DNA of 64,000 nucleotides, from assembly GCF_009649075.1 (NCBI RefSeq), contig NZ_CP045737.1:2418001-2482000 (forward strand), written 5' to 3'. Position numbers and translations under genes: made by a program. Under the pieces are notes generated by a model, which was given only the letters and a program-made list of their open reading frames with translations, was not told the origin of the DNA and made no database searches. This DNA is from Aeromicrobium yanjiei (GTDB taxonomy: Bacteria; Actinomycetota; Actinomycetes; Propionibacteriales; Nocardioidaceae). Below, one piece after another: positions 1-64,000 of the stretch; within the stretch, counting starts at the first letter, position 1; the number at the start of each line of letters is the position of its first letter.

Positions 1-370
1 CGTCGAGCAGGCGGCAGGTGCTGCCGTTGATCGCGTACTCCGAGCCGCCGTTGCGGAACATCGTGCGCGAGATCGTCACCTCGGTGTACTCGATCGGCAG
101 GGCGCCGTCGGAGTTGTCGATCGTCAGCACGACCTCGGCGCGACCGAGCGGCGGGCGGCCGGACGTGCCCGCGAAGATGACGTCCTCCATCTTGCCGCCG
201 CGCAAGGACTTGGCGCCCTGCTCGCCCATCACCCAGGAGAGGGCGTCGACGACATTGGACTTGCCGGAGCCGTTGGGGCCCACGACACACGTGATGCCGG
301 GCTCGAGCTGGAGGGTCGTCGAGGAGGCGAAGGACTTGAACCCACGCAGTGTGAGGCTCTTGAGGTACAA
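1..370 (-). CDS. smc: Chromosome segregation protein SMC, N-terminal part (cut by window edge)
   Basis: This is the first roughly 123 codons of an SMC ATPase, which compacts and segregates chromosomes together with ScpA and ScpB. The reverse strand reads from a TTG start at 370 into [13 protein letters not shown], followed by the Walker A motif GPNGSGKS at residues 31-38, then [21 protein letters not shown], the typical SMC N-terminal head sequence. A full SMC is about 1,180 residues; the coiled coil, hinge and C-terminal head lie outside the window. The TTG start is chosen because the family normally begins with a short M-(Y/H)-L-K-S-L strand and nothing conserved lies upstream. The family call is secure; the start codon is likely. 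Confidence 0.95.
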
Positions 371-419
371 CGCGGCTCCTACGTACGACGGTTGGGAGCC
401 ACCCTAGTGTGGCCGAACG

Positions 420-620
420 TCAGCGGGCGAGAGGCTCGGCGAGGTCGCCGGCAGTCACCAGGTCGACCTGCTCACGCAACGCCGCGAGCAGTCCGTCGTT
501 CTCCACCTTGAGGCGCAGGACCTCGTTCTCGAGGTCCGTGATCCGCCGACGCAGTGCCGCGGTCTCCTGGAGCTGCCCGGGGGTGGGTCCACCGAGATGT
601 CCGAAAAGGGCTTTGGCCAT
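420..620 (-). CDS. Small coiled-coil protein, function unknown (66 aa)
   Basis: A 66-residue protein starting MAKALFGHLGG, with a predicted coiled coil from about residue 22 to 52 built on regularly spaced leucines (ITDLENEVLRLKVENDGLL). The ATG at 620 is preferred over an upstream in-frame start because GGAGA lies 6-7 nt before it. It has no membrane segment or signal. It lies just upstream of smc on the same strand, about 50 bp away, so the two may be co-transcribed, but nothing in the sequence shows a functional link. I do not recognise a named family. Confidence 0.75.
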   Translation of the reverse strand: MAKALFGHLGGPTPGQLQETAALRRRITDLENEVLRLKVENDGLLAALREQVDLVTAGDLAEPLAR

Positions 621-739
621 GGTTGTTCTCCGCAAGAAAAGGACTGAGGTGAAGGGCAGAAAACGATGATCTGCGTCTCGCAGTCTCCCACTTTCGACAC
701 GTCCAGGTCAACTGAGGTCCTCGTGGCTACGCTGGCGTG

Positions 740-1237
740 ATGGACGGACTCTTCGCCCCGGTCGAGGGCACGTGGCAGCCTGTCTCCCCACGGCTCGCCA
801 CCGTCCGCCGCATCCTGCTCGTCCCGCTGGTCGCCGCGGTCGCACTGATCGGCGTGATCCTGGTCCTGCTGCCCCTGGACACGTGGGTCACCGTGCTCGG
901 CGGTGCCCTCGCGATCGGCGGCCTCGCAGGGATGGTCTGGACCTGGGTGTGGGCCGGTCGCAACCAGCGCAGCTGGGGCTACGCCGAGAACGTCGACGAC
1001 CTCCTGGTGACGAGCGGCGTCATGTTCAAGCGGCTCGTCGCGATCCCCTACGGACGGATGCAGTTCGTCGACGTCCAGGCCGGCCCGGTCGCGCGGGCGT
1101 TCGGGATCGCGACGGTCACGCTCCACACCGCGAGCCCCGAGACCGCGGCACAGATCCCAGGGCTGCCGGCCGACGAGGCCACCCGGCTGCGCAACCGGCT
1201 GACCGATCTCGGCGAGACCCGTGGCGCCGGACTCTGA
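740..1237 (+). CDS. PH-domain membrane protein (YdbS-like)
   Basis: A 165-residue protein with two hydrophobic segments near the N terminus (about residues 25-46 and 49-69), followed by a short bacterial PH-type domain (bPH_2, formerly DUF304) that contains the diagnostic R/P-x-x-R-(I/M)-Q-x-V-D stretch, here IPYGRMQFVDVQ. The ATG at 740 is favoured over the GTG at 737 because TACGCT (728-733) lies exactly 6 nt upstream, the spacing seen at many leaderless starts here. It overlaps the next gene by 17 bp. YdbS and YdbT homologues are usually paired membrane proteins; YdbS/YdbT of Bacillus have been linked to resistance to competing strains. The role here is unknown. Confidence 0.85.
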   Translation: MDGLFAPVEGTWQPVSPRLATVRRILLVPLVAAVALIGVILVLLPLDTWVTVLGGALAIGGLAGMVWTWVWAGRNQRSWGYAENVDDLLVTSGVMFKRLVAIPYGRMQFVDVQAGPVARAFGIATVTLHTASPETAAQIPGLPADEATRLRNRLTDLGETRGAGL

Positions 1238-2534
1238 CGTGGCCGCCCCCGAGGCGACGGGGCTGCGCACCCATCCCCTCACCGCCGTCGTGCAGGGCGC
1301 CCTCTGGGCCGCCGCCGCGACGGCGGGGCTGATCAGCTCGCTCGTCACGGGCGACGGCTGGGGTGAGCTGAGCCCGCTCGTCAGCCTGCTGGTGGCCCTC
1401 GGCGGCGGGCTGGTCCTCGGCCTGCTCCTGGGCTTCGTGACGTGGCGCTTCACCCGCTACGTGATCGACGGCACCGAGCTGCGGATCAACTCCGGTGTCC
1501 TCACCAAGTCGTCGCGCCGGATCCCGTACGAGCGGATCCAGTCCGTCGACATCGCGCAGCCGCTCGTGGCGCGCCTGCTCGGTCTCGCGGAGCTGCGGGT
1601 CGAGATGGCCGGGGGCAAGGACTCCCGGACCTCGCTGCGGTTCCTGCGGGTGGCGGACGCCCACGAGCTGCGACGCGTCCTGCTGTCGCGTGCGCACGGC
1701 GACGGGACGACGACGCCGGACGAGCACAGGGCCGTGTTCACCGTCGTGCCTCCCGAGCGCGTGATCCTCGGGACGATCCTGTCCCTGGACTTCCTCGTCG
1801 CCGCGGTCGGCTCGGTCGTCCTCGTCGTGACGATGATCTGGTTCGGCCAGATCGTCGTGCTGCTCGGCGGGGTCCTGCCCCTGGCGTCCTGGCTCGCGCA
1901 GATCGTCGCGCGACGCGTGGTCCAGCAGTGGGACTTCACGCTCTCCAGGGGCGAGAGAGGTCTGCGCATCGAGCGCGGCCTGCTCTCGCGGACGTCCCAG
2001 ACCATCCCGTTCGCCCGCGTGCAGGGCATCGCAGTGAGGGAGCCGTTCGTCTGGCGACGCCTGGGCTGGCAGCGGCTCGAGGTCGACGTGGCCGGCTATG
2101 CCGACCGGGAGACCGAGCAGGACGACAGCTCCTCCTCGATCCTGCTGCCGATCGCGGACCGCGTGCTCGCCGCGGCCGTCATCGAGATGCTCATCCCCGG
2201 TGTGCGGACCGAGGACCTGGTCCGCACACGGGCGCCCCGGCGGTCGTGGCCGTTCGCACCGGTCGGGTGGCGCAACAGGTGGATCGCGGCGGACCGGACC
2301 GCGTTCATCGCCCACGAGGGGTGGATCGAGCGCCGCACGAGCATCGTCCCTCACTCCAAGACCCAGTCGGTCGAGCTGCGGCAGGGTCCGCTCCAGCGCC
2401 GGCTGCGCGTCGCAACCGTCGAGGTGCACACGCCGAAGGGTCCGGTCGACGCCGACGGCCGGCACCTCGACGAGCGAGACGCGCGCGCCGCCCTCGTCGC
2501 CCAGCTCGAGCGCGCCCGCGCCTCCCGCACCTGA
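1221..2534 (+). CDS. PH-domain membrane protein (YdbT-like), three bPH repeats
   Basis: A 437-residue membrane protein that starts with GTG inside the end of the previous gene, a sign of translational coupling. Four hydrophobic segments are visible: residues 20-42, 50-75, about 180-207 and 210-230. Three bPH_2-type domains alternate with them, each with the family signature: IPYERIQSVDIAQPLVARLLGLAELRV, IPFARVQGIAVREP and VPHSKTQSVELRQGPLQRRLRV (split here by their own loops). This is the YdbT architecture and pairs with the YdbS-like protein upstream. The biochemical role of the family is unsettled. The gene ends at the edge of a repeat array. Confidence 0.85.
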   Translation: MAPDSDVAAPEATGLRTHPLTAVVQGALWAAAATAGLISSLVTGDGWGELSPLVSLLVALGGGLVLGLLLGFVTWRFTRYVIDGTELRINSGVLTKSSRRIPYERIQSVDIAQPLVARLLGLAELRVEMAGGKDSRTSLRFLRVADAHELRRVLLSRAHGDGTTTPDEHRAVFTVVPPERVILGTILSLDFLVAAVGSVVLVVTMIWFGQIVVLLGGVLPLASWLAQIVARRVVQQWDFTLSRGERGLRIERGLLSRTSQTIPFARVQGIAVREPFVWRRLGWQRLEVDVAGYADRETEQDDSSSSILLPIADRVLAAAVIEMLIPGVRTEDLVRTRAPRRSWPFAPVGWRNRWIAADRTAFIAHEGWIERRTSIVPHSKTQSVELRQGPLQRRLRVATVEVHTPKGPVDADGRHLDERDARAALVAQLERARASRT

Positions 2535-2536
2535 CC

Positions 2537-2652
2537 CCCGAGGCGCGGTGCGTACGCCACCGAAAGCCCGGGGCGCGGTGCATACGCCACCGAAAGCCCG
2601 AGGCCCGGTGCGTACGCCACCGTATGAGGCCGGTTAGGCGCTCATACGGTGG
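2537..2652. repeat. 30-bp direct repeat array ending in a large hairpin
   Basis: Between two convergent genes lie three tandem units of period 30, at 2537-2566, 2567-2596 and 2597-2622. Each contains GCGGTGCGTACGCCACCG with one to three changes. The third unit runs into an inverted repeat: CCACCGTATGAG (2617-2628) pairs perfectly with CTCATACGGTGG (2641-2652), and the loop can extend the stem with GCC/GGC. The hairpin is a reasonable bidirectional terminator for the PH gene and the uracil permease; the upstream units are not needed for that and remain unexplained. Confidence 0.8.
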
Positions 2653-2688
2653 AGGATCCACCGCCCGGGGGGCGGGGGCGGGCAGGGG

Positions 2689-3948
2689 TCAGCGGGACCT
2701 GGCCTTCTCGACCGCCGTCATGACGTGGAAGACGACGATCGCGGCGATGGCGCCGAGCGCGATGCCCGTGAACTCCATGTCGCCGACCGTGATCCGCAGG
2801 TCGCCGATGCCGATGACCAGGGCGACCGCCGCGGTGAACTGGTTGACCGGCAGCGAGAAGTCGACGTTGTTGTCGAGCCAGATCTTGATGCCGATGATGC
2901 CGATGAGTCCGTACAGCGCGACCGTCACGCCGCCCAGCACACCCGGGGGCACGGTGCGGATGACCTCGCCGATCTTGGGCGAGAGCCCGAGCAGGATGGC
3001 CAGGATGCCGGCGACCCAGTAGGCGGCGGTGGAGTAGACGCGCGTCGCGGCCATGACACCGATGTTCTCGCCGTACGTCGTGGTGCCCGAGCCGCCAGCG
3101 GCGCCGGCGAGGGTCGTGGCCAGGCCGTCGGCGAGCAGCGCCCGTCCTGTCGTGTCGTTGATCGTGTCGTCGTCGGCCAGCTGGGCCACGCTGCGCACGT
3201 GCCCCACGTTCTCGGCGATCAGCACCAGGACGACGGGCAGGAACGACGGCAGCACCGACCAGACCACGTCGGGCGACTGGAAGTCGGGCAGACCGATCCA
3301 CGCGGCCTTCTCGACCTCGGTGAAGTCCAGCGCCCCCGCGAACGCCGCCACGACGTAGCCGGCGAGGACACCGACCACGATCGACAGCCGGGCCACGAGG
3401 CCCCGGGCGAACACCGCGACCAGCAGCACCACGGTCAAGGTGATGAGCGCGGTCCACGGAGCCTGCTCGAAGTTGTCCGTCGCGGCCCCTGACAGGTTGA
3501 AGCCGATCAGCGCGACGATCGAGCCGGCGACGACCGGCGGCATGAGCGACTGGATCCAGCCGGTCCCCGTCCACATGACGATGACACCGATCAGCGCGAG
3601 CATGACGCCGCACGCCAGCACCCCGAACAGCGCGGCGCCGATGTCGTCCCCGCCCCCCTTGGCCGCCGCGATCGGCGCGAGGAAGGCGAAGGACGAGCCG
3701 AGATAGCTCGGCAGCCGGTTGCCGGTCAGGATCAGGAAGAGCAGCGTCCCCACGCCGGAGAAGAAGATCGTCGTCGACGGCGGGAAGCCGGTCAGGATCG
3801 GCACCAGGAACGTCGCGCCGAACATCGCGACGACGTGCTGGGCGCCGAAGCCGATCGTCCGCGGCCAGCTCAGCCGCTCACCCGGGGCGACGATCTCCCC
3901 GTCCGTGATCGTCCGACCGTCACCGTGCAGGGTCCAGGGCAGAGGCAT
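2689..3948 (-). CDS. uraA: Uracil:proton symporter (NCS2 family permease)
   Basis: A 419-residue integral membrane protein of the nucleobase:cation symporter-2 family, importing uracil (possibly xanthine) across the cytoplasmic membrane. It shows roughly 12-14 hydrophobic segments, the early GFGAQHVVAMFGATFLVPILTG motif typical of UraA, the central LIAENVGHVRSV stretch carrying the transport-site Glu, and the SGTTTYGENIGVMAATRVYS signature helix region. Length is normal for the family. GAAGGA before the ATG serves as ribosome-binding site, and GGATAATCT about 55 bp upstream could be a -10 region. Uracil rather than xanthine is inferred from the overall UraA-like sequence. Confidence 0.92.
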   Translation of the reverse strand: MPLPWTLHGDGRTITDGEIVAPGERLSWPRTIGFGAQHVVAMFGATFLVPILTGFPPSTTIFFSGVGTLLFLILTGNRLPSYLGSSFAFLAPIAAAKGGGDDIGAALFGVLACGVMLALIGVIVMWTGTGWIQSLMPPVVAGSIVALIGFNLSGAATDNFEQAPWTALITLTVVLLVAVFARGLVARLSIVVGVLAGYVVAAFAGALDFTEVEKAAWIGLPDFQSPDVVWSVLPSFLPVVLVLIAENVGHVRSVAQLADDDTINDTTGRALLADGLATTLAGAAGGSGTTTYGENIGVMAATRVYSTAAYWVAGILAILLGLSPKIGEVIRTVPPGVLGGVTVALYGLIGIIGIKIWLDNNVDFSLPVNQFTAAVALVIGIGDLRITVGDMEFTGIALGAIAAIVVFHVMTAVEKARSR

Positions 3949-4001
3949 GAGGTGTCCTTCTCATCGTCGCAAGGGCGCTGCGTCGCGTCCGAACGCAAAG
4001 A

Positions 4002-5144
4002 TTATCCGCCGGACGTGGCGTCCTCGGCGATCGGGTCGAGCGGGGCGGAGATGGATCTCGAGTCGAGCCAGCCGTCCGGCACCGAGACCTTCTTGGGCGT
4101 GCCCTGGCGCCCGCGAGGCGTCCCGAGCTCGCCGACCGGGTAGGGCTCGTCCGGGTCGAGCCGTCCCAGCAGGTCGTCCAGGTCGGCGAACGACGACACC
4201 ATGCCGAGGCGGCTGCGGACGTCCTTGCCGGCGGAGAATCCCTTGAGGTACCAGGCGATGTGCTTGCGGAACTCGATGCAGCCGCGCTCCTCGCCCATGA
4301 TGCCCGCGAGCAGCTCGGCGTGGCGACGCATGACCGCCGCCACCTCTCCGAGGCGTGGCAGGCCGACGACGGTCTCGCCCGCGAACGCCGCGGCGAGATC
4401 GCGGAACAGCCACGGCCGGCCCAGGCAGCCGCGACCGACGACCACGCCGTCGCAGCCGGTCTCCTCGACCATGCGGATCGCGTCGGCGGCCTCCCAGATG
4501 TCGCCGTTGCCGAGCACCGGGATGCCGACGGACGACTTCAGCTCGGCGATCGACTCCCAGTCCGCGCGCCCCGAGTAGTGCTGCACCGCAGTGCGCCCGT
4601 GCAACGCGATCGCGGCACAGCCGGTGTCCTCGGCGATGCGACCCGCGTCGAGGTACGTCAGGTGGTCCTCGTCGATGCCCTTGCGGGTCTTCATCGTCAC
4701 AGGGACGCCGTACGGCGCGGCCGCGGCGACCGCCTTGGTGAGGATCTCGCCGAGCAGCACGTCCTTCCACGGCAGGGCCGCTCCCCCGCCCTTGCGGGTC
4801 ACCTTGGGGACGGGGCAGCCGAAGTTGAGGTCGACGTGGTCGACGCCGTGGTCGGCGCACAGGATCTGCACCGCACGTCCGATCGTCTCGGGGTCGACGC
4901 CGTACAGCTGCACCGAGCGGAAGGTCTCGTTGGGTGCGAACGTGAGCATCGCGAGGCTGGTCTTGTCGCCCTGGACGAGCCCGCGCGACGTGATCATCTC
5001 GCAGACGTACAGACCTGCGCCCTGCTCCGCACAGAGCTGGCGGAACGCCGCGTTGGTGACGCCGGCCATCGGGGCGAGCACCACCGGCGTGGCGACCTCG
5101 AGGTCACCCAGCCGCAGCGTGCGGGGCATCGTGGCGATCGACAT
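4002..5144 (-). CDS. dusB: tRNA dihydrouridine synthase
   Basis: An FMN-dependent enzyme that reduces uridine to dihydrouridine in the D-loop of tRNAs. The 380-residue protein carries the Dus signatures: APMAGVTNAAFR near residue 25, DLNFGCPVPKV around residue 100 with the catalytic Cys followed by the KGGGAAL loop, HGRTA with the FMN-phosphate region, and GNGDI followed by GRGCLGRPW. A C-terminal helical domain follows. The start is placed at the ATG at 5144 because GACAAT sits exactly 6 nt upstream, as at other leaderless genes here; an in-frame GTG at 5162 exists but has no support. It is probably separate from uraA, since an AT-rich -10-like stretch lies at the dus stop codon. Confidence 0.93.
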   Translation of the reverse strand: MSIATMPRTLRLGDLEVATPVVLAPMAGVTNAAFRQLCAEQGAGLYVCEMITSRGLVQGDKTSLAMLTFAPNETFRSVQLYGVDPETIGRAVQILCADHGVDHVDLNFGCPVPKVTRKGGGAALPWKDVLLGEILTKAVAAAAPYGVPVTMKTRKGIDEDHLTYLDAGRIAEDTGCAAIALHGRTAVQHYSGRADWESIAELKSSVGIPVLGNGDIWEAADAIRMVEETGCDGVVVGRGCLGRPWLFRDLAAAFAGETVVGLPRLGEVAAVMRRHAELLAGIMGEERGCIEFRKHIAWYLKGFSAGKDVRSRLGMVSSFADLDDLLGRLDPDEPYPVGELGTPRGRQGTPKKVSVPDGWLDSRSISAPLDPIAEDATSGG

Positions 5145-5198
5145 GCCTCCATTGTCGCCCACGAATGAACGCCGCCGGCACCCGTGCTGCCGGGACGC

Positions 5199-5786
5199 TC
5201 AGGGTCGCCAGGTGATGGCGTCCTTGGCCGCACCGGTCTGCAGGTCGACCGAGACCAGCGAGCGCCCCTTCGGGACGAGGTAGACCAGGCACAGCCGCGC
5301 CGACGCGGCGGGCAGGAAGCTCTTGGGCAGCGTCGAGCGCGGACACGGCTTGAACGTCCCGACGATGTCGTTGGCCGGGAGCTGGGTGTTGCTGTCGTCG
5401 CGGACGAACAGCGGAAGCGCAGCACCGCCGAGACCGGCCGGCCCGTCGTTCCTGACCTTGACCGTGACGTAGTAGGGCGTGGACCGCCGGGTCTCCGCGT
5501 CGAGGGAGAAGAACCGGAAGTCCTTGATCGAGCCCTTCTTGACCTTCAGCACCCGGACCGTGACGGCGCTCGCGGCGCGGTCGCCGACCTGGTGCACCAC
5601 CGTCGCGGCCTTGCCCTCGTCGAGCTTGGTGCCGCCCGACGTCAGCTTGACGCCCGGCGGCACGTCGAACCCCGCCGGGGCGGTGGTCTCCTTCGACGCC
5701 TTCGGCTTGTCCTCGGAGCCCGAGGAGCAGCCGCCGAGCACCAGCGCGGCGGCCGCCGCGACGGCTGCGATCCTTCGTGTCCTCAC
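5199..5786 (-). CDS. Secreted lipoprotein, function unknown
   Basis: A 195-residue protein with an Arg-rich start (MRTRR), a hydrophobic h-region and a lipobox LVLGGC, so it should be lipid-anchored outside the membrane. After a short Lys/Ser/Thr linker, the rest reads like one beta-sandwich domain (YYVTVKVRNDGPAGLGG, NDIVGTFKPC, CLVYLVPKGRSLVSV), recalling DUF4352-type extracellular domains, though I am not sure of that family. Two cysteines in the C-terminal half could form a disulfide. The GTG start at 5786 has CACAAT 6 nt upstream, so the mRNA is probably leaderless. It sits between glyS and dusB on the same strand with no clear functional link. Confidence 0.8.
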   Translation of the reverse strand: MRTRRIAAVAAAAALVLGGCSSGSEDKPKASKETTAPAGFDVPPGVKLTSGGTKLDEGKAATVVHQVGDRAASAVTVRVLKVKKGSIKDFRFFSLDAETRRSTPYYVTVKVRNDGPAGLGGAALPLFVRDDSNTQLPANDIVGTFKPCPRSTLPKSFLPAASARLCLVYLVPKGRSLVSVDLQTGAAKDAITWRP

Positions 5787-5811
5787 GCGCCGATTGTGCG
5801 GCACGAGAGGT

Positions 5812-7197
5812 TCAGCAGCCCGGCAGGCGCGCCGCGAGCCACGAGGTCACCTGGTCGAGCGCGATGCGCTCCTGCTGCATCGTGTCGCGATCGCGGATCG
5901 TCACGGCCTGGTCGTCCAGGGTGTCGAAGTCGACCGTGATGCAGTACGGCGTGCCGATCTCGTCCTGGCGGCGGTAGCGCTTGCCGATCGCCTGGGCGTC
6001 GTCGAACTCGACGTTCCAGAAGCCCCGCAGCTCGGCGGCCAGCGCGCGCGCCTTGGGCGACAGCTCCTCGTTGCGCGACAGCGGGAGCACCGCGGCCTTG
6101 ACGGGGGCGAGGCGCTTGTCGAGCTTCAGCACGGTCCGCTTGTCGGTGCCACCCTTCGCGTTGGGCACCTCCTCGTCGACGTACGCGTCGATGAGGAAGG
6201 CCATCATCGAGCGGTTGACGCCCGCCGCCGGCTCGATGACGTACGGCGTCCAGCGCTCGTTGGTCGCCTGGTCGAAGTACTGCAGGTCCTTGCCCGAGTG
6301 CTCGGCGTGGGTCTTGAGGTCGAAGTCCGTGCGGTTCGCGATGCCCTCGAGCTCACCCCAGGTGGAGCCGGCGAACTCGAAGCGGTACTCGATGTCGACG
6401 GTCCGCTTGGAGTAGTGCGAGAGCTTCTCCGCGGGGTGCTCGAAGAAGCGCAGGTTCTCCGGGTTGATGCCGAGTCCGGTGTACCAGTCCATCCGGATCT
6501 TCATCCAGGTCTCCTGCCACTCCTCGTCCGTGCCCGGCTCGACGAAGAACTCCATCTCCATCTGCTCGAACTCGCGGGTGCGGAAGATGAAGTTGCCCGG
6601 CGTGATCTCGTTGCGGAAGCTCTTGCCGATCTGGCCGATGCCGAACGGGGGCTTCTTGCGCGCGGTCGTCATGACCTGCAGGAAGTTGATGAAGATGCCC
6701 TGGGCGGTCTCGGGGCGCAGGTAGTGCAGGCCCTCCTCGGACTCGACCGGGCCGAGGAACGTCTTGAGCAGGCCGTTGAACATCCGCGGCTCTGTCCACT
6801 CGCCGCGGGTGCCGCAGTTCGCGCACACGATGAGGGTCATGTCGACCGAGTCGGGGTCGTCGATGCCCTTCTTCTCGGCGTACGCCTCCTGCAGGTGGTC
6901 CTGGCGGTAGCGCTTGTGGCACTTGCGGCACTCGACCAGCGGGTCGACGAACGCCGACAGGTGACCGGACGCCTTCCAGACATCGGTCGGCAGGATGACC
7001 GAGGAGTCGAGGCCCACGACGTCGTCGCGGCCCTGCACCATCGAGCGCCACCACTGGCGCTTGATGTTGTCCTTGAGCTCGACGCCGAGCGGTCCGTAGT
7101 CCCACGCCGACTTGGTGCCGCCGTAGATCTCGCCGCACTGGTAGACGAATCCCCTGCGCTTGCTGAGGCTGATGACGTTGTCGACTGTGGATGCCAT
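5812..7197 (-). CDS. glyS: Glycyl-tRNA synthetase (alpha2 type)
   Basis: Charges tRNA-Gly with glycine. The 461-residue class II synthetase starts [27 protein letters not shown], the typical motif 1 region of the homodimeric bacterial/eukaryotic GlyRS. It has a Cys pair CRKCHKR and a second pair [10 protein letters not shown], then the motif 2 block [19 protein letters not shown], motif 3 near [10 protein letters not shown], and a C-terminal anticodon-binding domain. An upstream extension of the frame to 7350 is rejected because homologues begin at this Met. It is divergent from znuA, with about 170 bp between them; no T-box is visible. Confidence 0.96.
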
Positions 7198-7333
7198 GAG
7201 GGGATGTTCCAATCCGGCTGGGTGTCGGCGGGCCTGTGCACGACATCGTGATGACGTACGCCCGAGGGTGGCCTCAAGCCTAGCGGCGGGTGTCCCCCGT
7301 CCCCTCGGCGCGGTACGCACCGCCGGCGCAGAT

Positions 7334-7371
7334 TTGACAATGATTCTCACTCTGGTTGAAAATCATTCTCA
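7334..7371 (+). promoter_or_regulatory. znu promoter with two Zur-type operator boxes
   Basis: Two 15-bp palindromes of the form TGANAATNATTNTCA lie at 7335-7349 (TGACAATGATTCTCA) and 7357-7371 (TGAAAATCATTCTCA), 22 bp apart, about two helical turns. The first overlaps a perfect -35 (TTGACA, 7334-7339); the second overlaps a plausible -10 (GAAAAT, 7358-7363) and ends on the A of the znuA start codon. This is the arrangement expected for repression of a leaderless zinc-uptake transcript by Zur with zinc. The operon encodes a Fur/Zur protein as its last gene, so it is probably self-regulated. Confidence 0.85.
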
Positions 7372-8297
7372 TGAACAAGTCCCGCCTCCTGCTCGCCACG
7401 GTCCCTCTCCTCGCGGTGCTCACCGCGTGTGGCGGGGGCGCGCAGGATGACGGCCGGGCGTCCGTCGTCGCCTCGTCCTATCCCTTCGCCTTCGTCGCCG
7501 AGCGGGTCGGCGGATCGGCCGTCGACGTCACCAACCTGACCGCGCCGGGCACCGAGCCGCACGATCTGGAGCTCAAGCCCAAGCAGGTCGCGTCCGTGCA
7601 GGACGCCGACCTCGTCATCTACCAAGAAGACTTCCAGGCCGCGGTCGACCAGGCCGTCGACCAGGCCGGCCGGTCCGACGACGACACGATCGACGTCGCG
7701 TCGCTGGTCGAGCTGCTGCCGAACCCGTCGGAGGAGGAGGGCGAGCACCACGCGGACGACGGCCACGACCACGGCGACACCGATCCGCACACCTGGCTGG
7801 ATCCCCGGACCATGAGCGCCCTGGCCGAGGCCGTGTCGACCGAGCTGTCCAGGATCGATCCCGAGCACGCCGCCGACTACCAGGCCAACGCCGACCGGCT
7901 CGTCGACGAGCTCACGGCGCTGGACGAGGACTTCACGGCCGGCCTCCGCGCCTGCCGCACCCGCACGATCGTCACGAGCCACGCCGCCTTCCAGTACCTC
8001 GCGGCGCGCTACGACCTCAAGCAGGTCGCGATCGCCGGGCTCGACCCGAGCAACGAGCCCTCTCCGGCCCAGCTGGGCGACATCTCACGGCTCGTCCGCG
8101 CCCAGAAGATCACCACGATCTTCACCGAGGAGCTCGTCAGCCCCGCGATCGCCGACACCATCGCGAAGGAGACCGGAGCCACCACCGCTACGCTCGATCC
8201 CATCGAAGGCCTGTCCGACCAGACCAAGGACGAGACCTACCTGACGCTCATGCGCCGCAACCTCGACACCCTGAAGAAGGCGAACTCGTGCCAGTGA
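7371..8297 (+). CDS. znuA: Zinc ABC transporter, substrate-binding lipoprotein
   Basis: A cluster A-I (TroA/ZnuA) metal-binding lipoprotein that captures Zn2+ outside the cell and delivers it to the ZnuBC permease. The 308-residue protein has a signal peptide with lipobox LTAC (Cys20), two alpha/beta lobes, and a His/Asp-rich loop at about residues 122-140 (GEHHADDGHDHGDTDPHTW), a feature of zinc rather than manganese binders. Metal ligands are expected in GTEPHDLE, DPHTWLDP, TSHAAFQYL and the C-terminal LDPIEGL region. The ATG at 7371 is used; earlier in-frame codons lie inside the operator. It overlaps znuC by 10 bp. Confidence 0.95.
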   Translation: MNKSRLLLATVPLLAVLTACGGGAQDDGRASVVASSYPFAFVAERVGGSAVDVTNLTAPGTEPHDLELKPKQVASVQDADLVIYQEDFQAAVDQAVDQAGRSDDDTIDVASLVELLPNPSEEEGEHHADDGHDHGDTDPHTWLDPRTMSALAEAVSTELSRIDPEHAADYQANADRLVDELTALDEDFTAGLRACRTRTIVTSHAAFQYLAARYDLKQVAIAGLDPSNEPSPAQLGDISRLVRAQKITTIFTEELVSPAIADTIAKETGATTATLDPIEGLSDQTKDETYLTLMRRNLDTLKKANSCQ

Positions 8298-9064
8298 GCC
8301 AAGCCCCACCACTGGTCGTCCGGGGGGTCAGCGTCGCCCTCGACGGCCGTCCCGTCCTGCGTCATGTCGACCTCGAGGTCGCTGCCGGCGAGTTCGTCGC
8401 GCTGCTGGGCTCCAACGGCTCGGGCAAGTCGACGCTGGTCCGCGCCGCGGTCGGGCTCGTCCCGATCAGCTCCGGCTCGATCGAGCTGTTCGGCACCCCG
8501 CTCGACCGCTTCCGCGACCGTCAGCGTCTCGGCTACGTCCCGCAGCGCACCCGCGCCGTCTCCGGTGTCCCGGCCACGGTCCGTGAGGTCGTGATGAGCG
8601 GACGCCTGGCGCGCCGCCGGTTCTTCGGCTGGCGCACCGCGGCCGATGTCGCCGCGGTCGACGCAGCCATCGACCGTGTGGGCCTCTCGGACCGCAGCCG
8701 GTCCTCGGTCAGCGAGATGTCCGGCGGCCAGCAGCAGCGCGCCCTGATCGCCCGTGCGCTGGCGTCCGAGGCCGAGCTGCTGATCATGGACGAGCCGACC
8801 GCCGGCGTCGACCACGACAACCAGGAGTCACTGGCCGAGCTTCTCGGCAGCCTGGTGCAGGACGGGACGTCTGTGCTGCTGGTCGCGCACGAGCTCGGCC
8901 CGCTGCGTCCGCTGATCGACCGGGCGATCGTGCTGCACGACGGTGAGATCGAGTACTCCGGACCCTGCGACGCGATCCGTGACGAGCAGCTCACCCACGT
9001 GCACCGCCACGGCGGCCAGCCCGACCATCCCGACGGCTTCAGCCCGAATCCGGTGGGCGCATGA
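8288..9064 (+). CDS. znuC: Zinc ABC transporter ATPase
   Basis: The 258-residue nucleotide-binding subunit energises zinc import. It has Walker A GSNGSGKST near residue 38, a Q-loop around YVPQRTRA, the signature EMSGGQQQR near residue 143, Walker B LLIMDEPTAGVD and the switch His in VAHEL. A GTG at 8288 preceded by GAAGG is used; another in-frame GTG at 8294 overlaps the znuA stop as GTGA and is an alternative. It ends in an ATGA overlap with znuB, so translation of the operon is coupled. Confidence 0.95.
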   Translation: MPVSQAPPLVVRGVSVALDGRPVLRHVDLEVAAGEFVALLGSNGSGKSTLVRAAVGLVPISSGSIELFGTPLDRFRDRQRLGYVPQRTRAVSGVPATVREVVMSGRLARRRFFGWRTAADVAAVDAAIDRVGLSDRSRSSVSEMSGGQQQRALIARALASEAELLIMDEPTAGVDHDNQESLAELLGSLVQDGTSVLLVAHELGPLRPLIDRAIVLHDGEIEYSGPCDAIRDEQLTHVHRHGGQPDHPDGFSPNPVGA

Positions 9065-9900
9065 TCGAGCTGCTGGATTACGAGTTCATGCGGCGCGCCC
9101 TCGTGGCCGCCGTGTTCACCGGCCTGGCCGCGCCTGCGATCGGCACCTTCCTGGTGCAGCGCCGGCTGGCCCTGCTCGGCGACGGTCTCGGGCACGTCGC
9201 CCTGACCGGCGTCGCCCTGGGTCTGTTGACCGGCATCGCTCCCACCGTGACGGCTGTCGTCGTCGCGGCGCTGGGGGCCGTCGTGATCGAGCTGCTGCGG
9301 ATGTACGGACGTACCAGCGCCGACGTCGCCCTCGCGATGCTGTTCTACGGCGGCATCGCGGGCGGAGTGCTGCTGACGAACCTGGCCGACGAGAGCGCCA
9401 ACTCCCTCAACGGCTATCTGTTCGGCGCCATCACGACAGTCTCCAACGGCGATCTCGTGCTGGTCGGCGTGCTGGGGCTGCTGGTCGTCGTCCTGTCACT
9501 CGGCCTCTCGCCGCAGCTGTTCGCCGTCTGCCAGGACGAGGAGCACGCCAAGGTCAGCGGCGTGCCCGTCCGGCTCTACAGCATCCTGATCGCGGTCCTC
9601 GCCGCCGTGACGATCACCGTCGCGATGCGCACCGTCGGCCTGCTGCTGGTGTCGGCGCTGATGGTCGTCCCGGTCGCGGCGTCCCAGCAGCTCACCCGCA
9701 GCTTCCGCACGACGCACCTGGCGGCCATGGCGATCGGCCTCGTCGCGGCGGTCGGCGGCCTCGTCACGAGCTACGAGATCAACACGCAGCCCGGGCCGAC
9801 GATCGTCATGATCGCGCTGGCGATCTTCGTCATCGCCTCGCTCACGGCGATGGTCGTGAGCCGAGGACGAGCGCGCCGCCACCGGATAGGTTCTCTCTGA
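9061..9900 (+). CDS. znuB: Zinc ABC transporter permease
   Basis: A 279-residue integral membrane protein with about eight hydrophobic segments, of the ABC-3 metal permease family that forms the transmembrane channel with ZnuC. The family's characteristic segments are visible: the early ALVAAVFTGLAAPAIGTFLVQRRLALLGDGLGHVALTGVALG region (positions 9091-9216) and, toward the C terminus, VGLLLVSALMVVPVAASQQL. Its ATG overlaps the znuC stop as ATGA. It is followed after 9 bp by the zur gene, so all four genes are likely one transcript. Confidence 0.95.
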   Translation: MIELLDYEFMRRALVAAVFTGLAAPAIGTFLVQRRLALLGDGLGHVALTGVALGLLTGIAPTVTAVVVAALGAVVIELLRMYGRTSADVALAMLFYGGIAGGVLLTNLADESANSLNGYLFGAITTVSNGDLVLVGVLGLLVVVLSLGLSPQLFAVCQDEEHAKVSGVPVRLYSILIAVLAAVTITVAMRTVGLLLVSALMVVPVAASQQLTRSFRTTHLAAMAIGLVAAVGGLVTSYEINTQPGPTIVMIALAIFVIASLTAMVVSRGRARRHRIGSL

Positions 9901-9909
9901 GGAGAAGTC

Positions 9910-10296
9910 ATGGTCGAAGCACCCCGCAACACCCGGCAGCGTCGTGCCGTCGTCGCGATCCTGGAGGATCTCGACGGCTTCGCCAGCGCGCAGGAGATCC
10001 ACGACATCCTCAAGCAGCGCGGTGAGTCCGTCGGTCTCTCGACGGTCTACCGCAGCCTGCAGGTCCTGGCCGAGGCCGCCGAGGTCGACGCCCTGCGCAA
10101 CGACGACGGCGAGGTGCTCTACCGCCAGTGCAGCGCAGGTCACCACCACCACCTGGTCTGCCGCTCGTGCGGGCGCACGGTGGAGGTCGAGGGGCCGACC
10201 GTCGAGCGCTGGGCCGACAAGATCGCCGGCGAGAACGGCTTCCGCGACGTCGCCCACACCCTCGAGATCTTCGGCACCTGCTCGAACTGCCCCTAG
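9910..10296 (+). CDS. zur: Zinc-responsive Fur-family repressor
   Basis: A 128-residue Fur-family regulator with a winged helix (TRQRRAVVAILEDLDGFASAQEIHDIL and STVYRSLQVL), a dimerisation domain with the metal-rich HHHHLVCRSCG, and a second Cys pair CSNC at the C terminus; the two CxxC pairs form the structural zinc site. Its place at the end of znuACB and the Zur-type boxes ahead of znuA identify it as Zur rather than Fur. A GAGGAG ribosome-binding site lies 6 nt before the ATG. At high zinc it should repress the operon. Confidence 0.93.
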   Translation: MVEAPRNTRQRRAVVAILEDLDGFASAQEIHDILKQRGESVGLSTVYRSLQVLAEAAEVDALRNDDGEVLYRQCSAGHHHHLVCRSCGRTVEVEGPTVERWADKIAGENGFRDVAHTLEIFGTCSNCP

Positions 10297-10311
10297 GCGG
10301 CAGCCGAGGCG

Positions 10312-10911
10312 TCAGCCGGCCTTGACCTCGATCGATTGCGCCATCTGGTGCAGCTCGTCGATGCGCTCGGGAGGAACGTCCGCGAGCGGGGCGCTGGCGC
10401 TGAGCAGGGCCCCGTTGACCACCCCCCCGGGGAACGATCCGAAGAGCGTGAGGATGCTGAGCTCCTCGCCGTCGTCGACCACGGCGAGCCAGTCCCGGCC
10501 ACCCAGTCGGACCTCATGAATCGCTGCGCCGCGGCCCTTCGCACTTTCCTCGGCCTGCTCCCTCGGGGACGTGCCGATGCCTGTGACGACCCGGATCTCG
10601 TACTGCACCCCGCCGGTCTCGATCGAGCTCGATGTCTCGTCCGCCTTGCCTGCCGCGTAGGACGCCGGAAACCGCCACAAGATCGGCGAGTCCCCGCCGA
10701 ACCTGAAGGTGTGGCTGGTCCGCTCGGCGGCAAGCAGATCTTCGCCCACGTTCGAGGTGTCATACGGATACCCCTCCTCGGCCGCCGTCGTCGCAGCCGC
10801 CTGGGGCTTGTCTTCGGCTTCGGAGCCGCTGCACGACGCGAGCGACACGCTCAGCGATGCAGCCACGACACCCATCACCCCGCGCCGGGCCCACCCAGCT
10901 CGCCCAGTCAT
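10312..10911 (-). CDS. Lipoprotein of unknown function, paralogue of its upstream neighbour
   Basis: A 199-residue lipoprotein: an Arg-rich start, hydrophobic core and lipobox SLASC (Cys27), followed by one compact domain. It is clearly a tandem duplicate of the preceding gene: both contain EEGYPYDTSNVGEDLL/SDVGDDLL after the linker, a GGRDW(L/A)AVVDDG motif, and near-identical C termini with VPPERIDELHQMAQSI. The ATG overlaps the stop of the paralogue (ATGA), so they are translated together. Nothing shows a catalytic site. As the last member of the WXG100-like cassette, it may be an extracytoplasmic partner of the secreted proteins; that is inference. Confidence 0.82.
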   Translation of the reverse strand: MTGRAGWARRGVMGVVAASLSVSLASCSGSEAEDKPQAAATTAAEEGYPYDTSNVGEDLLAAERTSHTFRFGGDSPILWRFPASYAAGKADETSSSIETGGVQYEIRVVTGIGTSPREQAEESAKGRGAAIHEVRLGGRDWLAVVDDGEELSILTLFGSFPGGVVNGALLSASAPLADVPPERIDELHQMAQSIEVKAG

Positions 10912-11519
10912 CTCGAGCTGCCGGCCTCGATCTGGATCGACTGAGCCATCTGGTGCAGCTCGTCGATGCGCTCGGGCGGGACGTCCGCGAGCGGGACGTC
11001 AGCAGTGAGGACGGCCCCGGCGGTGACTCCCCCGGGGAAGCCGGTCAGCAACAGGACCCGGGTGAGCACCTTGCCGTCGTCTACGACAGCCGCCCAGTCC
11101 CGGCCGCCGAGACTGACCTCTTGGACGATCTCCGTGCCCTTGTCCAGCCGCGTGGCGTACTCCTCGGCCTTCTTGCGGGGGGTGCTGCCGGTGCTCGCCA
11201 CCGCCAGGAGCCCGAACGTCACCCCGTCCACCTCTGTCGTGGTCGAGGTCTCGTCCGTCGTCCCGTTCGCATAGAACGCGGGGAACCGCCACGACGCCGG
11301 CGCGTTACCCCCGAAGGACGAGCTGGAACGCTCCTCGACGAGGAGATCGTCGCCCACGTCCGAGGTGTCATACGGATAGCCCTCCTCTGCGGCGGTCTTC
11401 GAAGCGCCGGCAGCGGGCTTCTGCTCCTTCTCCGAATCGCTGCACGACGCGAGGGACACGGTCAGAACCGCCGCCACCACGCCGCCCGCCAGACGGGTCC
11501 AGGTCGAGAGTCCGGTCAT
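10908..11519 (-). CDS. Lipoprotein of unknown function, tandem paralogue
   Basis: A 203-residue lipoprotein with signal peptide and lipobox SLASC (Cys26). Its mature domain matches the following gene across its length, most strongly in EEGYPYDTSDVGDDLL, in GGRDWAAVVDDG and in the C-terminal PPERIDELHQMAQSI. The ATG at 11519 is chosen because GGAGGAGAA lies 7-8 nt upstream; an adjacent ATG at 11522 is also possible. About 55 bp separate it from the preceding gene, and it is translationally coupled to the next one. Function unknown. Confidence 0.82.
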   Translation of the reverse strand: MTGLSTWTRLAGGVVAAVLTVSLASCSDSEKEQKPAAGASKTAAEEGYPYDTSDVGDDLLVEERSSSSFGGNAPASWRFPAFYANGTTDETSTTTEVDGVTFGLLAVASTGSTPRKKAEEYATRLDKGTEIVQEVSLGGRDWAAVVDDGKVLTRVLLLTGFPGGVTAGAVLTADVPLADVPPERIDELHQMAQSIQIEAGSSR

Positions 11520-11574
11520 CATTTCTCCTCCAGGGTCGCGAGCGACGGGCGCACGCACCTGGTGCTCGCGCTGG

Positions 11575-11982
11575 TCATGGCGACACTTCCTTCGAACGTC
11601 GCACCTTGCCGAGATTGCCCTCACCACACGTTGCCTCCGCGTTGCCGCGGAGCACGTGGCGGGCGGGATCGTCGGGATCGAAGCACACCGTCTTGTCCGA
11701 CAGCCCTGACAGCGGCCGCCAGATCGGGCCCGAGCTCTCGAACCATCGACCCCCTGCCCTGTAGCGGTACTCGACGTTGGCTCCCTCGACGGTGCTGCGA
11801 CCGGCCCCGCCGCTGCTGCTGGTGCGTGTCTCGGGCTCGTACTCCGTGAACTCGACCTGGCTCGTCGACTGCGTCAGCGGCTCGTTCTTCGAGCTGCCCG
11901 TTCGCTCCACGGCGATGGCGATCCCGATCATCACCCCTACGCCGATCACGGCGAACGCCAGGACCAACAAGCAACCTTTCAC
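11575..11982 (-). CDS. Single-pass membrane protein, DUF3592-like (unknown function)
   Basis: A 135-residue protein with one N-terminal transmembrane segment (about residues 3-26) and an external domain containing VEYRYRAGGRWFESSG and SDKTVCFDPDDPARHVL. The pattern of a surface domain that ends in a 'Cys-x-Asp-Pro ... Pro-x-x' statement resembles DUF3592-type proteins; I hold that loosely. The GTG at 11982 overlaps the stop of the upstream gene as GTGA, which favours it over a GTG five codons earlier. It belongs to the tightly packed cassette running from 14366 down to 10312. Confidence 0.7.
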   Translation of the reverse strand: MKGCLLVLAFAVIGVGVMIGIAIAVERTGSSKNEPLTQSTSQVEFTEYEPETRTSSSGGAGRSTVEGANVEYRYRAGGRWFESSGPIWRPLSGLSDKTVCFDPDDPARHVLRGNAEATCGEGNLGKVRRSKEVSP

Positions 11983-12461
11983 GCCGGGCGTTCCCACGGG
12001 TGGACCTGGATCGCCCCCAGAACCTGTTCGAGGGTCGCCCGGCCGGCCTCCGTGTCGAGAACTGCGATCTCGACACGATGCATCCAGGTTCCGTCGGTGC
12101 TCGTGACGAGCGCGATGCGCGCCTCGCGTCCGCCGAGCACCGCGGTGACGACGGCAGCGCTCGAACCCAGCGCGCCGTCGACCGCGAGCTCGACCGGGCG
12201 CTGTACCTCGACGATCTCGTCCACCCGGTCCGACAGCTCGTCGAGCGCCGGACCCAGCGCGCGCTCGGGCCCGCGCGGAGTGCCGAGGCGAGTCTCGCGG
12301 ACGCCGACGAGCAGGCTCAGCAGCGGCTCACCCGTGCCCTGCCAGTGCCACAGGTGACCCAACGGGGCCTCGACCTGTCGCGGCCGCACCCCAGCGGGAA
12401 CGGGAAGGCTGACCGGACCGAGAAGTACGCGGGCCAGGTCGATCGCCTCCGCCCCCGTCAT
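11979..12461 (-). CDS. Unknown protein of the WXG100-like cassette (160 aa)
   Basis: A 160-residue protein without signal peptide or membrane segment. It contains VPAGVRPRQVEAPLGHLWHWQGTG, a pair of VAVDGALGSSAAVVTAVLGGREARIALVT-type strands (positions about 12085-12190) and ends VLGAIQVHPWERPA. The ATG at 12461 overlaps the stop of the large WXG-like protein (ATGA), so the two are produced in a fixed ratio. A soluble cytoplasmic protein coupled to a secreted one could be a chaperone or an immunity protein. No family is recognised, and either role is a guess from position only. Confidence 0.65.
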   Translation of the reverse strand: MTGAEAIDLARVLLGPVSLPVPAGVRPRQVEAPLGHLWHWQGTGEPLLSLLVGVRETRLGTPRGPERALGPALDELSDRVDEIVEVQRPVELAVDGALGSSAAVVTAVLGGREARIALVTSTDGTWMHRVEIAVLDTEAGRATLEQVLGAIQVHPWERPA

Positions 12462-14020
12462 CGCCGCGCCGCCTCAGGATCGATGTCGACCCAATAGCCC
12501 TGGCCGCCCTCCCGGACCCAGATCCGGTTGGCCAGCTCACCTTCGGCTCCGTACTCCACCTCGAGCTCGGCGACCTTGATGTCCACCTCGTGCTCCTCGC
12601 TGGCGTAGGTCTCGAGCGTGGTCGAGCGGACCACGACGTCGGCGTCGCTGTACGCGATGTCGACCGCTCGATCGACATCACCTGATGCTATGGCCGACTT
12701 GAACTCGTCGAACTTCGGGTTGTCCTCGTCCATCGTCAGGCGGACATCGACCGCCTGCCCGGTCGAGGTGCTCGCGGGAAGGTTGACGTCGAGCTTGTCG
12801 TTCGCGAGAGCGCCGCTGATGCGACCCTCCAGCACCGCCGAGGACATGCCGTCCCCGTCGAACTTGATGTCACCGGACAAGGAGGCCGAGCCTGAGAGGC
12901 CGGAGTCCTGGCCGCCGAGGCTCGCGTCGGCCGACGCCGCGATGGTGATGCCGTACTGCTCGGAGACCCAGTCGTAATAGCCGTCCATCCGGCCCTCGGC
13001 CTCGCCCTGCGCCACGGCGGTGTCGAACTCGGTGCCGACCTTTCCGTACACGCCCGTCCGGAAGCTCGTGATGTCCTGGTCCATGACGTAGTTGGCGACG
13101 TTCGAGGCCACTGCGCCCGGGACGTTGCCCATGTCGGTCAGGCCCAGATCGCTGGCGGCGTCGTCCAGCCCGTCGAGGAACGCGTCCGCCTCGGCCTGGT
13201 CCTTGAAGGTGAGCTCCAGCGTCGTCGTGCCGCCCGCGGACGCGTCCACCTCGGCACCCGCGACCTCGATCTCTCGACCGAGACCCGCCTCGAGGGTCAG
13301 GGCCATCACCACCTTGCCGTCGCCCATGACCTGGTACTGCGCTTCGGCATACCCCTCGATCTCCCACGTCGCGAGCTCGGCCTCGACCCCCAGCCACGCA
13401 CGGAGGGAGTCGATCACGACGTCCTCGCCGTACTTGGCGGCGATCTCCTCCGGCGTCATGCCGTCCAGACCGGCCGGCAGCTGGTCGCCGGCATCGCCGA
13501 GCGACCCGTTGCCTCCGTCGATCGTCCCGTTCGCCGCCGCCGTCATCGCGCGGGCGAGATCGGCGTCCGCCTCCGCCGCCTTCGTCAGCGCGGCCGAGAT
13601 CTGCGCCGCTACGGCAGTGAGCGTGATCTCCTCCGACATGCGCTCGAAGATCGACTCGTCGTCGTACGTCTTGGGGTCGGTGACCTCACCGCTGGTCGTG
13701 TCGACGGTGAACCCGTGCTTGCTCGCGGTGTCCATCGCGCCCTCGAGGTCCTTGCGGGCGGCGGCGATGTCACTGCCCGCCAGGTCGAGCGAGGCTGCGA
13801 CCTTGGCCACCTCTGCCGTCGCGTCGCGCAGGCGGTCGACGAGCGCAGCGTGCTGCTGCGAGGCCGCGGTGGCGGCATCGCCCTGCCACGACAGGGGCAC
13901 ACGGGAGTCGTCGACCTCGTCCTGCAGGTCGACGAGGTCGCGCCGTGTCCTGTACAGCCCGTCGGCGGCGGTGTCGAGCGAGGCTGACTCCCACGTCAGC
14001 AGCTCCGCGATGGTCACCAT
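12458..14020 (-). CDS. Large WXG100-like secreted protein with unknown C-terminal domain
   Basis: A 520-residue protein. Residues 1-100 form two helices around SWQG (44-47), the hallmark of WXG100/LXG-type substrates of type VII secretion, with heptad patterning on both sides. The middle (residues 100-230) is helical, with Ala/Asp-rich stretches. The C-terminal 280 residues alternate polar and hydrophobic positions (EIEVAGAEVDASAGGTTTLEL; ASADASLGGQDS), suggesting long beta strands, and end GYWVDIDPEAARR. No toxin catalytic motif is recognised. GAGGA precedes the ATG at 14020; a longer open frame upstream has no support. No ESX secretion machinery is in this window. Confidence 0.8.
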   Translation of the reverse strand: MVTIAELLTWESASLDTAADGLYRTRRDLVDLQDEVDDSRVPLSWQGDAATAASQQHAALVDRLRDATAEVAKVAASLDLAGSDIAAARKDLEGAMDTASKHGFTVDTTSGEVTDPKTYDDESIFERMSEEITLTAVAAQISAALTKAAEADADLARAMTAAANGTIDGGNGSLGDAGDQLPAGLDGMTPEEIAAKYGEDVVIDSLRAWLGVEAELATWEIEGYAEAQYQVMGDGKVVMALTLEAGLGREIEVAGAEVDASAGGTTTLELTFKDQAEADAFLDGLDDAASDLGLTDMGNVPGAVASNVANYVMDQDITSFRTGVYGKVGTEFDTAVAQGEAEGRMDGYYDWVSEQYGITIAASADASLGGQDSGLSGSASLSGDIKFDGDGMSSAVLEGRISGALANDKLDVNLPASTSTGQAVDVRLTMDEDNPKFDEFKSAIASGDVDRAVDIAYSDADVVVRSTTLETYASEEHEVDIKVAELEVEYGAEGELANRIWVREGGQGYWVDIDPEAARR

Positions 14021-14030
14021 GGCCTGGTCC

Positions 14031-14366
14031 TCACTGCGCCTGGGCCATGGCCGGGCCACGGTTCGCGACGGAGTTGGCCTGCATCCGCATGGACGCGTCG
14101 TGGTCGGCGCGCGTGTAGGACGAGGCGCTGTTGGTCCGCGCGGTCGCGTGCGATGCGGCGTCGGTCGCCCACGTGGTGAACCGCTCGGTCCAAGCGGTCG
14201 ACAACGTGGTGGCAGCGGCAGCACTGGCACTCCCGGGCAGCGCCGTGCTCACACTGCTCAGGCCGGCCGTGGGATCGGCCGCCTTGACCGTGTCGGCCGC
14301 ACTGGTCATGCCGGTTGCGGACGCCGTGATGTCAGCCACCACGGCCTCGAACGTGAACATCGTCAT
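14031..14366 (-). CDS. EspC/WXG100-like small secreted protein
   Basis: A 111-residue, Ala/Ser/Thr-rich protein with two predicted helices joined near TLSTAWTERF, the position of the turn in WXG100- and EspC-type (T7SS_ESX_EspC) proteins. The exact W-x-G is missing (W-T-E), and there is no signal peptide. It is the first gene of the cassette and lies 10 bp before the large WXG-like gene, the usual tandem arrangement of type VII substrates. GGGAGG 6 nt before the ATG at 14366 fixes the start. Assignment is by length, composition, helix pattern and context. Confidence 0.7.
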   Translation of the reverse strand: MTMFTFEAVVADITASATGMTSAADTVKAADPTAGLSSVSTALPGSASAAAATTLSTAWTERFTTWATDAASHATARTNSASSYTRADHDASMRMQANSVANRGPAMAQAQ

Positions 14367-14388
14367 CGCGTGCCTCCCCAACAGGAAC

Positions 14389-14410
14389 GGTCTGTCGCAG
14401 ACAGATTGCC
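14389..14410 (-). promoter_or_regulatory. Palindrome and possible -10 ahead of the WXG100-like cassette
   Basis: Just upstream of the first cassette gene lies the palindrome GTCTG-TCG-CAGAC (14390-14402), which overlaps, on the minus strand, GGCAATCTGTCTG with CAATCT as a possible -10 element. A dyad over the -10 is a typical repressor site. No regulator gene is next to it, so the factor is unknown. The cassette's transcription probably starts here, since the gene beyond (14461-15039) ends 60 bp earlier. Confidence 0.45.
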
Positions 14411-14460
14411 ACATCCTGCCGCCGCCTGCGCAGCGCGGGCCCGAGACCGCGCAGGGTCGA

Positions 14461-15039
14461 TCACGAGCCGCCGCCGTCGCCCCCGCCGCTCCCGAGGTCG
14501 CCGGACAGGTGGTCGGCCGGCCGGGACATCGTGCCGCTGCCGTCGTCGTAGTAGCTGCCGTCCGGTCCCGTCATGAGCAACTGCCAGAACCCCGGTCGCG
14601 GCATGTCCCGCGCGGCCAGGTCCTCGCGGGTGATCTCCACGAGCGCGTCACCGGCCACTGCGCGCAGCAGGACGTACGGCTCGAACATCGATCCCCCGTT
14701 GACGACCAGCGACACGAGCTGCGCCTCGGACGCCCGCTGCACCGCGTCCGGGACGATCGCGGCCTTCACCGGGGCGACGGCTCGTCGCACACCCGCCCCG
14801 ACGTACGCGGCTCGCAGCAGATAGCCGCACAGGATTCCGCCCAGGACGCCGTAGATCACCGCGGACTCGCGCAGGATGCCGGTCGTGAACACCCAGCCCG
14901 TCGAGACCAGCACGATGCTGATCGCGAGCGCGGACACCCAGGTGACCTTCTTCGCGCGACCCAGCACGCGGGTCACGGTCTCCCTCGTGCGGTCCCACTC
15001 CCACCGGGAGACGCTGCTCACCACTTCTGGGCCGTCCAT
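14461..15039 (-). CDS. Two-pass membrane protein, unknown function
   Basis: A 192-residue protein with two adjacent transmembrane segments (VTWVSALAISIVLVSTGWVF and VIYGVLGGILCGYLLRA) followed by a cytosolic domain of about 100 residues with APVKAAIVPDAVQRASEAQLVSLVV and a Gly/Ser/Asp-rich tail. The ATG at 15039 is selected because GAGGAGA sits 6 nt upstream; frames extending to 15111 lack such a site. It is on the same strand as the WXG100-like cassette and may be part of the accessory region. No family recognised. Confidence 0.7.
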   Translation of the reverse strand: MDGPEVVSSVSRWEWDRTRETVTRVLGRAKKVTWVSALAISIVLVSTGWVFTTGILRESAVIYGVLGGILCGYLLRAAYVGAGVRRAVAPVKAAIVPDAVQRASEAQLVSLVVNGGSMFEPYVLLRAVAGDALVEITREDLAARDMPRPGFWQLLMTGPDGSYYDDGSGTMSRPADHLSGDLGSGGGDGGGS

Positions 15040-15127
15040 GAGCTCTCTCCTCGCCGTCCGGGCCATCATGTCGGTTCCGGTCCGACGCCGCAGGGGATTG
15101 CACGTCGCCACCTCCTAGGCTCATCCC

Positions 15128-15568
15128 ATGAGCATCCGCATCGTGACCGGCGACCAGATGACCGCACAGGACGTCTACGACATCTGGAAGATCCGCGACG
15201 CGGTGTTCTCGGTCGAGCAGCAGTGCGACGAGGAGGACGTCGACGACCGCGACCTGCTGCCGACGATGACGCACCTGTGGCTCGCCGACGACAAGGGGCC
15301 CACGAGCTATCTGCGCTCGTACGTCGAGGACGGCGTGAGACACATCGGCCGGGTGTGCACCCGCAAGGACCAGCGCGGCAAGGGTCTGTCGGGCTCGCTG
15401 ATGCAGGAGTGCCACCGGCTCTGGGGCGACGAGCCCATCGAGCTCAACGCCCAGGCGTACCTCGAGCAGTGGTACGGGCGCTACGGATACGTGCGGACGG
15501 GCGACAACTTCATGGAGGCCGGCATCGAGCACGTCCCGATGCGCCGCACTCCCCCGGCCGCGGACTAG
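15128..15568 (+). CDS. GNAT-family N-acetyltransferase (ElaA-like)
   Basis: A 146-residue acetyltransferase of the ElaA subgroup. Recognisable features are the N-terminal IWKIRDAVFSVEQQCDEEDVDDRD, the strand LPTMTHLWLADD, and the acetyl-CoA binding segment RVCTRKDQRGKGLSGSLM, with the Q/R-x-x-G-x-G/A motif near residues 80-90. The substrate is unknown. TAGGCT (15116-15121) lies 6 nt before the ATG, so the mRNA is probably leaderless. Its TAG stop shares the tetranucleotide CTAG with the stop of the convergent gene. Confidence 0.88.
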   Translation: MSIRIVTGDQMTAQDVYDIWKIRDAVFSVEQQCDEEDVDDRDLLPTMTHLWLADDKGPTSYLRSYVEDGVRHIGRVCTRKDQRGKGLSGSLMQECHRLWGDEPIELNAQAYLEQWYGRYGYVRTGDNFMEAGIEHVPMRRTPPAAD

Positions 15569-16323
15569 CCCGGATCGGTCACGGCGTTGATCGCCTCGGC
15601 GACGTTGCCGTTCACCACCGTCGCGTAGTCGTCCACCGCGTCGATCGCGGTCTGGAACTGCTCGGCGTACGTGAACGAGAAGCCCCGGTTGGCCTCGACG
15701 CTGTCGGCCAGGGCGGTGGCCTGGTCGATCACGTACTGCACGGCTCCCCGGACCGTGGCCGCCAGCCTCTGCTGCCCCTGCGGCACGCGGACGGAGTCGA
15801 GTTCCGCCCTGGCCCGCGAGAAGGCCGGTATGAGGCGGGCGCGGACGGCCGCGCTGTCGCTGAGGACGCCGGTGCCGACGTAGTCGCTGGCCCGCATCCC
15901 GAGGACCTTGCGCGCAGTCTCGATGTACGCGAGCGCGACGTCCGCGCGTCGGAGCGTCCGGTCGAGCCGACGGTACGGCTGCAGGAGCGCCTGCTGGGTG
16001 GCAACGGCCTCCTGCCAGACCTCCGAGCGCTCGGTCCCGTACGCCGGAGCGTCACCCAGCTCCGGAGGATCCGCGACGGCCTTGCGCAGCACCCGGCGCA
16101 GGTCGCCCGGATCGGCCTGCCGTACGCCGCGCACCTCCCGGCCGACCTCGGAGCGGAAGGTGCTCACGTCGGCCAGGTACTGCGTGGCCACGTCGTCGGC
16201 CTCGACGACCTGGGCGTTCTGGCGCTGAGCCTGCACCACGACGAGGAGACCCACGAGCACCCCGAGGGTGAGCGTGACGAGCACGGGCAGGAAGATCGTC
16301 AGCCTCCGACCACGTGCGCTCAT
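15565..16323 (-). CDS. Membrane-anchored extracytoplasmic helical protein, unknown function
   Basis: A 252-residue protein with one N-terminal transmembrane anchor (residues 9-32) and a mostly helical, charged extracytoplasmic part. That part contains VVEADDVATQYLADVSTFRSEV, GTERSEVWQEAVATQQALLQPYRRLDRTLRRADVALAYIE (positions about 15910-16030), and a C-terminal AEQFQTAIDAVDDYATVV. The heptad-like pattern suggests a helical bundle such as the sensor part of membrane receptors, but no signalling domain follows. It lies between the GNAT gene, whose stop it shares, and cimA. Function unknown. Confidence 0.75.
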   Translation of the reverse strand: MSARGRRLTIFLPVLVTLTLGVLVGLLVVVQAQRQNAQVVEADDVATQYLADVSTFRSEVGREVRGVRQADPGDLRRVLRKAVADPPELGDAPAYGTERSEVWQEAVATQQALLQPYRRLDRTLRRADVALAYIETARKVLGMRASDYVGTGVLSDSAAVRARLIPAFSRARAELDSVRVPQGQQRLAATVRGAVQYVIDQATALADSVEANRGFSFTYAEQFQTAIDAVDDYATVVNGNVAEAINAVTDPG

Positions 16324-16365
16324 CCGTCCACCGTCGCAGCGCCGGGGCGTCCCCGCAACGCCGGA

Positions 16366-17973
16366 TCAGTCGTTGATGCGCGGACGCACGCCGTGCAGGC
16401 GCAGGCCGTACGTGAGCGCGTCGACGAGCGCCTCCCACGACGCCTCGATGATGTTGGCCCCGACGCCGACCGTGACCCAGACGTCCTTGCCGTCGGTGGT
16501 CTCGATGAGCGTGCGGGTGATCGCGTCGGTGCCGTGCCCCTGGTCGAGGATGCGGACCCGGTAGTCGGTCAGGTGGAAGCGCGCGACGTCGGGATAGACC
16601 TGCTCGATGGCCTGGCGCAGCGCGTGGTCCAAGGCGTTGACCGGTCCGTTGCCCTCGCCGATCACCGCGAGGCGTACTCCACCGGCGACGAGCTTGACCG
16701 TGGCCTCCGCGACGGCCGCGTCACCGCGCCGCGACTCCGCCAGCACGCGCCACGACTCGACGTCGAAGAACGAGGGACGCACCCCGTCCATCTCCTCGGC
16801 CAGCAGCAGCTCGAACGAGGCGTCGGCCGCCTCGAACGTGTAGCCGGCCCGCTCCATGGCCTTGACCCGGTCGGTGACCCGGCCGAGCCGCTCGGGGTCG
16901 CCCGCCAGGTCGTAGCCCAGCTCCTTGCCCTTGAGCTCGATCGTCGCGCGCCCGGCCATCTCCGAGACCAGCAGCCGCATGTCGTTGCCGACGAGCGCGG
17001 GGTCGATGTGCTGGTAGAGATCGGGGTCCACCCGGATCGCGCTCGCGTGCAGGCCGGCCTTGTGCGCGAAGGACGAGACCCCCGTGTAGGGCTGGCGTGC
17101 GTGCGGCGGGTAGTTGGTGATCTCGGAGATCGCGTGCGAGATGCGCGTCGACTCGGCCAGGCTGCCCTCGGGCAGGACCGTCATGCCGAGCTTGAGCTCG
17201 AGGTTGGCCACGCAGGTCACGAGGTCGGCGTTGCCGGTCCGCTCGCCGTAGCCGTTGATGCACCCCTGCAGGTGGGTCGCGCCGGCCTGGACGGCCGCCA
17301 TCGAGTTGGCGACCGCGCACCCGGTGTCGTTGTGGGCGTGGATCCCGAGGCGTACGCCCGTGGTCGCGACGTCCGCGACGATCTCGCTGACCCAGTGCGG
17401 CAGCATCCCGCCGTTCGTGTCGCACAGCACCGCGACCTCGGCTCCCGCCTCGCCCGCCGCGCGCACGACCTCCAGGGCGTAGTCGCGATTGGCCCGGTAG
17501 CCGTCGAAGAAGTGCTCCATGTCGACGAACACGCGTTGTCCCCCCTCGCGGAGGTAGGTCACGGTGTCGCGCACCATCGCGAGGTTCTCCTCGAGCGTCG
17601 TGCGCAGCGCCTCGGTCACGTGCCGGTCGTGGCTCTTGGCGACCACCGTGACCACGGACGCGCCGGACTCACGCAGGGCCTGGAGCAGGGGGTCCTGCGA
17701 CGCCTCGACGCCGGCCCGACGGGTCGCGCCGAACGCGGCCAGCGTCGCGTTCTTGAGCTCGAGCTCCTTGGCGGCCAGCGCGAAGAACTCGGTGTCCTTG
17801 GGGTTCGAGCCCGGCCACCCGCCCTCGATGTAACCGACGCCCAGGTCGTCGAGATGACGAGCGATGTGGAGCTTGTCCTGCACGGAGAGGTTGAGCCCCT
17901 CCTGCTGCGCACCGTCGCGCATCGTCGTGTCGTACACGTGGAAGTCGCTCGCCTGCTGGTGTCCTGCGCTCAC
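16366..17973 (-). CDS. cimA: (R)-citramalate synthase
   Basis: Condenses pyruvate and acetyl-CoA to (R)-citramalate, the first step of the threonine-independent route to 2-oxobutyrate and isoleucine. The 535-residue protein has the HMGL-like TIM barrel with YDTTMRDGAQQEGL near residue 15, YIEGGWPGSNPKD (diagnostic of CimA rather than LeuA), DMEHFFDGYRAN, GIHAHNDTGCAVANS with metal-binding His residues, and a C-terminal LeuA-type dimerisation/regulatory domain (about residues 400-520). The GTG at 17973 has AAGGA 7 nt upstream. An Ile-codon leader peptide and terminator precede it, so it is likely regulated by attenuation. Confidence 0.93.
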   Translation of the reverse strand: MSAGHQQASDFHVYDTTMRDGAQQEGLNLSVQDKLHIARHLDDLGVGYIEGGWPGSNPKDTEFFALAAKELELKNATLAAFGATRRAGVEASQDPLLQALRESGASVVTVVAKSHDRHVTEALRTTLEENLAMVRDTVTYLREGGQRVFVDMEHFFDGYRANRDYALEVVRAAGEAGAEVAVLCDTNGGMLPHWVSEIVADVATTGVRLGIHAHNDTGCAVANSMAAVQAGATHLQGCINGYGERTGNADLVTCVANLELKLGMTVLPEGSLAESTRISHAISEITNYPPHARQPYTGVSSFAHKAGLHASAIRVDPDLYQHIDPALVGNDMRLLVSEMAGRATIELKGKELGYDLAGDPERLGRVTDRVKAMERAGYTFEAADASFELLLAEEMDGVRPSFFDVESWRVLAESRRGDAAVAEATVKLVAGGVRLAVIGEGNGPVNALDHALRQAIEQVYPDVARFHLTDYRVRILDQGHGTDAITRTLIETTDGKDVWVTVGVGANIIEASWEALVDALTYGLRLHGVRPRIND

Positions 17974-18025
17974 TGCTTCGTCCTTCGTCCGGTCACCGTC
18001 TCGATGGGCGACACCGTCTACATAC

Positions 18026-18056
18026 AAAAAACTGCCCCCCAGTAGATGGGAGGCAG
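18026..18056 (-). terminator. Rho-independent attenuator terminator of cimA
   Basis: On the minus strand, CTGCCTCCC pairs with GGGGGGCAG around a short loop (18032-18056), followed immediately by six U residues (A-tract 18026-18031 on the plus strand). It stands between the leader peptide and cimA. A strong intrinsic terminator ahead of the coding region, right after an Ile-rich leader, is the standard layout of ribosome-mediated attenuation. Confidence 0.85.
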
Positions 18057-18073
18057 CGCGTCGGGCTGGAGGT

Positions 18074-18118
18074 TCAGTGCCCGGCGCGCCTGTCGATAAT
18101 GATCGAGATGCTCTGCAT
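18074..18118 (-). CDS. cimA leader peptide (14 aa, Ile-rich)
   Basis: A 14-codon reading frame MQSISIIIDRRAGH with four Ile codons in five positions (I4, I6, I7, I8). It ends about 20 nt before the terminator stem. Ribosome stalling on the Ile codons when charged tRNA-Ile is scarce would be expected to let transcription continue into cimA. A possible -10 (TAGACT read on the other strand) belongs to the divergent gene. The peptide itself probably has no function. This supports the assignment of the downstream enzyme to isoleucine synthesis. Confidence 0.8.
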   Translation of the reverse strand: MQSISIIIDRRAGH

Positions 18119-18144
18119 GCGGGCCAGTCTAGACTGAGCGACCT

Positions 18145-18840
18145 ATGACCGCCAGACCCGTTCCCCTCACGGTCGATCCGAGCGTCATGTACGCCGTCGT
18201 GACCGCCTCCCCGCTCGAGTCCGAGGACCTGATCCCCCCGCCCTCTCCCGAGCTGCTGCGTCGCTACGGGACGTCCGAACCCGCGTTGGAACGGCTGAGC
18301 TCGCGCCGCCACCAGCTGCTCCTCATGCGCAGCTGCCGCGTCGAGGACGCTGCCGCGACGCAGCGCGACGTACGCGTCGAGGCCCTCCGCCTGGCCGAGG
18401 AGCACGACGGAGTCGTCATCGACCTCGCGATCCCTCGCGTGGTCGAGGAGCGAGCCGACGAAGTGTCCCTCGCGCACGCGACCCAGTGGTACGTCGCGGA
18501 CTACGCCCACCTCGACGCGGGTGAGCTGCGCACCGTCGGTCTCGCTTCGTTCGGACTGCCCGAGATCCACCTGAGCGGTGTCTCCCGTCAGCAGCATGCG
18601 ATGTTCAGCGCGGTCCTGGCCGGCCTCGTCCACCGGCTCATCGCGGAGTGGCCGGCCAACGACCCGGTGGGCGACGCCACCGTGACCCTGCGCGACATCG
18701 CGTACGGTCTCGGCGACCCGTCGGCCGCCGAGACCCCGAAGGATCGTGCTGTGGGCGTCCGGATCGACTACGACCCGGACGAGAACGTTCTTCTCGTCCG
18801 GGTCGTCGACGACCCCGCCACGGCCCTGTTCGCTCCGTGA
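18145..18840 (+). CDS. Unknown protein (231 aa)
   Basis: A 231-residue soluble protein starting MTARPVPLTVDPSVMYAVVTAS. No signal peptide, membrane segment or catalytic motif is apparent. Noticeable blocks are ASPLESEDLIPPPSPELLRRYG, DGVVIDLAIPRVVEERADEVSL, and a C-terminal RIDYDPDENVLLVRVVDDP that looks like beta strands. TAGACT lies 9 nt before the ATG and is probably its -10. It is divergent from cimA with its leader, and convergent with aspA. I do not recognise a family. Confidence 0.72.
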   Translation: MTARPVPLTVDPSVMYAVVTASPLESEDLIPPPSPELLRRYGTSEPALERLSSRRHQLLLMRSCRVEDAAATQRDVRVEALRLAEEHDGVVIDLAIPRVVEERADEVSLAHATQWYVADYAHLDAGELRTVGLASFGLPEIHLSGVSRQQHAMFSAVLAGLVHRLIAEWPANDPVGDATVTLRDIAYGLGDPSAAETPKDRAVGVRIDYDPDENVLLVRVVDDPATALFAP

Positions 18841-18855
18841 GCCGGCGGGGCTCAG
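18835..18855. terminator. Short hairpin between convergent genes
   Basis: TGAGCC and GGCTCA face each other around a GGCGG loop (18838-18854), right at the stop codon of the upstream gene and just before the aspA stop. It is small and lacks a U-tract, so it is at best a weak bidirectional terminator. Confidence 0.4.
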
Positions 18856-18856
18856 C

Positions 18857-20272
18857 TCACCGCTCGCGTGCCCGCGGGCCGAGATTGGCCAGGGTCTCGG
18901 GACGCAGGATGGCCTCGAGCTCGGCGGGCGGCAGGAGCCCGTGCTCCAGCACGAGCTCGGCGACGCCCCGCCCGGTCGCGAGCGCCTCCTTGGCCACCTC
19001 GGTCGCGGCGGCGTAGCCGATGTAGGGGTTGAGCGCGGTGACGAGACCGATCGAGTTCTCGACCTCGGCCCGCAGCAGCTCGGCGTTCGCGGTGATGCCG
19101 TCGACGCAACGGGTCGCGAGCACCAGCACGGCCTCGCGCAGGCGGGAGATCCCGGCCGACAGCGAGTAGCAGATCACCGGCTCGAACGCGTTGAGCTGCA
19201 GCTGGCCCGCCTCGGCCGCCATCGTCACCGTCACGTCGTGGCCGATCATCTGGAACGCGACCTGGTTGACCACCTCGGGGATGACGGGATTCACCTTGCC
19301 CGGCATGATGCTCGACCCCGCCTGCACCGCGGGCAGGTTGATCTCGTTGAGCCCTGCGCGGGGGCCCGAGGACAGCAGCCGCAGGTCGTTGCAGATCTTC
19401 GAGAGCTTGACCGCGACCCGCTTGAGCGTGCCGGACAGCTGCACGAACGCGCCGCAGTCCTGCGTCGCCTCGATGAGGTCGACCGCGCTCTCCAGCGGCA
19501 GACCCGTCAGCCTGGCCAGGTGGCCGCACGCGGACGCGACGTAGCCCGCCGGGGCGTTCAGCATCGTCCCGATCGCCGTTGCCCCGAGGTTGATCTCGTG
19601 CAGCAGCAGGACGGCCTCGCTGAGCCGCGCGCGGTCCTCGGCGATCATCAGTGAGTACGTGCGGAACTCCTGACCGAGGGTCATCGGCACGGCGTCCTGC
19701 AGCTGGGTGCGCCCCATCTTGAGGACGTCGTGGAACTCGTCGGCCTTGCGCGCGAACGAGTCCTCGAGCACCTGCATCGCGGCCAGCAGGTCGTGCGTGG
19801 CCAGGATGACGGCGATCTTGACCGCGGTCGGATAGACGTCGTTGGTCGACTGGCTGAGGTTGACGTGCTCGTTGGGATGCAGGACGTCGTACTCGCCCTT
19901 CTTGTGCCCCATGAGCTCGAGCGCCCGGTTGGCGATGACCTCGTTGGCGTTCATGTTGGTCGAGGTGCCGGCGCCTCCCTGGATGACGTCGACCACGAAC
20001 TGGTCTCTCAGCGCTCCCCCGCGGATCTCCTCGCACGCGTCGCGGATCGCCGCGTGACGCTCGTCGTCGAGCAGCCCGAGATCGTGGTTGGCGGCGGCTG
20101 CGGCCTGCTTGACGCCGGCCAGGGCCTCCACGAGGTACGGGCTCGTGCCGATCGGGATGCCGGTGATGGGGAAGTTCTCGAGGGCGCGGAGTGTGTGCAC
20201 TCCCCAATAGGCCTCGAGAGGAACCTCACGGTCTCCGATCAGATCATGCTCGGAACGTGTGGCGACGGACAT
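18857..20272 (-). CDS. aspA: Aspartate ammonia-lyase
   Basis: Converts L-aspartate to fumarate and ammonia. The 471-residue protein belongs to the aspartase/fumarase II superfamily: GGAGTSTNMNANEVIANRA (near residue 100), HPNEHVNLSQSTNDVYPTA, TQLQDAVPMTLGQEF, and the signature GSSIMPGKVNP around residue 320, which holds the catalytic Ser loop. Aspartase rather than fumarase is supported by the early REVPLEAYWGVHTLRALENFPI block. Normal length. The ATG follows a GGAGAG-type ribosome-binding site. Confidence 0.93.
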   Translation of the reverse strand: MSVATRSEHDLIGDREVPLEAYWGVHTLRALENFPITGIPIGTSPYLVEALAGVKQAAAAANHDLGLLDDERHAAIRDACEEIRGGALRDQFVVDVIQGGAGTSTNMNANEVIANRALELMGHKKGEYDVLHPNEHVNLSQSTNDVYPTAVKIAVILATHDLLAAMQVLEDSFARKADEFHDVLKMGRTQLQDAVPMTLGQEFRTYSLMIAEDRARLSEAVLLLHEINLGATAIGTMLNAPAGYVASACGHLARLTGLPLESAVDLIEATQDCGAFVQLSGTLKRVAVKLSKICNDLRLLSSGPRAGLNEINLPAVQAGSSIMPGKVNPVIPEVVNQVAFQMIGHDVTVTMAAEAGQLQLNAFEPVICYSLSAGISRLREAVLVLATRCVDGITANAELLRAEVENSIGLVTALNPYIGYAAATEVAKEALATGRGVAELVLEHGLLPPAELEAILRPETLANLGPRARER

Positions 20273-20379
20273 GGACTCTCCTTGGTCGTGACGGTGGTCA
20301 CACCCAGAGTTTCACAGATCCGTCGCCACCGATCCTGGCCCCGGCGACGCGGGACCGATGGCACTGTGCTGAGCAGCGC

Positions 20380-21477
20380 TCAGGAGCAGATGCGCCGCAT
20401 CCAGCCGTGGCGGTCCTCGGCGCGGCCGTACTGGACGTCGACCAGCGCGGAGCGGATGTCCGTCGTGACCTTGCCCGGCTCGCCGTCGCCGGAGACGACC
20501 TCGCCGCCCTCCCACTTCAGCGACGCGACCGGGGTGACGACCGCGGCGGTGCCGCACGCGAACACCTCGGAGATCGTCCCGTCGGCAGCACCTTCGCGCC
20601 ACTCGTCGATCGACACCCGCCGCTCGACGACCTCGTGGCCGAGGTCGCGCCCGATCTGCATGATCGAGTCGCGGGTCACTCCCTCGAGGATCGACCCTGA
20701 CAGCTCGGGCGTCACGATCGAGCCGTCGGAGTGGACGAAGTACAGGTTCATCCCGCCCAGCTCCTCGATCCACTTCTGCTCGGTCGAGTCGAGGAAGGCA
20801 ACCTGCGCACAGCCGTGGGCGGCGGCCTCCTGCTGCGGCAGCAGGGACGCGGCGTAGTTGCCGCCGCACTTGGCCGCCCCGGTGCCTCCGCTGCCTGCAC
20901 GGGAGTACTCCGACGAGAGCCAGATCGAGACCGCCTGCACGCCGCCGGAGAAGTACGCACCCGCGGGAGAGGCGATGACCGAGTAGGTCACGTGCTGGCT
21001 CGGACGGACGCCGAGGAAGACCTCGGACGCGAACATGAAGGGACGCAGGTACAGGCTCTTCTCGCCGCCGGCCGGGATCCAGTCACGGTCGGCTTCGACC
21101 AGGGCCTCGATCGAGCCGAGGAACCAGTCGATCGGCAGCTCCGGCAGCGCGAGGCGGTGCGCCGACCGCTGCATGCGGGCGGCGTTCGCCTCGGGACGGA
21201 ACAGCCAGACCGAGCCGTCCTCGTGGACGTACGCCTTGAGGCCCTCGAAGATCTCCTGCGCGTAGTGCAGGACCGCGGTCGCGGGGTCGATCTGGAGCGG
21301 GCCGTACGGGACGACGCGCGCGTCCGCCCAGCCCGTGTCGGGCGTCCACTCGGCCAGGAACATGTGGTCGGTGAAGTGATTGCCGAAGCCCGGGTCGGCG
21401 AGGATCGCGGCCCGGTCCTCGCCGGATCGTGCCGCGTCGTTCCGGTTGAATGTCGCGGCAAACGGGGTGGTGTTCAT
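20380..21477 (-). CDS. ilvE: Branched-chain amino acid aminotransferase
   Basis: The PLP-dependent last step of Leu, Ile and Val synthesis. The 365-residue class IV (fold type IV) enzyme shows LHYAQEIFEGLKAY, RPEANAARMQRSAHRL, the PLP-Lys region GAAKCGGNYAASLLPQ, and EELGGMNLYFVHSDG followed by LEGVTRDSI, as in actinobacterial IlvE. It begins 44 bp after leuB on the same strand and is probably co-transcribed with it under the leader described upstream of leuB. Confidence 0.95.
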   Translation of the reverse strand: MNTTPFAATFNRNDAARSGEDRAAILADPGFGNHFTDHMFLAEWTPDTGWADARVVPYGPLQIDPATAVLHYAQEIFEGLKAYVHEDGSVWLFRPEANAARMQRSAHRLALPELPIDWFLGSIEALVEADRDWIPAGGEKSLYLRPFMFASEVFLGVRPSQHVTYSVIASPAGAYFSGGVQAVSIWLSSEYSRAGSGGTGAAKCGGNYAASLLPQQEAAAHGCAQVAFLDSTEQKWIEELGGMNLYFVHSDGSIVTPELSGSILEGVTRDSIMQIGRDLGHEVVERRVSIDEWREGAADGTISEVFACGTAAVVTPVASLKWEGGEVVSGDGEPGKVTTDIRSALVDVQYGRAEDRHGWMRRICS

Positions 21478-21521
21478 GGTGCTCACGGTACAACTCTCTT
21501 GTCGTCGAGGGGCAGCGGTCG

Positions 21522-22595
21522 TCAGCCGACCGGTACGCCCTCGGCCGCGCCCAGATCCGTGACGCTCTGCGCGATGGCCTCCCCCACCTCCTCGGTGGAA
21601 CGGGGGGCGGAGCCGCGCGCGGCGATGTCCGCCTCGACAGCGGCCGTGATCTGCGCGGCTGCCTCGGGGACGCCGAGGTGCTCCAGGAGCAGGGCGCCGG
21701 AGAGGATGGCCGCGGTCGGGTCGGCCTTGGACTGCCCGGCGATGTCGGGTGCCGAGCCGTGGACGGGCTCGAACATGCTCGGCGTCGTGCGGTCGGGGTT
21801 GACGTTGCCGCTCGCTGCCAGACCGATGCCGCCGGTGATCGCGGCCGCGAGGTCGGTCAGGATGTCGCCGAAGAGGTTGTCGGTGACGATCACGTCGAAG
21901 CGGGCCGGGTCGGTCACGAGGAAGATCGTGGCCGCGTCGACGTGCAGGTAGTCGACCGTGACGTCGGGGAACTCCGGCGCGACGGCGGCGACCGTACGGC
22001 TCCACAGGTGGCCCGCGTGGACGAGGACGTTGTTCTTGTGGACCAGCGTCAGCTTCTTGCGCGGACGTGCCTGGGCGCGGGCGAAGGCGTCGCGGACGAC
22101 CCGCTCGACGCCGTACGCGGTGTTGATGCTGACCTCGGTGGCGAGCTCGTGCGGCGTACCGACGCGGATCGCTCCGCCGTTGCCGACGTACGGCCCCTCG
22201 GTGCCCTCGCGGACGACCACGAAGTCGATGTCGCCGGGATCGCCCAGAGGGGTGGCCACGCCCGGGAACAGCTTGGACGGACGCAGGTTGACGTAGTGGT
22301 CGAGAGCGAAGCGCAGCTTGAGCAGCAGGCCCCGCTCGAGCACGCCGGACGGCACGCTCGGGTCGCCGATCGCGCCGAGCAGGATCGCGTCGTGGCCGCG
22401 GATCTCCTCCAGCACCGAGTCCGGGAGGGTCTCCCCCGTCGCGTGGTAGCGACGCGCGCCGAGGTCGTAGTCCGTGGTGCTGAACGACAGGTCGTGGGTC
22501 TTGGAGACGACGTCCAGGACCTTCAGGGCCTGGGAGGTCACCTCGGGTCCGATGCCGTCACCGGCCACGACTGCGAGCGAGAAAGAGCGGGTCAT
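21522..22595 (-). CDS. leuB: 3-isopropylmalate dehydrogenase
   Basis: Oxidises and decarboxylates 3-isopropylmalate in leucine synthesis (and can serve methylmalate in the citramalate route). The 357-residue protein starts [19 protein letters not shown], with the NAD-binding AGDGIGPE, the substrate Arg/Lys residues in the [17 protein letters not shown] region and the metal-binding [18 protein letters not shown] and [16 protein letters not shown] 8 nt before the ATG at 22595 selects this start over ATGs 2 and 8 codons upstream. Confidence 0.94.
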
Positions 22596-22652
22596 GAGCG
22601 TCATCCTATCGGGCGACATCTCAGGATGTGAAACCCGAGTATCAACATTCGG

Positions 22653-22748
22653 TCAGTTGTCGTCGGGCCGGTCGGACAGCTCGACGTCGTGCTGTGCTGC
22701 CTCGTCACGCAGGTGCGCGGGTCCCCACTCCATCAGGTTGCGGTCCAT
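22653..22748 (-). CDS. Possible small protein (31 aa) upstream of leuB
   Basis: A 31-codon frame starting MDRNLMEWGPAHL and ending SDRPDDN, preceded by a strong AAGGAG ribosome-binding site 6 nt before its ATG. It lies 57 bp upstream of leuB on the same strand. It is acidic, without a membrane segment. It could be a small protein or a second leader-type reading frame in the leuB transcript. The strong ribosome-binding site is the only positive evidence. Confidence 0.45.
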   Translation of the reverse strand: MDRNLMEWGPAHLRDEAAQHDVELSDRPDDN

Positions 22749-23096
22749 GATCTTCTCCTTGTGTACGAACGGATGACGGCCGGTGCGGGTCCGGCGTAGG
22801 TCCGCCGTTCGGCACGCGCCACATGTCCGGAGATCGTCCGGGGAGAGATGTCAGATGTGCGAGTCAGATCATGAATCGCGAACCCTGCGGGCGGAACGGC
22901 GGGCCAACGCCGAAACACCGCGGCAGGGTGTGGCCCTAAGAGGCCCTGCCGCGGCAAGCGATGAGTACGAGCTGCTTCCGCATGGTGCTGACACCGTACG
23001 CCGGGGGTCCGTGCGGCGTCCGCAGTTCGTCCGTGCGTCTCAGTCGCCGAGACGCCGTGGCCACGGTTGAGCGTGGGTCCGTGGAACACTGGACGT
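22749..23096. promoter_or_regulatory. Intergenic control region between leuB operon and a methyltransferase
   Basis: This 348-bp region has no larger gene. It contains, on the minus strand, a 15-codon leader peptide (22936-22983) and an 11-bp perfect stem overlapping its stop codon: CCGCGGCAGGG at 22918-22928 and CCCTGCCGCGG at 22944-22954, with GGCC/GGCC pairing possible inside the loop. No U-tract follows, so any attenuation here would not be a simple intrinsic terminator. On the plus strand, AACACT (23085-23090) is a likely -10 for the methyltransferase at 23097. Confidence 0.6.
22936..22983 (-). CDS. Putative leader peptide of the leuB-ilvE unit (15 aa)
   Basis: A short frame MRKQLVLIACRGRAS, with a Leu-Val-Leu-Ile run at positions 5-8. 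The run sits directly ahead of a perfect 11-bp hairpin that begins inside the frame and encloses its stop codon. The layout resembles the attenuators of branched-chain amino acid operons in actinobacteria, where stalling at Leu/Val/Ile codons changes RNA folding. The distance to leuB (about 340 nt) is long for a simple attenuator, so confidence is moderate. Confidence 0.55.
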   Translation of the reverse strand: MRKQLVLIACRGRAS

Positions 23097-23660
23097 GTGA
23101 GTGCACCCGCTGAAGTCCCCGACCTCGTCGCGAGCACCCTGGACCTGTCCCGCCAGCGCGGATTCATCACCTCGATCCGCAACGAGACCGGACGCCTCCT
23201 CGCCACGCTCGCTGCGTCCCGCACCGGCACGCTCGCCGAGCTCGGCACCGGCTGCGGCGTCGGATCGGCCTGGCTCTCCAGCGGCGCCCCCAAGGGTGCC
23301 CGGGTCGTCAGCGCCGAGCTCGACCCCGTCCTCGCCGAGGACGTGCAGAAGATCTTCGCCCGGACCGACAACGTCGACGTGATCGCCGGCGACTGGTCGA
23401 CGCTCGAGCAGTACGCACCGTTCTCCCTGCTCTTCGTCGACGTGCGGGAGGTCATGGAGAGCATCGACGTCCTCGCCGACCTGATGGAGCCCGGCGGCAT
23501 GGTCATCCTCGACGACTTCGTCCCGTCGGCGTTCTGGCCGCCCATCGTCGAAGGCCGGGTCGACACCGTCCGCGAGCAGTGGCTGACCGACGAGCGCTTC
23601 GCCGCAGTCGAGATGCTGATCGACGTCGACGCCTCCCTCATCATCGCCACCCGCCGCTGA
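23097..23660 (+). CDS. SAM-dependent O-methyltransferase-like protein
   Basis: A 187-residue class I methyltransferase. The SAM-binding motif I is LGTGCGVGSAWL near residue 45, followed by motif II SAELDPVLAEDVQ, DVIAGDW, LLFVDVREV and MVILDDF, the order typical of caffeoyl-CoA/O-methyltransferase-like Rossmann enzymes. Substrate unknown. The GTG at 23097 has AACACT exactly 6 nt upstream, so the mRNA is likely leaderless; a TTG ten codons earlier is an alternative. The stop codon lies inside the first unit of the 21-bp repeat array that follows. Confidence 0.82.
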   Translation: MSAPAEVPDLVASTLDLSRQRGFITSIRNETGRLLATLAASRTGTLAELGTGCGVGSAWLSSGAPKGARVVSAELDPVLAEDVQKIFARTDNVDVIAGDWSTLEQYAPFSLLFVDVREVMESIDVLADLMEPGGMVILDDFVPSAFWPPIVEGRVDTVREQWLTDERFAAVEMLIDVDASLIIATRR

Positions 23661-23831
23661 CGAGTCACGCACGGCGGCCGACGAGTCACGCACGGACGCC
23701 GACGAGTCACCTACGGAGGCCGAGGAGTCACTCAGCGTTGCCGCAAAGTGACTCGTCACCGGTCATAGGTGACTCGTCACCGGTCGTACGCGACTCGTCA
23801 CCGGTCGTGCGCGACTCGTCGGCGGTCGAGG
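23659..23831. repeat. Two opposed arms of four 21-bp repeats at convergent gene ends
   Basis: Four units of period 21 (23659, 23680, 23701, 23722) each begin GACGAGTCAC (the last GAGGAGTCAC). After a 5-bp centre come four units of the same period in the opposite orientation (23748, 23769, 23790, 23811), each beginning GTGACTCGTC or GCGACTCGTC. Single-stranded RNA from either strand could fold into a stem of up to about 80 bp in several registers. The left arm begins at the methyltransferase stop; the right arm is translated on the minus strand as seven-residue repeats. Likely a bidirectional terminator, but far more elaborate than needed. Confidence 0.9.
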
Positions 23832-24405
23832 CGGAGGTGAACGGCATGAAGAGCTGGACGAGCGGGCCGATCGTGAGGGCGTACAGGACAGTGCCGACGC
23901 CGACCGTCCCGCCGAGGAGGAAGCCCACCGCGAGCACTGCGACCTCGATGACCGTCCGCCACAGCCGCACGCTGCGCCCCGTACGCCTGACAAGACCGAG
24001 CCACAGCCCGTCGCGGGGGCCCGGCCCGAGCGCGGCGCCGATGTACAACGCCCCGGCGAACCCGTTGCCGACGATCCCGCCCACGAGCAGCATGGCTCGC
24101 AACCACAGCTCGTCCGGCTGAACGATGACTGCGATGCCGAAGTCGGCAGCGAGGCCGATGACGAGCACGTTCAGGACCGTCCCCACACCCGGCAGCTGCC
24201 GCAGCGGGATCCACAGCAGCAGGACGAACGCGCCCGTGACGATGACGACCTGACCGAACGTCAGACCGACGTGCTCGGTCACCCCCTCGTGGAAGACGTC
24301 CCACGGGTCGAGGCCCAGCGTCGACTCGACCAGCATCGCCATCGTGAATCCGTAGAGGAACAAGCCGACGTTGAGGCGCACGAGCCGCCCGAGCAGGCCG
24401 TTCAC
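23728..24405 (-). CDS. yczE: YczE-type integral membrane protein with a repeat-encoded tail
   Basis: A 225-residue membrane protein with about six hydrophobic segments, starting VNGLLGRLVRLNVGLFLYGFTMAMLVES and containing GLDPWDVFHEGVTEHVGLTFGQVVI and LYIGAALGPGPRDGLWLGLVRRTGRSV, as in the YczE/YitT-related family of unknown transport function. The last 30 residues read DESRTTG, DESRTTG, DESPMTG, DES..., encoded by the right arm of the 21-bp repeat array; such a tail is not a family feature. The GTG start overlaps the stop of the small gene upstream (GTGA). It is divergent from a MocR-type regulator, as known for YczE-YczR pairs. Confidence 0.8.
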   Translation of the reverse strand: MNGLLGRLVRLNVGLFLYGFTMAMLVESTLGLDPWDVFHEGVTEHVGLTFGQVVIVTGAFVLLLWIPLRQLPGVGTVLNVLVIGLAADFGIAVIVQPDELWLRAMLLVGGIVGNGFAGALYIGAALGPGPRDGLWLGLVRRTGRSVRLWRTVIEVAVLAVGFLLGGTVGVGTVLYALTIGPLVQLFMPFTSASTADESRTTGDESRTTGDESPMTGDESLCGNAE

Positions 24406-24557
24406 CGGCGCAGCTCCCGCTCGACCCAGCTGCCGAGCTCTTCGCGGTGGCTGCGGGGCGGCGGGTTGGTGCCGAGGCCGTCTCGCGCGACCAGGCGCAC
24501 GAGCCGCACGATGGACATCAGGCTCAAAAGCGCCAGGAAGACGAGGAACGCGGTCAT
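24402..24557 (-). CDS. Small membrane protein (51 aa) ahead of yczE
   Basis: A 51-residue protein starting MTAFLVFLALLSLMSIVRLVRLVARDG, with one N-terminal transmembrane segment and a charged tail ending WVERELRR. Its stop overlaps the GTG of yczE (GTGA), so the two are coupled and the small protein may be a partner of YczE. It is the first gene of the unit controlled from the palindromic region shared with the MocR regulator. No family recognised. Confidence 0.65.
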   Translation of the reverse strand: MTAFLVFLALLSLMSIVRLVRLVARDGLGTNPPPRSHREELGSWVERELRR

Positions 24558-24575
24558 GAGTCCAGCGTGAACCCA

Positions 24576-24600
24576 ATTGGCCATGCCTTCCATAGCCAAT
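24576..24600. promoter_or_regulatory. Palindromic operator between yczE unit and MocR regulator
   Basis: A 25-bp dyad with outer arms ATTGGC (24576-24581) and GCCAAT (24595-24600), and inner CAT/ATG-like symmetry, sits midway between the divergent start codons at 24557 and 24618. MocR/YczR regulators bind dyads in exactly this position next to their yczE-like target. CACAGT (24606-24611), 6 nt before the GTG of the regulator, is its likely -10, so binding here could control both promoters. Confidence 0.65.
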
Positions 24601-24617
24601 CGTGACACAGTGGACCC

Positions 24618-26066
24618 GTGGCCCTCACCCTCTCCGCCCGGCGGCTCGCCGATCTCCTCGGTCCCCTCGACAACGCCGGCCCGGCATACCGGGAGATCGC
24701 CGACCGCCTTCGCCTGCTTGTGGTGGACGGCCGCGTGGGCGACGGCAGCCGCCTGCCGTCCGAGCGCGAGCTCGCCGCCGCCATCGGCGTCAGCCGTACG
24801 ACCACGACCCGGGTGTACGCCGAGCTGCGCGAGCTCGGCCTCCTGCGCTCCCGACAGGGCTCGGGCAGCGTCGTGCAGGTCCCGCTCGCGGCGTCGAGCG
24901 TCAGCAGCCTGATCGTCACCCCCGACGACGCCGACACCATCGCCCTCACCTATTCCGCGCCCGCAGGCACCCCCGGCCTGGCTCGCGCCTTCGAGACCGC
25001 GGCGACCAGGCTGTCCGGCCTGCTGGCCACGACCGGATACCTGCCGGACGGTCTCCCGGTGCTGCGCGAGATCCTCGCCCAGCGCTACACCGACGGAGGC
25101 CTGCCGACCGATCCCGAGCAGATCATCGTGACGAGCGGGGCCATGGGCGCGATCTCGCTGCTCGCCCGCGTGCTGGTCGACCCGGGCCAGCGCGTCGTCG
25201 TCGAGGGCATCAGCTATCCGCACGCCCACGAGTCGTTCACCGCGGCAGGCGCGCGCCTGTCCGCCTTGCCGGTCGACCGGTCGCCGTGGGAGCCCGCCGC
25301 GATGGCGGAGACGCTGGCAGGGTCGCGGCACCGCGCGGCGTACCTGATCCCGGACTTCCACAATCCCACCGCCGCCGTGATGACGGACGCGGAGCGTGGG
25401 GCGTGGGCGCGCGAGCTGCGGCGCCACGACGTCGTCCCGATCATCGACGAGTCGCTGCGTGACATCAACCTCGACGGGGTCGAGATGCCACCGGTCTTCG
25501 CGACATACGACCCGCGGGCGCTCCTCATCGGGTCGTCGTCCAAGGCGTACTGGGGCGGCCTCCGTGTCGGCTGGATCCGCGCACCGCACGCCCTCGTGAT
25601 GCCTATCGTCCAGGCGCGGATGATGGACGATCTCGGCACGTCCGCCTTCGACCAGCTGGTTCTCGCCGAGCTGCTGACCGAGGGCGGGCAGACCGCCGCC
25701 GCGGGTCGAGCGCGCCTGCGTGCGGGGCGCGACCACCTGCTGTCCGAGCTGGCGCGTGAGCTCCCGGACATCGCGGCGCCGTGCCCGGCCGGCGGCCTCA
25801 ACCTCTGGGCGACCCTCCCAGACCGCATCTCGTCGCGGCTCACCGCCGCGGCATCCCGGCACGGCCTGCTGCTGACCCCCGGCCCTCGGTTCTTCAGCCG
25901 CGTGGGCGCTGCCGGCGAGCGCCACCTCCGCCTTCCGTACACGCAGTCCCACGAGACGCAGACCGAGGCGGTGCGTCGCCTCCGGCGCGCGTACGCGGAG
26001 GTCACCGGCTCGACCGAGCCGGCGACCACCCCGAGGCGTACGGGCACGCTCGAGATGATCGCCTGA
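24618..26066 (+). CDS. yczR: MocR/GntR-family regulator with aminotransferase-like domain (YczR-type)
   Basis: A 482-residue MocR regulator. Residues 15-85 form a GntR winged helix (AYREIADRLRLLVVDGRVGDGSRLPSERELAAAIGVSRTTTTRVYAEL, encoded at about 24681-24825). Residues about 110-460 form a fold-type I aminotransferase domain with the PLP-lysine region GSSSKAYWGGLRVGW and FHNPTAAVM. Members sense PLP or a PLP adduct and act as activators or repressors. The divergent partner is a YczE-type membrane protein, matching the YczR-YczE pairing described in other bacteria. The GTG at 24618 lies 6 nt after CACAGT. Confidence 0.85.
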   Translation: MALTLSARRLADLLGPLDNAGPAYREIADRLRLLVVDGRVGDGSRLPSERELAAAIGVSRTTTTRVYAELRELGLLRSRQGSGSVVQVPLAASSVSSLIVTPDDADTIALTYSAPAGTPGLARAFETAATRLSGLLATTGYLPDGLPVLREILAQRYTDGGLPTDPEQIIVTSGAMGAISLLARVLVDPGQRVVVEGISYPHAHESFTAAGARLSALPVDRSPWEPAAMAETLAGSRHRAAYLIPDFHNPTAAVMTDAERGAWARELRRHDVVPIIDESLRDINLDGVEMPPVFATYDPRALLIGSSSKAYWGGLRVGWIRAPHALVMPIVQARMMDDLGTSAFDQLVLAELLTEGGQTAAAGRARLRAGRDHLLSELARELPDIAAPCPAGGLNLWATLPDRISSRLTAAASRHGLLLTPGPRFFSRVGAAGERHLRLPYTQSHETQTEAVRRLRRAYAEVTGSTEPATTPRRTGTLEMIA

Positions 26067-26080
26067 TCCAGGACGAGCTG

Positions 26081-26164
26081 CGGACCGGAGGCTCGCGTCA
26101 GCGAGCCGTAGAGGCGCGTCAGGGGACGGGAGGCTCCCCTCAGCGGACGGGAGGCGCGCGTCAG
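26081..26164. repeat. Four tandem 21-bp units between convergent genes
   Basis: Four direct units of period 21 (starting 26081, 26102, 26123, 26144) end in CGTCAG or CCTCAG and share CGGACGGGAGGC; a partial fifth unit follows. Neighbouring units carry matched changes that make local inverted repeats, for example GGCTCG with CGAGCC (26090-26107) and AGGGGA with TCCCCT (26121-26140). The array lies between the MocR gene and ilvC, upstream of a separate terminator hairpin. Confidence 0.8.
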
Positions 26165-26179
26165 CGGTGGGATGCGAAA

Positions 26180-26207
26180 GGGCGCCACCGCCGAAGCGGT
26201 GACGCCC
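26180..26207. terminator. Terminator hairpin between yczR and ilvC
   Basis: GGGCGCCACCGC (26180-26191) pairs with GCGGTGACGCCC (26196-26207) around a CGAA tetraloop, with a single mismatch. It is flanked by an A-run on the left and a pyrimidine run on the right, so it can act in both directions for the two convergent genes. Confidence 0.8.
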
Positions 26208-26227
26208 TCTCGGGGTGGTGCGGGTGA

Positions 26228-27295
<1,068 letters not shown>

Positions 27296-27826
27296 TCAGC
27301 TTGCTTGCGTGCCGGGCACGGTACGCAGGGTGCGGTCGGTGATGGAACGGGCTCCGCGGCCGATGGCCACACGTCCGGACTGGGCGATCTCACGGATCCC
27401 GAACGGCTCGAGGACGTTCAGCATCGCGGTGAGCTTGCCCGCGTCGCCGGTCGCCTCGATCGTCACGGCGTCGGTGGCCACGTCGACCACCTTAGCCCTG
27501 AAGAGATTGACCGTCTCCAGCACCTGACCACGGGTCTGCGGGTCGGTCTTGACCTTGATCAGCATCAGCTCGCGCTCGACCGCGCTCGATGACTCGAGCT
27601 CCACGATCTTGAGCACGTTGACGAGCTTGTTGAGCTGCTTGGTGACCTGCTCGAGCGGCAGCTCGTCGACGTTGACGACGATCGTCATGCGCGAGATCTC
27701 GGGGATCTCGGTCGGGCCGACCGCGAGCGACTCGATGTTGAAGCCGCGGCGCATGAACAGGCTCGAGACGCGCGCCAGGACACCGGGCGTGTTCTCCACC
27801 AGGACCGAAAGGGTGTGCGCAGTCAT
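27296..27826 (-). CDS. ilvH: Acetolactate synthase small (regulatory) subunit
   Basis: The 176-residue regulatory subunit that binds valine and activates the catalytic subunit. It starts with an ACT domain, HTLSVLVENTPGVLARVSSLFMRRGFNIESLAVGPTE (encoded near 27720-27820), followed by the C-terminal domain with ELMLIKVKTDP and VVDVATDAVTIEATGDAGKL. Length is typical. Its ATG overlaps the ilvB stop by one base (TGATG), so subunit ratios are set by coupling. Confidence 0.95.
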   Translation of the reverse strand: MTAHTLSVLVENTPGVLARVSSLFMRRGFNIESLAVGPTEIPEISRMTIVVNVDELPLEQVTKQLNKLVNVLKIVELESSSAVERELMLIKVKTDPQTRGQVLETVNLFRAKVVDVATDAVTIEATGDAGKLTAMLNVLEPFGIREIAQSGRVAIGRGARSITDRTLRTVPGTQAS

Positions 27827-29601
27827 CAGATGTCCTCATCGTCCCACTCGGGCGCGAGATCTCGCGCGATCTGGATGTCGTCGTTGCTGGTGCCTGCGTG
27901 GACCATGGGCCACACCATCGCGTCCCGCTCGACCACGAAGTCGATCACGACGGGGCGGTCGGTGATCGCCATGGCCTTCTCGATCGTCGCGTCGAGGTCG
28001 GCCTCGTTGTCGCAGCGCAGACCCACGCAGCCGTACGCGTCCGCGAGCTTGACGAAGTCGGGGATGCGGCGCGCGCCGATCGACTCCGGACCGGTGTTGA
28101 GGTCCGTGTTGGAGTAGCGGCTCTCGTAGAGCAGCGTCTGCCACTGGCGGACCATGCCGAGCGAGGAGTTGTTGATGACCGCGACCTTGATCGGGATGCC
28201 CTCGATCGCGCAGGTCGCGAGCTCCTGGTTGGTCATCTGGAAGCAGCCGTCGCCGTCGATGGCCCACACGACCTGGCCCGGCAGACCGACCTGGGCGCCC
28301 ATCGCGGCAGGCACCGCGTAGCCCATCGTCCCGAGCCCGCCGGAGTTGAGCCACTGGCGCGGACGCTCGTAGTCCACGTAGTGCGCGGACCACATCTGGT
28401 GCTGGCCGACGCCCGCCGTGTACGTCGCGTCGGGCCCGGCGATCGCACTGATCCGCTCGATCACGGTCTGCGGAGCGAGGCCCTCGGCGGGCTTGTCGTA
28501 GCTGACCGGGAACTTGGCCTTGATGCCGAGCATCTGCGCCTTCCAGGCCGAGTAGTCGCCGCGGATGTCGTCGTCGGCGGCCTGCTTCTGCAGCATCGCG
28601 ATCAGGTCGGCGATCACCTCGCGGCAGTCCCCCACGATCGGGACGTCGGCGACCCGGTTCTTGGAGATCTCCGCGGGGTCGATGTCGGCGTGGATGATCT
28701 TGGCCAGCGGCGCGAACGACGCCAGGTGGCCGGTCACCCGGTCGTCGAAACGGGCACCCAGCGAGATGAGCAGATCGCTCTTCTGCAGGGCCGCGACCGC
28801 CGCGACGGTGCCGTGCATGCCGGGCATGCCGAGGTGCAGCTCGTGCGAGTCCGGGAACGCGCCGCGTGCCATGAGGGTCGTGACGACCGGCATCTGGGTC
28901 ATCTCGGCCAGGACCTTCAGCTCAGCCGACGCGTCGGCCTTGATGACGCCTCCGCCGACGTACAGCACCGGACGCTTCGCGGCCGCGATCAGCCGGGCGG
29001 CCTCGCGGACCTGCTTGCCGTGCGGCCGGGTCGTGGGGCGGTAGCCGGGCAGCGCGAGCTCGCTCGGCCACGTGAACGTCGTCGTGGCCTGCAGCGCGTC
29101 CTTGCTGATGTCGACGAGCACCGGTCCGGGGCGACCCGTCAGCGCGATGTGGAACGCCTCGGCGATCGTGCGGGGGATGTCGTCGGGATCGGTGACGAGG
29201 AAGCTGTGCTTGGTGATCGGCATCGTGATGCCGCGGATGTCCGCCTCCTGGAAGGCGTCGGAGCCGATCGAGCCGCTCGCGACCTGGCCCGTGATCGCGA
29301 CGATCGGGACCGAGTCCATGTGCGCATCGGCGATCGCGGTGACGAGGTTGGTGGCGCCCGGCCCGGACGTGGCCATGCAGACGCCCACCTTGCCCGTGAC
29401 CATCGCATAGCCCTGCGCGGCATGGCCTGCGCCCTGCTCGTGGCGAACGAGGATGTGGCGGATCGTGGAGTCGAACAGCGGATCGTACGCCGGGAGGATC
29501 GCGCCACCCGGGATGCCGAAGATGGTGTCAACGTCGGCGTGCTCCAGCGCCCTGACGAGGCTCTGCGCCCCGGTCAGCTGCTCAGGGATCTGCTCGGTCA
29601 T
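27826..29601 (-). CDS. ilvB: Acetolactate synthase large subunit
   Basis: The ThDP-dependent catalytic subunit that makes acetolactate or acetohydroxybutyrate. The 591-residue protein shows [15 protein letters not shown], the catalytic Glu in [29 protein letters not shown], a central FAD-binding domain, and the C-terminal ThDP motif [29 protein letters not shown]. The ATG at 29601 lies about 60 nt after the attenuator terminator. First gene of ilvBHC, regulated by the leader peptide upstream. Confidence 0.96.
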
Positions 29602-29663
29602 GAGGTCGCTACCTAACTGTTCATCGCATGGTCTTGCCGGGGTGCGACCCGGCCTGTTCGCAT

Positions 29664-29707
29664 AAAAAAATCCCCCGTCCCCAGACCGTACGCTGGGGCA
29701 ATCGAGG
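29664..29707 (-). terminator. Rho-independent attenuator terminator of ilvBHC
   Basis: On the minus strand CCCCAG pairs with CTGGGG (inner stem) and TCCCTCG with CGGGGGA (outer stem, one U-G pair), immediately followed by seven U residues (A-tract 29664-29670 on the plus strand). It separates the leader peptide from ilvB and is the expected termination structure of an attenuator. Confidence 0.85.
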
Positions 29708-29732
29708 GAGACGCGGGGCCTGGGCCGACGCG

Positions 29733-29816
29733 TCAGTCGTCTACTACTGCAAGGTTCCGGATCTGCACGTCACCCAGTCTCCTCTCCGTCGCGACGATTA
29801 TCAACTCGTGAGACAT
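29733..29816 (-). CDS. ilvB leader peptide (27 aa)
   Basis: A 27-codon frame starting [16 protein letters not shown] and ending NLAVVDD. It has two clusters of branched-chain codons, Leu-Ile-Ile-Val at residues 5-8 and [12 protein letters not shown] at residues 22-25, the second close to the terminator stem. This is the regulatory peptide expected for transcription attenuation of ilvBHC in response to Leu, Ile and Val supply. No separate function is expected. Confidence 0.8.
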
Positions 29817-29928
29817 TTCGTACCACCATGTGGACTCATCCGCGGATCTGACAACCGGCGCCGTAACTGACAGGATGTCCCGGTCGGCCCGCCAGTACGT
29901 GGACGGGCCCTAACTCTCTGGGGAGAAC

Positions 29929-30237
29929 ATGAAGAAGTCACTCAGCGCGGCCATGATCGTCGCCGCGCTCGCTCTCACGTCCGCTTGTGGCGGCGGCGAG
30001 GATCGTCCGTCCAAGGGTGAGGTGAAGACGTCCATCACCAGCAAGGACAGCGTCTTCGGCACCTCGATCCCCGAGGCCGCCGCCGACTGCGTGGCCGGCC
30101 TCCTCGTCGACTCGAAGCTGTCGGACAAGACGCTCAACGCGATCGTCGAGAAGGACGAGGACTACAAGGGCAGCAAGGAGGACCGCGAGGCCCTCACTGA
30201 CGTGTCCAAGAAGTTCAGCGAGTGCGTCACCAACTGA
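29929..30237 (+). CDS. Small Cys-pair lipoprotein, family shared with the gene at 31897
   Basis: A 102-residue secreted lipoprotein: signal peptide and lipobox LTSAC, a short charged linker, and a helical domain of about 60 residues bounded by two cysteines (ADCVAGLLVDSKLSDKTLNAIVEKD ... FSECVTN, positions about 30085-30235). The same pattern, C-x(5-6)-LVDSxLSDKxLxAxVxxDxxYK, occurs in the lipoprotein at 31897, so the two are paralogues on either side of an SDR gene. The two cysteines probably form a disulfide. Function unknown. GGGGAG precedes the ATG. Confidence 0.78.
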   Translation: MKKSLSAAMIVAALALTSACGGGEDRPSKGEVKTSITSKDSVFGTSIPEAAADCVAGLLVDSKLSDKTLNAIVEKDEDYKGSKEDREALTDVSKKFSECVTN

Positions 30238-30248
30238 CACCTGCTCGC

Positions 30249-30285
30249 CGACGGCCCGGAGGAGATCATCTCCCCCGGGCCGTCG
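30249..30285. terminator. Strong bidirectional terminator hairpin
   Basis: CGACGGCCCGG (30249-30259) and CCGGGCCGTCG (30275-30285) form a perfect 11-bp stem. The loop itself contains GGAGAT-C-ATCTCC, which can extend the stem. It lies between the convergent lipoprotein and SDR genes, with no clear U-tract. Confidence 0.8.
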
Positions 30286-30316
30286 TGCGTCCGGGGCCGG
30301 GGCAGCCCGGCAGGTG

Positions 30317-31774
30317 TCACCAGGGTGAGGGTGCGTAGTCCTTGAGGAAGACTCCGTGGACGTCCTCGCCGGCCTCGCCGCGCACGATGGGGTCGTAGAC
30401 CCGGGCCGCACCGTCCACCAGGTCGAGCGGGGCCTTGAAGCCCTCCTCCGCCAGGCGCACCTTGGTCGGGTGCGGCCGTTCGTCGGTGATCCACCCGGTG
30501 TCGACCGCGGTCATCAAGATGCCGTCCTGCTCGAGCATCTCTCCCGCGCTCGTGCGGGTCAGCATGTTCAGCGCCGCCTTGGCCATGTTGGTGTGGGGGT
30601 GTCCGGGGCCCTTGTAGCGCCGGCTGAACTGTCCCTCCATCGCCGAGACGTTGACGACGTACGTGCGCCGCGCCTCCGCAGCCGCCATCGACGGACGCAG
30701 CCGGCTGACGAGGATGAACGGCGCCGTCGTGTTGCACAGCTGGACCTCGAGCAGCTCGAGGGCGTCGACCTCGTGGACGCGCTGCGTCCAGCTGTTGACG
30801 TCGACCGTGTCTGGCACGAGGCCGCCCGCGTCGATGCGCGCGAGATCGGCCGAGCCCGCGGTCATCGCGAGCGACGTGAGCTCGTCCGCGGTGTGGGCGT
30901 CGCCGGCCAGGACGGGGTGCGCGGAGACCGATCCGACGAGAGCCGCGGGGTGGGCGTCACTGGTGTGGCCGAACGTCAGCAGCTCGGGCAGGGGCCCGTC
31001 CGGCAGCGGGGCCGACTCCGCCTCCGCGAGCGGGGCGTACGAACCGGGGGTGCGCCGGACCGTCTGCGCCGCGTTGTTGATGAGGATGTCGAGCGGTCCC
31101 TGCTCGGCGACCGCGTCCGCCAGGCCCACGACCTGGGCCGGATCGCGCAGGTCGATGCCCACGATGCGCAGGCGGTGCATCCAGTCCGCGCTGTCGGGCA
31201 TGGCCGTGAAGCGACGGACCGCGTCGTGGGGGAAGCGGGTGGTGATCGTGGTGTGGGCACCGTCGCGCAGCAGACGAAGGGCGATGTACATGCCGATCTT
31301 GGCCCGCCCGCCCGTGAGCAGCGCGCGCTTGCCGGTCAGATCGGTGCGGGCGTCGCGCTTGGACCGGTTGAGCGCGGCGCACTCGGGGCAGAGCTGGTGG
31401 TAGAACGCGTCCACGAGCGTGTACTTCTGCTTGCAGATGTAACAGGGCCGCGGCACCAGCAAGGTGCCCGCCGTCGCCCCCGCGACGTTGGACACGAGAG
31501 GGATGCCCTCGGTCTCGTCGTCGATGCGCGTCGGCGAGCCGGTCGCGGTCGCCGAGACCACCTCTCGGTCGGCCGCCGCGACCTGGGCGCGCTTCTCGAG
31601 GCGACGGTGCTTCTTGACGTTCTTGTAGAACTTCCCGCACGCGCGCCTCAGCGCCACGTAGTCAGGGTCCTCCTCGTCCAGACGCTCGGCGGCCGCCAGC
31701 ACGCGCAGGGCGATCGCCAGCTCGTCGGGGTCGATCTCGGAGGTGGGCAGGACGGGATCAACAGGGACGCTCAT
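30317..31774 (-). CDS. SDR-fold protein with N-terminal zinc ribbon and altered active site
   Basis: A 485-residue protein. Residues 1-100 are helical and charged; residues 111-132 form a zinc-ribbon-like CYIC ... CPEC; then a Rossmann SDR domain begins with TGGRAKIGMYIALRLL (154-169), DLRDP, and LINNAAQ (231-237). The catalytic Ser is present (S377 in NVSAME) and so is the Lys (K399), but the Tyr four residues before it is replaced by Thr (HTNMAK), so normal SDR chemistry is doubtful; Y387 nearby might substitute. A 90-residue insertion (240-330) is also unusual. TAGGAT lies 9 nt before the ATG. Function unknown. Confidence 0.82.
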   Translation of the reverse strand: MSVPVDPVLPTSEIDPDELAIALRVLAAAERLDEEDPDYVALRRACGKFYKNVKKHRRLEKRAQVAAADREVVSATATGSPTRIDDETEGIPLVSNVAGATAGTLLVPRPCYICKQKYTLVDAFYHQLCPECAALNRSKRDARTDLTGKRALLTGGRAKIGMYIALRLLRDGAHTTITTRFPHDAVRRFTAMPDSADWMHRLRIVGIDLRDPAQVVGLADAVAEQGPLDILINNAAQTVRRTPGSYAPLAEAESAPLPDGPLPELLTFGHTSDAHPAALVGSVSAHPVLAGDAHTADELTSLAMTAGSADLARIDAGGLVPDTVDVNSWTQRVHEVDALELLEVQLCNTTAPFILVSRLRPSMAAAEARRTYVVNVSAMEGQFSRRYKGPGHPHTNMAKAALNMLTRTSAGEMLEQDGILMTAVDTGWITDERPHPTKVRLAEEGFKAPLDLVDGAARVYDPIVRGEAGEDVHGVFLKDYAPSPW

Positions 31775-31896
31775 GACCCCTCCATCCTAGGCGGGACAGA
31801 GCACCGTCCCCACACCCGTCACCTGCTCCCGGTGTCGCGAGGGTTGCAGCTTCTTGCTTTCATGGAAGGTCTTGCCCCCGAATCCCAAGGATCATC

Positions 31897-32310
31897 ATGA
31901 TGCGACGCACCATCGGGCTCGCGCTCGCCACCCTTGCTCTCACGGTCACCAGCGCCTGCGGAGGCAGCTCCTCGGACGGCGACAAGGACGCAGCGAGCGA
32001 CGCCAAGACCTCGAGCACGCCGAGCGCGAGCAGCCCCAGCCCCAGCGCCGGCAGCGCGACGACGCCGGCGCCCGTCAAGTCCGTCGACCCCAACAAGCGT
32101 CCGACGGCCAAGCAGCTCGCCGAGACGCTCAAGAGCGCCGGACTGACCGAGAAGCAGGCCACGTGCTTCAGCAAGCAGCTCGTGGACTCGTCGTTGTCGG
32201 ACAAGCTGCTCGCAGCCCTGGTCAACCGCGACGGCTCCTACAAGCCGAGCGCCAAGGAGACCGCGGCGTACCAGAAGATCGCCCAGGGGGCCGCGACCAC
32301 TTGCTCCTGA
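31897..32310 (+). CDS. Small Cys-pair lipoprotein, paralogue of the gene at 29929
   Basis: A 137-residue lipoprotein with lipobox TSAC, followed by a long Ser/Pro/Ala/Thr linker (about residues 25-62) and a 75-residue helical domain bounded by cysteines: ATCFSKQLVDSSLSDKLLAALVNRDGSYK ... TTCS (encoded near 32158-32310). The domain matches the lipoprotein at 29929, but the linker is much longer. AAGG lies 6 nt before the first ATG. Its stop codon is 1 nt from the stop of the convergent SseB-like gene. Function unknown. Confidence 0.78.
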   Translation: MMRRTIGLALATLALTVTSACGGSSSDGDKDAASDAKTSSTPSASSPSPSAGSATTPAPVKSVDPNKRPTAKQLAETLKSAGLTEKQATCFSKQLVDSSLSDKLLAALVNRDGSYKPSAKETAAYQKIAQGAATTCS

Positions 32311-32311
32311 G

Positions 32312-32974
32312 TCAGCGCCGCCAGAACCTCGGCCGCTTCTCACGGCGGACGCGGTCGGCGTCGCCGAGGGTCGCGCGCAGGGCCTCGGGTACTTCCTCGA
32401 GGGGCACGACGATGACAGTCGGCACGCCCAGGGAGTCCAGGTCGATCGACGCCGCCAGCGTTGTCCGGACGGCGTCCGCAGGCGCCGGTCCCCCGGCCGC
32501 GACGTAGGCGAGGCACCCGAGGGTGGGGCTGTCATCGACGGTGAAGCCGAATGCGTGCAGCTCGCTCACATGGTCGTCGGCGGCGTCGGCGAGAGCCTCC
32601 CGCGCGGACGCGTCGAGGCCGTCCCACGGCGCACGGCGTACGTCCGCCCCGTCGGGGAACGGCACCAGGTACCGCTTGAGCTGGGCCACGTAGTCGGCGG
32701 AGGCCGTCATGCCGGACGGGACCGCGGGATCGACGTGGATCCCGATGCCCGCCGGCAGCACCGTGAGCAGGGAGCGCACGCTGATCTTCTTGAGGTCCCA
32801 CGACTCCAGGTGCAGCGCCTCCCCCGCGCGGGCCTCGCTGGTCCACACGCAGACCAGCTGACGCCCCGGCGCAGGCTCGCTGCCGGAGAAGACCCCCGTG
32901 GTGCGGTCCACGCCGATCAGCACCTGCGCGAACAGCAGGTCCCACCGGGTCGCGAAGACCTGGCCGCCACTCAC
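32312..32974 (-). CDS. SseB-like protein of unknown function
   Basis: A 220-residue soluble protein. The N-terminal half, with LVCVWTSEARAGEALHLESW, VRSLLTVLPAGIGIHVDPAVPSG and LKRYLVPFPDG, resembles the SseB N-terminal domain, which is common in actinobacterial proteins of unknown role. The C-terminal half has a possible second alpha/beta unit (LDSLGVPTVIVVPLEEVPEAL) and a basic tail. The start is a GTG at 32974. It is 20 bp downstream of ilvD on the same strand and may be co-transcribed. The family call is tentative. Confidence 0.65.
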   Translation of the reverse strand: MSGGQVFATRWDLLFAQVLIGVDRTTGVFSGSEPAPGRQLVCVWTSEARAGEALHLESWDLKKISVRSLLTVLPAGIGIHVDPAVPSGMTASADYVAQLKRYLVPFPDGADVRRAPWDGLDASAREALADAADDHVSELHAFGFTVDDSPTLGCLAYVAAGGPAPADAVRTTLAASIDLDSLGVPTVIVVPLEEVPEALRATLGDADRVRREKRPRFWRR

Positions 32975-32994
32975 CGCGTACGCTCCGACCGCTG

Positions 32995-34680
32995 CTAGCC
33001 GGTGATCGCGCCGTGTGCCGCTGAGCTGACCAGCTTGCGGTACTTCGCGAGGACGCCCGTCGTGTACTTCGGGGGCAGCGGCTCCCAGCCGACCTTGCGG
33101 GCCTCGAGCTCGTCGGCGTCGATCGCGACGTCGAGCCGCTTGTTGGCCACGTCGAGGGTGATCTGGTCACCGTCCTTGACGAAGGCGATGGGCCCACCGT
33201 CGACCGCCTCGGGGGCGACGTGCCCGACGCAGAGACCTGTCGTGCCGCCCGAGAAGCGTCCGTCGGTCATCAGCAGGACGTCCTTGCCGAGGCCGGCGCC
33301 CTTGATGGCTCCGGTGATGGCCAGCATCTCGCGCATGCCGGGGCCACCCTTGGGGCCCTCGTAGCGGATGACGACGACATCGCCGGCGACGATCGTGCCG
33401 GCCTCGAGCGCGTCCATCGCCTTGCGCTCGCCGTCGAAGACCCGGGCGGTGCCGGTGAAGACGTCGGAGTCGAAGCCGGCGCTCTTGACGACAGCGCCCT
33501 CGGGAGCGAGCGTGCCGTGCAGGATCGTCAGGCCGCCGGTCCGGTGGATCGGCTTGTCGATCGGACGGATCACGTCGCCGTCGAGCTTGAGCTCGATGTG
33601 AGCGAGGTTCGCGGCCATCGTCTTGCCGGTGACGGTCAGGCAGTCGCCGTGCATGAGGCCCGCGTCGAGCAGCGCCTTCATGATGACCGGGATGCCGCCG
33701 ACCTTGTCGACGTCGTTCATGACGTAACGGCCGAACGGCTTGAGGTCGCCCAGGTGCGGGACCTTGTCGCCGATGCGGCTGAAGTCCTCGAGCGTCAGGT
33801 CGACCTCGGCCTCGCGGGCGATCGCCAGCAGGTGCAGGACGGCGTTGGTCGAGCCGCCCAGCGCCATGACGACCGTGATGGCGTTCTCGAAGGCCTTCTT
33901 GGTCAGGATGTCCCGAGCGGTGATGCCACGGCGCAGGAGCTCGACGACGGCCTCGCCGGACTTGATCGCGTAGTCGTCGCGGCGGCTGTCGATCGCCGGC
34001 GGAGCCGACGAGCCCGGCAGGCTCATGCCGAGGGCCTCGGCAGCCGAGGCCATCGTGTTGGCGGTGTACATGCCGCCGCAGGCGCCCTCGCCCGGGCAGA
34101 TCGCCCGCTCGATCTTGTCGACCTGCTCACGCGACATGCGTCCGGCCAGGCAGGCACCGACCGCCTCGAAGGCGTCGATGATCGTGACGTCCTTGCCGTC
34201 GACGTTGCCGGGCATGATCGAGCCGGCGTAGACGAAGACGCTCGCGAGGTCGAGGCGGGCCGCGGCCATCAGCATGCCGGGCAGGCTCTTGTCGCAGCCG
34301 GCCAGCAGCACCGAGCCGTCGAGGCGCTCGGCCATCATGACGGTCTCGACCGAGTCGGCGATCACCTCACGGCTGACGAGCGAGAAGTGCATCCCCTCGT
34401 GGCCCATCGAGATGCCGTCCGACACCGAGATCGTGCCGAACTCCAGCGGGTAGCCGCCGCCGGCGTGCACGCCTTCCTTGGCGCGCTTGGCGAGCCGGTC
34501 GAGCGGCAGGTTGCAGGGGGTGATCTCGTTCCAGCTCGACGCGACACCGATCTGCGGCTTCTCCCAGTCCTCGTCACCCATGCCCACGGCGCGCAGCATG
34601 CCTCGTGACGCGGTGGCCTCGAGGCCATCGGTGACGGTACGGCTGCGGGGCTTGATGTCGATCTCGTTCTCGGGGGGCAT
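32995..34680 (-). CDS. ilvD: Dihydroxy-acid dehydratase
   Basis: Dehydrates 2,3-dihydroxy acids to 2-oxo acids in Val, Leu and Ile synthesis using an Fe-S cluster. The 561-residue protein carries the three cluster cysteines (Cys in SWNEITPCN, in [11 protein letters not shown], and in [16 protein letters not shown]) and the C-terminal [33 protein letters not shown] region with the catalytic Ser. Normal length for the family. It stands alone, apart from ilvBHC, and no leader peptide is visible upstream. Confidence 0.96.
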
Positions 34681-34728
34681 GGGACCAAGATTACGGCTCA
34701 GCCCGTGCGCGTGGTGAGCGAGTCCACG

Positions 34729-35301
34729 TCACGACGCGATCTGGGCGAGCAGGTACGTCGCGAGATCGCGCAACCGCTGCTCCTCGGACCACCGAGCGAC
34801 CTGCAGTCGGCGGCTGAGCGCCTGGGGCGAGACGCCGAGCTGGTGGGCGACCTCTTTCTGCGTCCGGCCCGTCGCCATCGCGGCCACCGCCTCCGCCCCA
34901 CCCTCCGTACGGTCGGTGATCACCCGGGCCAGCGCATGGAGCGCCGTCTCCGCGTGACGAGTGCCCTCACCCTCGACCGCGAGGCCGACGGCGGTCGAGC
35001 TGGAGCGTTCGACTGCTGCCCGCGCAGCGATCAGCGCGGGTCCCCTGCTGGCGCGGACCGAGTCCGCGATGGGCTGGTCCACCGCCCCGACGCCGATGCC
35101 GATCCACCACGCCTGCGTGGCGACCACCGCGCAGACCAGGTCGACGACGACAGCCGGATCGTCCGACAGGCCCTGCACCTCGTCACCCGCCGTTCGCTCG
35201 AACTGCCGCACGAGCGCGTACTGTCCCAGCCGGTCCAGCAGATCGGGCACCGCGTCGTCGGTGTGACGACTTCGGCGTTGATCGATCGTGATCGCAAACA
35301 C
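34729..35301 (-). CDS. SatD-family protein with C-terminal helix-turn-helix (SatD1)
   Basis: A 190-residue, shortened SatD-family protein. Motifs in order: ITIDQRRSR (Asp7), TAGDEVQGL (GDE at 39-41), IGIGVGAVD (68-74) and RGPALIAARAAVE (86-98), the same four blocks as in the SatD gene at 35897. They resemble the two metal-binding Asp positions and the Arg-containing helix of class III nucleotide cyclases. Residues 146-166 (GRTQKEVAHQLGVSPQALSRRL) form a helix-turn-helix. The start is the GTG at 35301; an exact inverted copy of the GATCAACGCC operator word lies in codons 7-10. Divergent from the Pycsar-effector-like gene. Confidence 0.75.
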   Translation of the reverse strand: MFAITIDQRRSRHTDDAVPDLLDRLGQYALVRQFERTAGDEVQGLSDDPAVVVDLVCAVVATQAWWIGIGVGAVDQPIADSVRASRGPALIAARAAVERSSSTAVGLAVEGEGTRHAETALHALARVITDRTEGGAEAVAAMATGRTQKEVAHQLGVSPQALSRRLQVARWSEEQRLRDLATYLLAQIAS

Positions 35302-35374
35302 ATCTCATGATCAGCGTTATTACATTGATTTGTCAAGATCAACGCCTGCATGCTGATCACAGTTAATCAACGCC
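35274..35374. promoter_or_regulatory. AT-rich divergent control region with repeated GATCAACGCC words
   Basis: The word GATCAACGCC occurs exactly at 35337-35346, inverted at 35274-35283, and with one change at 35365-35374; a weaker variant GATCAGCGTT is at 35309-35318, and TGATCA occurs at 35308 and 35353. The stretch 35300-35390 is far richer in A and T than its surroundings. TTGATT (35381) with TGGTAC 17 nt later could be the promoter of the plus-strand effector gene. Both flanking SatD-type genes encode helix-turn-helix segments, so autoregulation is likely. Confidence 0.6.
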
Positions 35375-35440
35375 ACATCATTGATTGCGAGCAGGTCCGT
35401 GCTTGGTACCGTGGGCGTCCACCACCGACACGGAGGACAC

Positions 35441-35938
35441 ATGCCACGCAATCCGGCTCCCGACGTCGAGCTGGCGATCCTCGCGGAGGCCCGCAACGAG
35501 GTCGGAGCCGCGGACCACAAGGCCTCGATGGTGCTGGCGGTGCTGGGGATCGGCTTCGGCGCCCTGCTCGCAGGCCTGCTCGCCCGCGACTGGAGCCCCC
35601 GCGACCTCGACGCCGTGGGTGCGTTCTTCTGGTGGCTGGCCGCCGCGCTCGCCTCGTCGTCCGTCGCTGCCGCGGCGCTGGCCGTGTGGCCGCGGTTCAC
35701 GGTCCCGGACAGGACCAAGGAGGTCTTCTACTGGGGCCACGCAGCGGCCTTCGAGAGCCAGCGGTCACTGGACGCCGTGCTCGACCGCCATCCCCCGAGG
35801 CTCGAGGACCGGACCCGGCACCAGCTCTTCGAGCTGTCGAGGATCGTCGCCAAGAAGTACCGGTACGTGCGCCTGGCCATGTCGCTCGCGGGACTGTCAG
35901 CCCCGGTCTTCCTGCTGGCGAGCCTGATCGGCTACTGA
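35441..35938 (+). CDS. Pycsar-effector-like transmembrane protein (PycTM/DUF5706 type)
   Basis: A 165-residue membrane protein. It starts with an amphipathic helix leading into AADHKASMVLAVLGIGFGALLAGL (residues 23-46), the aD-x-KA-x-x-L signature of Pycsar effector proteins. A second hydrophobic hairpin spans residues 58-83, then a cytoplasmic AVWPRF ... EVFYWGHAAAFES ... LSRIVAKKYRYVR (81-144) and a last membrane segment (145-163). In Pycsar, cyclic CMP or UMP made by a cyclase switches on this type of protein and damages the membrane during phage infection. GGAGG lies before the ATG. Its end overlaps the convergent SatD gene by 42 bp. Confidence 0.78.
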   Translation: MPRNPAPDVELAILAEARNEVGAADHKASMVLAVLGIGFGALLAGLLARDWSPRDLDAVGAFFWWLAAALASSSVAAAALAVWPRFTVPDRTKEVFYWGHAAAFESQRSLDAVLDRHPPRLEDRTRHQLFELSRIVAKKYRYVRLAMSLAGLSAPVFLLASLIGY

Positions 35939-36610
35939 TCGGTCGAACCACGCGGCGAACTGGTCGTGCGAGCTCAGCACGGCGAAGGCTCCGCTCCGCC
36001 GCAGGTTCTGCGACACCGCGGACGAGGAGATCCCTTCGGCCAGCGCCATGTCGACCTGGGACGCGCCGCTCAGGAGGTGCCGCAGCAGCCGCCGCGACCG
36101 CCCCGCCATGCGGGTGACGATCTGGTCGCGGGTCAGCAGGAACGCGTTCACGATCGCGGCCGGCGGGTGCTCGTCGCGTTCCGGGCCGGTCAGGCGCTCG
36201 GAGACCTGGTACCAGGTGCGCAGCGTCCGGTCGCGCGCGCTCTCACGGCTCTTGGCCTCCACGATCGCGTCGCGTGCAGCCCACCAGGCCGGCCCGTCCT
36301 GCAGCGGCCCGTAGGGCGTGCGACCCAGGTCCTCGACCGCACCCACCCCGATCCCCGCGCGACAGTCCAGCTCGTCCGGGAGGGCGAGGCGCAGGGCCAG
36401 GGTCGCGCGCACTGCAGAATCGACCGAGAGATAACGTGCCTGACACTCGTCGCCGAGCGTCGGCTCGAGGGGCTGGTCGAAGTCGACCGCCTCGTTGACC
36501 TGCTGCAAGGCCTCCAGCAGCCGCGCGTGGACCCAGGCCCGGTCGGGGTGTCGGCGCGATCCGACGAGATCGACGATGACCGCCACGCGAACGTTCGAAG
36601 CAGGGGTCAT
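35897..36610 (-). CDS. SatD-family protein with C-terminal helix-turn-helix (SatD2)
   Basis: A 237-residue SatD-family protein. Motifs: VIVDLVGSRRHPDR (Asp14), PTLGDECQARY (GDE 53-55), CRAGIGVGAVEDLG (83-95), DGPAWWAARDAIVEAK (105-120). Order and spacing parallel class III nucleotide cyclases (first Asp, GD metal site, GI-x-x-G, A-A-R helix), except that the Asn before AAR is Trp. The C-terminal third (about 170-215, LLRHLLSGASQVDMALAEGISSSAVSQNL) looks like a helix-turn-helix. TATGCT exactly 6 nt before the ATG suggests a leaderless mRNA. Its 3' end runs 42 bp into the convergent Pycsar-effector-like gene. Confidence 0.82.
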   Translation of the reverse strand: MTPASNVRVAVIVDLVGSRRHPDRAWVHARLLEALQQVNEAVDFDQPLEPTLGDECQARYLSVDSAVRATLALRLALPDELDCRAGIGVGAVEDLGRTPYGPLQDGPAWWAARDAIVEAKSRESARDRTLRTWYQVSERLTGPERDEHPPAAIVNAFLLTRDQIVTRMAGRSRRLLRHLLSGASQVDMALAEGISSSAVSQNLRRSGAFAVLSSHDQFAAWFDRSVADQARQQEDRG

Positions 36611-36666
36611 GCGTGAAGCATATGCATGAAGTTAAGACAGAACCGGGACGATGGCAGGATGGCCCG

Positions 36667-37521
36667 ATGACGATCGCCTTCGTGACCAGCTCGGACCATC
36701 GCGCGTACGACCCCGACCTGCCGCTGCTCGAGGCAGCCGCGGCTGAGCACGGCATCCGCGGCGAGATCGTGACCTGGGACGACCCCGAGATCGACTGGGA
36801 CGCGTACGACGCCGTGGTCGTCCGCTCGTGCTGGGACTACATCGCCCGTCGCGAGGAGTTCCTGCGCTGGGCCGCGACCATCCCCCGCCTGCACAACTCG
36901 GTCGACGTGTTCACCTGGAACACCGACAAGGTCTACCTGCGCGAGCTGCAGGACGCCGGCGTCCCCGTCATCAGGACGCTGTGGGACGTCGCGGCTGGCG
37001 ACGACCTCGGCGACCACGACGAGTGGGTCGTCAAGCCGACGATCTCGTCGGGGTCCAAGGACACCGCGCGCTGGAGCACCCGCGAGGAGGTCTGGGCGCA
37101 CGGCGAGGAGCTCGTGGCCGCGGGCCGCACGTCGATGACTCAGCCCTACATCTCCTCGGTCGACGAGGAGGGCGAGACGGCGATGCTGTACTTCTCCGGG
37201 ACGTTCTCCCACTCGATCCGCAAGGGCCCGCTGCTGCTGCGAGGCGAAGGAGTCCGTCAGGACCGGGACAGCCGCGAGGAGATCACGCCGCGCACCCCGA
37301 CCGCACGACAGCGTGAGGTCGCCGACCACGCGCTCGAGACCGCCACGGCGCTGCTCGGCCTGGACGCCGCTCCGCTGTACGCCCGCGTGGACCTGGTCAC
37401 CGCGGCCGACGCAGAGCCGATCCTCATCGAGCTCGAGCTGACCGAGCCCAGCCTCTTTCTCCCCCAGTCCGACGGAGGCGCGGGACGCCTGGTGCAGGCA
37501 GTGCTGAACACCCTGAAGTGA
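36667..37521 (+). CDS. ATP-grasp ligase-like protein
   Basis: A 284-residue protein of the RimK/ATP-grasp type. Visible are an N-terminal Rossmann-like half (AFVTSSDHRAYDPDLPLLEAAA; DAVVVRSCWDYIARREEFLRW), the central TDKVYLRELQDAGVPVI, the ATP-binding strand WVVKPTISSGSKDTARW, and the metal-binding C-terminal YARVDLVTA ... LIELELTEPSLFL (Glu and Asn/Ser ligands). Such enzymes join a carboxylate to an amine or thiol through an acyl phosphate; the substrate is unknown. CAGGAT lies 6 nt before the ATG at 36667, which fixes the start. Adjacent to the SatD gene but divergent from it. Confidence 0.8.
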   Translation: MTIAFVTSSDHRAYDPDLPLLEAAAAEHGIRGEIVTWDDPEIDWDAYDAVVVRSCWDYIARREEFLRWAATIPRLHNSVDVFTWNTDKVYLRELQDAGVPVIRTLWDVAAGDDLGDHDEWVVKPTISSGSKDTARWSTREEVWAHGEELVAAGRTSMTQPYISSVDEEGETAMLYFSGTFSHSIRKGPLLLRGEGVRQDRDSREEITPRTPTARQREVADHALETATALLGLDAAPLYARVDLVTAADAEPILIELELTEPSLFLPQSDGGAGRLVQAVLNTLK

Positions 37522-37553
37522 GCCCAGCACTGCACCCGGCTGCCGCACCCCCG

Positions 37554-37677
37554 CGGCCGCGGATTCCCAGGAGAACCTGGGAATCCGCAGTGCCTCACCC
37601 CGGTTCCTGACACGTCACCCTCGGTACGACCGGGGTGCCGTGTCAGATTTCGGGGTCCTCCTGGGAAACCGCGGCCG
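37554..37677. repeat. Nested inverted repeats with a pseudoknot-like core
   Basis: Between two plus-strand genes: GCGGATTCCCAGG (37559-37571) and CCTGGGAATCCGC (37576-37588) form a perfect 13-bp hairpin with an AGAA loop. A third copy of the word, CCTGGGAAACCGCGGCCG (37660-37677), pairs 17 of 18 with CGGCCGCGGATTCCCAGG (37554-37571). Inside lie ACCCCGGT (37597), CTGACACG (37607), ACCGGGGT (37629) and CGTGTCAG (37639), complementary in A-B-A'-B' order. The first hairpin may terminate the ATP-grasp transcript. Confidence 0.8.
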
Positions 37678-37726
37678 GCCGTGGTCACGCGTTGCCGTTG
37701 CCCCCTTCGCCATGGACAATCGGCGC

Positions 37727-38611
37727 GTGACCTCGCCGACTCCCGCACTCCTGCGCTACTACGACGTGAAAAGCGCCGACGGGACCCGCATCCGGGCGTG
37801 GACGAACGACGGCGACGGGCCGACGGTGCTGGTCTCGAACGGCCTGGGCACCAACCCGCACGCGTGGCCGTCGCTGCTGCGGCCCGAGTCGGGTGTGCGC
37901 GTGGTCGGCTGGAACCACCGCGGCACCGGCGGATCGGCCCGGCCCACCGACGGACGCGTGGACCTCGACTCGTTCGTCGAGGACGCGATCGCCGTCATGG
38001 ACGATGCCGGGATCGACGCCTGCGTGGTGGCTGCCTGGTCGACCGGGGTGACGATCGCCTTCGAGATCAACGCCCGCTTTCCCGGACGGGTGACCGGCAT
38101 CCTGGCGGTGGCCGGCGTGCCCGGCAACACCTTCTCCACGATGCTCGCGCCTCTGCTCGTTCCGCCACTGCTCGCCCGCAGCCTGATGGTCGGCGTGTCC
38201 CAGACCGTGACAGTCACCGGTCACGCGCTGGCGCCCCTCACCCGGCGGCTGCCGTGGACCAACGTGACCGCCGACCTGGTCCGCCAGAGCCGGTTCATCA
38301 ACCCGGCCGCCGACACCGCCGAGGTGCGCGTGCTGCTGCAGGAGTTCTTCACGACCCATCCGGCTTGGTACGCCAAGCTCGCGATCAGCGTCTCCAAGCA
38401 CGCCCGTGTCTCCCTCAGCGACGTGGACATCCCGGTCACGTTCCTGGCCGCCAAGTGGGATGTGTTCACCGGCGCACGGCACATGCGCACCGCCGCTCAG
38501 CGGATCAAGGGATCGCGCTACCGCGAGCTGAACGCGACGCACTTCCTGCCGGTCGAGTTCCCCGAGATCGTCCTGGACGAGCTCAACGAGCTGCTCGACC
38601 GGGTCGGCTGA
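37727..38611 (+). CDS. Alpha/beta hydrolase
   Basis: A 294-residue alpha/beta-hydrolase fold protein. It shows an oxyanion region LVSNGLGTNPHAWP, GWNHRGTGGSARP, the nucleophile elbow VAAWSTGVTIAF (Ser in A-W-S-T-G rather than the usual G-x-S-x-G), the acid LAAKWDVFTGARH, and the catalytic His in NATHFLPVEFP. Substrate unknown; likely an esterase, lipase or lactonase. The GTG at 37727 is exactly 6 nt after GACAAT, the same GACAATCGGCGC pattern (with C for G) seen at the lipoprotein start at 5786; an ATG five codons earlier is the alternative. Confidence 0.85.
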   Translation: MTSPTPALLRYYDVKSADGTRIRAWTNDGDGPTVLVSNGLGTNPHAWPSLLRPESGVRVVGWNHRGTGGSARPTDGRVDLDSFVEDAIAVMDDAGIDACVVAAWSTGVTIAFEINARFPGRVTGILAVAGVPGNTFSTMLAPLLVPPLLARSLMVGVSQTVTVTGHALAPLTRRLPWTNVTADLVRQSRFINPAADTAEVRVLLQEFFTTHPAWYAKLAISVSKHARVSLSDVDIPVTFLAAKWDVFTGARHMRTAAQRIKGSRYRELNATHFLPVEFPEIVLDELNELLDRVG

Positions 38612-38620
38612 GCCGAGCCG

Positions 38621-38911
38621 TCAGGCCGGCGCGTACGTCAGGCAGTCGGCGGCGTCCGTGCCGGGTCCGACGGAGATCGAGCTCGCCCCGCACTCCAGGC
38701 TCTCGTTGTGCCGGCAGTCCGTGCGGTGGCAGGCGCCGACCTTCGCGACCATCTTGCTCAGCCCACCGCTCGCGCCGATGTCGATGAACGTGCCGCACGC
38801 GGCTTGCGAGCCGGACACCGTGATCGCGCCCGCGTGGCACGCCGTGTCGCTGTTGTAGGAGCACCCCTCGACGGAGCAGGTGTGGACTTCGGGGAGATCG
38901 ATGACAGTCAT
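38621..38911 (-). CDS. DUF1540 protein with two Cys-rich repeats
   Basis: A 96-residue protein made of two DUF1540 repeats of about 40 residues, each with four Cys. Repeat one is CSVEGCSYNSDTACHAGAITV with a closing Cys; repeat two is CHRTDCRHNESLECGASSISV with a closing Cys. The Cys and His residues suggest metal binding. The function of the family is not known. An AGGAGG ribosome-binding site precedes the ATG. It is convergent with the hydrolase, 9 bp away, and lies downstream of the gatCAB terminator. Confidence 0.88.
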   Translation of the reverse strand: MTVIDLPEVHTCSVEGCSYNSDTACHAGAITVSGSQAACGTFIDIGASGGLSKMVAKVGACHRTDCRHNESLECGASSISVGPGTDAADCLTYAPA

Positions 38912-39001
38912 GCGTGCCTCCTGGCCGGGTCGTTCTCACGACGGTAACCCCGGCACCCCCTGATCAGGACACCCTCACGAGCGCCACGACCGGGCTGGGC
39001 C

Positions 39002-39029
39002 GCCGGAGCGATCGACTGATCGCTCCGGC
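39002..39029. terminator. Terminator hairpin downstream of gatCAB
   Basis: GCCGGAGCGATC (39002-39013) pairs perfectly with GATCGCTCCGGC (39018-39029) around a GACT loop. It begins 11 bp beyond the gatB stop codon, so it should end the gatCAB transcript. No U-tract follows, as is common in high-GC actinobacteria. Confidence 0.85.
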
Positions 39030-39039
39030 GGCCCGACGC

Positions 39040-40539
39040 TCACGAGGTGAGCTTCTCCAGGATCAGCTCGCGGACCCGTCCGGCGTCGGCCTGGCCGCGC
39101 ATCTCCTTCATCACGGCACCGATCAAGGCACCCGCGACACCGAGGTTGCCGGCGCGCACCTTCTGCGCCGCGTCCGGGTCGGCCTCGATCGCCCGGTCGA
39201 CCGCCGCGCCGAGCGCACCGTCGTCCGACACGACCTCGAGCTTGCGGGAGACCACGACCTCCTCGGCCGTGCCCTCGCCCGCGATCACGCCGTCGAAGAC
39301 CGAGCGGGCGAGCTTGTCGTTGATGCGCCCCGCGTCGATGAGCGCCTGGATCTCGGCCACCTGCTGCGGCGTGATGCCGAGGGCGTCGATGTCCTGACCG
39401 CTCTCGTTGGCGCGCCGCGCCATCTCGCCCAGCCACCACTTCTTGGCGGCCTGGGGCGTGGTGCCCGCCTCGACGGTCTCGACGATGAGGTCGAGAGCGC
39501 CCGCGCCGATCGTGTCACGCATGTCGAGGTCGGAGAAGCCCCAGTCCGCCTGCAGGCGCGCGCGACGTACGGCCGGCGGCTCGGGCAGGGTGGCCCGCAG
39601 CTCCTCGACCCACTCCCGCGACGGCGACACCGGCGCGAGATCGGGCTCGGGGAAGTAGCGGTAGTCGTCGGCGTCGGACTTCTCGCGGCCCGGCAGCGTC
39701 GTGCCGGAGTCCTCCTGGAAGTGCCGGGTCTCCTGCACGACCTTGCCCCCGGCGTCGAGGATGCCCGCGTGGCGCGAGATCTCGTAGCGCACGGCCCGCT
39801 CGACGGAGCGGAACGAGTTGACGTTCTTGGTCTCCGAGCGGGTGCCGAGGACGTCGGAGCCCTTGGGCTTCAGGGACAGGTTGACGTCGGCACGCAGCGA
39901 GCCCTGGTCCATGCGGACGTCGGAGACGCCGAGGCCGCCGATGAGGTCGCGGACGTACGAGACGTACGCGCGGGCGACCGCGGGAGCCTTCTCGGCCGGC
40001 ACCTCGATCGTGCGGGTGACGATCTCGATCAGGGGGATGCCCGCACGGTTGTAGTCGACGAGCGAGAAGTCGGCACCGTGGATGCGCCCGGTGGAGCCGC
40101 CGACGTGCAGCGCCTTGCCGGTGTCCTCCTCCATGTGGGCGCGCTCGATCTCGATCCGGTACGTCTCGCCGTCCACCTCGACGTCGACGTGGCCGTCGAA
40201 CGCGATGGGCTCGTCGTACTGCGACGTCTGGAAGTTCTTGGGCATGTCCGGGTAGAAGTAGTTCTTGCGCGCGAAGCGGCACCACTCGGCAATCTCGCAG
40301 TTGAGCGCGAGACCCATGCGGATCGCGGACTCCACGGCCTTGGCGTTGACGACCGGCAGCGCGCCGGGCAGCGCGAGGCAGACCGGGCAGACCTGCGTGT
40401 TGGGCTCGGCGCCGAACTCGGTCGGGCAGCCGCAGAACATCTTCGTCGCCGTGTTGAGCTCGATGTGGATCTCGAGCCCCATCACGGGGTCGTAGCGGCT
40501 GATGGCCTCGTCGAACGGGACCAGCGTCTCGGCGCTCAT
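39040..40539 (-). CDS. gatB: Asp-tRNA(Asn)/Glu-tRNA(Gln) amidotransferase subunit B
   Basis: GatB phosphorylates and amidates Glu-tRNA(Gln) or Asp-tRNA(Asn) with ammonia delivered from GatA. The 499-residue protein has the kinase-like cradle domain ([15 protein letters not shown] near residue 17, FCGCPTEFG and [15 protein letters not shown] with the zinc ligands), a helical middle domain and the C-terminal YqeY-like tail domain (about 350-495) that contacts tRNA. Its ATG overlaps the gatA stop (ATGA). Full length. Confidence 0.96.
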
Positions 40540-42047
40540 CGTGCAACCTCCAGCTCAGGTGCCCGGGACAGCAACGCGCCGCCCCACTTCTCCTCGAGCA
40601 TCCGCTCGAGTGCCGCCGCGGCGTTGTAGAGCCGGTCGTCGGCCTTCTGCGGGGCGAGCAGCTGCAGCCCCACCGGGAGTCCGTCCTCGTCGGCCAGTCC
40701 GACGGGCAGGGACAGTCCGGGGATGCCGACCAGGTTGGCCGGGATCGTGGCGACGTCGCCCAGGTACATCGCGAGCGGGTCGTCGAGCTTCTCCCCCAGC
40801 GGGTACGCCGTGGTGGGCGACGTGGGTGACACCAGCACGTCGACGTCGGCGAACGCTGCGGCGAAGTCGCGCGCGAGGATCGTGCGCACCTTCTGGGCCG
40901 AGCCGTAGTACGCGTCGTAGTAGCCGCTCGACAGCGCGTACGTGCCGAGGATGATGCGTCGCTTGACCTCGTCGCCGAAGCCCGCGTCGCGGCTGGACGC
41001 CATGACCTGCTCGGCACTCGGGTCGTCGACTCCGGCCGGGGGCACCCGGACGCCGTAACGCATCGCGTCGAACTTGGCCAGGTTGCTGCTCGCCTCGCTC
41101 GGCATGACCAGGTAGTAGGCGCCCAGCGCGTACTCCAGGCTCGGGATCGAGACCTCGACGACCTCGGCGCCCGCGCCCGTGAGCAGCGCGACGGCCTCGT
41201 CGAAGCGGGTCTGGACGCCGGGCTGGAAGCCCTCGCCGCCCAGCTCCTTGACGATGCCGATGCGCAGCCCCTGCACGTCGGCGCGACGGGCCGCGGCGAC
41301 GACCGCCGGGACCGCGTCGGGGATGCTCGTGGAGTCCATCGGGTCGTGGCCCGCGATGAGCTCGTGGAGCAGGGCCGCGTCGAGCACGGTACGCGTGACG
41401 GGGCCCGCCTGGTCGAGGCTGCTCGCCATCGCCACGAGGCCGTAGCGGCTCACGCCGCCGTAGGTCGGCTTGACGCCGACCGTGCCGGTCAGCGCGCCGG
41501 GCTGGCGGATCGATCCGCCCGTGTCGGTGCCGATCGCGAGCGGGGCCTCGAAGGCCGCGACGGCCGCGGCCGAGCCACCACCGGAGCCGCCGGGGATGCG
41601 GCCGGTGTCCCACGGGTTGCGGGTCGGGCCGTACGCGGAGTGCTCGGTCGACGAGCCCATCGCGAACTCGTCCATGTTGGTCTTGCCGAGGATCGGCAGG
41701 CCCGCGGCCTTGATCTTGGCGGTCACCGTCGCGTCGTAGGGCGGGATCCAGCCCTCGAGGATCTTGGAGCCGCACGTGGTCGGCATGCCGCGGGTCGCGA
41801 GCACGTCCTTGACCGCGATCGGCACGCCGGCGAGATAGGACAGCTGCTCACCCTTGGCACGGCGGGCGTCGATGTCGGCGGCCGTCGCGAGCGCGCCCTC
41901 GGCGTCGACGTGCAGGTAGGCATGGATCTCGCCGTCGACCGCACCGATGCGGTCGACCAGCGCCTGGGTGACCTCGACCGAGGACACCTCGTTGGCCGCG
42001 AGCGACTGGGCCAGCTCGTCGGCGGTCTTGCGGGTCAGATCGGTCAT
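40536..42047 (-). CDS. gatA: Asp-tRNA(Asn)/Glu-tRNA(Gln) amidotransferase subunit A
   Basis: The amidase subunit that releases ammonia from glutamine. The 503-residue protein has the amidase-signature catalytic triad: Lys in [12 protein letters not shown], cis-Ser in the [11 protein letters not shown] loop, and nucleophile Ser in [10 protein letters not shown], together with the family block [16 protein letters not shown]. It starts 1 bp after the gatC stop and is coupled to gatB. Confidence 0.96.
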
Positions 42048-42048
42048 G

Positions 42049-42357
42049 TCAGTCCTCCCCGAGGATCTTGGGCACGAGGAAGCGCTGCTGATCGGACGCC
42101 GGGGCGCCGGCCAGCGCGTCCTCGGGGCTCAGGCTCGGCCGGACGACGTCCTCGCGGAAGACGTTGTCGACGGGGACCGGGTGGCTCATCGCCGGGACGT
42201 CGTCGCCGGCGGCGCGCTGGACGCTCGCGACGTGGTCGAGGATCGCCGGCAGCTCTGCGGCGAGGTGGTCGAGCTCAGCGTCGCTGAGGTCGATGCGGGC
42301 GAGGCCGGCCAGGTGGACGACGTCGTCGCGCGAGATACCCGTGACGGGCTCAGACAT
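42049..42357 (-). CDS. gatC: Asp-tRNA(Asn)/Glu-tRNA(Gln) amidotransferase subunit C
   Basis: A 102-residue protein that stabilises the GatA-GatB complex. It begins [36 protein letters not shown], the conserved N-terminal helix pair, and ends [10 protein letters not shown], which matches the C-terminal VP(K/R) motif of the family. AAGGAA lies 5 nt before the ATG at 42357. A clear -10 (TAGGAT, 42399-42404 on the minus strand) lies about 40 nt upstream and probably drives the gatCAB operon. Confidence 0.94.
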
Positions 42358-42462
42358 GCGACTTCCTTGCGATCGAGGGGTCGTGCGGTTGCTGATCCAT
42401 CCTAGTGACCCGGCGCAGTCGCTCCCACCGGGCACCGTGCCCGTCAGGTGTCAGGATGGGGC

Positions 42463-43302
42463 ATGGCCGAATCGCGCATCACCCAGCTCACCCACGCGGG
42501 CATGACGTTCGACGTGATCGACAGCGGACCGCTCGACGGCCCGCCCGTCGTGCTGCTGCACGGCTTCCCGCAGCGGGCGACGTCGTGGGCGAAGGTGTCC
42601 GAGCAGCTGAACGCCGAGGGCCTGCGCACGTACGCGCTGGACCAGCGCGGCTACTCCCCCGGCGCGCGGCCCACGTCCCGCTTCGCGTACGGCCTCGGCG
42701 AGCTCGTCGGCGACGTCACCGCGCTGATCCACCTGATCGGCCGGCCCGTGCACCTGGTCGGGCACGACTGGGGGTCGGCGGTCGCGTGGGCCGTGGCCGG
42801 CGGCCACCCCGAGCTCGTCCGGACGCTGACCGCCGTGTCGGTCGCGCACCCCACGGCTTTCATGAAGTCGATGGTCAGCAGCTCCCAGCCCCTGCGGTCG
42901 TACTACATGCTGCTGTTCCAGCTGCCGGTCCTGCCCGAGCGACTGCTCAGCACCCCCAACGGGCTGGGCGAGAAGATGCTGCGCGCGGCCGGCATGGACA
43001 GCGACATGATCGAGACCTTCCGGCGCGACATCGTCGCCGACGGCGCACTGCCCGGTGGCCTCGGCTACTACCGGTCGATCGTCCTCGGCGGCAAGGAGGT
43101 CGGCCGCAAGGTGTCGGTGCCCACGACGTACGTCTGGAGCGATCAGGACGCCGCGCTCGCCCGTCGCGGCGCCGAGCTGACTGCGGACTACGTCACGGCT
43201 CCGTACGAGCTCGTGGTGGTGCGGGGCGCAACCCACTGGCTGCTCGACCAGAATGCTCCCGAGCTCGCCGAGATCATCGTCGAGCGGGTGCGCTCGGTCT
43301 AG
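42463..43302 (+). CDS. Epoxide hydrolase/dehalogenase-like alpha/beta hydrolase
   Basis: A 279-residue alpha/beta hydrolase of the epoxide hydrolase-haloalkane dehalogenase group. Features are the oxyanion loop LLHGFPQRATSW, DQRGYSPGARP, the Asp nucleophile elbow LVGHDWGSAVAW (Asp in place of Ser), a lid domain with two Tyr in SYYMLLFQL-type positions, and the C-terminal VRGATHWLLDQ with the catalytic His. The ATG at 42463 lies 5 nt after CAGGAT. Its stop shares CTAG with the convergent gene. Substrate unknown. Confidence 0.87.
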   Translation: MAESRITQLTHAGMTFDVIDSGPLDGPPVVLLHGFPQRATSWAKVSEQLNAEGLRTYALDQRGYSPGARPTSRFAYGLGELVGDVTALIHLIGRPVHLVGHDWGSAVAWAVAGGHPELVRTLTAVSVAHPTAFMKSMVSSSQPLRSYYMLLFQLPVLPERLLSTPNGLGEKMLRAAGMDSDMIETFRRDIVADGALPGGLGYYRSIVLGGKEVGRKVSVPTTYVWSDQDAALARRGAELTADYVTAPYELVVVRGATHWLLDQNAPELAEIIVERVRSV

Positions 43303-44963
43303 GCCGGCGCGGGCGCCAGGTGCGCGTGCACCTGCGCGACCGCCCCCGCTCCCTCGCCACTCGCCGAGGCGACCCGCTTCATCGAGCCGGCCCGGACGTC
43401 GCCGGCGGCGAAGACCCCCGGGACCGCGGTCTCCAACGCGGCCGGCGGCAGGCCGCCTCGCCAGGCCGACTTCGGGATGTCCCGGCCGGTCAGCACGAAA
43501 CCCCGCTGGTCGCGGCTGACCTCGTCGGGCAGCCAGTCACAACCGGGCTCGGCACCGAGCAGCAGGAACAACCCGTCGGCGTCGTGCCGCTCGGTGGAGG
43601 GACCGACCGCCAGGTCGATCCACTCCAGACGTCCGTCTCCACCACCGTCGACGACCTGCGCGCCGGTGAGCACCCGGATCCTGCGCTGGGTGGCGATCTC
43701 GTTGACGAGGTACGCCGACATCGTCTCCGCGAGGCCACTGCGTCGCACCACGATCGTCACCGACCGGGCGAACCGGGCCAGGTGGATGGCCGCCTGCCCC
43801 GCCGAGTTGCCGCCGCCCACGATGAAGACGTCGCGGCCCTCCATCTCACGGGCGACGCTCGTCGCCGCACCGTAGTAGACGCCGAGGCCCACGAGGTCCT
43901 CCAGGGCGGGCACGCCGAGCCGTCGATAACGGACCCCGCACGCGATGAGCACCGCCCGGGCCCGGACGACGCCGCCGTCGTACGCGATCTCGTGCAGGTC
44001 GCCGACGCTCATCTCCTCGACCGGGCGCCCGGTGAAGATCCGTGCCCCGAACCGGGTGGCCTGCAGCCGGGCACGGAAGGCCAGGCGCATCCCGGACACG
44101 CCGCGTGGGAAGCCGAGGTAGTTGCGGATCATCGAGCTGGTGCCGGCCTGGCCGCCGACGGCCTCGGACTCGAGCACGATCGTGCGCAGCCCCTCGGACG
44201 CGCCGTAGACCGCCGCCGCGAGTCCTGCGGGGCCCGCGCCGATGATGGCGAGGTCCGCGACGTAGTCGTCGCCCAGGTCGGCCGGCGAGCCGTAGAACAT
44301 CGCGGCGACCAGATGCTCGGTCGCGGCCGTCAGCGGCGGCCGGCCGAAGGCCGACACGAGCGGCAGGGCAGCACCCTCCCCCGCCTCGGCCAGGAGCTCT
44401 CGGCCCACAGGACTGTCGGGCTGGTAGCGCGTCCACGGGACCGCCATCCGGTCCAGGAAGTCACGGATGCCGGCGATCTCGATCTGGCCGCCGTCGTCGA
44501 CGATGCGGACGCCGGCCACCTCCGGCGTCGACGTCGACGTGGCCCAGTCCGAGAGGTACTCCGCGATCGCGGTGTGGAACTCCTCGTCGCGTGGCCCTTG
44601 CGGGATGAGGAGGTAGGTGTCGAGCCGGCCCACCGCGAGGGCCGGCCGCAGCTCGTCGAGCGACGCGCCGAACGTCCCCATCGGCACCAGGACGATCCGT
44701 CGGCTGCTGGGCGAGACGTTGCGCAGCACGTCCAGGACGTCCACCGCATCGATCTCGAGCCCGTAGTCGACCGCGATGAGGGCGATGTGCCGGCCGCCGG
44801 CGATCACCATCGCGGCGAGATCGGTGACGCCGAGGACGTCAGTGGTCACCTGGACGTCGTAGTCACGGGCGTACCTGCTCGCGAACTCGTCGGTCAGCAC
44901 CGTCCGGTGCTCGTCGGAGGCCACGACGAGGATGATGGGGCTCGGGCGCGATGACTCGCTCAT
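43299..44963 (-). CDS. Thioredoxin-reductase-like flavoprotein fused to receiver-like and thioredoxin-fold domains
   Basis: A 554-residue three-part protein. Residues 1-140 look like a degenerate response-regulator receiver (an Asp in LIAVDYG at the phospho-site position, but no conserved Lys). Residues 150-230 look like a thioredoxin-fold segment (IEIAGIRDFLDRMAVPWTRY). Residues 235-554 form a TrxB-like FAD/NAD(P)H domain with IIGAGPAGLAAAVYGASEG, GGGNSAGQAA and VFAAGDVRAG. The redox CxxC of thioredoxin reductase is missing (VGGQAGTSSM), so it cannot reduce thioredoxin by the usual route. Fusions of this type occur in other actinobacteria; the electron acceptor is unknown. Confidence 0.85.
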   Translation of the reverse strand: MSESSRPSPIILVVASDEHRTVLTDEFASRYARDYDVQVTTDVLGVTDLAAMVIAGGRHIALIAVDYGLEIDAVDVLDVLRNVSPSSRRIVLVPMGTFGASLDELRPALAVGRLDTYLLIPQGPRDEEFHTAIAEYLSDWATSTSTPEVAGVRIVDDGGQIEIAGIRDFLDRMAVPWTRYQPDSPVGRELLAEAGEGAALPLVSAFGRPPLTAATEHLVAAMFYGSPADLGDDYVADLAIIGAGPAGLAAAVYGASEGLRTIVLESEAVGGQAGTSSMIRNYLGFPRGVSGMRLAFRARLQATRFGARIFTGRPVEEMSVGDLHEIAYDGGVVRARAVLIACGVRYRRLGVPALEDLVGLGVYYGAATSVAREMEGRDVFIVGGGNSAGQAAIHLARFARSVTIVVRRSGLAETMSAYLVNEIATQRRIRVLTGAQVVDGGGDGRLEWIDLAVGPSTERHDADGLFLLLGAEPGCDWLPDEVSRDQRGFVLTGRDIPKSAWRGGLPPAALETAVPGVFAAGDVRAGSMKRVASASGEGAGAVAQVHAHLAPAPA

Positions 44964-44995
44964 GGCGCGAAAGTAGCACTCCCTAGGCTGGACCC

Positions 44996-45346
44996 ATGCC
45001 TCCTCAGAAACCTCAGGACCTCGGTCCCCTCGACGCGATCGCCTTCCTGTGCGAGATCGCGATGGTCGTGATCCTCGTCCTCGCGGGCCACGGATTCGTC
45101 GACGGCTGGCGGGGCTGGGCCGTCGGTGCGTTCCTCGCGATGGTCGCGGTCGCCATCTGGGCGCAGTGGATGGCCCCCACGTCCGCCCGCCGGCTCGAGC
45201 TCCCGACGCGGTTCGTCGTGCAGGTCATGCTGTTCCTGACGGTCGCGCTCTACGCCGCCGCCGGTGGGCTCGTCCTGCCGGGGATCGTCTTCGCGATCGT
45301 CGCGATCGGGGTCTTCGCGGCGCTGGCCCGCGAGAACGCCTCCTAG
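44996..45346 (+). CDS. Small membrane protein, DUF2568/YrdB family
   Basis: A 116-residue protein with four hydrophobic segments (about residues 12-32, 38-56, 72-90, 93-110) and the family stretch AQWMAPTSARRLELPTRFVVQ between the second and third, typical of YrdB/DUF2568 proteins of unknown function. TAGGCT lies exactly 6 nt before the ATG. It shares its stop codon CTAG with the convergent pseudouridine synthase gene. Confidence 0.87.
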   Translation: MPPQKPQDLGPLDAIAFLCEIAMVVILVLAGHGFVDGWRGWAVGAFLAMVAVAIWAQWMAPTSARRLELPTRFVVQVMLFLTVALYAAAGGLVLPGIVFAIVAIGVFAALARENAS

Positions 45347-46272
45347 AGGGCCTCGGCCGGCAGCAGCGGGAGCGAGCGGACACTGGTGAACCTGCGCTCG
45401 GTGCCGTCGATCGGATCCGTGAACGCGATCTCGGCGGCCAACAGCTGCAGGGGCCGGCTGAAGTCGTCGACCTCGAGGTCGAGGACCGTCGGGTAGAGCG
45501 GGTCGTCGACGATCGGGATGCCGAGATCGTTGAGGTGCATGCGCAGCTGGTGCGTGCGTCCCGTGCGAGGTGTCAGCCGGTAGACGCCGTGCTCCCCGCT
45601 CCGGGACTCCAGCTCGACCAGCGTCTCGGCGTTCACGGGTGCGCCCGGCACCACCTCGGCCTGCCAGGTGCCGCGCTGCTTGACCAGGTGGTTGCGGACC
45701 ACGAGCGGCAGCTCGAGGTCGTCGCGCACCGGCGCCACGGCCCGGTACGTCTTGCGGACCGCGCCGGCCTGGAACAGCGACTGGTACGGCCCGCGCCACT
45801 GCCTGGTCGTGGCGAGCATCAGCAGGCCGGACGTCACCCGGTCCAGCCGGTGCAGGGGTGAGAGCTCGGGCAGCTCGAGCTCGGCGCGCAGGCGGGTCAC
45901 GACGCTCTGGCGCACGTGCCGCCCGCGCGGGATGGACGACAGGAAGGCAGGCTTGTCGACGACCACGAGCCGTTCGTCGCGGTGCACGACGACGATCTCG
46001 CCCGGGACCTCGACCTCGTCGGGGAGGTCACGGTGGAACCACACGAACGTGTGCGGTGCGTACGGCTGCTCCTCGGCGACCGGGCTCCCGTCGTCGTGGA
46101 CGAAGCGCTGCTCGGCCAGCATCCGCTCGACGTCGACCCGTTCGGGCAGCCGGTGGCGCAGCCACGCGCCCATCGTCGGCCACGGGTCGGGGTGCGGCTT
46201 GTCCCGGTCGGGGGTCCGCAGCCACGCGGCGCCGAGACCGTGACGCGGCGGCAGCGGGGAACGAGGGGGCAC
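45343..46272 (-). CDS. RluA-family pseudouridine synthase
   Basis: Isomerises uridine to pseudouridine in RNA. The 309-residue protein has the RluA/RluD catalytic motif HRLDRVTSGLLML with the nucleophilic Asp, preceded by VVVDKPAFLSSIPRG and followed by KTYRAVA, LTPRTGRTHQLRMHLNDLGIPIVDDPLYP and a C-terminal ELRRFTS-like end. The N-terminal 80 residues hold an S4-like or degenerate region without a clear S4 motif. The exact RNA target cannot be read from sequence. Confidence 0.92.
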   Translation of the reverse strand: MPPRSPLPPRHGLGAAWLRTPDRDKPHPDPWPTMGAWLRHRLPERVDVERMLAEQRFVHDDGSPVAEEQPYAPHTFVWFHRDLPDEVEVPGEIVVVHRDERLVVVDKPAFLSSIPRGRHVRQSVVTRLRAELELPELSPLHRLDRVTSGLLMLATTRQWRGPYQSLFQAGAVRKTYRAVAPVRDDLELPLVVRNHLVKQRGTWQAEVVPGAPVNAETLVELESRSGEHGVYRLTPRTGRTHQLRMHLNDLGIPIVDDPLYPTVLDLEVDDFSRPLQLLAAEIAFTDPIDGTERRFTSVRSLPLLPAEAL

Positions 46273-46310
46273 GTGCCGAGCCTACGGGCGACGGCCCGCG
46301 CGGCCGCGGG

Positions 46311-47228
46311 TCAGGTGTGGAGCTCGTCGTCGATGATGTCGGCGTTGACGTCCATGCCCGCGAGCGTCCCGGCGCTCGCCGCCGTCACGAGGTGGGCGGT
46401 CGGGTCGGTGCAGTTGCCGGCGGCCCACACGCCCGGGACGCTCGTGCGTCCGTTGTCGTGGGTCGTGATCGCGGGGCCCATCGGGGTGTCCTCCATCGCG
46501 AGCCCGAGTCGCTCGACGAGGACGCCCGGCGGCTCCATGTCCGGCACCAGGAACAGCGCGTTGGCCGGCACCCGGGTGCCGTCGGCCAGCTGGACCCCGG
46601 TCAGCGCGCCGTCCTCGGCACGCTCGATCCTCGCGACGGCCCCGTCCGCGACGCGGATGCCACGACGTCGCAGCGTCGCGTGCGCATCCTCGTCGAGCGC
46701 GGCGACGTCGTTGACCAGCAGCGTCACGTCGTCCGACCACTGGCGCAGCAGGTGTGCCTGGTGGGCCGAGCCGGCATGGGTCGCGAGGATCAGCAGCGGG
46801 CTGTCGGCGACCTCGTGGCCGTGGCAGTACGGGCAGTGCAGGACGTCCGAGCCCCAGCCCTCCCGCAGGCCCGGCAGGTCCGGGAGCGTGTCCGCGGTGC
46901 CCACGGCGATCACCAGCCGGGGTGCGACGAGCCGCCTCCCGCCCTCGAGCTCGACGGTGAACGCATCGTCCTTCGGCAGCGCCGCCGTGACGGTGTCCTC
47001 GACGACCTCGACCCCGTAGCGGGCGGCCTCGTCGCGCCCGGTCGCCAGGACGTCGGCGGGGTCCGCACCGTCGCGGGACAAGAAGCCGTGCAGGTGGGCG
47101 GCCGCGCGGTTGCGCGGCTCGCCGGCGTCCACGACGACGACGCTGCGTCGCGCAGCGCCGAGGACGAGTGCCGCCGAGAGCCCGGCTGCCCCGCCGCCGA
47201 CGATGATGACTTCGTGCGTGGGTTGCAT
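46311..47228 (-). CDS. Thioredoxin-reductase-like FAD oxidoreductase
   Basis: A 305-residue NAD(P)/FAD-dependent oxidoreductase of the thioredoxin reductase family. It has the FAD motif VIIVGGGAAGLSAALVLGAARRSVVVVD at the N terminus, the redox pair CPYC around residue 135 (LHCPYCHGHEVAD), and the second FAD motif VPGVWAAGNCTDP. Members with CPYC(H) in this position, often called thioredoxin-like or 'TrxR-related' oxidoreductases of actinobacteria, accept unknown disulfide partners. It is convergent with no neighbour and has no visible operon. Confidence 0.87.
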   Translation of the reverse strand: MQPTHEVIIVGGGAAGLSAALVLGAARRSVVVVDAGEPRNRAAAHLHGFLSRDGADPADVLATGRDEAARYGVEVVEDTVTAALPKDDAFTVELEGGRRLVAPRLVIAVGTADTLPDLPGLREGWGSDVLHCPYCHGHEVADSPLLILATHAGSAHQAHLLRQWSDDVTLLVNDVAALDEDAHATLRRRGIRVADGAVARIERAEDGALTGVQLADGTRVPANALFLVPDMEPPGVLVERLGLAMEDTPMGPAITTHDNGRTSVPGVWAAGNCTDPTAHLVTAASAGTLAGMDVNADIIDDELHT

Positions 47229-47284
47229 GGCGCCGGACTACCCCGCAGCGCCGTGCGTCATACCTGCGTCGGGTGTGAGCCCCG

Positions 47285-49402
<2,118 letters not shown>

Positions 49403-50368
49403 TTATCGCCGCGAGGCGACACTCTGCGCAGCGACGAGGACCGTGCGCGCCCACTGCGGCGACGCACCCGCGAGACCGCAGGTCGGGGTCACGACGAGTC
49501 GGTCGGAGTAGGTCTCCTCCGTGAAGCCGAAGCGCCCGAAGAAGGTCTCGATCTGGCCGACGGCGGCCTTCTGCGAGACCTGTCCGGCGTCGGTCGAGGG
49601 CAGGACGCCGCACCACAGGTCGACGCCCTTCTCGAACGTCTCGGCCCAGACGTCGTCGGGGCGCACGAGACCGAGGTCGAACGAGATCGCGGCGAAGCCT
49701 GCTCCGGCGAGCAGCTCGACCGGCACGTCGGGCGCGCACGAGTGGACGACCGGGCGCGCCCCGGCGTCGGTGATCGCCTCGACGACCGCGCGCAGCAGGG
49801 CGTCTGCCTCGGGCGGGTGGACGCTGCGGTGGCGCGACCAGCCGCTCGCGGTCGGGATGCCGCCGGTGAGGACGGCCGTGATCGCGGGCTCGTCGACCTG
49901 CACGACCAGGTCGGCGGCCGAGAACCGCCGGCGGACGTCCCGGACGTGGGCGCCGAGGCCCTCCGCCAACGACTGCGCGATCTCGCGACGGGCCCCGTGG
50001 TCCGCCAGCATCTTGTCGCCGCGCGGGCGCTCGACCGTCGCGGCGAGGGTCAGCGGACCGGTGACCTGGATCTTGATCGGGCCCTCGTGCTCGGTCGCGA
50101 GCTCCTCGGCCAGGTCGAGGTCCTGGGCCAGGAGCGAACGCGCGCGGCGCAGGTCGGCGCCCTCCCCCACCCCGATGCGCCACCCGTCGGGCTGCAGGTC
50201 CGCCTCGAGACCGTCCAGGACTGCCAGCGTCCTGCCGATCATGCCGGCGTGGACGCCGCGGGCCGGGAGCTCAGGGACGTACGGGAGGCTCAGCTCGTCC
50301 AGGCCGAGGCGCATCGCGGCCGCGAAGTCGGTGCCGGGCATGGATCCGATGCCGGTGGCGAGCGTCAT
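49403..50368 (-). CDS. Short cobalamin-independent methionine synthase-like protein (core-MetE type)
   Basis: A 321-residue protein corresponding to the C-terminal catalytic barrel of MetE, without the N-terminal half. Zinc-ligand candidates are His and Cys in VVHSCAPD, and the late Cys in PTCGLAG; the usual Glu position appears to be Asp (SFDLGLV). The start TGIGSMPGTD matches the barrel's first strand, and VDEPAI is the substrate region. Stand-alone 'core-MetE' enzymes take methyl groups from methylcobalamin or other corrinoids rather than folate; which applies here is unknown. AAGGAG lies 5-6 nt before the ATG. Operon with ligA. Confidence 0.8.
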   Translation of the reverse strand: MTLATGIGSMPGTDFAAAMRLGLDELSLPYVPELPARGVHAGMIGRTLAVLDGLEADLQPDGWRIGVGEGADLRRARSLLAQDLDLAEELATEHEGPIKIQVTGPLTLAATVERPRGDKMLADHGARREIAQSLAEGLGAHVRDVRRRFSAADLVVQVDEPAITAVLTGGIPTASGWSRHRSVHPPEADALLRAVVEAITDAGARPVVHSCAPDVPVELLAGAGFAAISFDLGLVRPDDVWAETFEKGVDLWCGVLPSTDAGQVSQKAAVGQIETFFGRFGFTEETYSDRLVVTPTCGLAGASPQWARTVLVAAQSVASRR

Positions 50369-50394
50369 GGTGCTCCTTACGTTCTGTGGGGTGG

Positions 50395-50476
50395 GCGGTG
50401 CGCTGGCGTCCATGATGGGTCGCGAGGTGGACGCTGGTGCACCGCCCTCGAGTCGGGGTGGACGCTAGTGCACCGC
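50395..50476. repeat. 18-nt word repeated three times, one copy inverted, across the mnmA stop
   Basis: The word TGGACGCTGGTGCACCGC occurs at 50428-50445, with one change at 50459-50476, and inverted with two changes at 50395-50412. The third copy includes the mnmA stop codon and its last three codons. Inverted copies can form a hairpin that could act between mnmA and the next gene on the same strand. Confidence 0.75.
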
Positions 50477-51553
50477 TGCGCGGGACGTCGCTGCGATCGT
50501 GGCCGATCCGACGACCCGGGTGCCGGCGTAGATCACGCAGGCCTGGCCGGGGGCGATGCCGCTGGCCGGGTCGACGAGGTCGACCGTGACCAGGTCGTCC
50601 GCGACCGTGACCCGCGCGCGGTGCTCGTCGCCGTGCGCGCGCAGCTGCACGGTGCACTCGAGCGTGCCCGCGGGGGCGGCGCCGCACCACAGCGGCTTCA
50701 CGCACTCGAGGGCGTCGACCGCGAGCGACTCCCGCGAGCCGACCGTGACGGTGCCGCTGACCGGCTCGATGTCGAGGACGAACCGGGGCTTGCCGTCGTC
50801 GGCGGGGACGCCGAGCCGCAGGCCGCGGCGCTGCCCGATCGTGAAGGCGTACGCCCCGTCGTGCTCGCGCAGCACCTGACCGTCCTCGTCGACGATCGTG
50901 CCCGGCCGAGGGCCCAGCTTCTCGCCGAGCCAGCCCGCGTTGTCGCCGTCGGGGATGAAGCAGATGTCGTGGCTGTCGGGCTTCTGCGCGACCTGGATCC
51001 CGCGGCGGGCCGCCTCGACCCGGACCACGTCCTTGGTCGTGTCGCCCAAGGGGAACAGCGAGTGAGCCAGCTGCTCCTGCGTGAGCACCCCAAGCACGTA
51101 CGACTGGTCCTTGCCCATGTCGATCGCCCGGTGCATCTCGATCGTGCCGTCGTCGGCCGTGCGCAGCTGTGCGTAGTGGCCGGTGGCCACGGCGTCGAAG
51201 CCGAGCGCGAGCGCCCGCTCGAGCACCGCGGCGAACTTGATCTTCTCGTTGCACCGCAGGCACGGGTTGGGGGTGCGCCCGGCCGTGTACTCGGCGATGA
51301 AGTCGTCGACCACGTGGTCTGCGAACTCCTCGCTCATGTCCCACACGTAGAACGGGATGCCGAGCGCGTCCGCGGCACGCCGGGCATCGCCCGCGTCCTC
51401 GATCGAGCAGCAGCCGCGGGCACCCGAGCGGTACGACCGGGGGTTGCGGCTCAGCGCGAGGTGCACGCCCGTCACGTCGTGGCCGGCGTCGACCGCGCGT
51501 GCCGCGGCGACGGCGGAGTCGACCCCGCCGGACATCGCGGCGACGACCCTCAT
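50465..51553 (-). CDS. mnmA: tRNA-specific 2-thiouridylase
   Basis: Puts sulfur on U34 of tRNA-Lys, -Glu and -Gln, using ATP and persulfide sulfur. The 362-residue protein has the PP-loop motif [16 protein letters not shown] at the N terminus, the catalytic Cys in [13 protein letters not shown] (about residue 100) and the second Cys in [11 protein letters not shown] (about residue 200). Its ATG overlaps the stop of the upstream cysteine desulfurase (ATGA), matching the need for persulfide sulfur from that enzyme. Confidence 0.95.
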
Positions 51554-52755
51554 GACCCGCTCCGCACGAGCGAGGCCCGCATGGCCCGCTGGTGAACGGC
51601 CGGCAGCGCCGCGAGCAGGCGGTCGACGTCCGCCTCGGTCGAGGTGTGGCCGAGGCTGAAGCGCAGCGACCCGCGGGCGGCGACGTCGTCGTAGCCCATC
51701 GCCAGCAGGACGTGACTGGGCTGGGGCACGCCGGCGGCGCACGCCGAGCCGGTCGAGCACTCGATGCCTTGGGCGTCCAGCAGCATCAGCATCGCGTCGC
51801 CCTCGCACCCCGGGAACGTCACGTGGGCGATGTTGGGCAGGCGATGATCCGGACCCGGCAGCGGGTCGCCGTTGACGATCGCGTCGGGGACGACGCGCAC
51901 GACCCCCTCGACGAGACGCTGGCGCAGTGCCTCGATGCGGGCGAAGGTCTCGGCCTGCTGACTCACCGTCACCTCGACCGCGGCGGCGAAGGCGGCGATG
52001 AGCGGCACGCTGAGCGTGCCCGAGCGCAGGTCGCGCTCCTGTCCCCCGCCGTGCAGCAGCGGTGTCGCGTCGATCTCACGGCCGATCATCAGGGCGCCGA
52101 CGCCGACCGGTCCGCCCAGCTTGTGGGCCGTGATCGTCATCGCGTCGAGACCGCTCCCGGCGAAGTCGAGCGGGAGATAGCCCGCAGCCTGCACCGCATC
52201 GCTGTGCACCGGGATGTCGTACGCCCTGGCGATCTCGACGACCTCGGGGATCGGCTGGATCGTGCCCATCTCGTTGTTGGCCCACATCGTGGTGACCGCC
52301 GCGACGCTCGCGGGATCGCGCTCGACCGCTGCCCGCAGGTCGTCGACCACGATGCGGCCCTGCTTGTCGACCGGGGTCATGTCGACGTCCGCGCCCTCGT
52401 GCATCGCGAGCCACGTGACGGGGTCGAGGAGTGCGTGGTGCTCGATCGAGCTGAAGACGATGCGCCTGCGGTCGGGGTGCTGGCTGCGGCGTGACCAGTA
52501 GAGGCCCTTGATCGCGAGGTTGTTGGCCTCGGTGCCGCCCGAGGTGAAGACGATCTCGCTGGGCCGGGCGCCGAAGCGTTCGGCGATCAGCTCACGGGCC
52601 TCCTCGACGGTACGGCGGGCGGCGCGGCCGGCGGCGTGGAGGGAGGAGGCGTTGCCCGTGCGGGCCATCTGCTCGGTCATCGCGGCGATCGCCTCGGGGA
52701 CCATCGGCGTGGTCGCCGCATGGTCGAGATAGACGGTGCCGTCCGAGTCGTTCAT
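51550..52755 (-). CDS. iscS: Cysteine desulfurase coupled to mnmA
   Basis: A PLP enzyme taking sulfur from cysteine. The 401-residue protein has [15 protein letters not shown] near the start, [13 protein letters not shown], the PLP-Lys motif [14 protein letters not shown], and the active-site Cys in [25 protein letters not shown]. It is translationally coupled to mnmA, so tRNA thiolation is its likely main job; a supply to other Fe-S users is possible. TACGCT lies 8 nt before the ATG at 52755, so the mRNA is nearly leaderless. Confidence 0.93.
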
Positions 52756-52845
52756 CGTGGTCAAGCGTAACCCTCGCCGACACACCCGGAATCAGCCGCA
52801 GGGCACCGACCAGCGTCCGCGCGGTGGACGTCCCGCTCGAGCGCG

Positions 52846-53460
52846 TCAGCGCCGGCAGTCCTGCTGGAGTCGGTCCGTGTCGACGGAGGTCAGGATCCAC
52901 CGACCGTCGTCGCGGCTCAGCCGCGCGGTGGTCCAGTAGAAAGGCGTGACGTCCTCGACCGGGTTGTCATCTGCGTCGACCTCGAAGCTGAAGTTCTCCG
53001 AGCAGGCCCGGAGCACAGCCGAGTCGCCGTCCACCGAGACCCCCAGCACGTGGTCGCGCGTCCACCCGACGCTGCGGTGGTTCCTCGCCTTGAGGAGGTC
53101 GAGGTAGTCCATGACGTCCTTCAGGGGCTTGCCCCGGGACCGGTCGAGCCCGGGCGCGGGCTCGAGCTCGTCGTAGGTGGTGGCGACCGCGTCCCAGTAG
53201 ATCATCCAAGCCTCCACGACCGACTTCTCCTCCGCGGTCTTGGCCACGCTGCTGCCCAGCACCGTGATGGCGACCTTGGCCGCCTCCGGCGTCGTGGTCG
53301 GCAGCGGCGTCTCGGTCGGCGTCGGTGCCTCGGTCTGTGTCGGTGAGGTCGTCGCCGCGGAGGTCGTCCTGGCAGGCGTGCTCGTCCGGGTGTCGTCACT
53401 GCCTCCGCAGGCCGACAACAGCAGGACCGGGACGGTGATCAGCAGCACCCGACGTTTCAT
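52846..53460 (-). CDS. Secreted lipoprotein, unknown function
   Basis: A 204-residue lipoprotein: signal peptide MKRRVLLITVPVLLLSAC with lipobox LLSAC, a 40-residue Thr/Pro/Ser linker and a mature domain with VVEAWMIYWDAVATTYDEL, CSENFSFEVD, and ending RWILTSVDTDRLQQDC. The pattern of a helix pair followed by strands ending in a conserved W recalls small SnoaL/NTF2-like extracellular domains, which I cannot confirm. It lies between the two cysteine desulfurase genes with no evident link to either. Confidence 0.78.
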   Translation of the reverse strand: MKRRVLLITVPVLLLSACGGSDDTRTSTPARTTSAATTSPTQTEAPTPTETPLPTTTPEAAKVAITVLGSSVAKTAEEKSVVEAWMIYWDAVATTYDELEPAPGLDRSRGKPLKDVMDYLDLLKARNHRSVGWTRDHVLGVSVDGDSAVLRACSENFSFEVDADDNPVEDVTPFYWTTARLSRDDGRWILTSVDTDRLQQDCRR

Positions 53461-53526
53461 GGTCTCCCCCGAAGATGAACAGCCTGTCGCTCACCCTAGG
53501 CGTTCGTGCCCCCGCGCGGGGCGGAT

Positions 53527-54660
53527 TCAGCGCGGTGCTCCCCGGCCGCTGACGCTGGCTACGGCCCGGACGAGCTCGTCCGCCGCCGTGTCGAGGTCGT
53601 CGCTCGTCGTCGTACGCCCGAACGTGAACCGGACCGCGGTCTGGGCCACCTCGGGCTCGAGGCCCATCGCGAGCAGGACGTGGGACGGGTCATCGCTGCC
53701 GGCCGCGCACGCCGAGCCGCTGGAGCAGACGATGCCGCGCGCCTGCAGCTCGACCAGGATCGATTCGCCGCTCGTGCCTGCGAAGACGAAGGATGCACTG
53801 CCGGGCAGCCGGTGCGCGACGTCCCCGGTGAGCGCTGCGCCTGGAGCCTCCGCGAGGACGCGGGCGATGAACGCATCGCGTCGGGCGACGACCTCGTCGT
53901 TGCTGCCGCCCGCGAGGCGCAGAGCAGCGGCCATGCCGACCGCCGCGGCGACGTTCTCGGTGCCGGAGCGTCGTCCTCCCTCCTGCCCGCCGCCGTGCAG
54001 CAGCGGCTCGAACGGGACGCGCCGCTGGACGTACAGGACGCCGATGCCCTTGGGCGCGCCGATCTTGTGCCCCGAGATGCTCAGCGCCTGGACGCCGAGG
54101 CGGGTGACATCGAGGTCCAGCCAGCCCGCCCCCTGCACCGCGTCGGTGTGGAACGGGACGCCGTGGGCCGCGGCGAGCCGCGACAACGTCTCGACCTGCT
54201 GGATCGTCCCGACCTCGTTGTTGGCCAGCTGGATGCTGACCAGCGTCGTGTCGTCCCGCAGCGCCGCGGCGAGCGTGTCGGGCTGGACCATCCCTTGTCC
54301 GTCGACGGGGAGCACCGTGATCTCGTAGCCGATGCGGCCCAGGAACTCCGCCGACTCCAGCACCGCCGGGTGCTCGACCGCGGACACCACGACGTGCCGA
54401 CCTCGGGGTGCTGCCAGCGCGATGCCCTTGATCGCGGCGTTGTCGGACTCGGTGCCGCCGGAGGTGAACGTGATCTCCGACGACCGCGCGCCAAGCGCCT
54501 GCGCGACGTCGGCGCGGGCCTGCTCGAGCGCCCGGGCAGCCGACTCCCCCACCTCGTGATGGCTCGAGGGGTTGCCGAACTCGGGCCCGAGGAAGGGCCA
54601 CATCGCCTCGAGCACCTCGCGCTTGACCGGCGTGGTGGCCGCCTCGTCGAGGTAGATCAC
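53527..54660 (-). CDS. nifS: Cysteine desulfurase of the NAD operon
   Basis: A 377-residue NifS-type cysteine desulfurase. Motifs are IYLDEAATTPVKREVLEAM, FTSGGTESDNAAIKG, the PLP-Lys motif SGHKIGAPKGIGVLY, and the active-site Cys in [25 protein letters not shown]. The GTG start lies 4 nt after the nadC stop, so it is the last gene of nrtR-nadA-nadB-nadC. NadA needs a [4Fe-4S] cluster, so a dedicated sulfur donor is plausible; similar nifS genes sit with nad genes in Bacillus. Confidence 0.92.
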   Translation of the reverse strand: MIYLDEAATTPVKREVLEAMWPFLGPEFGNPSSHHEVGESAARALEQARADVAQALGARSSEITFTSGGTESDNAAIKGIALAAPRGRHVVVSAVEHPAVLESAEFLGRIGYEITVLPVDGQGMVQPDTLAAALRDDTTLVSIQLANNEVGTIQQVETLSRLAAAHGVPFHTDAVQGAGWLDLDVTRLGVQALSISGHKIGAPKGIGVLYVQRRVPFEPLLHGGGQEGGRRSGTENVAAAVGMAAALRLAGGSNDEVVARRDAFIARVLAEAPGAALTGDVAHRLPGSASFVFAGTSGESILVELQARGIVCSSGSACAAGSDDPSHVLLAMGLEPEVAQTAVRFTFGRTTTSDDLDTAADELVRAVASVSGRGAPR

Positions 54661-54664
54661 GGGC

Positions 54665-55507
54665 TCAGGACACCGACATGTCGAGGCCGAGGTCGAGCGC
54701 CCGCACGCTGTGGGTGAGGGCACCGACCGAGATGACGTCGACGCCGGTGCGGGCGATGTCGGCGATCGTGTCGAGCGTGACTCCGCCGCTGGCCTCGACC
54801 AGCGCGCGCCCGGCGATCTTCGCGACGCCCGCACGCAGGTCGTCCAGGCTGAAGTTGTCGAGCATGATCGTGTGCGCGGCGCCGGACTCCAGCACCGCGT
54901 CGATCTGCTCGAGCCGGTCGACCTCGACCTCGATGTGGGTCGTGTGGGGCAGGTCGATCCGCGCCTGCCGCAGTGCCGCCGTCACGTCGGGGATGACCGC
55001 GAGGTGGTTGTCCTTGGCCATCACGGCGTCCGACAGCGAGTAGCGGTGGTTGTGGCCCCCGCCGCAGCGCACCGCGTGCCGCTCGAGCGCCCGCAGTCCC
55101 GGGGTGGTCTTGCGCGTGTCGACGACGCGGGCGGCGGTGCCGGCGACCGCCTCGACATACGTCCGGGTGAGGGTCGCGATGCCGCTCATGCGTTGCACCA
55201 GGTTGAGTGCGACCCGCTCGGCCTGCAGGACCGATCGCGCCGGGCCCTCGACCCGGGCCAGCACCGAGCCCCGGCCGAACGCCTCGCCGTCGGCGGCCTC
55301 GAGGGTCACCTTGACGGTGGGGTCCAGGGTCGTCATCGCGATCTCGAAGACCTCCGCGCCCGCCAGGACGCCGGGCTCGCGGGCGACCAGCTCGGCCCGG
55401 GCGACTGCGGTCGGCGGCACCAACGTCTGCGAGGTGAGGTCACCGAAGGGGGCGTCCTCGTCCAGGGCCAGGTCCACGACCCGCTGGATCTGTCGGCGTT
55501 CGAGCAT
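54665..55507 (-). CDS. nadC: Nicotinate-nucleotide pyrophosphorylase (carboxylating)
   Basis: Makes nicotinate mononucleotide from quinolinate and PRPP. The 280-residue protein contains RVVDLALDEDAPFGDLTSQTL, RMSGIATLTR, the substrate-binding VVDTRKTTPGLRALERHAVRCGGGHNHRYSL stretch (positions 55028-55132), KDNHLAV, VEVDRLEQID, and the phosphate-binding SGGVTLDTIADIARTGVDVISVGALTHS at the C-terminal end. It starts 3 nt after the nadB stop. Confidence 0.96.
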   Translation of the reverse strand: MLERRQIQRVVDLALDEDAPFGDLTSQTLVPPTAVARAELVAREPGVLAGAEVFEIAMTTLDPTVKVTLEAADGEAFGRGSVLARVEGPARSVLQAERVALNLVQRMSGIATLTRTYVEAVAGTAARVVDTRKTTPGLRALERHAVRCGGGHNHRYSLSDAVMAKDNHLAVIPDVTAALRQARIDLPHTTHIEVEVDRLEQIDAVLESGAAHTIMLDNFSLDDLRAGVAKIAGRALVEASGGVTLDTIADIARTGVDVISVGALTHSVRALDLGLDMSVS

Positions 55508-55510
55508 GTG

Positions 55511-57055
55511 TCACACCTTCTGCTGGGTCGTGGCGCCGATCGCCGAGTGGGTGGCCTGCGCGGCATCCGTGTGCGGGAAGTCGGTGCGGTAGTGGCCGCC
55601 GCGCGACTCCTCGCGGGCCAGGGCGCTGGCCACGACCGCGCGCGCGACGACCAGCAGGTTGGCGTCCTCGGCCGCCTTGGCGTCCGTGACCGCGGGCGAG
55701 CGCCAGCGTCGGAGCTCTGCCGCGGCCTGCTGCAGCTCCGCCCCGTCGCGAGCCAGTCCCGCGGCGTCCCACATGAGCTGCTGCAGGTCCGCCCGGCTGA
55801 CGTCCTGCGCGTCGGGGTCCTCGGACAGGTCGAGCTCGGTCGGGACCTGCCACTGCTCGTCGAAGTCGTCGATCGGTGGCGAGGACAGGAGTCCCTCGAC
55901 GACCCGCGAGCCGTACACGGCACCCTCGAGCAACGAGTTGGAGGCGAGCCGGTTGGCGCCGTGGAGGCCGTTGCAGGCGACCTCGCCCACGGCGTACAGG
56001 CCCGAGATCGAGGTGCGGCCCCACTCGTCGGTGCGGACCCCGCCCATGTAGTAGTGCGCGGCCGGGGTGACCGGGATCGGCACCGTGCTCCAGTCGTGGC
56101 CCTGCGCGCGGCACGCCGCGTCGATGTTGGGGAAACGGCGGGCCAGGAACTCCGCGCCCAGCGCGGTGGCGTCCAAGCAGACCGGGCCGTGGTTCTTCGC
56201 CCTCATCTGCTGCGCGATGGCGCGGGCGACGACGTCGCGGGGAGCCAGCTCGGCGTCGGGGTGCACGTCGGGCATGAACCGGTGGCCGTCGGCATCGATC
56301 AGCACCGCACCCTCACCGCGTACGGCCTCGGAGATCAAGAAGTTGCCCGGTGCGTCCAGCGACGTGGGGTGGAACTGGTAGAACTCCAGGTCGGCCGCGA
56401 CCGCACCGGCGCGCAGGGCCATCGCCAGCCCGTCGGCCGTCGCGACGCCGGGGTTGGTCGTGCAGGGGAACAGCTGGCCGGCCCCGCCGGTCGCCAGGAT
56501 CACGGCGTCGGCGCGGAGCACCTCGCCGCCCAACAGGCTCACGCCCACACAGCGGCCGTCCTCGACGACGAGGTCGACGACGGTGGTCCGCTCACGGATC
56601 ACGACGGCGCTCTCGCGCAGACGCTCGATCAGGGCGTACGCGATCGCGGCCCCCGTCGCGTCGCCGCCCGCGTGGAGGATGCGGGCGAAGGCGTGCGCGG
56701 CCTCCAGCCCGTGCGAGAGCTGGCCGTCGTGGCGGTCGAACGGCACACCCCGAGCGATGAGCTCGTCCATCGCGGCCGGCCCCTCCGCGCACAGGATGCC
56801 GACCGTCTCGGCGTCACCGAGGCCGGCGCCCGCGACGAGCGTGTCGGCGACGTGCGAGGCGACGCTGTCGCCCAGCGTGGGGGCTCCGGGATCGGCCATG
56901 TCGTCGATCACGACGGCGACCCCGCCCTGCGCGTAGCGGGTGTTGCTCTCGGCGAGGTCGGCCTTCGTCACCAGGGTGACGTCGTGCGTGTCCACGGCCT
57001 CGAGGGCCGCGGTCATGCCCGCGACTCCGCTGCCGACGATGATGATGCTGCTCAT
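55511..57055 (-). CDS. nadB: L-aspartate oxidase
   Basis: FAD enzyme that oxidises aspartate to iminoaspartate, the first step of NAD synthesis. The 514-residue protein shows IIIVGSGVAGMTAALEAVDTHDVTLVTK, the FAD/substrate region NTRYAQGGVAV, GIDYALI-like redox residues, HPTSLDAP, the active-site Arg region of succinate dehydrogenase/fumarate reductase flavoproteins, YYMGGVRTDEWGRTSISGLYAVGEVACNGLHGANRLASNSLLEG (positions about 55925-56055), and a C-terminal helical domain. AAGGA precedes the ATG. Confidence 0.95.
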   Translation of the reverse strand: MSSIIIVGSGVAGMTAALEAVDTHDVTLVTKADLAESNTRYAQGGVAVVIDDMADPGAPTLGDSVASHVADTLVAGAGLGDAETVGILCAEGPAAMDELIARGVPFDRHDGQLSHGLEAAHAFARILHAGGDATGAAIAYALIERLRESAVVIRERTTVVDLVVEDGRCVGVSLLGGEVLRADAVILATGGAGQLFPCTTNPGVATADGLAMALRAGAVAADLEFYQFHPTSLDAPGNFLISEAVRGEGAVLIDADGHRFMPDVHPDAELAPRDVVARAIAQQMRAKNHGPVCLDATALGAEFLARRFPNIDAACRAQGHDWSTVPIPVTPAAHYYMGGVRTDEWGRTSISGLYAVGEVACNGLHGANRLASNSLLEGAVYGSRVVEGLLSSPPIDDFDEQWQVPTELDLSEDPDAQDVSRADLQQLMWDAAGLARDGAELQQAAAELRRWRSPAVTDAKAAEDANLLVVARAVVASALAREESRGGHYRTDFPHTDAAQATHSAIGATTQQKV

Positions 57056-57063
57056 GGCACGTC

Positions 57064-57093
57064 CTTACCTGGGCTTACCTGGGCTTACCTGGG
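57064..57093 (-). repeat. Three perfect 10-bp tandem repeats between nadA and nadB
   Basis: On the minus strand the unit CCCAGGTAAG occurs three times in a row. The nadA stop codon (TAA) lies in the first unit, and the last unit runs into AAGGA, the nadB ribosome-binding site. Copy-number change here would alter the nadA-nadB spacing by 10 nt steps. Confidence 0.75.
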
Positions 57094-58341
57094 GAGCGCC
57101 GCAAGCATGCGCTCGAGCGCGATCCTCGCGTCGGAGGCGACGTCGTCGGGGACGACGATCTGGTTGTGGACCTCGCCGGCGACGAGGCCGTCCAGGGTCC
57201 ACGCGAGGTAGCCGGGGTGGATCCGGTACATCGTCGAGCACGGGCACACCACCGGGTCGAGGCAGAAGATCGTCCGGTCGGGGAACTCCGCGGCGAGGCG
57301 GTTGACCATGTTGATCTCGGTGCCGATCGCGATCGTGTCCCCGGGCTCCGAGGCGATCACGAACTTGCGGATCGCGTCGGTCGAGCCCGCCGCGTCGGCG
57401 GCGTCGACCACCGGCATGGGGCTCTCGGGGTGCACGATGATCTTGACCCCCGGGTGCTCCGCGCGGGCCTGGTCGATCTGGGCGACGCTGAAGCGCTTGT
57501 GGACCGAGCAGAAGCCGTGCCACAGGATCACGCGCGCGCTCTCCAGGTCGTCCAGGCTGTTGCCGCCGAGAGGCTTGCGGGGGTTCCACATCGGCATCTG
57601 CTCGAGCGGGATGCCCATCGCCTTGGCGGTGTTGCGGCCCAGGTGCTGGTCAGGGAAGAACAGCACGCGCTGGCCCCGCTCGAACGCCCACTCCAGGACC
57701 GTCGCGGCATTGGACGACGTGCAGACGATGCCGCCGTTGCGTCCGCAGAACGCCTTGAGCGCGGCGGAGGAGTTCATGTAGGTCACCGGGATGACCGGCT
57801 GCTTGCCGTCGGCGTCCGGCTCGGTGCCGTAGAGCTCGAGCAGGTCCTCCCAGCACGCCTCGACCGAGTCCTCGTCGGCCATGTCGGCCATCGAGCAGCC
57901 GGCGGCCAGGTTGGGCAGGATGACCTGCTGCTCGGGCCGGGCCAGGATGTCGGCGGTCTCGGCCATGAAGTGCACGCCGCAGAACACGATCGTGTCGGCG
58001 TCCGGCTTGGTCAGCGCGGCGTTCGCGAGCTGGAACGAGTCGCCCACGAAGTCGGCGTACTGGATGACCTCGTCGCGCTGGTAGAAGTGGCCGAGGATGA
58101 CCAGCCGGTCGCCCAGCGCCTCCTTCGCGGCCCGGATGCGCGCGTGCAGCTCGTCGTCGCTCATCCGCTGGTACGCCGCGGGGAGCTGGCCCGGTCGGAC
58201 GACCGGCTCGGGGACGCGGTCGTCCTCGGACGCTCCCGGCCCGTAGCCGGGGAACTGGTCGAACTCCCACGGGCCCTTGGCGAGCTCGACGTCGCAGCTC
58301 GCGGCCGGCTTCTCGACGATCTGGGTGTGGACGGAACTCAT
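57085..58341 (-). CDS. nadA: Quinolinate synthase A
   Basis: Condenses iminoaspartate with dihydroxyacetone phosphate to quinolinate, using a [4Fe-4S] cluster. The 418-residue protein is of the long type. It has GHFYQRDEVIQYADFVGDSFQL, the cluster Cys candidates in LAAGCSMADMAD, in the GFCSVHKRF segment and in CPCSTMYR, plus the VTYMNSSAALKAF substrate region and PDQHLGRNTA. The ATG overlaps the stop of the Nudix regulator (ATGA), and GGAG lies 7 nt before it. Confidence 0.94.
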   Translation of the reverse strand: MSSVHTQIVEKPAASCDVELAKGPWEFDQFPGYGPGASEDDRVPEPVVRPGQLPAAYQRMSDDELHARIRAAKEALGDRLVILGHFYQRDEVIQYADFVGDSFQLANAALTKPDADTIVFCGVHFMAETADILARPEQQVILPNLAAGCSMADMADEDSVEACWEDLLELYGTEPDADGKQPVIPVTYMNSSAALKAFCGRNGGIVCTSSNAATVLEWAFERGQRVLFFPDQHLGRNTAKAMGIPLEQMPMWNPRKPLGGNSLDDLESARVILWHGFCSVHKRFSVAQIDQARAEHPGVKIIVHPESPMPVVDAADAAGSTDAIRKFVIASEPGDTIAIGTEINMVNRLAAEFPDRTIFCLDPVVCPCSTMYRIHPGYLAWTLDGLVAGEVHNQIVVPDDVASDARIALERMLAALPR

Positions 58342-59024
58342 CGTGGCTCCTCGGTTGAGGGCGCGCCGGCCTCGAAGCGGAACAGCGCGGGGGGACGGTG
58401 GCTCGTGCCCTGCAGGCACGTGCCCGTGGGGACGAGGGTCTTGGTGGCCAGCGCCTGGCGGCGGAAGTTGGCCGGGTCGAGGGTCGTGCGCAGGACCGCC
58501 TCGTGGACTGCCCGCAGCTCGGCGAGGGTGAACTCCTCGGGCAGGAACGCGTGGGCGATCGGCGTGTAGGTGATCTTGGCCCGCAGCCGCGCCAGGGCGT
58601 AGTCGATGATCTCGGTGTGGTCGAACGCCAGCGGCGGCAGCTCGTCGGCGACGAACCACTCGACGTTCTCGCCGTCCACCGCCCGGGCGACCTCGTCGGG
58701 ACGCACCAGCGCCCAGTAGACGATCGAGACGACCCGCTCGTCGGGCGAGCGGTCGACGTTGCCGAACGCGTACAGCTGCTCGAGGTAGTGGGGGGTCAGT
58801 CCGGTCGTGCGCTCGAGGGTGTGCCGGGCGCTGGCCGCGAGGTCCTCGTGGGCCTCGAGCGGTCCGCCGGGCAGGGCCCACTGACCCTCGTACGGATCAC
58901 GGATGCGGCGCACGAGCGGGAGCCACAACGTCATCTCGCCGGTCTCGGGGTGCGGTCGCAGGGCGAAGATCACGGTCGACACGGCCAAGGACACCCGCTG
59001 GTCGATCGCCGAGGAGGTATCCAT
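58338..59024 (-). CDS. nrtR: NrtR-type Nudix regulator of NAD synthesis
   Basis: A 228-residue two-domain protein: residues 8-150 are a Nudix domain (IRDPYEGQWALPGGPLEAHEDLAASARHTLERTTGL) in which the catalytic Nudix box G-x(5)-E-x(7)-REUXEE-x-x-EE is degenerate (no full REUXEE), and the C-terminal 75 residues form a winged helix (ITYTPIAHAFLPEEFTLAELRAVHEAVL). This is the NrtR architecture: it represses nad genes and is released by ADP-ribose. It heads the nadA-nadB-nadC-nifS operon and is translationally coupled to nadA. Two palindromes upstream are probably its own operators. AGGAGGT precedes the ATG. Confidence 0.85.
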   Translation of the reverse strand: MDTSSAIDQRVSLAVSTVIFALRPHPETGEMTLWLPLVRRIRDPYEGQWALPGGPLEAHEDLAASARHTLERTTGLTPHYLEQLYAFGNVDRSPDERVVSIVYWALVRPDEVARAVDGENVEWFVADELPPLAFDHTEIIDYALARLRAKITYTPIAHAFLPEEFTLAELRAVHEAVLRTTLDPANFRRQALATKTLVPTGTCLQGTSHRPPALFRFEAGAPSTEEPR

Positions 59025-59052
59025 GACGTACCTCCTGCGCTCGGTGCCCCGA

Positions 59053-59114
59053 CTTAAGGTGTCAGTGACTTTAAGAGAACGGTAACCGACCCTTAGAGTC
59101 ACGTCAACACTAAG
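59053..59114 (-). promoter_or_regulatory. Two palindromic boxes ahead of nrtR-nadABC (probable NrtR operators)
   Basis: Two 23-bp dyads, at 59053-59075 and 59092-59114, share the outer form CTTA(A/G)NGT ... AC(A/T)(T/C)TAAG; their centres are 39 bp apart. They lie 30-90 bp upstream of the nrtR start, and the second is 35 bp before the divergent ligase gene. NrtR sites in other bacteria are pairs of AT-flanked dyads ahead of nad operons, so these are strong candidates. Both the nad operon and the ligase promoter could be affected. Confidence 0.75.
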
Positions 59115-59148
59115 TCGCAGATCACCCGATCTCGGTCATGATGGGGTC

Positions 59149-60660
59149 ATGCTCCTCGCCGATGTCGTCGCCACGTCCGCGGCGGTGGCCGCCACCTCGT
59201 CCCGCTCCGCCAAGGCCGCTGCGCTCGGCGAGCTCCTGCTCCGGACGGCGACCGAGTCTCCCGAGGACATCCCCATCGTGACGTCGTACCTCGCGGGAGC
59301 TCTCCGGCAACGGCGCACCGGTCTCGGCTGGCGATCGCTGCAGGATCCCCCGCCGCCCGCGTCCTCCCCCTCGCTGACCGTCGCGGAGGTCGACGCGACG
59401 TTCGAGCGGCTGGCCGCGCTGTCGGGTGCCGGCTCGCAACGGGCGCGCGCCGACGCGACGGCCGACCTGATGGCGCGCGCGACCGGCGACGAGCAGCGTT
59501 GGCTGCGGGGCGTCGTGACCGGCGAGGTGCGGCAGGGCGCGCTGGACTCACTCGTGCAGGACGGCCTCGCGATCGCCGGTGGCGTGCGGCCGGCGGCGGT
59601 CAGGCGGGCCGCGATGATGGCCGGGTCGACGGTCGACATCGCGACCGCGGCACTCACCGGCGGCGAGGAGGCGCTGGCCGCGTTCGTGCTCGCGGTCGGA
59701 CGTCCGGTGCTGCCGATGCTGGCCTCCACAGCACCCACGGTCGAGGCGGCGATGACCAAGGCCGGAGGCGGACCGGTCGCGGTCGACACCAAGCTCGATG
59801 GCGTACGCATCCAGGTGCACCGCAGCGGGGACGACGTGCTGGTGGTGACGCGCTCGCTCGACGACGTGACGTCCCGGCACCCCGAGGTCGTGGCGGCCGC
59901 CCGCGCGCTCCCGTGCCGCGACGTCGTGCTCGACGGCGAGGTGCTGGCCCTCGGCCCGGACGGCCGGCCGCGACCCTTCCAGGAGACGGCGTCCCGGGCC
60001 GCCTCGACGTCGGGGGTCGAGCTGACCCCCGCATTCTTCGACCTGCTGCACCTGGACGGCGAGGACTTCGTCGACGCGCCGACCTCGGCCCGGCTCGAGG
60101 TGCTCGAGTCGATCGTGCCCGAGCGCTTCCGGGTCGCGCGGGTCGTCACCGCGGACGTCGCGGCGGCGGAGGCCTTCGCCGGCCGGGTGCTCGACCTGGG
60201 GCACGAGGGCGTCGTCGTGAAGAGCCTCTCGGCTCCGTACGCCGCCGGACGGCGCGGCGCGACGTGGGTCAAGGTCAAGCCCGTCCACACGCTCGACCTG
60301 GTCGTCCTGGCCGTGGAGCGCGGATCGGGACGCCGCAGCGGCTGGCTGTCCAACATCCACCTCGGCGCGCGCGACGGTGACGGCTTCGTGATGCTCGGCA
60401 AGACGTTCAAGGGGATGACCGACGAGATGCTCGCCTGGCAGACCGAGCGCTTCGGCGAGCTGCAGACCGCCGACGACGGCTACGTCGTGACCGTCCGGCC
60501 CGAGCAGGTCGTCGAGATCGCGTTCGACGGCGTGCAGCGGTCCACCCGCTACCCCGGCGGCGTCGCCCTGAGATTCGCCCGCGTCATCCGCTACCGCGAC
60601 GACAAGACCCCGGCCGAGGCCGACACCCTCGAGACCGTCCGCACCCACCTCACCCCCTGA
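59149..60660 (+). CDS. lig: ATP-dependent DNA ligase
   Basis: A 503-residue single-subunit ligase of the bacterial/archaeal type. It has an N-terminal DNA-binding domain with the conserved ASGAGSQRARADATADLMARATGDEQRWL region (positions 59400-59520), the adenylation motif with the lysine nucleophile in VAVDTKLDGVRIQVHR, the nucleotidyltransferase motifs LDGEVLALG, ELTPAFFDLLHLDGEDF, VVKSL and TWVKVKP, and a C-terminal OB fold. It is thought to act in repair, as the replicative ligase is LigA. CATGAT lies 6 nt before the ATG. Confidence 0.92.
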   Translation: MLLADVVATSAAVAATSSRSAKAAALGELLLRTATESPEDIPIVTSYLAGALRQRRTGLGWRSLQDPPPPASSPSLTVAEVDATFERLAALSGAGSQRARADATADLMARATGDEQRWLRGVVTGEVRQGALDSLVQDGLAIAGGVRPAAVRRAAMMAGSTVDIATAALTGGEEALAAFVLAVGRPVLPMLASTAPTVEAAMTKAGGGPVAVDTKLDGVRIQVHRSGDDVLVVTRSLDDVTSRHPEVVAAARALPCRDVVLDGEVLALGPDGRPRPFQETASRAASTSGVELTPAFFDLLHLDGEDFVDAPTSARLEVLESIVPERFRVARVVTADVAAAEAFAGRVLDLGHEGVVVKSLSAPYAAGRRGATWVKVKPVHTLDLVVLAVERGSGRRSGWLSNIHLGARDGDGFVMLGKTFKGMTDEMLAWQTERFGELQTADDGYVVTVRPEQVVEIAFDGVQRSTRYPGGVALRFARVIRYRDDKTPAEADTLETVRTHLTP

Positions 60661-60682
60661 TGCTCCCCCCGGTTGCCGGTTT

Positions 60683-60739
60683 CCCACGGGACCGTGGGGT
60701 TTCGTCACTCCCCTCGGGTCGCAACGCGAGGGAAGTGAC
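60683..60739. terminator. Two hairpins between convergent ligase and SPFH genes
   Basis: CCCACGG (60683-60689) pairs with CCGTGGG (60692-60698). A longer stem, GTCACTCCCCTCG (60704-60716) with CGAGGGAAGTGAC (60727-60739), has one mismatch in 13 and a 10-nt loop. The second is a good bidirectional terminator; no U-tract follows either. Confidence 0.75.
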
Positions 60740-60790
60740 CAAGACGCGCGGGAAGCGGCTCAGCAGGCGGGACGCCCGGGGCGGCCGCGC

Positions 60791-61390
60791 TCATCGGGCC
60801 CGGACGTCCCCGTCCACCGCGCGAAGCAGATCGGCCGTCAGCAGCGCCTCGACGTCGCCGACGTCCAACGAGATGACCTCGACGCCCCACGCGGACGTCA
60901 CCCCCGTCGTGAGGGTCGGCAGGTCCGACTCGAAGCGCTGGCGTGCGACCAACAGGTCGGCGAAGCGCGTGCACGCGATCTCGCGGCCGAGATGGGCCTC
61001 GAGGGCGGCGAACGTCGCCGCGATCGGGTCGTCGGCCGCCACGACCGCCCGCGCCGGGTCCGTCACGTGCACCTGCGTCGAGGCCCGCACGTGCACCGAG
61101 ATCCCGTCGAGGGTTGTGGCGGCCACTCCCAGCATCTGGCTCGTGGGCCGCAGCGAGATCGTGGTCCAGCGCTCGAGTCCGGGCACCCGTCGAACCAGGC
61201 CGGGACCAGCCACCCGGACCACTCGCCCCAGCCGTGTCACGACAAGACGCTGGTGCTCCGGGACGACCCGCATCGAGGCGAGGACCGCGCCGACCACCAG
61301 CACCAGGGCCACCAGCGCCCAACCCGCGGGCGACGGTCCCAGGGAGTCGGTCACGCTGGCTTGCAGGCCATCGATCATCAGGCGGTTCAT
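60791..61390 (-). CDS. SPFH/Band 7 domain membrane protein
   Basis: A 199-residue protein with one N-terminal membrane segment (about residues 20-42) followed by an SPFH/Band 7 domain: VVPEHQRLVVTRLGRVVRVAGPGLVRRVPGLERW, then a SLRPTSQMLGVAATTLDGISVHVRAS region. Such proteins assemble into membrane-linked scaffolds or serve as stomatin/slipin-like organisers. It is short for the family (often 250-320), ending just after the Band 7 core. The GGAG-preceded ATG at 61390 is used. Function here unknown. Confidence 0.8.
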   Translation of the reverse strand: MNRLMIDGLQASVTDSLGPSPAGWALVALVLVVGAVLASMRVVPEHQRLVVTRLGRVVRVAGPGLVRRVPGLERWTTISLRPTSQMLGVAATTLDGISVHVRASTQVHVTDPARAVVAADDPIAATFAALEAHLGREIACTRFADLLVARQRFESDLPTLTTGVTSAWGVEVISLDVGDVEALLTADLLRAVDGDVRAR

Positions 61391-61559
61391 CGTGGACGGC
61401 TCCTTCGAGGGGGTGCCGCAGGAGCTCGAACCCGCTGCTGCGGCCTGATCTCCAGCCTCCCCGACCGGCGCCACGGAAACCATCCGTGCCACCACCCATC
61501 TTTCGCCGCGTACGCCTGCCGCTTGGACAAGCGCGCCCGCGATGGGTGAGGCTGGCGCC

Positions 61560-62534
61560 ATGACGACGGCGCTGAACCGGCTCCCCCTCTACTGGCAGAT
61601 CTGCCTCATCAACGGGCTCGTCTTCCTGATCGGCACGATCGTCCTCGCACTGTCTCCTGCCACGATCTCGACCCGCGTGCTGGTCTCCGAGGCGATCGTC
61701 CTGCTGGTGGGGTTCGTCCTGATCCTGGTGGCGAACGCCCTGCTGGTGCGCTCGACGCTGGCGCCGCTCGAACGTCTGACGCAGCTCAGTGAGCGCGTCG
61801 ACCTGCAGTCCCCGCGGGAGCGGCTCACCGAGGACGGAGACGGCACCGTCGCCCGACTCGTCCGGGCGTACAACGAGATGCTGGACCGGCTCGAGGCCGA
61901 GCGGAGCAGCAGCAACGCCAAGGCGCTGGCCGCACAGGAGGCCGAGCGGCACCGCATCGCCCAGGAGCTGCACGACGAGGTGGGCCAGGGGCTGACGGCG
62001 GTGCTGCTCGGTCTCAAGCGCGCTGCCGACCGCGCACCCGACGACATCGCCGACGAGCTGCGGGGCGTCGCCGAGATCGCCCGCTCCAGCCTGGACGAGG
62101 TGCGCGACGTCGCCCGGCGCCTGCGCCCGGGCGTGCTGGACGACCTGGGCCTGCTCAGCGCGCTCGCCGCCGCGTGCACCGACTTCACCACCCACAGCGG
62201 GGTGCACGTCCGCCGCGGGTTCGCCCCGAGCCTGCCACCGCTGTCGGTCGAGAAGGAGCTCGTGGTCTATCGCGTCGCGCAGGAGGCCCTGACCAACGTC
62301 GCCCGCCATGCGCGCGCGAGCACCGTCACGGTGTCCCTGTCGACCCAGGGCGATGCGGTCGTCCTGCTGGTCGCGGACGACGGCGTCGGGATGAACGGCC
62401 GGAGCGAGAGCACCGGCATCCGTGGCATGCGCGAGCGCGCCCGACTGGTCGACGGCAGCCTCGTGGTCCGCGGCCGGGTCGGTGGCGGCACCGAGGTACG
62501 CCTCTCGGTGCCCGTCGCGGCGGTGACGCCGTGA
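61560..62534 (+). CDS. Sensor histidine kinase, NarL-type (HisKA_3)
   Basis: A 324-residue two-component sensor. It has two membrane segments (about residues 13-36 and 40-62), a HAMP linker, and a HisKA_3 dimerisation/phosphoacceptor helix (EAERHRIAQELHDEVGQGLTAVLL, phospho-His in LHDE near residue 143), followed by an HATPase domain with NVARHARAS, DDGVGM and GIRGMRERARLVDG. The short loop between the membrane segments suggests an intramembrane-sensing kinase. It partners the response regulator that overlaps it (GTGA). GAGGCT lies 6 nt before the ATG at 61560. Signal unknown. Confidence 0.9.
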   Translation: MTTALNRLPLYWQICLINGLVFLIGTIVLALSPATISTRVLVSEAIVLLVGFVLILVANALLVRSTLAPLERLTQLSERVDLQSPRERLTEDGDGTVARLVRAYNEMLDRLEAERSSSNAKALAAQEAERHRIAQELHDEVGQGLTAVLLGLKRAADRAPDDIADELRGVAEIARSSLDEVRDVARRLRPGVLDDLGLLSALAAACTDFTTHSGVHVRRGFAPSLPPLSVEKELVVYRVAQEALTNVARHARASTVTVSLSTQGDAVVLLVADDGVGMNGRSESTGIRGMRERARLVDGSLVVRGRVGGGTEVRLSVPVAAVTP

Positions 62535-63190
62535 GCACCCGGCCGGACGTGCGGATCCTGCTCGCCGACGACCACGCGCTCGTACGCCGCGGGGTCCGCC
62601 TCATCCTCGACAGCGAGCCCGGCCTGAGGGTCGTGGCGGAGGCCGGCGACGGCGCCGAGGCGGTGGAGGCCGTCCGGACCCAGGAGATCGACCTGGCGAT
62701 CCTCGACGTGTCGATGCCCCGCATGACCGGGCTGCAGGCGGCTCGGGAGATCTCGCGCCGCCGCGATCCCCCGCACATCCTGATGCTCTCGATGCACGAC
62801 AACGAGCAGTACTTCTTCGAGTCGCTCAAGTGCGGTGCCTCCGGCTACGTCCTGAAGTCCGTCGCGGACCAGGACCTCGTCGGCGCCTGCCATGCGGCCG
62901 TCCGCGGCGAGTCGTTCCTCTACCCCGGCGTCATGAGCGCGCTCGTGCGCGACTACCTGGAGCGCCGCCGGCGAGGCGAGAAGGTCTCGGACACGGTCCT
63001 GACCCCACGCGAGGACGAGGTGCTCAAGCTCATCGCCGAGGGCTCGACGTCGCGCGAGATCGCCGAAGCCCTCACGATCAGCCTCAAGACCGTCGAGCGG
63101 CACCGCTCGAACATCCTGGCCAAGCTCGGCATGCGGGACCGCACGGACCTGACCCGGTACGCGATCCGCGCCGGCCTCGTGGAGCCCTGA
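62531..63190 (+). CDS. NarL/FixJ-type response regulator
   Basis: A 219-residue regulator: receiver domain with the acidic pair in ILLADDHALVRRG, the phospho-Asp in AILDVSMPRMTGLQAA (about residue 60), Ser/Thr and the Lys in YVLKSVADQ; and a C-terminal LuxR-type helix-turn-helix (LTPREDEVLKLIAEGSTSREIAEALTISLKTVERHRSNILAKLGM). The start GTG overlaps the kinase stop (GTGA), so the pair is co-translated. Target genes are not apparent from this window. Confidence 0.92.
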   Translation: MSTRPDVRILLADDHALVRRGVRLILDSEPGLRVVAEAGDGAEAVEAVRTQEIDLAILDVSMPRMTGLQAAREISRRRDPPHILMLSMHDNEQYFFESLKCGASGYVLKSVADQDLVGACHAAVRGESFLYPGVMSALVRDYLERRRRGEKVSDTVLTPREDEVLKLIAEGSTSREIAEALTISLKTVERHRSNILAKLGMRDRTDLTRYAIRAGLVEP

Positions 63191-63202
63191 GCCTCGACGG
63201 AC

Positions 63203-63889
63203 TCAGCGCAGCCGTTTCTGGATCTCCTCGACGATCTGCTCGGCAGGGACGTCGAACGCGGCCGCCGGGATCACCGGATCGGGTCGGGTCCCCTTGAGGT
63301 CGATCAGCACACCAGCGGTCTGGCGCTGCTTCGTCTCCCCTCGGGTCCTGCCCCCGACCTGGATGCGCGCGCCGCGGACGCTCGACCACGGGACCTCGAT
63401 CGCCGTGCGATAGCCGCGGTAGCTCAGGTCCTCGGGCCCCAGCACGACACGCCATCGGTGAAGCCGGCCGGTGACCAGTCGGAACCAGTCGGGCAGACCG
63501 AAGACGGTCGCAATCACGACGGCGAAGGCGGCTCCGGGCGACTCGATCGAGTCGACGTCGACGATCGCCTGCACCACGAACGCGGCGGCCAGGATCGGGA
63601 CCGCCGCCCAGGCGGCGACCAGCGGCCAGACCAGGGATCCGGGCGCCTCGATGATCGTCCTCCCGGCCTCGTCGACCGGCAGCTCCCGGCGCCGACGAGG
63701 CAGCACGAAGGCTCGCAGCGCGGCGATCAGGTGCAGCCCGAGGAACACGAGCCCGGCCACGCCGACCACTCGTCCTGCGCCGTCGAGCGCGACGGCCATG
63801 GCTGCGAACGAAGCCAGTCCGACGAGGATCAGGACGACGACTCCGGCGACCCACCCGCGCGAGATCAGCCGTTGGCCGGTGGTCAGCAT
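63203..63889 (-). CDS. Membrane protein with a C-terminal PH-like domain
   Basis: A 228-residue protein with four hydrophobic segments (roughly residues 12-34, 40-58, 82-106 and 115-132) and a C-terminal PH-like part: RLHRWRVVLGPEDLSYRGYRTAIEVPWSSVRGARIQVG, encoded near 63365-63475. It ends with a helix (VPAEQIVEEIQKRLR). This is a common actinobacterial arrangement of unknown function, distantly like the PH proteins at 740-2534. Start: the ATG at 63889 is conventional; an ATG 6 codons earlier is possible. Convergent with the response regulator. Confidence 0.75.
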   Translation of the reverse strand: MLTTGQRLISRGWVAGVVVLILVGLASFAAMAVALDGAGRVVGVAGLVFLGLHLIAALRAFVLPRRRRELPVDEAGRTIIEAPGSLVWPLVAAWAAVPILAAAFVVQAIVDVDSIESPGAAFAVVIATVFGLPDWFRLVTGRLHRWRVVLGPEDLSYRGYRTAIEVPWSSVRGARIQVGGRTRGETKQRQTAGVLIDLKGTRPDPVIPAAAFDVPAEQIVEEIQKRLR

Positions 63890-63941
63890 GGTGTCACCCT
63901 GTCCCATGCAGCGCCGACCGAGCAAGACCCGTCGGCGCGTC

Positions 63942-64000
63942 TCAGCGGAAGTCGCGTCCCTGGTGCCGGGCGGGGATCGCCCGACCCGCCTGGGGGTAGA
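63942..64000 (-). CDS. C-terminal end of a gene continuing past the window
   Basis: The last 59 bases, read on the minus strand, give an open frame ending YPQAGRAIPARHQGRDFR and a TGA at 63942-63944, which could be the C terminus of a protein that starts outside the window. It is too short to identify. The only support is an open frame with a plausible basic/polar ending next to a minus-strand gene. Confidence 0.35.
   Translation of the reverse strand, partial: YPQAGRAIPARHQGRDFR

Follow-up and report, generated by a model that had tools for sequence, protein, structure and literature searches.

The opposed 21-bp repeats at the junction of a methyltransferase gene and a membrane-protein gene in Aeromicrobium are probably a small copy, without a gene, of a repeat element whose fuller form in the same genome (G000, 3.68 Mb) carries a nuclease gene, its own nuclease spreading and homogenising the repeats. 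The nuclease goes together with the repeat word in the genus, and this association recurs with other words in sister clades; the dispersed copies face inward beside stop codons, and their units are alike within a genome. From these observations we infer binding, cutting, copying and mobility. The features concerned are as follows, with positions in the 64-kb window, i.e. the whole stretch of DNA analysed, unless stated otherwise.

23097..23660, plus strand: methyltransferase gene (Methyltransf_24), its stop codon overlapping the first array unit
23659..23742, plus strand: left arm, four 21-bp units, GACGAGTCAC three times and then GAGGAGTCAC
23732..23747, no strand: centre between the facing words, 16 bp
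23737..23831, minus strand: right arm, four units facing the left arm, GACGAGTCAC twice and GACGAGTCGC twice
23728..24405, minus strand: membrane-protein ORF, reading through the right arm into a DESRTTG-type tail
G000 contig 2, ~1423256-1424460, outside the window: fuller element, a single gene enclosed by two arms that face inward

TRF found two 21-bp tandem arrays at this junction, 23659-23731 (3.5 copies, 88% match) and 23750-23828 (3.8 copies, 89% match), and an inverted-repeat search paired 23654-23737 with 23742-23825 (84 nt, complementarity 75%, separation 4 nt). The A word (GACGAGTCAC, GAGTCAC) is exact at 23659, 23680 and 23701 on the plus strand, followed by GAGGAGTCAC at 23722; on the minus strand GACGAGTCAC is exact at 23748 and 23769, and the outer two units of the right arm read GACGAGTCGC. 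The opposed arrays at a convergent gene junction, which a first-pass annotation of this DNA had described, are thus present by both searches and by the word positions. Its statement that a 10-mer is kept in all eight units needs to be narrowed: the exact 10-mer is found in five of the eight, and GAGTC in all of them. It overlooked the link to the nuclease gene and the membership of the array in a dispersed family, in which gaps of 14-16 bp between facing words are the commonest class.

The methyltransferase does end in the first unit, as had been claimed, and the ORF ending at 23728 translates the right arm as the DESRTTG-type repeats noted earlier. This ORF has no Pfam match at E 0.001. In the relative G002 (locus L135) the membrane-protein ORF was also seen by eye to read through the right arm. 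The tail looks like a by-product, because the stop codon just precedes the array at most other array loci. A coding origin of the 21-bp period (7 codons) was rejected, as the arrays lie outside genes or at their very end. Among 30 loci fetched for this junction, two of which (L162 and L163) were read at a wrong stop codon, the array is present in G000 and G002. The repeats are therefore not absent or unrelated in all close relatives, part of the outcome that the first-pass annotation had set against itself, since G002 has an array of different units at the same junction. The same convergent gene pair was seen by eye without an array in nine relatives (L138, L142, L144, L145, L149, L153, L154, L160 and L161).

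The A word is dispersed over the genome. GACGAGTCAC occurs 33+36 times in G000 and the reversed word 4+0 times. At least 18 array loci were recognised in stretches fetched around GACGAGTCAC matches, a count that misses arrays having no exact word; few further A-loci are probably to be expected. The design is constant, with 21-bp units in two arms facing inward and mostly adjoining a stop codon. The 135 units of these 18 loci give the consensus GACGAGTCACGYACGGACGCC, in which GAG (positions 4-6) and C (position 8) are invariant and T (position 7) is kept in 133 units; the word part of this consensus is favoured because the units were located by the word. Self-matching at lag 21 was found in 35 stretches and at lags 20 and 22 in none, over 223.5 kb of own DNA, much of it chosen around word matches. 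The outer array edge lies no more than 35 bp from a stop codon in 17 of the 18 loci, using a simple gene caller. In the exception, L017, a terminator-like hairpin was seen by eye between the array and the stop codon. Lone words are present at four further places (L013, L022, L024 and L026:3950).

Across 49 same-genus genomes, two units 21 bp apart are found in seven and three GAGTCAC words 21 bp apart in eight, while the reversed pattern of 21-bp-spaced words is found in none of the 49. In named stretches, 62 of the 80 A-word matches listed (the best 80 of 97) are from Aeromicrobium. The other 18 of these best 80 are single words except in L047, L108, L074 and L052. In L047 and L108 (Scytonema) the words are repeated in steps of 42, and L047 looks coding; L074 (Spirochaetota) has more than a single A word, among the matches listed. 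L052, a Frankiaceae MAG contig, carries an opposed A-word array at 176-325, adjoining a long run of G, and encodes no nuclease; contamination and transfer are alike possible sources.

The gene between the arms of the fuller element encodes a protein of ~305 aa, with an AbiEi-like N-terminal half and a Vsr-like nuclease in the C-terminal half. The arms stand ~1 kb apart around the same gene in G000, RYN_200 and LF-bin-295, and our own gene caller finds only this one gene between them in L014. A nuclease orthologue is encoded in seven of the eight genomes with GAGTCAC arrays (G000, G002, G021, G030, G038, G039 and G048) and in none of the 41 others, for which the Fisher value of 9.3e-8 is nominal, the species being related. 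In the eighth, G033, the arrays are present and no orthologue was found in what is a 71%-complete MAG. The copy in G030 has 53% identity, within the identity range of the paralogues, and was assigned as an orthologue from the tree.

The structure model of the nuclease has a mean pLDDT of 90.1. Its N-terminal half matches AbiEi (6y8q) in Foldseek with E 1.2e-5 and probability 1.00, and the superposition is poor (Z 6.8, rmsd 8.7). The C-terminal half (residues 195-298) superposes on the homing endonuclease I-Bth0305I with Z 10.6 and rmsd 2.5 over 93 residues, and on Vsr with Z 8.0-8.9. By this model it is a PD-(D/E)XK-like nuclease of the Vsr kind. E200, D232, E243 and D245, invariant in 25 aligned rows, would be its catalytic residues, and the bracketed enzyme presumably cuts DNA. 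The G000 protein scores below the Pfam gathering cut-offs of MTES_1575 (PF18741, 20.8 vs 38.2 bits) and DUF559 (PF04480, 15.6 vs 20.6), and is thus a relative of these families and no filed member. Pfam and NCBIfam scans gave no transposase domain in it at E 1. At E 1e-15, 112 of the 148 genomes sampled from the class have matches to the AbiEi-Vsr-like nuclease, up to 14 per genome.

Loci of the same design with different words, a comparison that the first-pass annotation had proposed, do exist at the nuclease paralogues. In the genus these are bracketed by arrays of other words with periods of 22, 21 and 19 (19 in G004), and the deeper paralogues by single inverted repeats instead of tandem arms. 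Three words read from nuclease flanks are dispersed in the matching genomes of two genera. TGACGCGTGGGTT, read from the flanks in five genomes, occurs 24 times in G006, 12 in G008, 40 in G036, 97 in G038 and 81 in G048, once each in G030, G042 and G044, and never in 41 genomes. TTTCCCACGGGACCGTGGG occurs 19 times in G000 and six times in G002, with none in 47 same-genus genomes. GAGGAGAGGATCC, predicted for G056 of another genus before the search, was found 60 times there, once in G094 and not in six others. The reversed-word controls of all three gave 0.

A tandem repeat flanks the gene on at least one side in 7/7 A orthologues, 14/16 B paralogues, the single G004 gene (1/1), 18/20 top hits and 12/20 lower hits from other genera, and 0/16 distant paralogues; for random window pairs the figures are 17/920 on at least one side and 0/920 on both. 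The lower-scoring hits were rejected as negative controls, since 12 of the 20 are array-flanked, which is why the edge of the family was at first misplaced, and they were replaced by 764 control genes from G000, G045, G008 and G003. An inverted 21-mer (at least 19/21) brackets 63 of 80 nuclease genes and one of these 764 controls, where 40 of the 80 nuclease genes come from other genera and the control set does not. By group it is found in 7/7 A, 13/16 B and 0/1 G004 genes, 18/20 top hits and 12/20 lower hits of other genera, and 13/16 distant paralogues, the last figure counting L255, whose match looks like a coding coincidence as do those of L248 and L257. L266, having no hit, was left out of the flank test.

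The repeat format follows the enzyme. On a tree of 79 nucleases it changes 11 times, compared with a mean of 39.7 for shuffled labels and none of 200 shuffles as low; the labels were assigned by hand and 'single' includes rows with no sure inverted repeat. Period 32 is confined to one branch. Outside the family, an inverted 21-mer of at least 19 is found at 12 of 22 class-level loci, many near GTTGATCATGCA, in a set that has no control of its own and includes L344 with no right flank. Inverted repeats with a common core near GTTGATCATGCA / GATCATGGAG were noted in other families of the class (L332, L333, L336-L339, L354, L355 and L359).

How the arms are read can be judged from their geometry. 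Of the facing pairs no more than 150 bp apart, counted over eight species, 63 (59 distinct) point inward and none outward. Gap lengths between facing A words are phased at ~10.5 bp, with a best-fitting period of 10.55 (R 0.90, n=45; G002 excluded as a near copy). The gaps of another array family, in G036 and G038, taken from lists that cover part of the places, fall into two classes offset by half a unit (R 0.89, n=25), and R drops to 0.77 (n=30) with G006 and G008 added. Two founder centres and the loss of inner units could be the source of the two classes. The p values of the phase are nominal, because arrays share ancestry and inner units get lost. Arms in register within one array agree no better than arms of different arrays in the same genome, at 8.876 vs 8.869 of 10 word positions and 6.84 vs 7.55 of 11 spacer positions. 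The table for the innermost position 3 (CC 20, GG 16, GC 11, CG 10 and two others) leans towards matching. Taken together, the gap phase and the lack of register-specific covariation favour a protein reading duplex DNA over an RNA stem.

We suggest the following mechanism. The nuclease would bind its own word in duplex DNA, and since 21 bp make two helix turns, the bound nucleases would line up as neighbours along the same face of the helix. It would then cut or nick within arrays, and repair from other arrays would copy and homogenise the units. Such repair might now and then seed a new 3' junction, giving a slow and rare spread, gene 3' ends being the places where such copies are least harmful. 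Any influence on where transcripts end or on how stable the mRNAs are would be secondary.

Different arrays of one genome agree at 7.55 of 11 spacer positions and those of different species at 5.46 of 11; word agreement between species is 8.96 of 10, a figure favoured by the way the arrays were found. We saw no mobility: three A-array loci of G000 were checked by sequence and all are occupied in G002 too, which suggests that turnover or spread is slow. About a dozen further loci of the two genomes pair up by position offset alone. Neither a target-site duplication nor a clean empty site could be defined, as occupied and empty junctions were compared at two places and the gene ends there are too divergent for edges. 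At one orthologous convergent junction A-word arrays are present in G000, G002 and G021, G045 has its own word, and G008 has a plain hairpin. Either repeated landing of new elements or rewriting of resident arrays could account for the differing words. The array at L012 2949-3027 (G000) and L273 ~310-650 (G002), the same locus, differs in the length of its centre, ~80 bp in one genome and ~340 bp in the second, and the two centres look unlike.

An alternative hypothesis could be that only the nuclease gene is mobile, i.e. a homing-type endonuclease inserts into pre-existing arrays, which themselves spread by replication slippage and ordinary gene conversion. I-Bth0305I is the top structural match of the nuclease half, and the gene lies at the centre of opposed arrays like a homing gene in its site. 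However, the arms beside the gene remain intact, so that insertion leaves the sites undestroyed, most of the distant paralogues lack an array and are bracketed by single inverted repeats, and within the genus the tested words are numerous only where a nuclease with that word was found, G033 excepted. We consider this hypothesis unlikely.

A host function of the arrays, ending transcription in both directions or capping mRNA 3' ends, with the nuclease binding them or processing RNA, is quite improbable. Their position close to stop codons would fit such a role, as would the plain hairpin of G008 at a junction where four species have arrays. The RNA fold is strong too (-121.1 kcal/mol, z -7.32), as any inverted array would give. 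But the very long RNA stem that the first-pass annotation offered as the function finds no support in the sequence: the arms have no in-register likeness, nine relatives with the same gene pair are arrayless, and there is no T-run terminator-like site in 23400-24100. An RNA-stem function was therefore rejected in spite of the fold, and so was an intrinsic terminator, the GC-rich hairpin being strong and its U-tract absent. A stem would not need helical spacing of its arms either, L017 has a separate terminator-like hairpin beside its array, and at least 18 A-loci, with probably few more, are a small number for 3.68 Mb.

A regulatory or defence module, in which the AbiEi-like half acts on the flanking units as a repressor of its own gene and the scattered units are extra operators or self marks restraining the nuclease, agrees with the AbiEi-like fold, with flanking repeats placed where an operator would be and with a CTGTGGAY motif upstream of the modelled start, but is very unlikely given the single gene between the arms in L014 and the dispersed units at 3' ends of unrelated genes, not at promoters.

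The CTGTGGAY motif is found upstream of the modelled nuclease start in 51 of 80 loci (0.005 expected per window), in the top group mainly at a distance of 34-51 bp, and occurs as CTGTGGACAAC in several loci, e.g. L228, L288, L298 and L303. It resembles a DnaA box, so nuclease expression may be tied to replication.

Among known systems, our preferred reading, an element family spread by its own nuclease, comes close to REPIN/RAYT. PMC3116915 describes dispersed extragenic repeats, often in inverted pairs, with the same repeats in non-coding DNA beside a dedicated nuclease gene, and PMC3733652 gives the single REP as a 20-40 bp palindrome tagged GTAG or CGTC. Here too the repeats are dispersed, extragenic, in inverted pairs and flank a dedicated nuclease gene. 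Unlike in REPIN/RAYT, the enzyme is a predicted Vsr-like PD-(D/E)XK nuclease fused to an AbiEi-like half, and the repeats stand in tandem arms with a unit of 21, 22 or 32 bp or, at deeper paralogues, as single inverted repeats. The A word contains an imperfect dyad and its complement ends in CGTC, and the consensus 21-bp unit forms no clean hairpin. RAYT-driven REPs were rejected for G000, where Y1_Tnp (PF01797) has 0 matches at E 0.001; the control search was positive in 5 of 14 known genomes.

In MITEs and their autonomous transposons, too, the fuller member has a gene enclosed by inverted ends and the small ones consist of the ends only, and a gene bracketed by inverted repeats, the trait shared with IS and MITEs, is what the 63 of 80 nuclease genes against 1 of 764 controls display. 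In contrast to MITEs and IS, there is no transposase domain, no target duplication could be defined and the ends are multi-unit arrays. I-Bth0305I (PDB 3r3p), a Vsr-like homing endonuclease, has the same nuclease fold, whereas here the repeats bracketing the gene have further copies dispersed over the genome. The AbiEi antitoxins of type IV toxin-antitoxin systems share the fold of the N-terminal half, with the poor superposition given above; here that half is fused to a nuclease, and L014 has no second gene between its arms. CRISPR was rejected because the spacers are not unique, the rest of the 21-bp unit being alike across the genome.

Searches of the open-access literature gave no paper linking AbiEi-Vsr-like nucleases to repeats. 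The enzyme and the repeat format fit no kind that we found; judged by its logic alone, the system could be counted as another form of the REPIN/RAYT lifestyle. We see an even chance that this is undescribed self-spreading bacterial DNA, in which AbiEi-Vsr-like nucleases each have a private word, present at gene 3' ends in the form of helically phased, opposed tandem arrays or of single inverted repeats, the word and repeat length co-evolving with the enzyme and the array of a junction being rewritable into the word of the resident enzyme. This gives a testable role to a large uncharacterised actinobacterial gene group and would explain scattered repeats at gene ends. If true, the REPIN/RAYT way of life would have been invented twice independently, the second time with an unrelated nuclease, and the many natural enzyme/word pairs would make a ready data set on the change of DNA words by nucleases.

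Two further repeat families have members in the window as well.

26082..26167, minus strand: second-family array, four 21-bp units near GGACGGGAGGCTCCCCTCAGC (complement GCTGAGGGGAGSCTCCCGTCC), word matched by eye
60673..60760, plus strand: third-family copy with TTTCCCACGGGACCGTGGG at 60680-60698, outer edges approximate

The GGACGGGAGGCTCCCCTCAGC/GCTGAGGGGAGSCTCCCGTCC word adjoins the nuclease paralogue of G002, so G000 has arrays of the word that flanks the nuclease of G002 while its own paralogue carries another, 22-bp word. The second-family arrays of G000 are possibly a relic of an older word. Further ones (GCTGAGGGGAGSCTCCCGTCC) were noted in G000 at L269 395-728. TTTCCCACGGGACCGTGGG brackets the nuclease gene at G000:C2:3207841. 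The third family is also seen at L009 12740-12900 and L275 15630-15770, in part as palindromic elements ~115 bp long; their end is a match to the inverted repeat around that nuclease gene. Two other repeats were noted in the window, a 30-bp tandem repeat of 2.9 copies at 2537-2622 and a perfect CTTACCTGGG triplet at 57064-57093.
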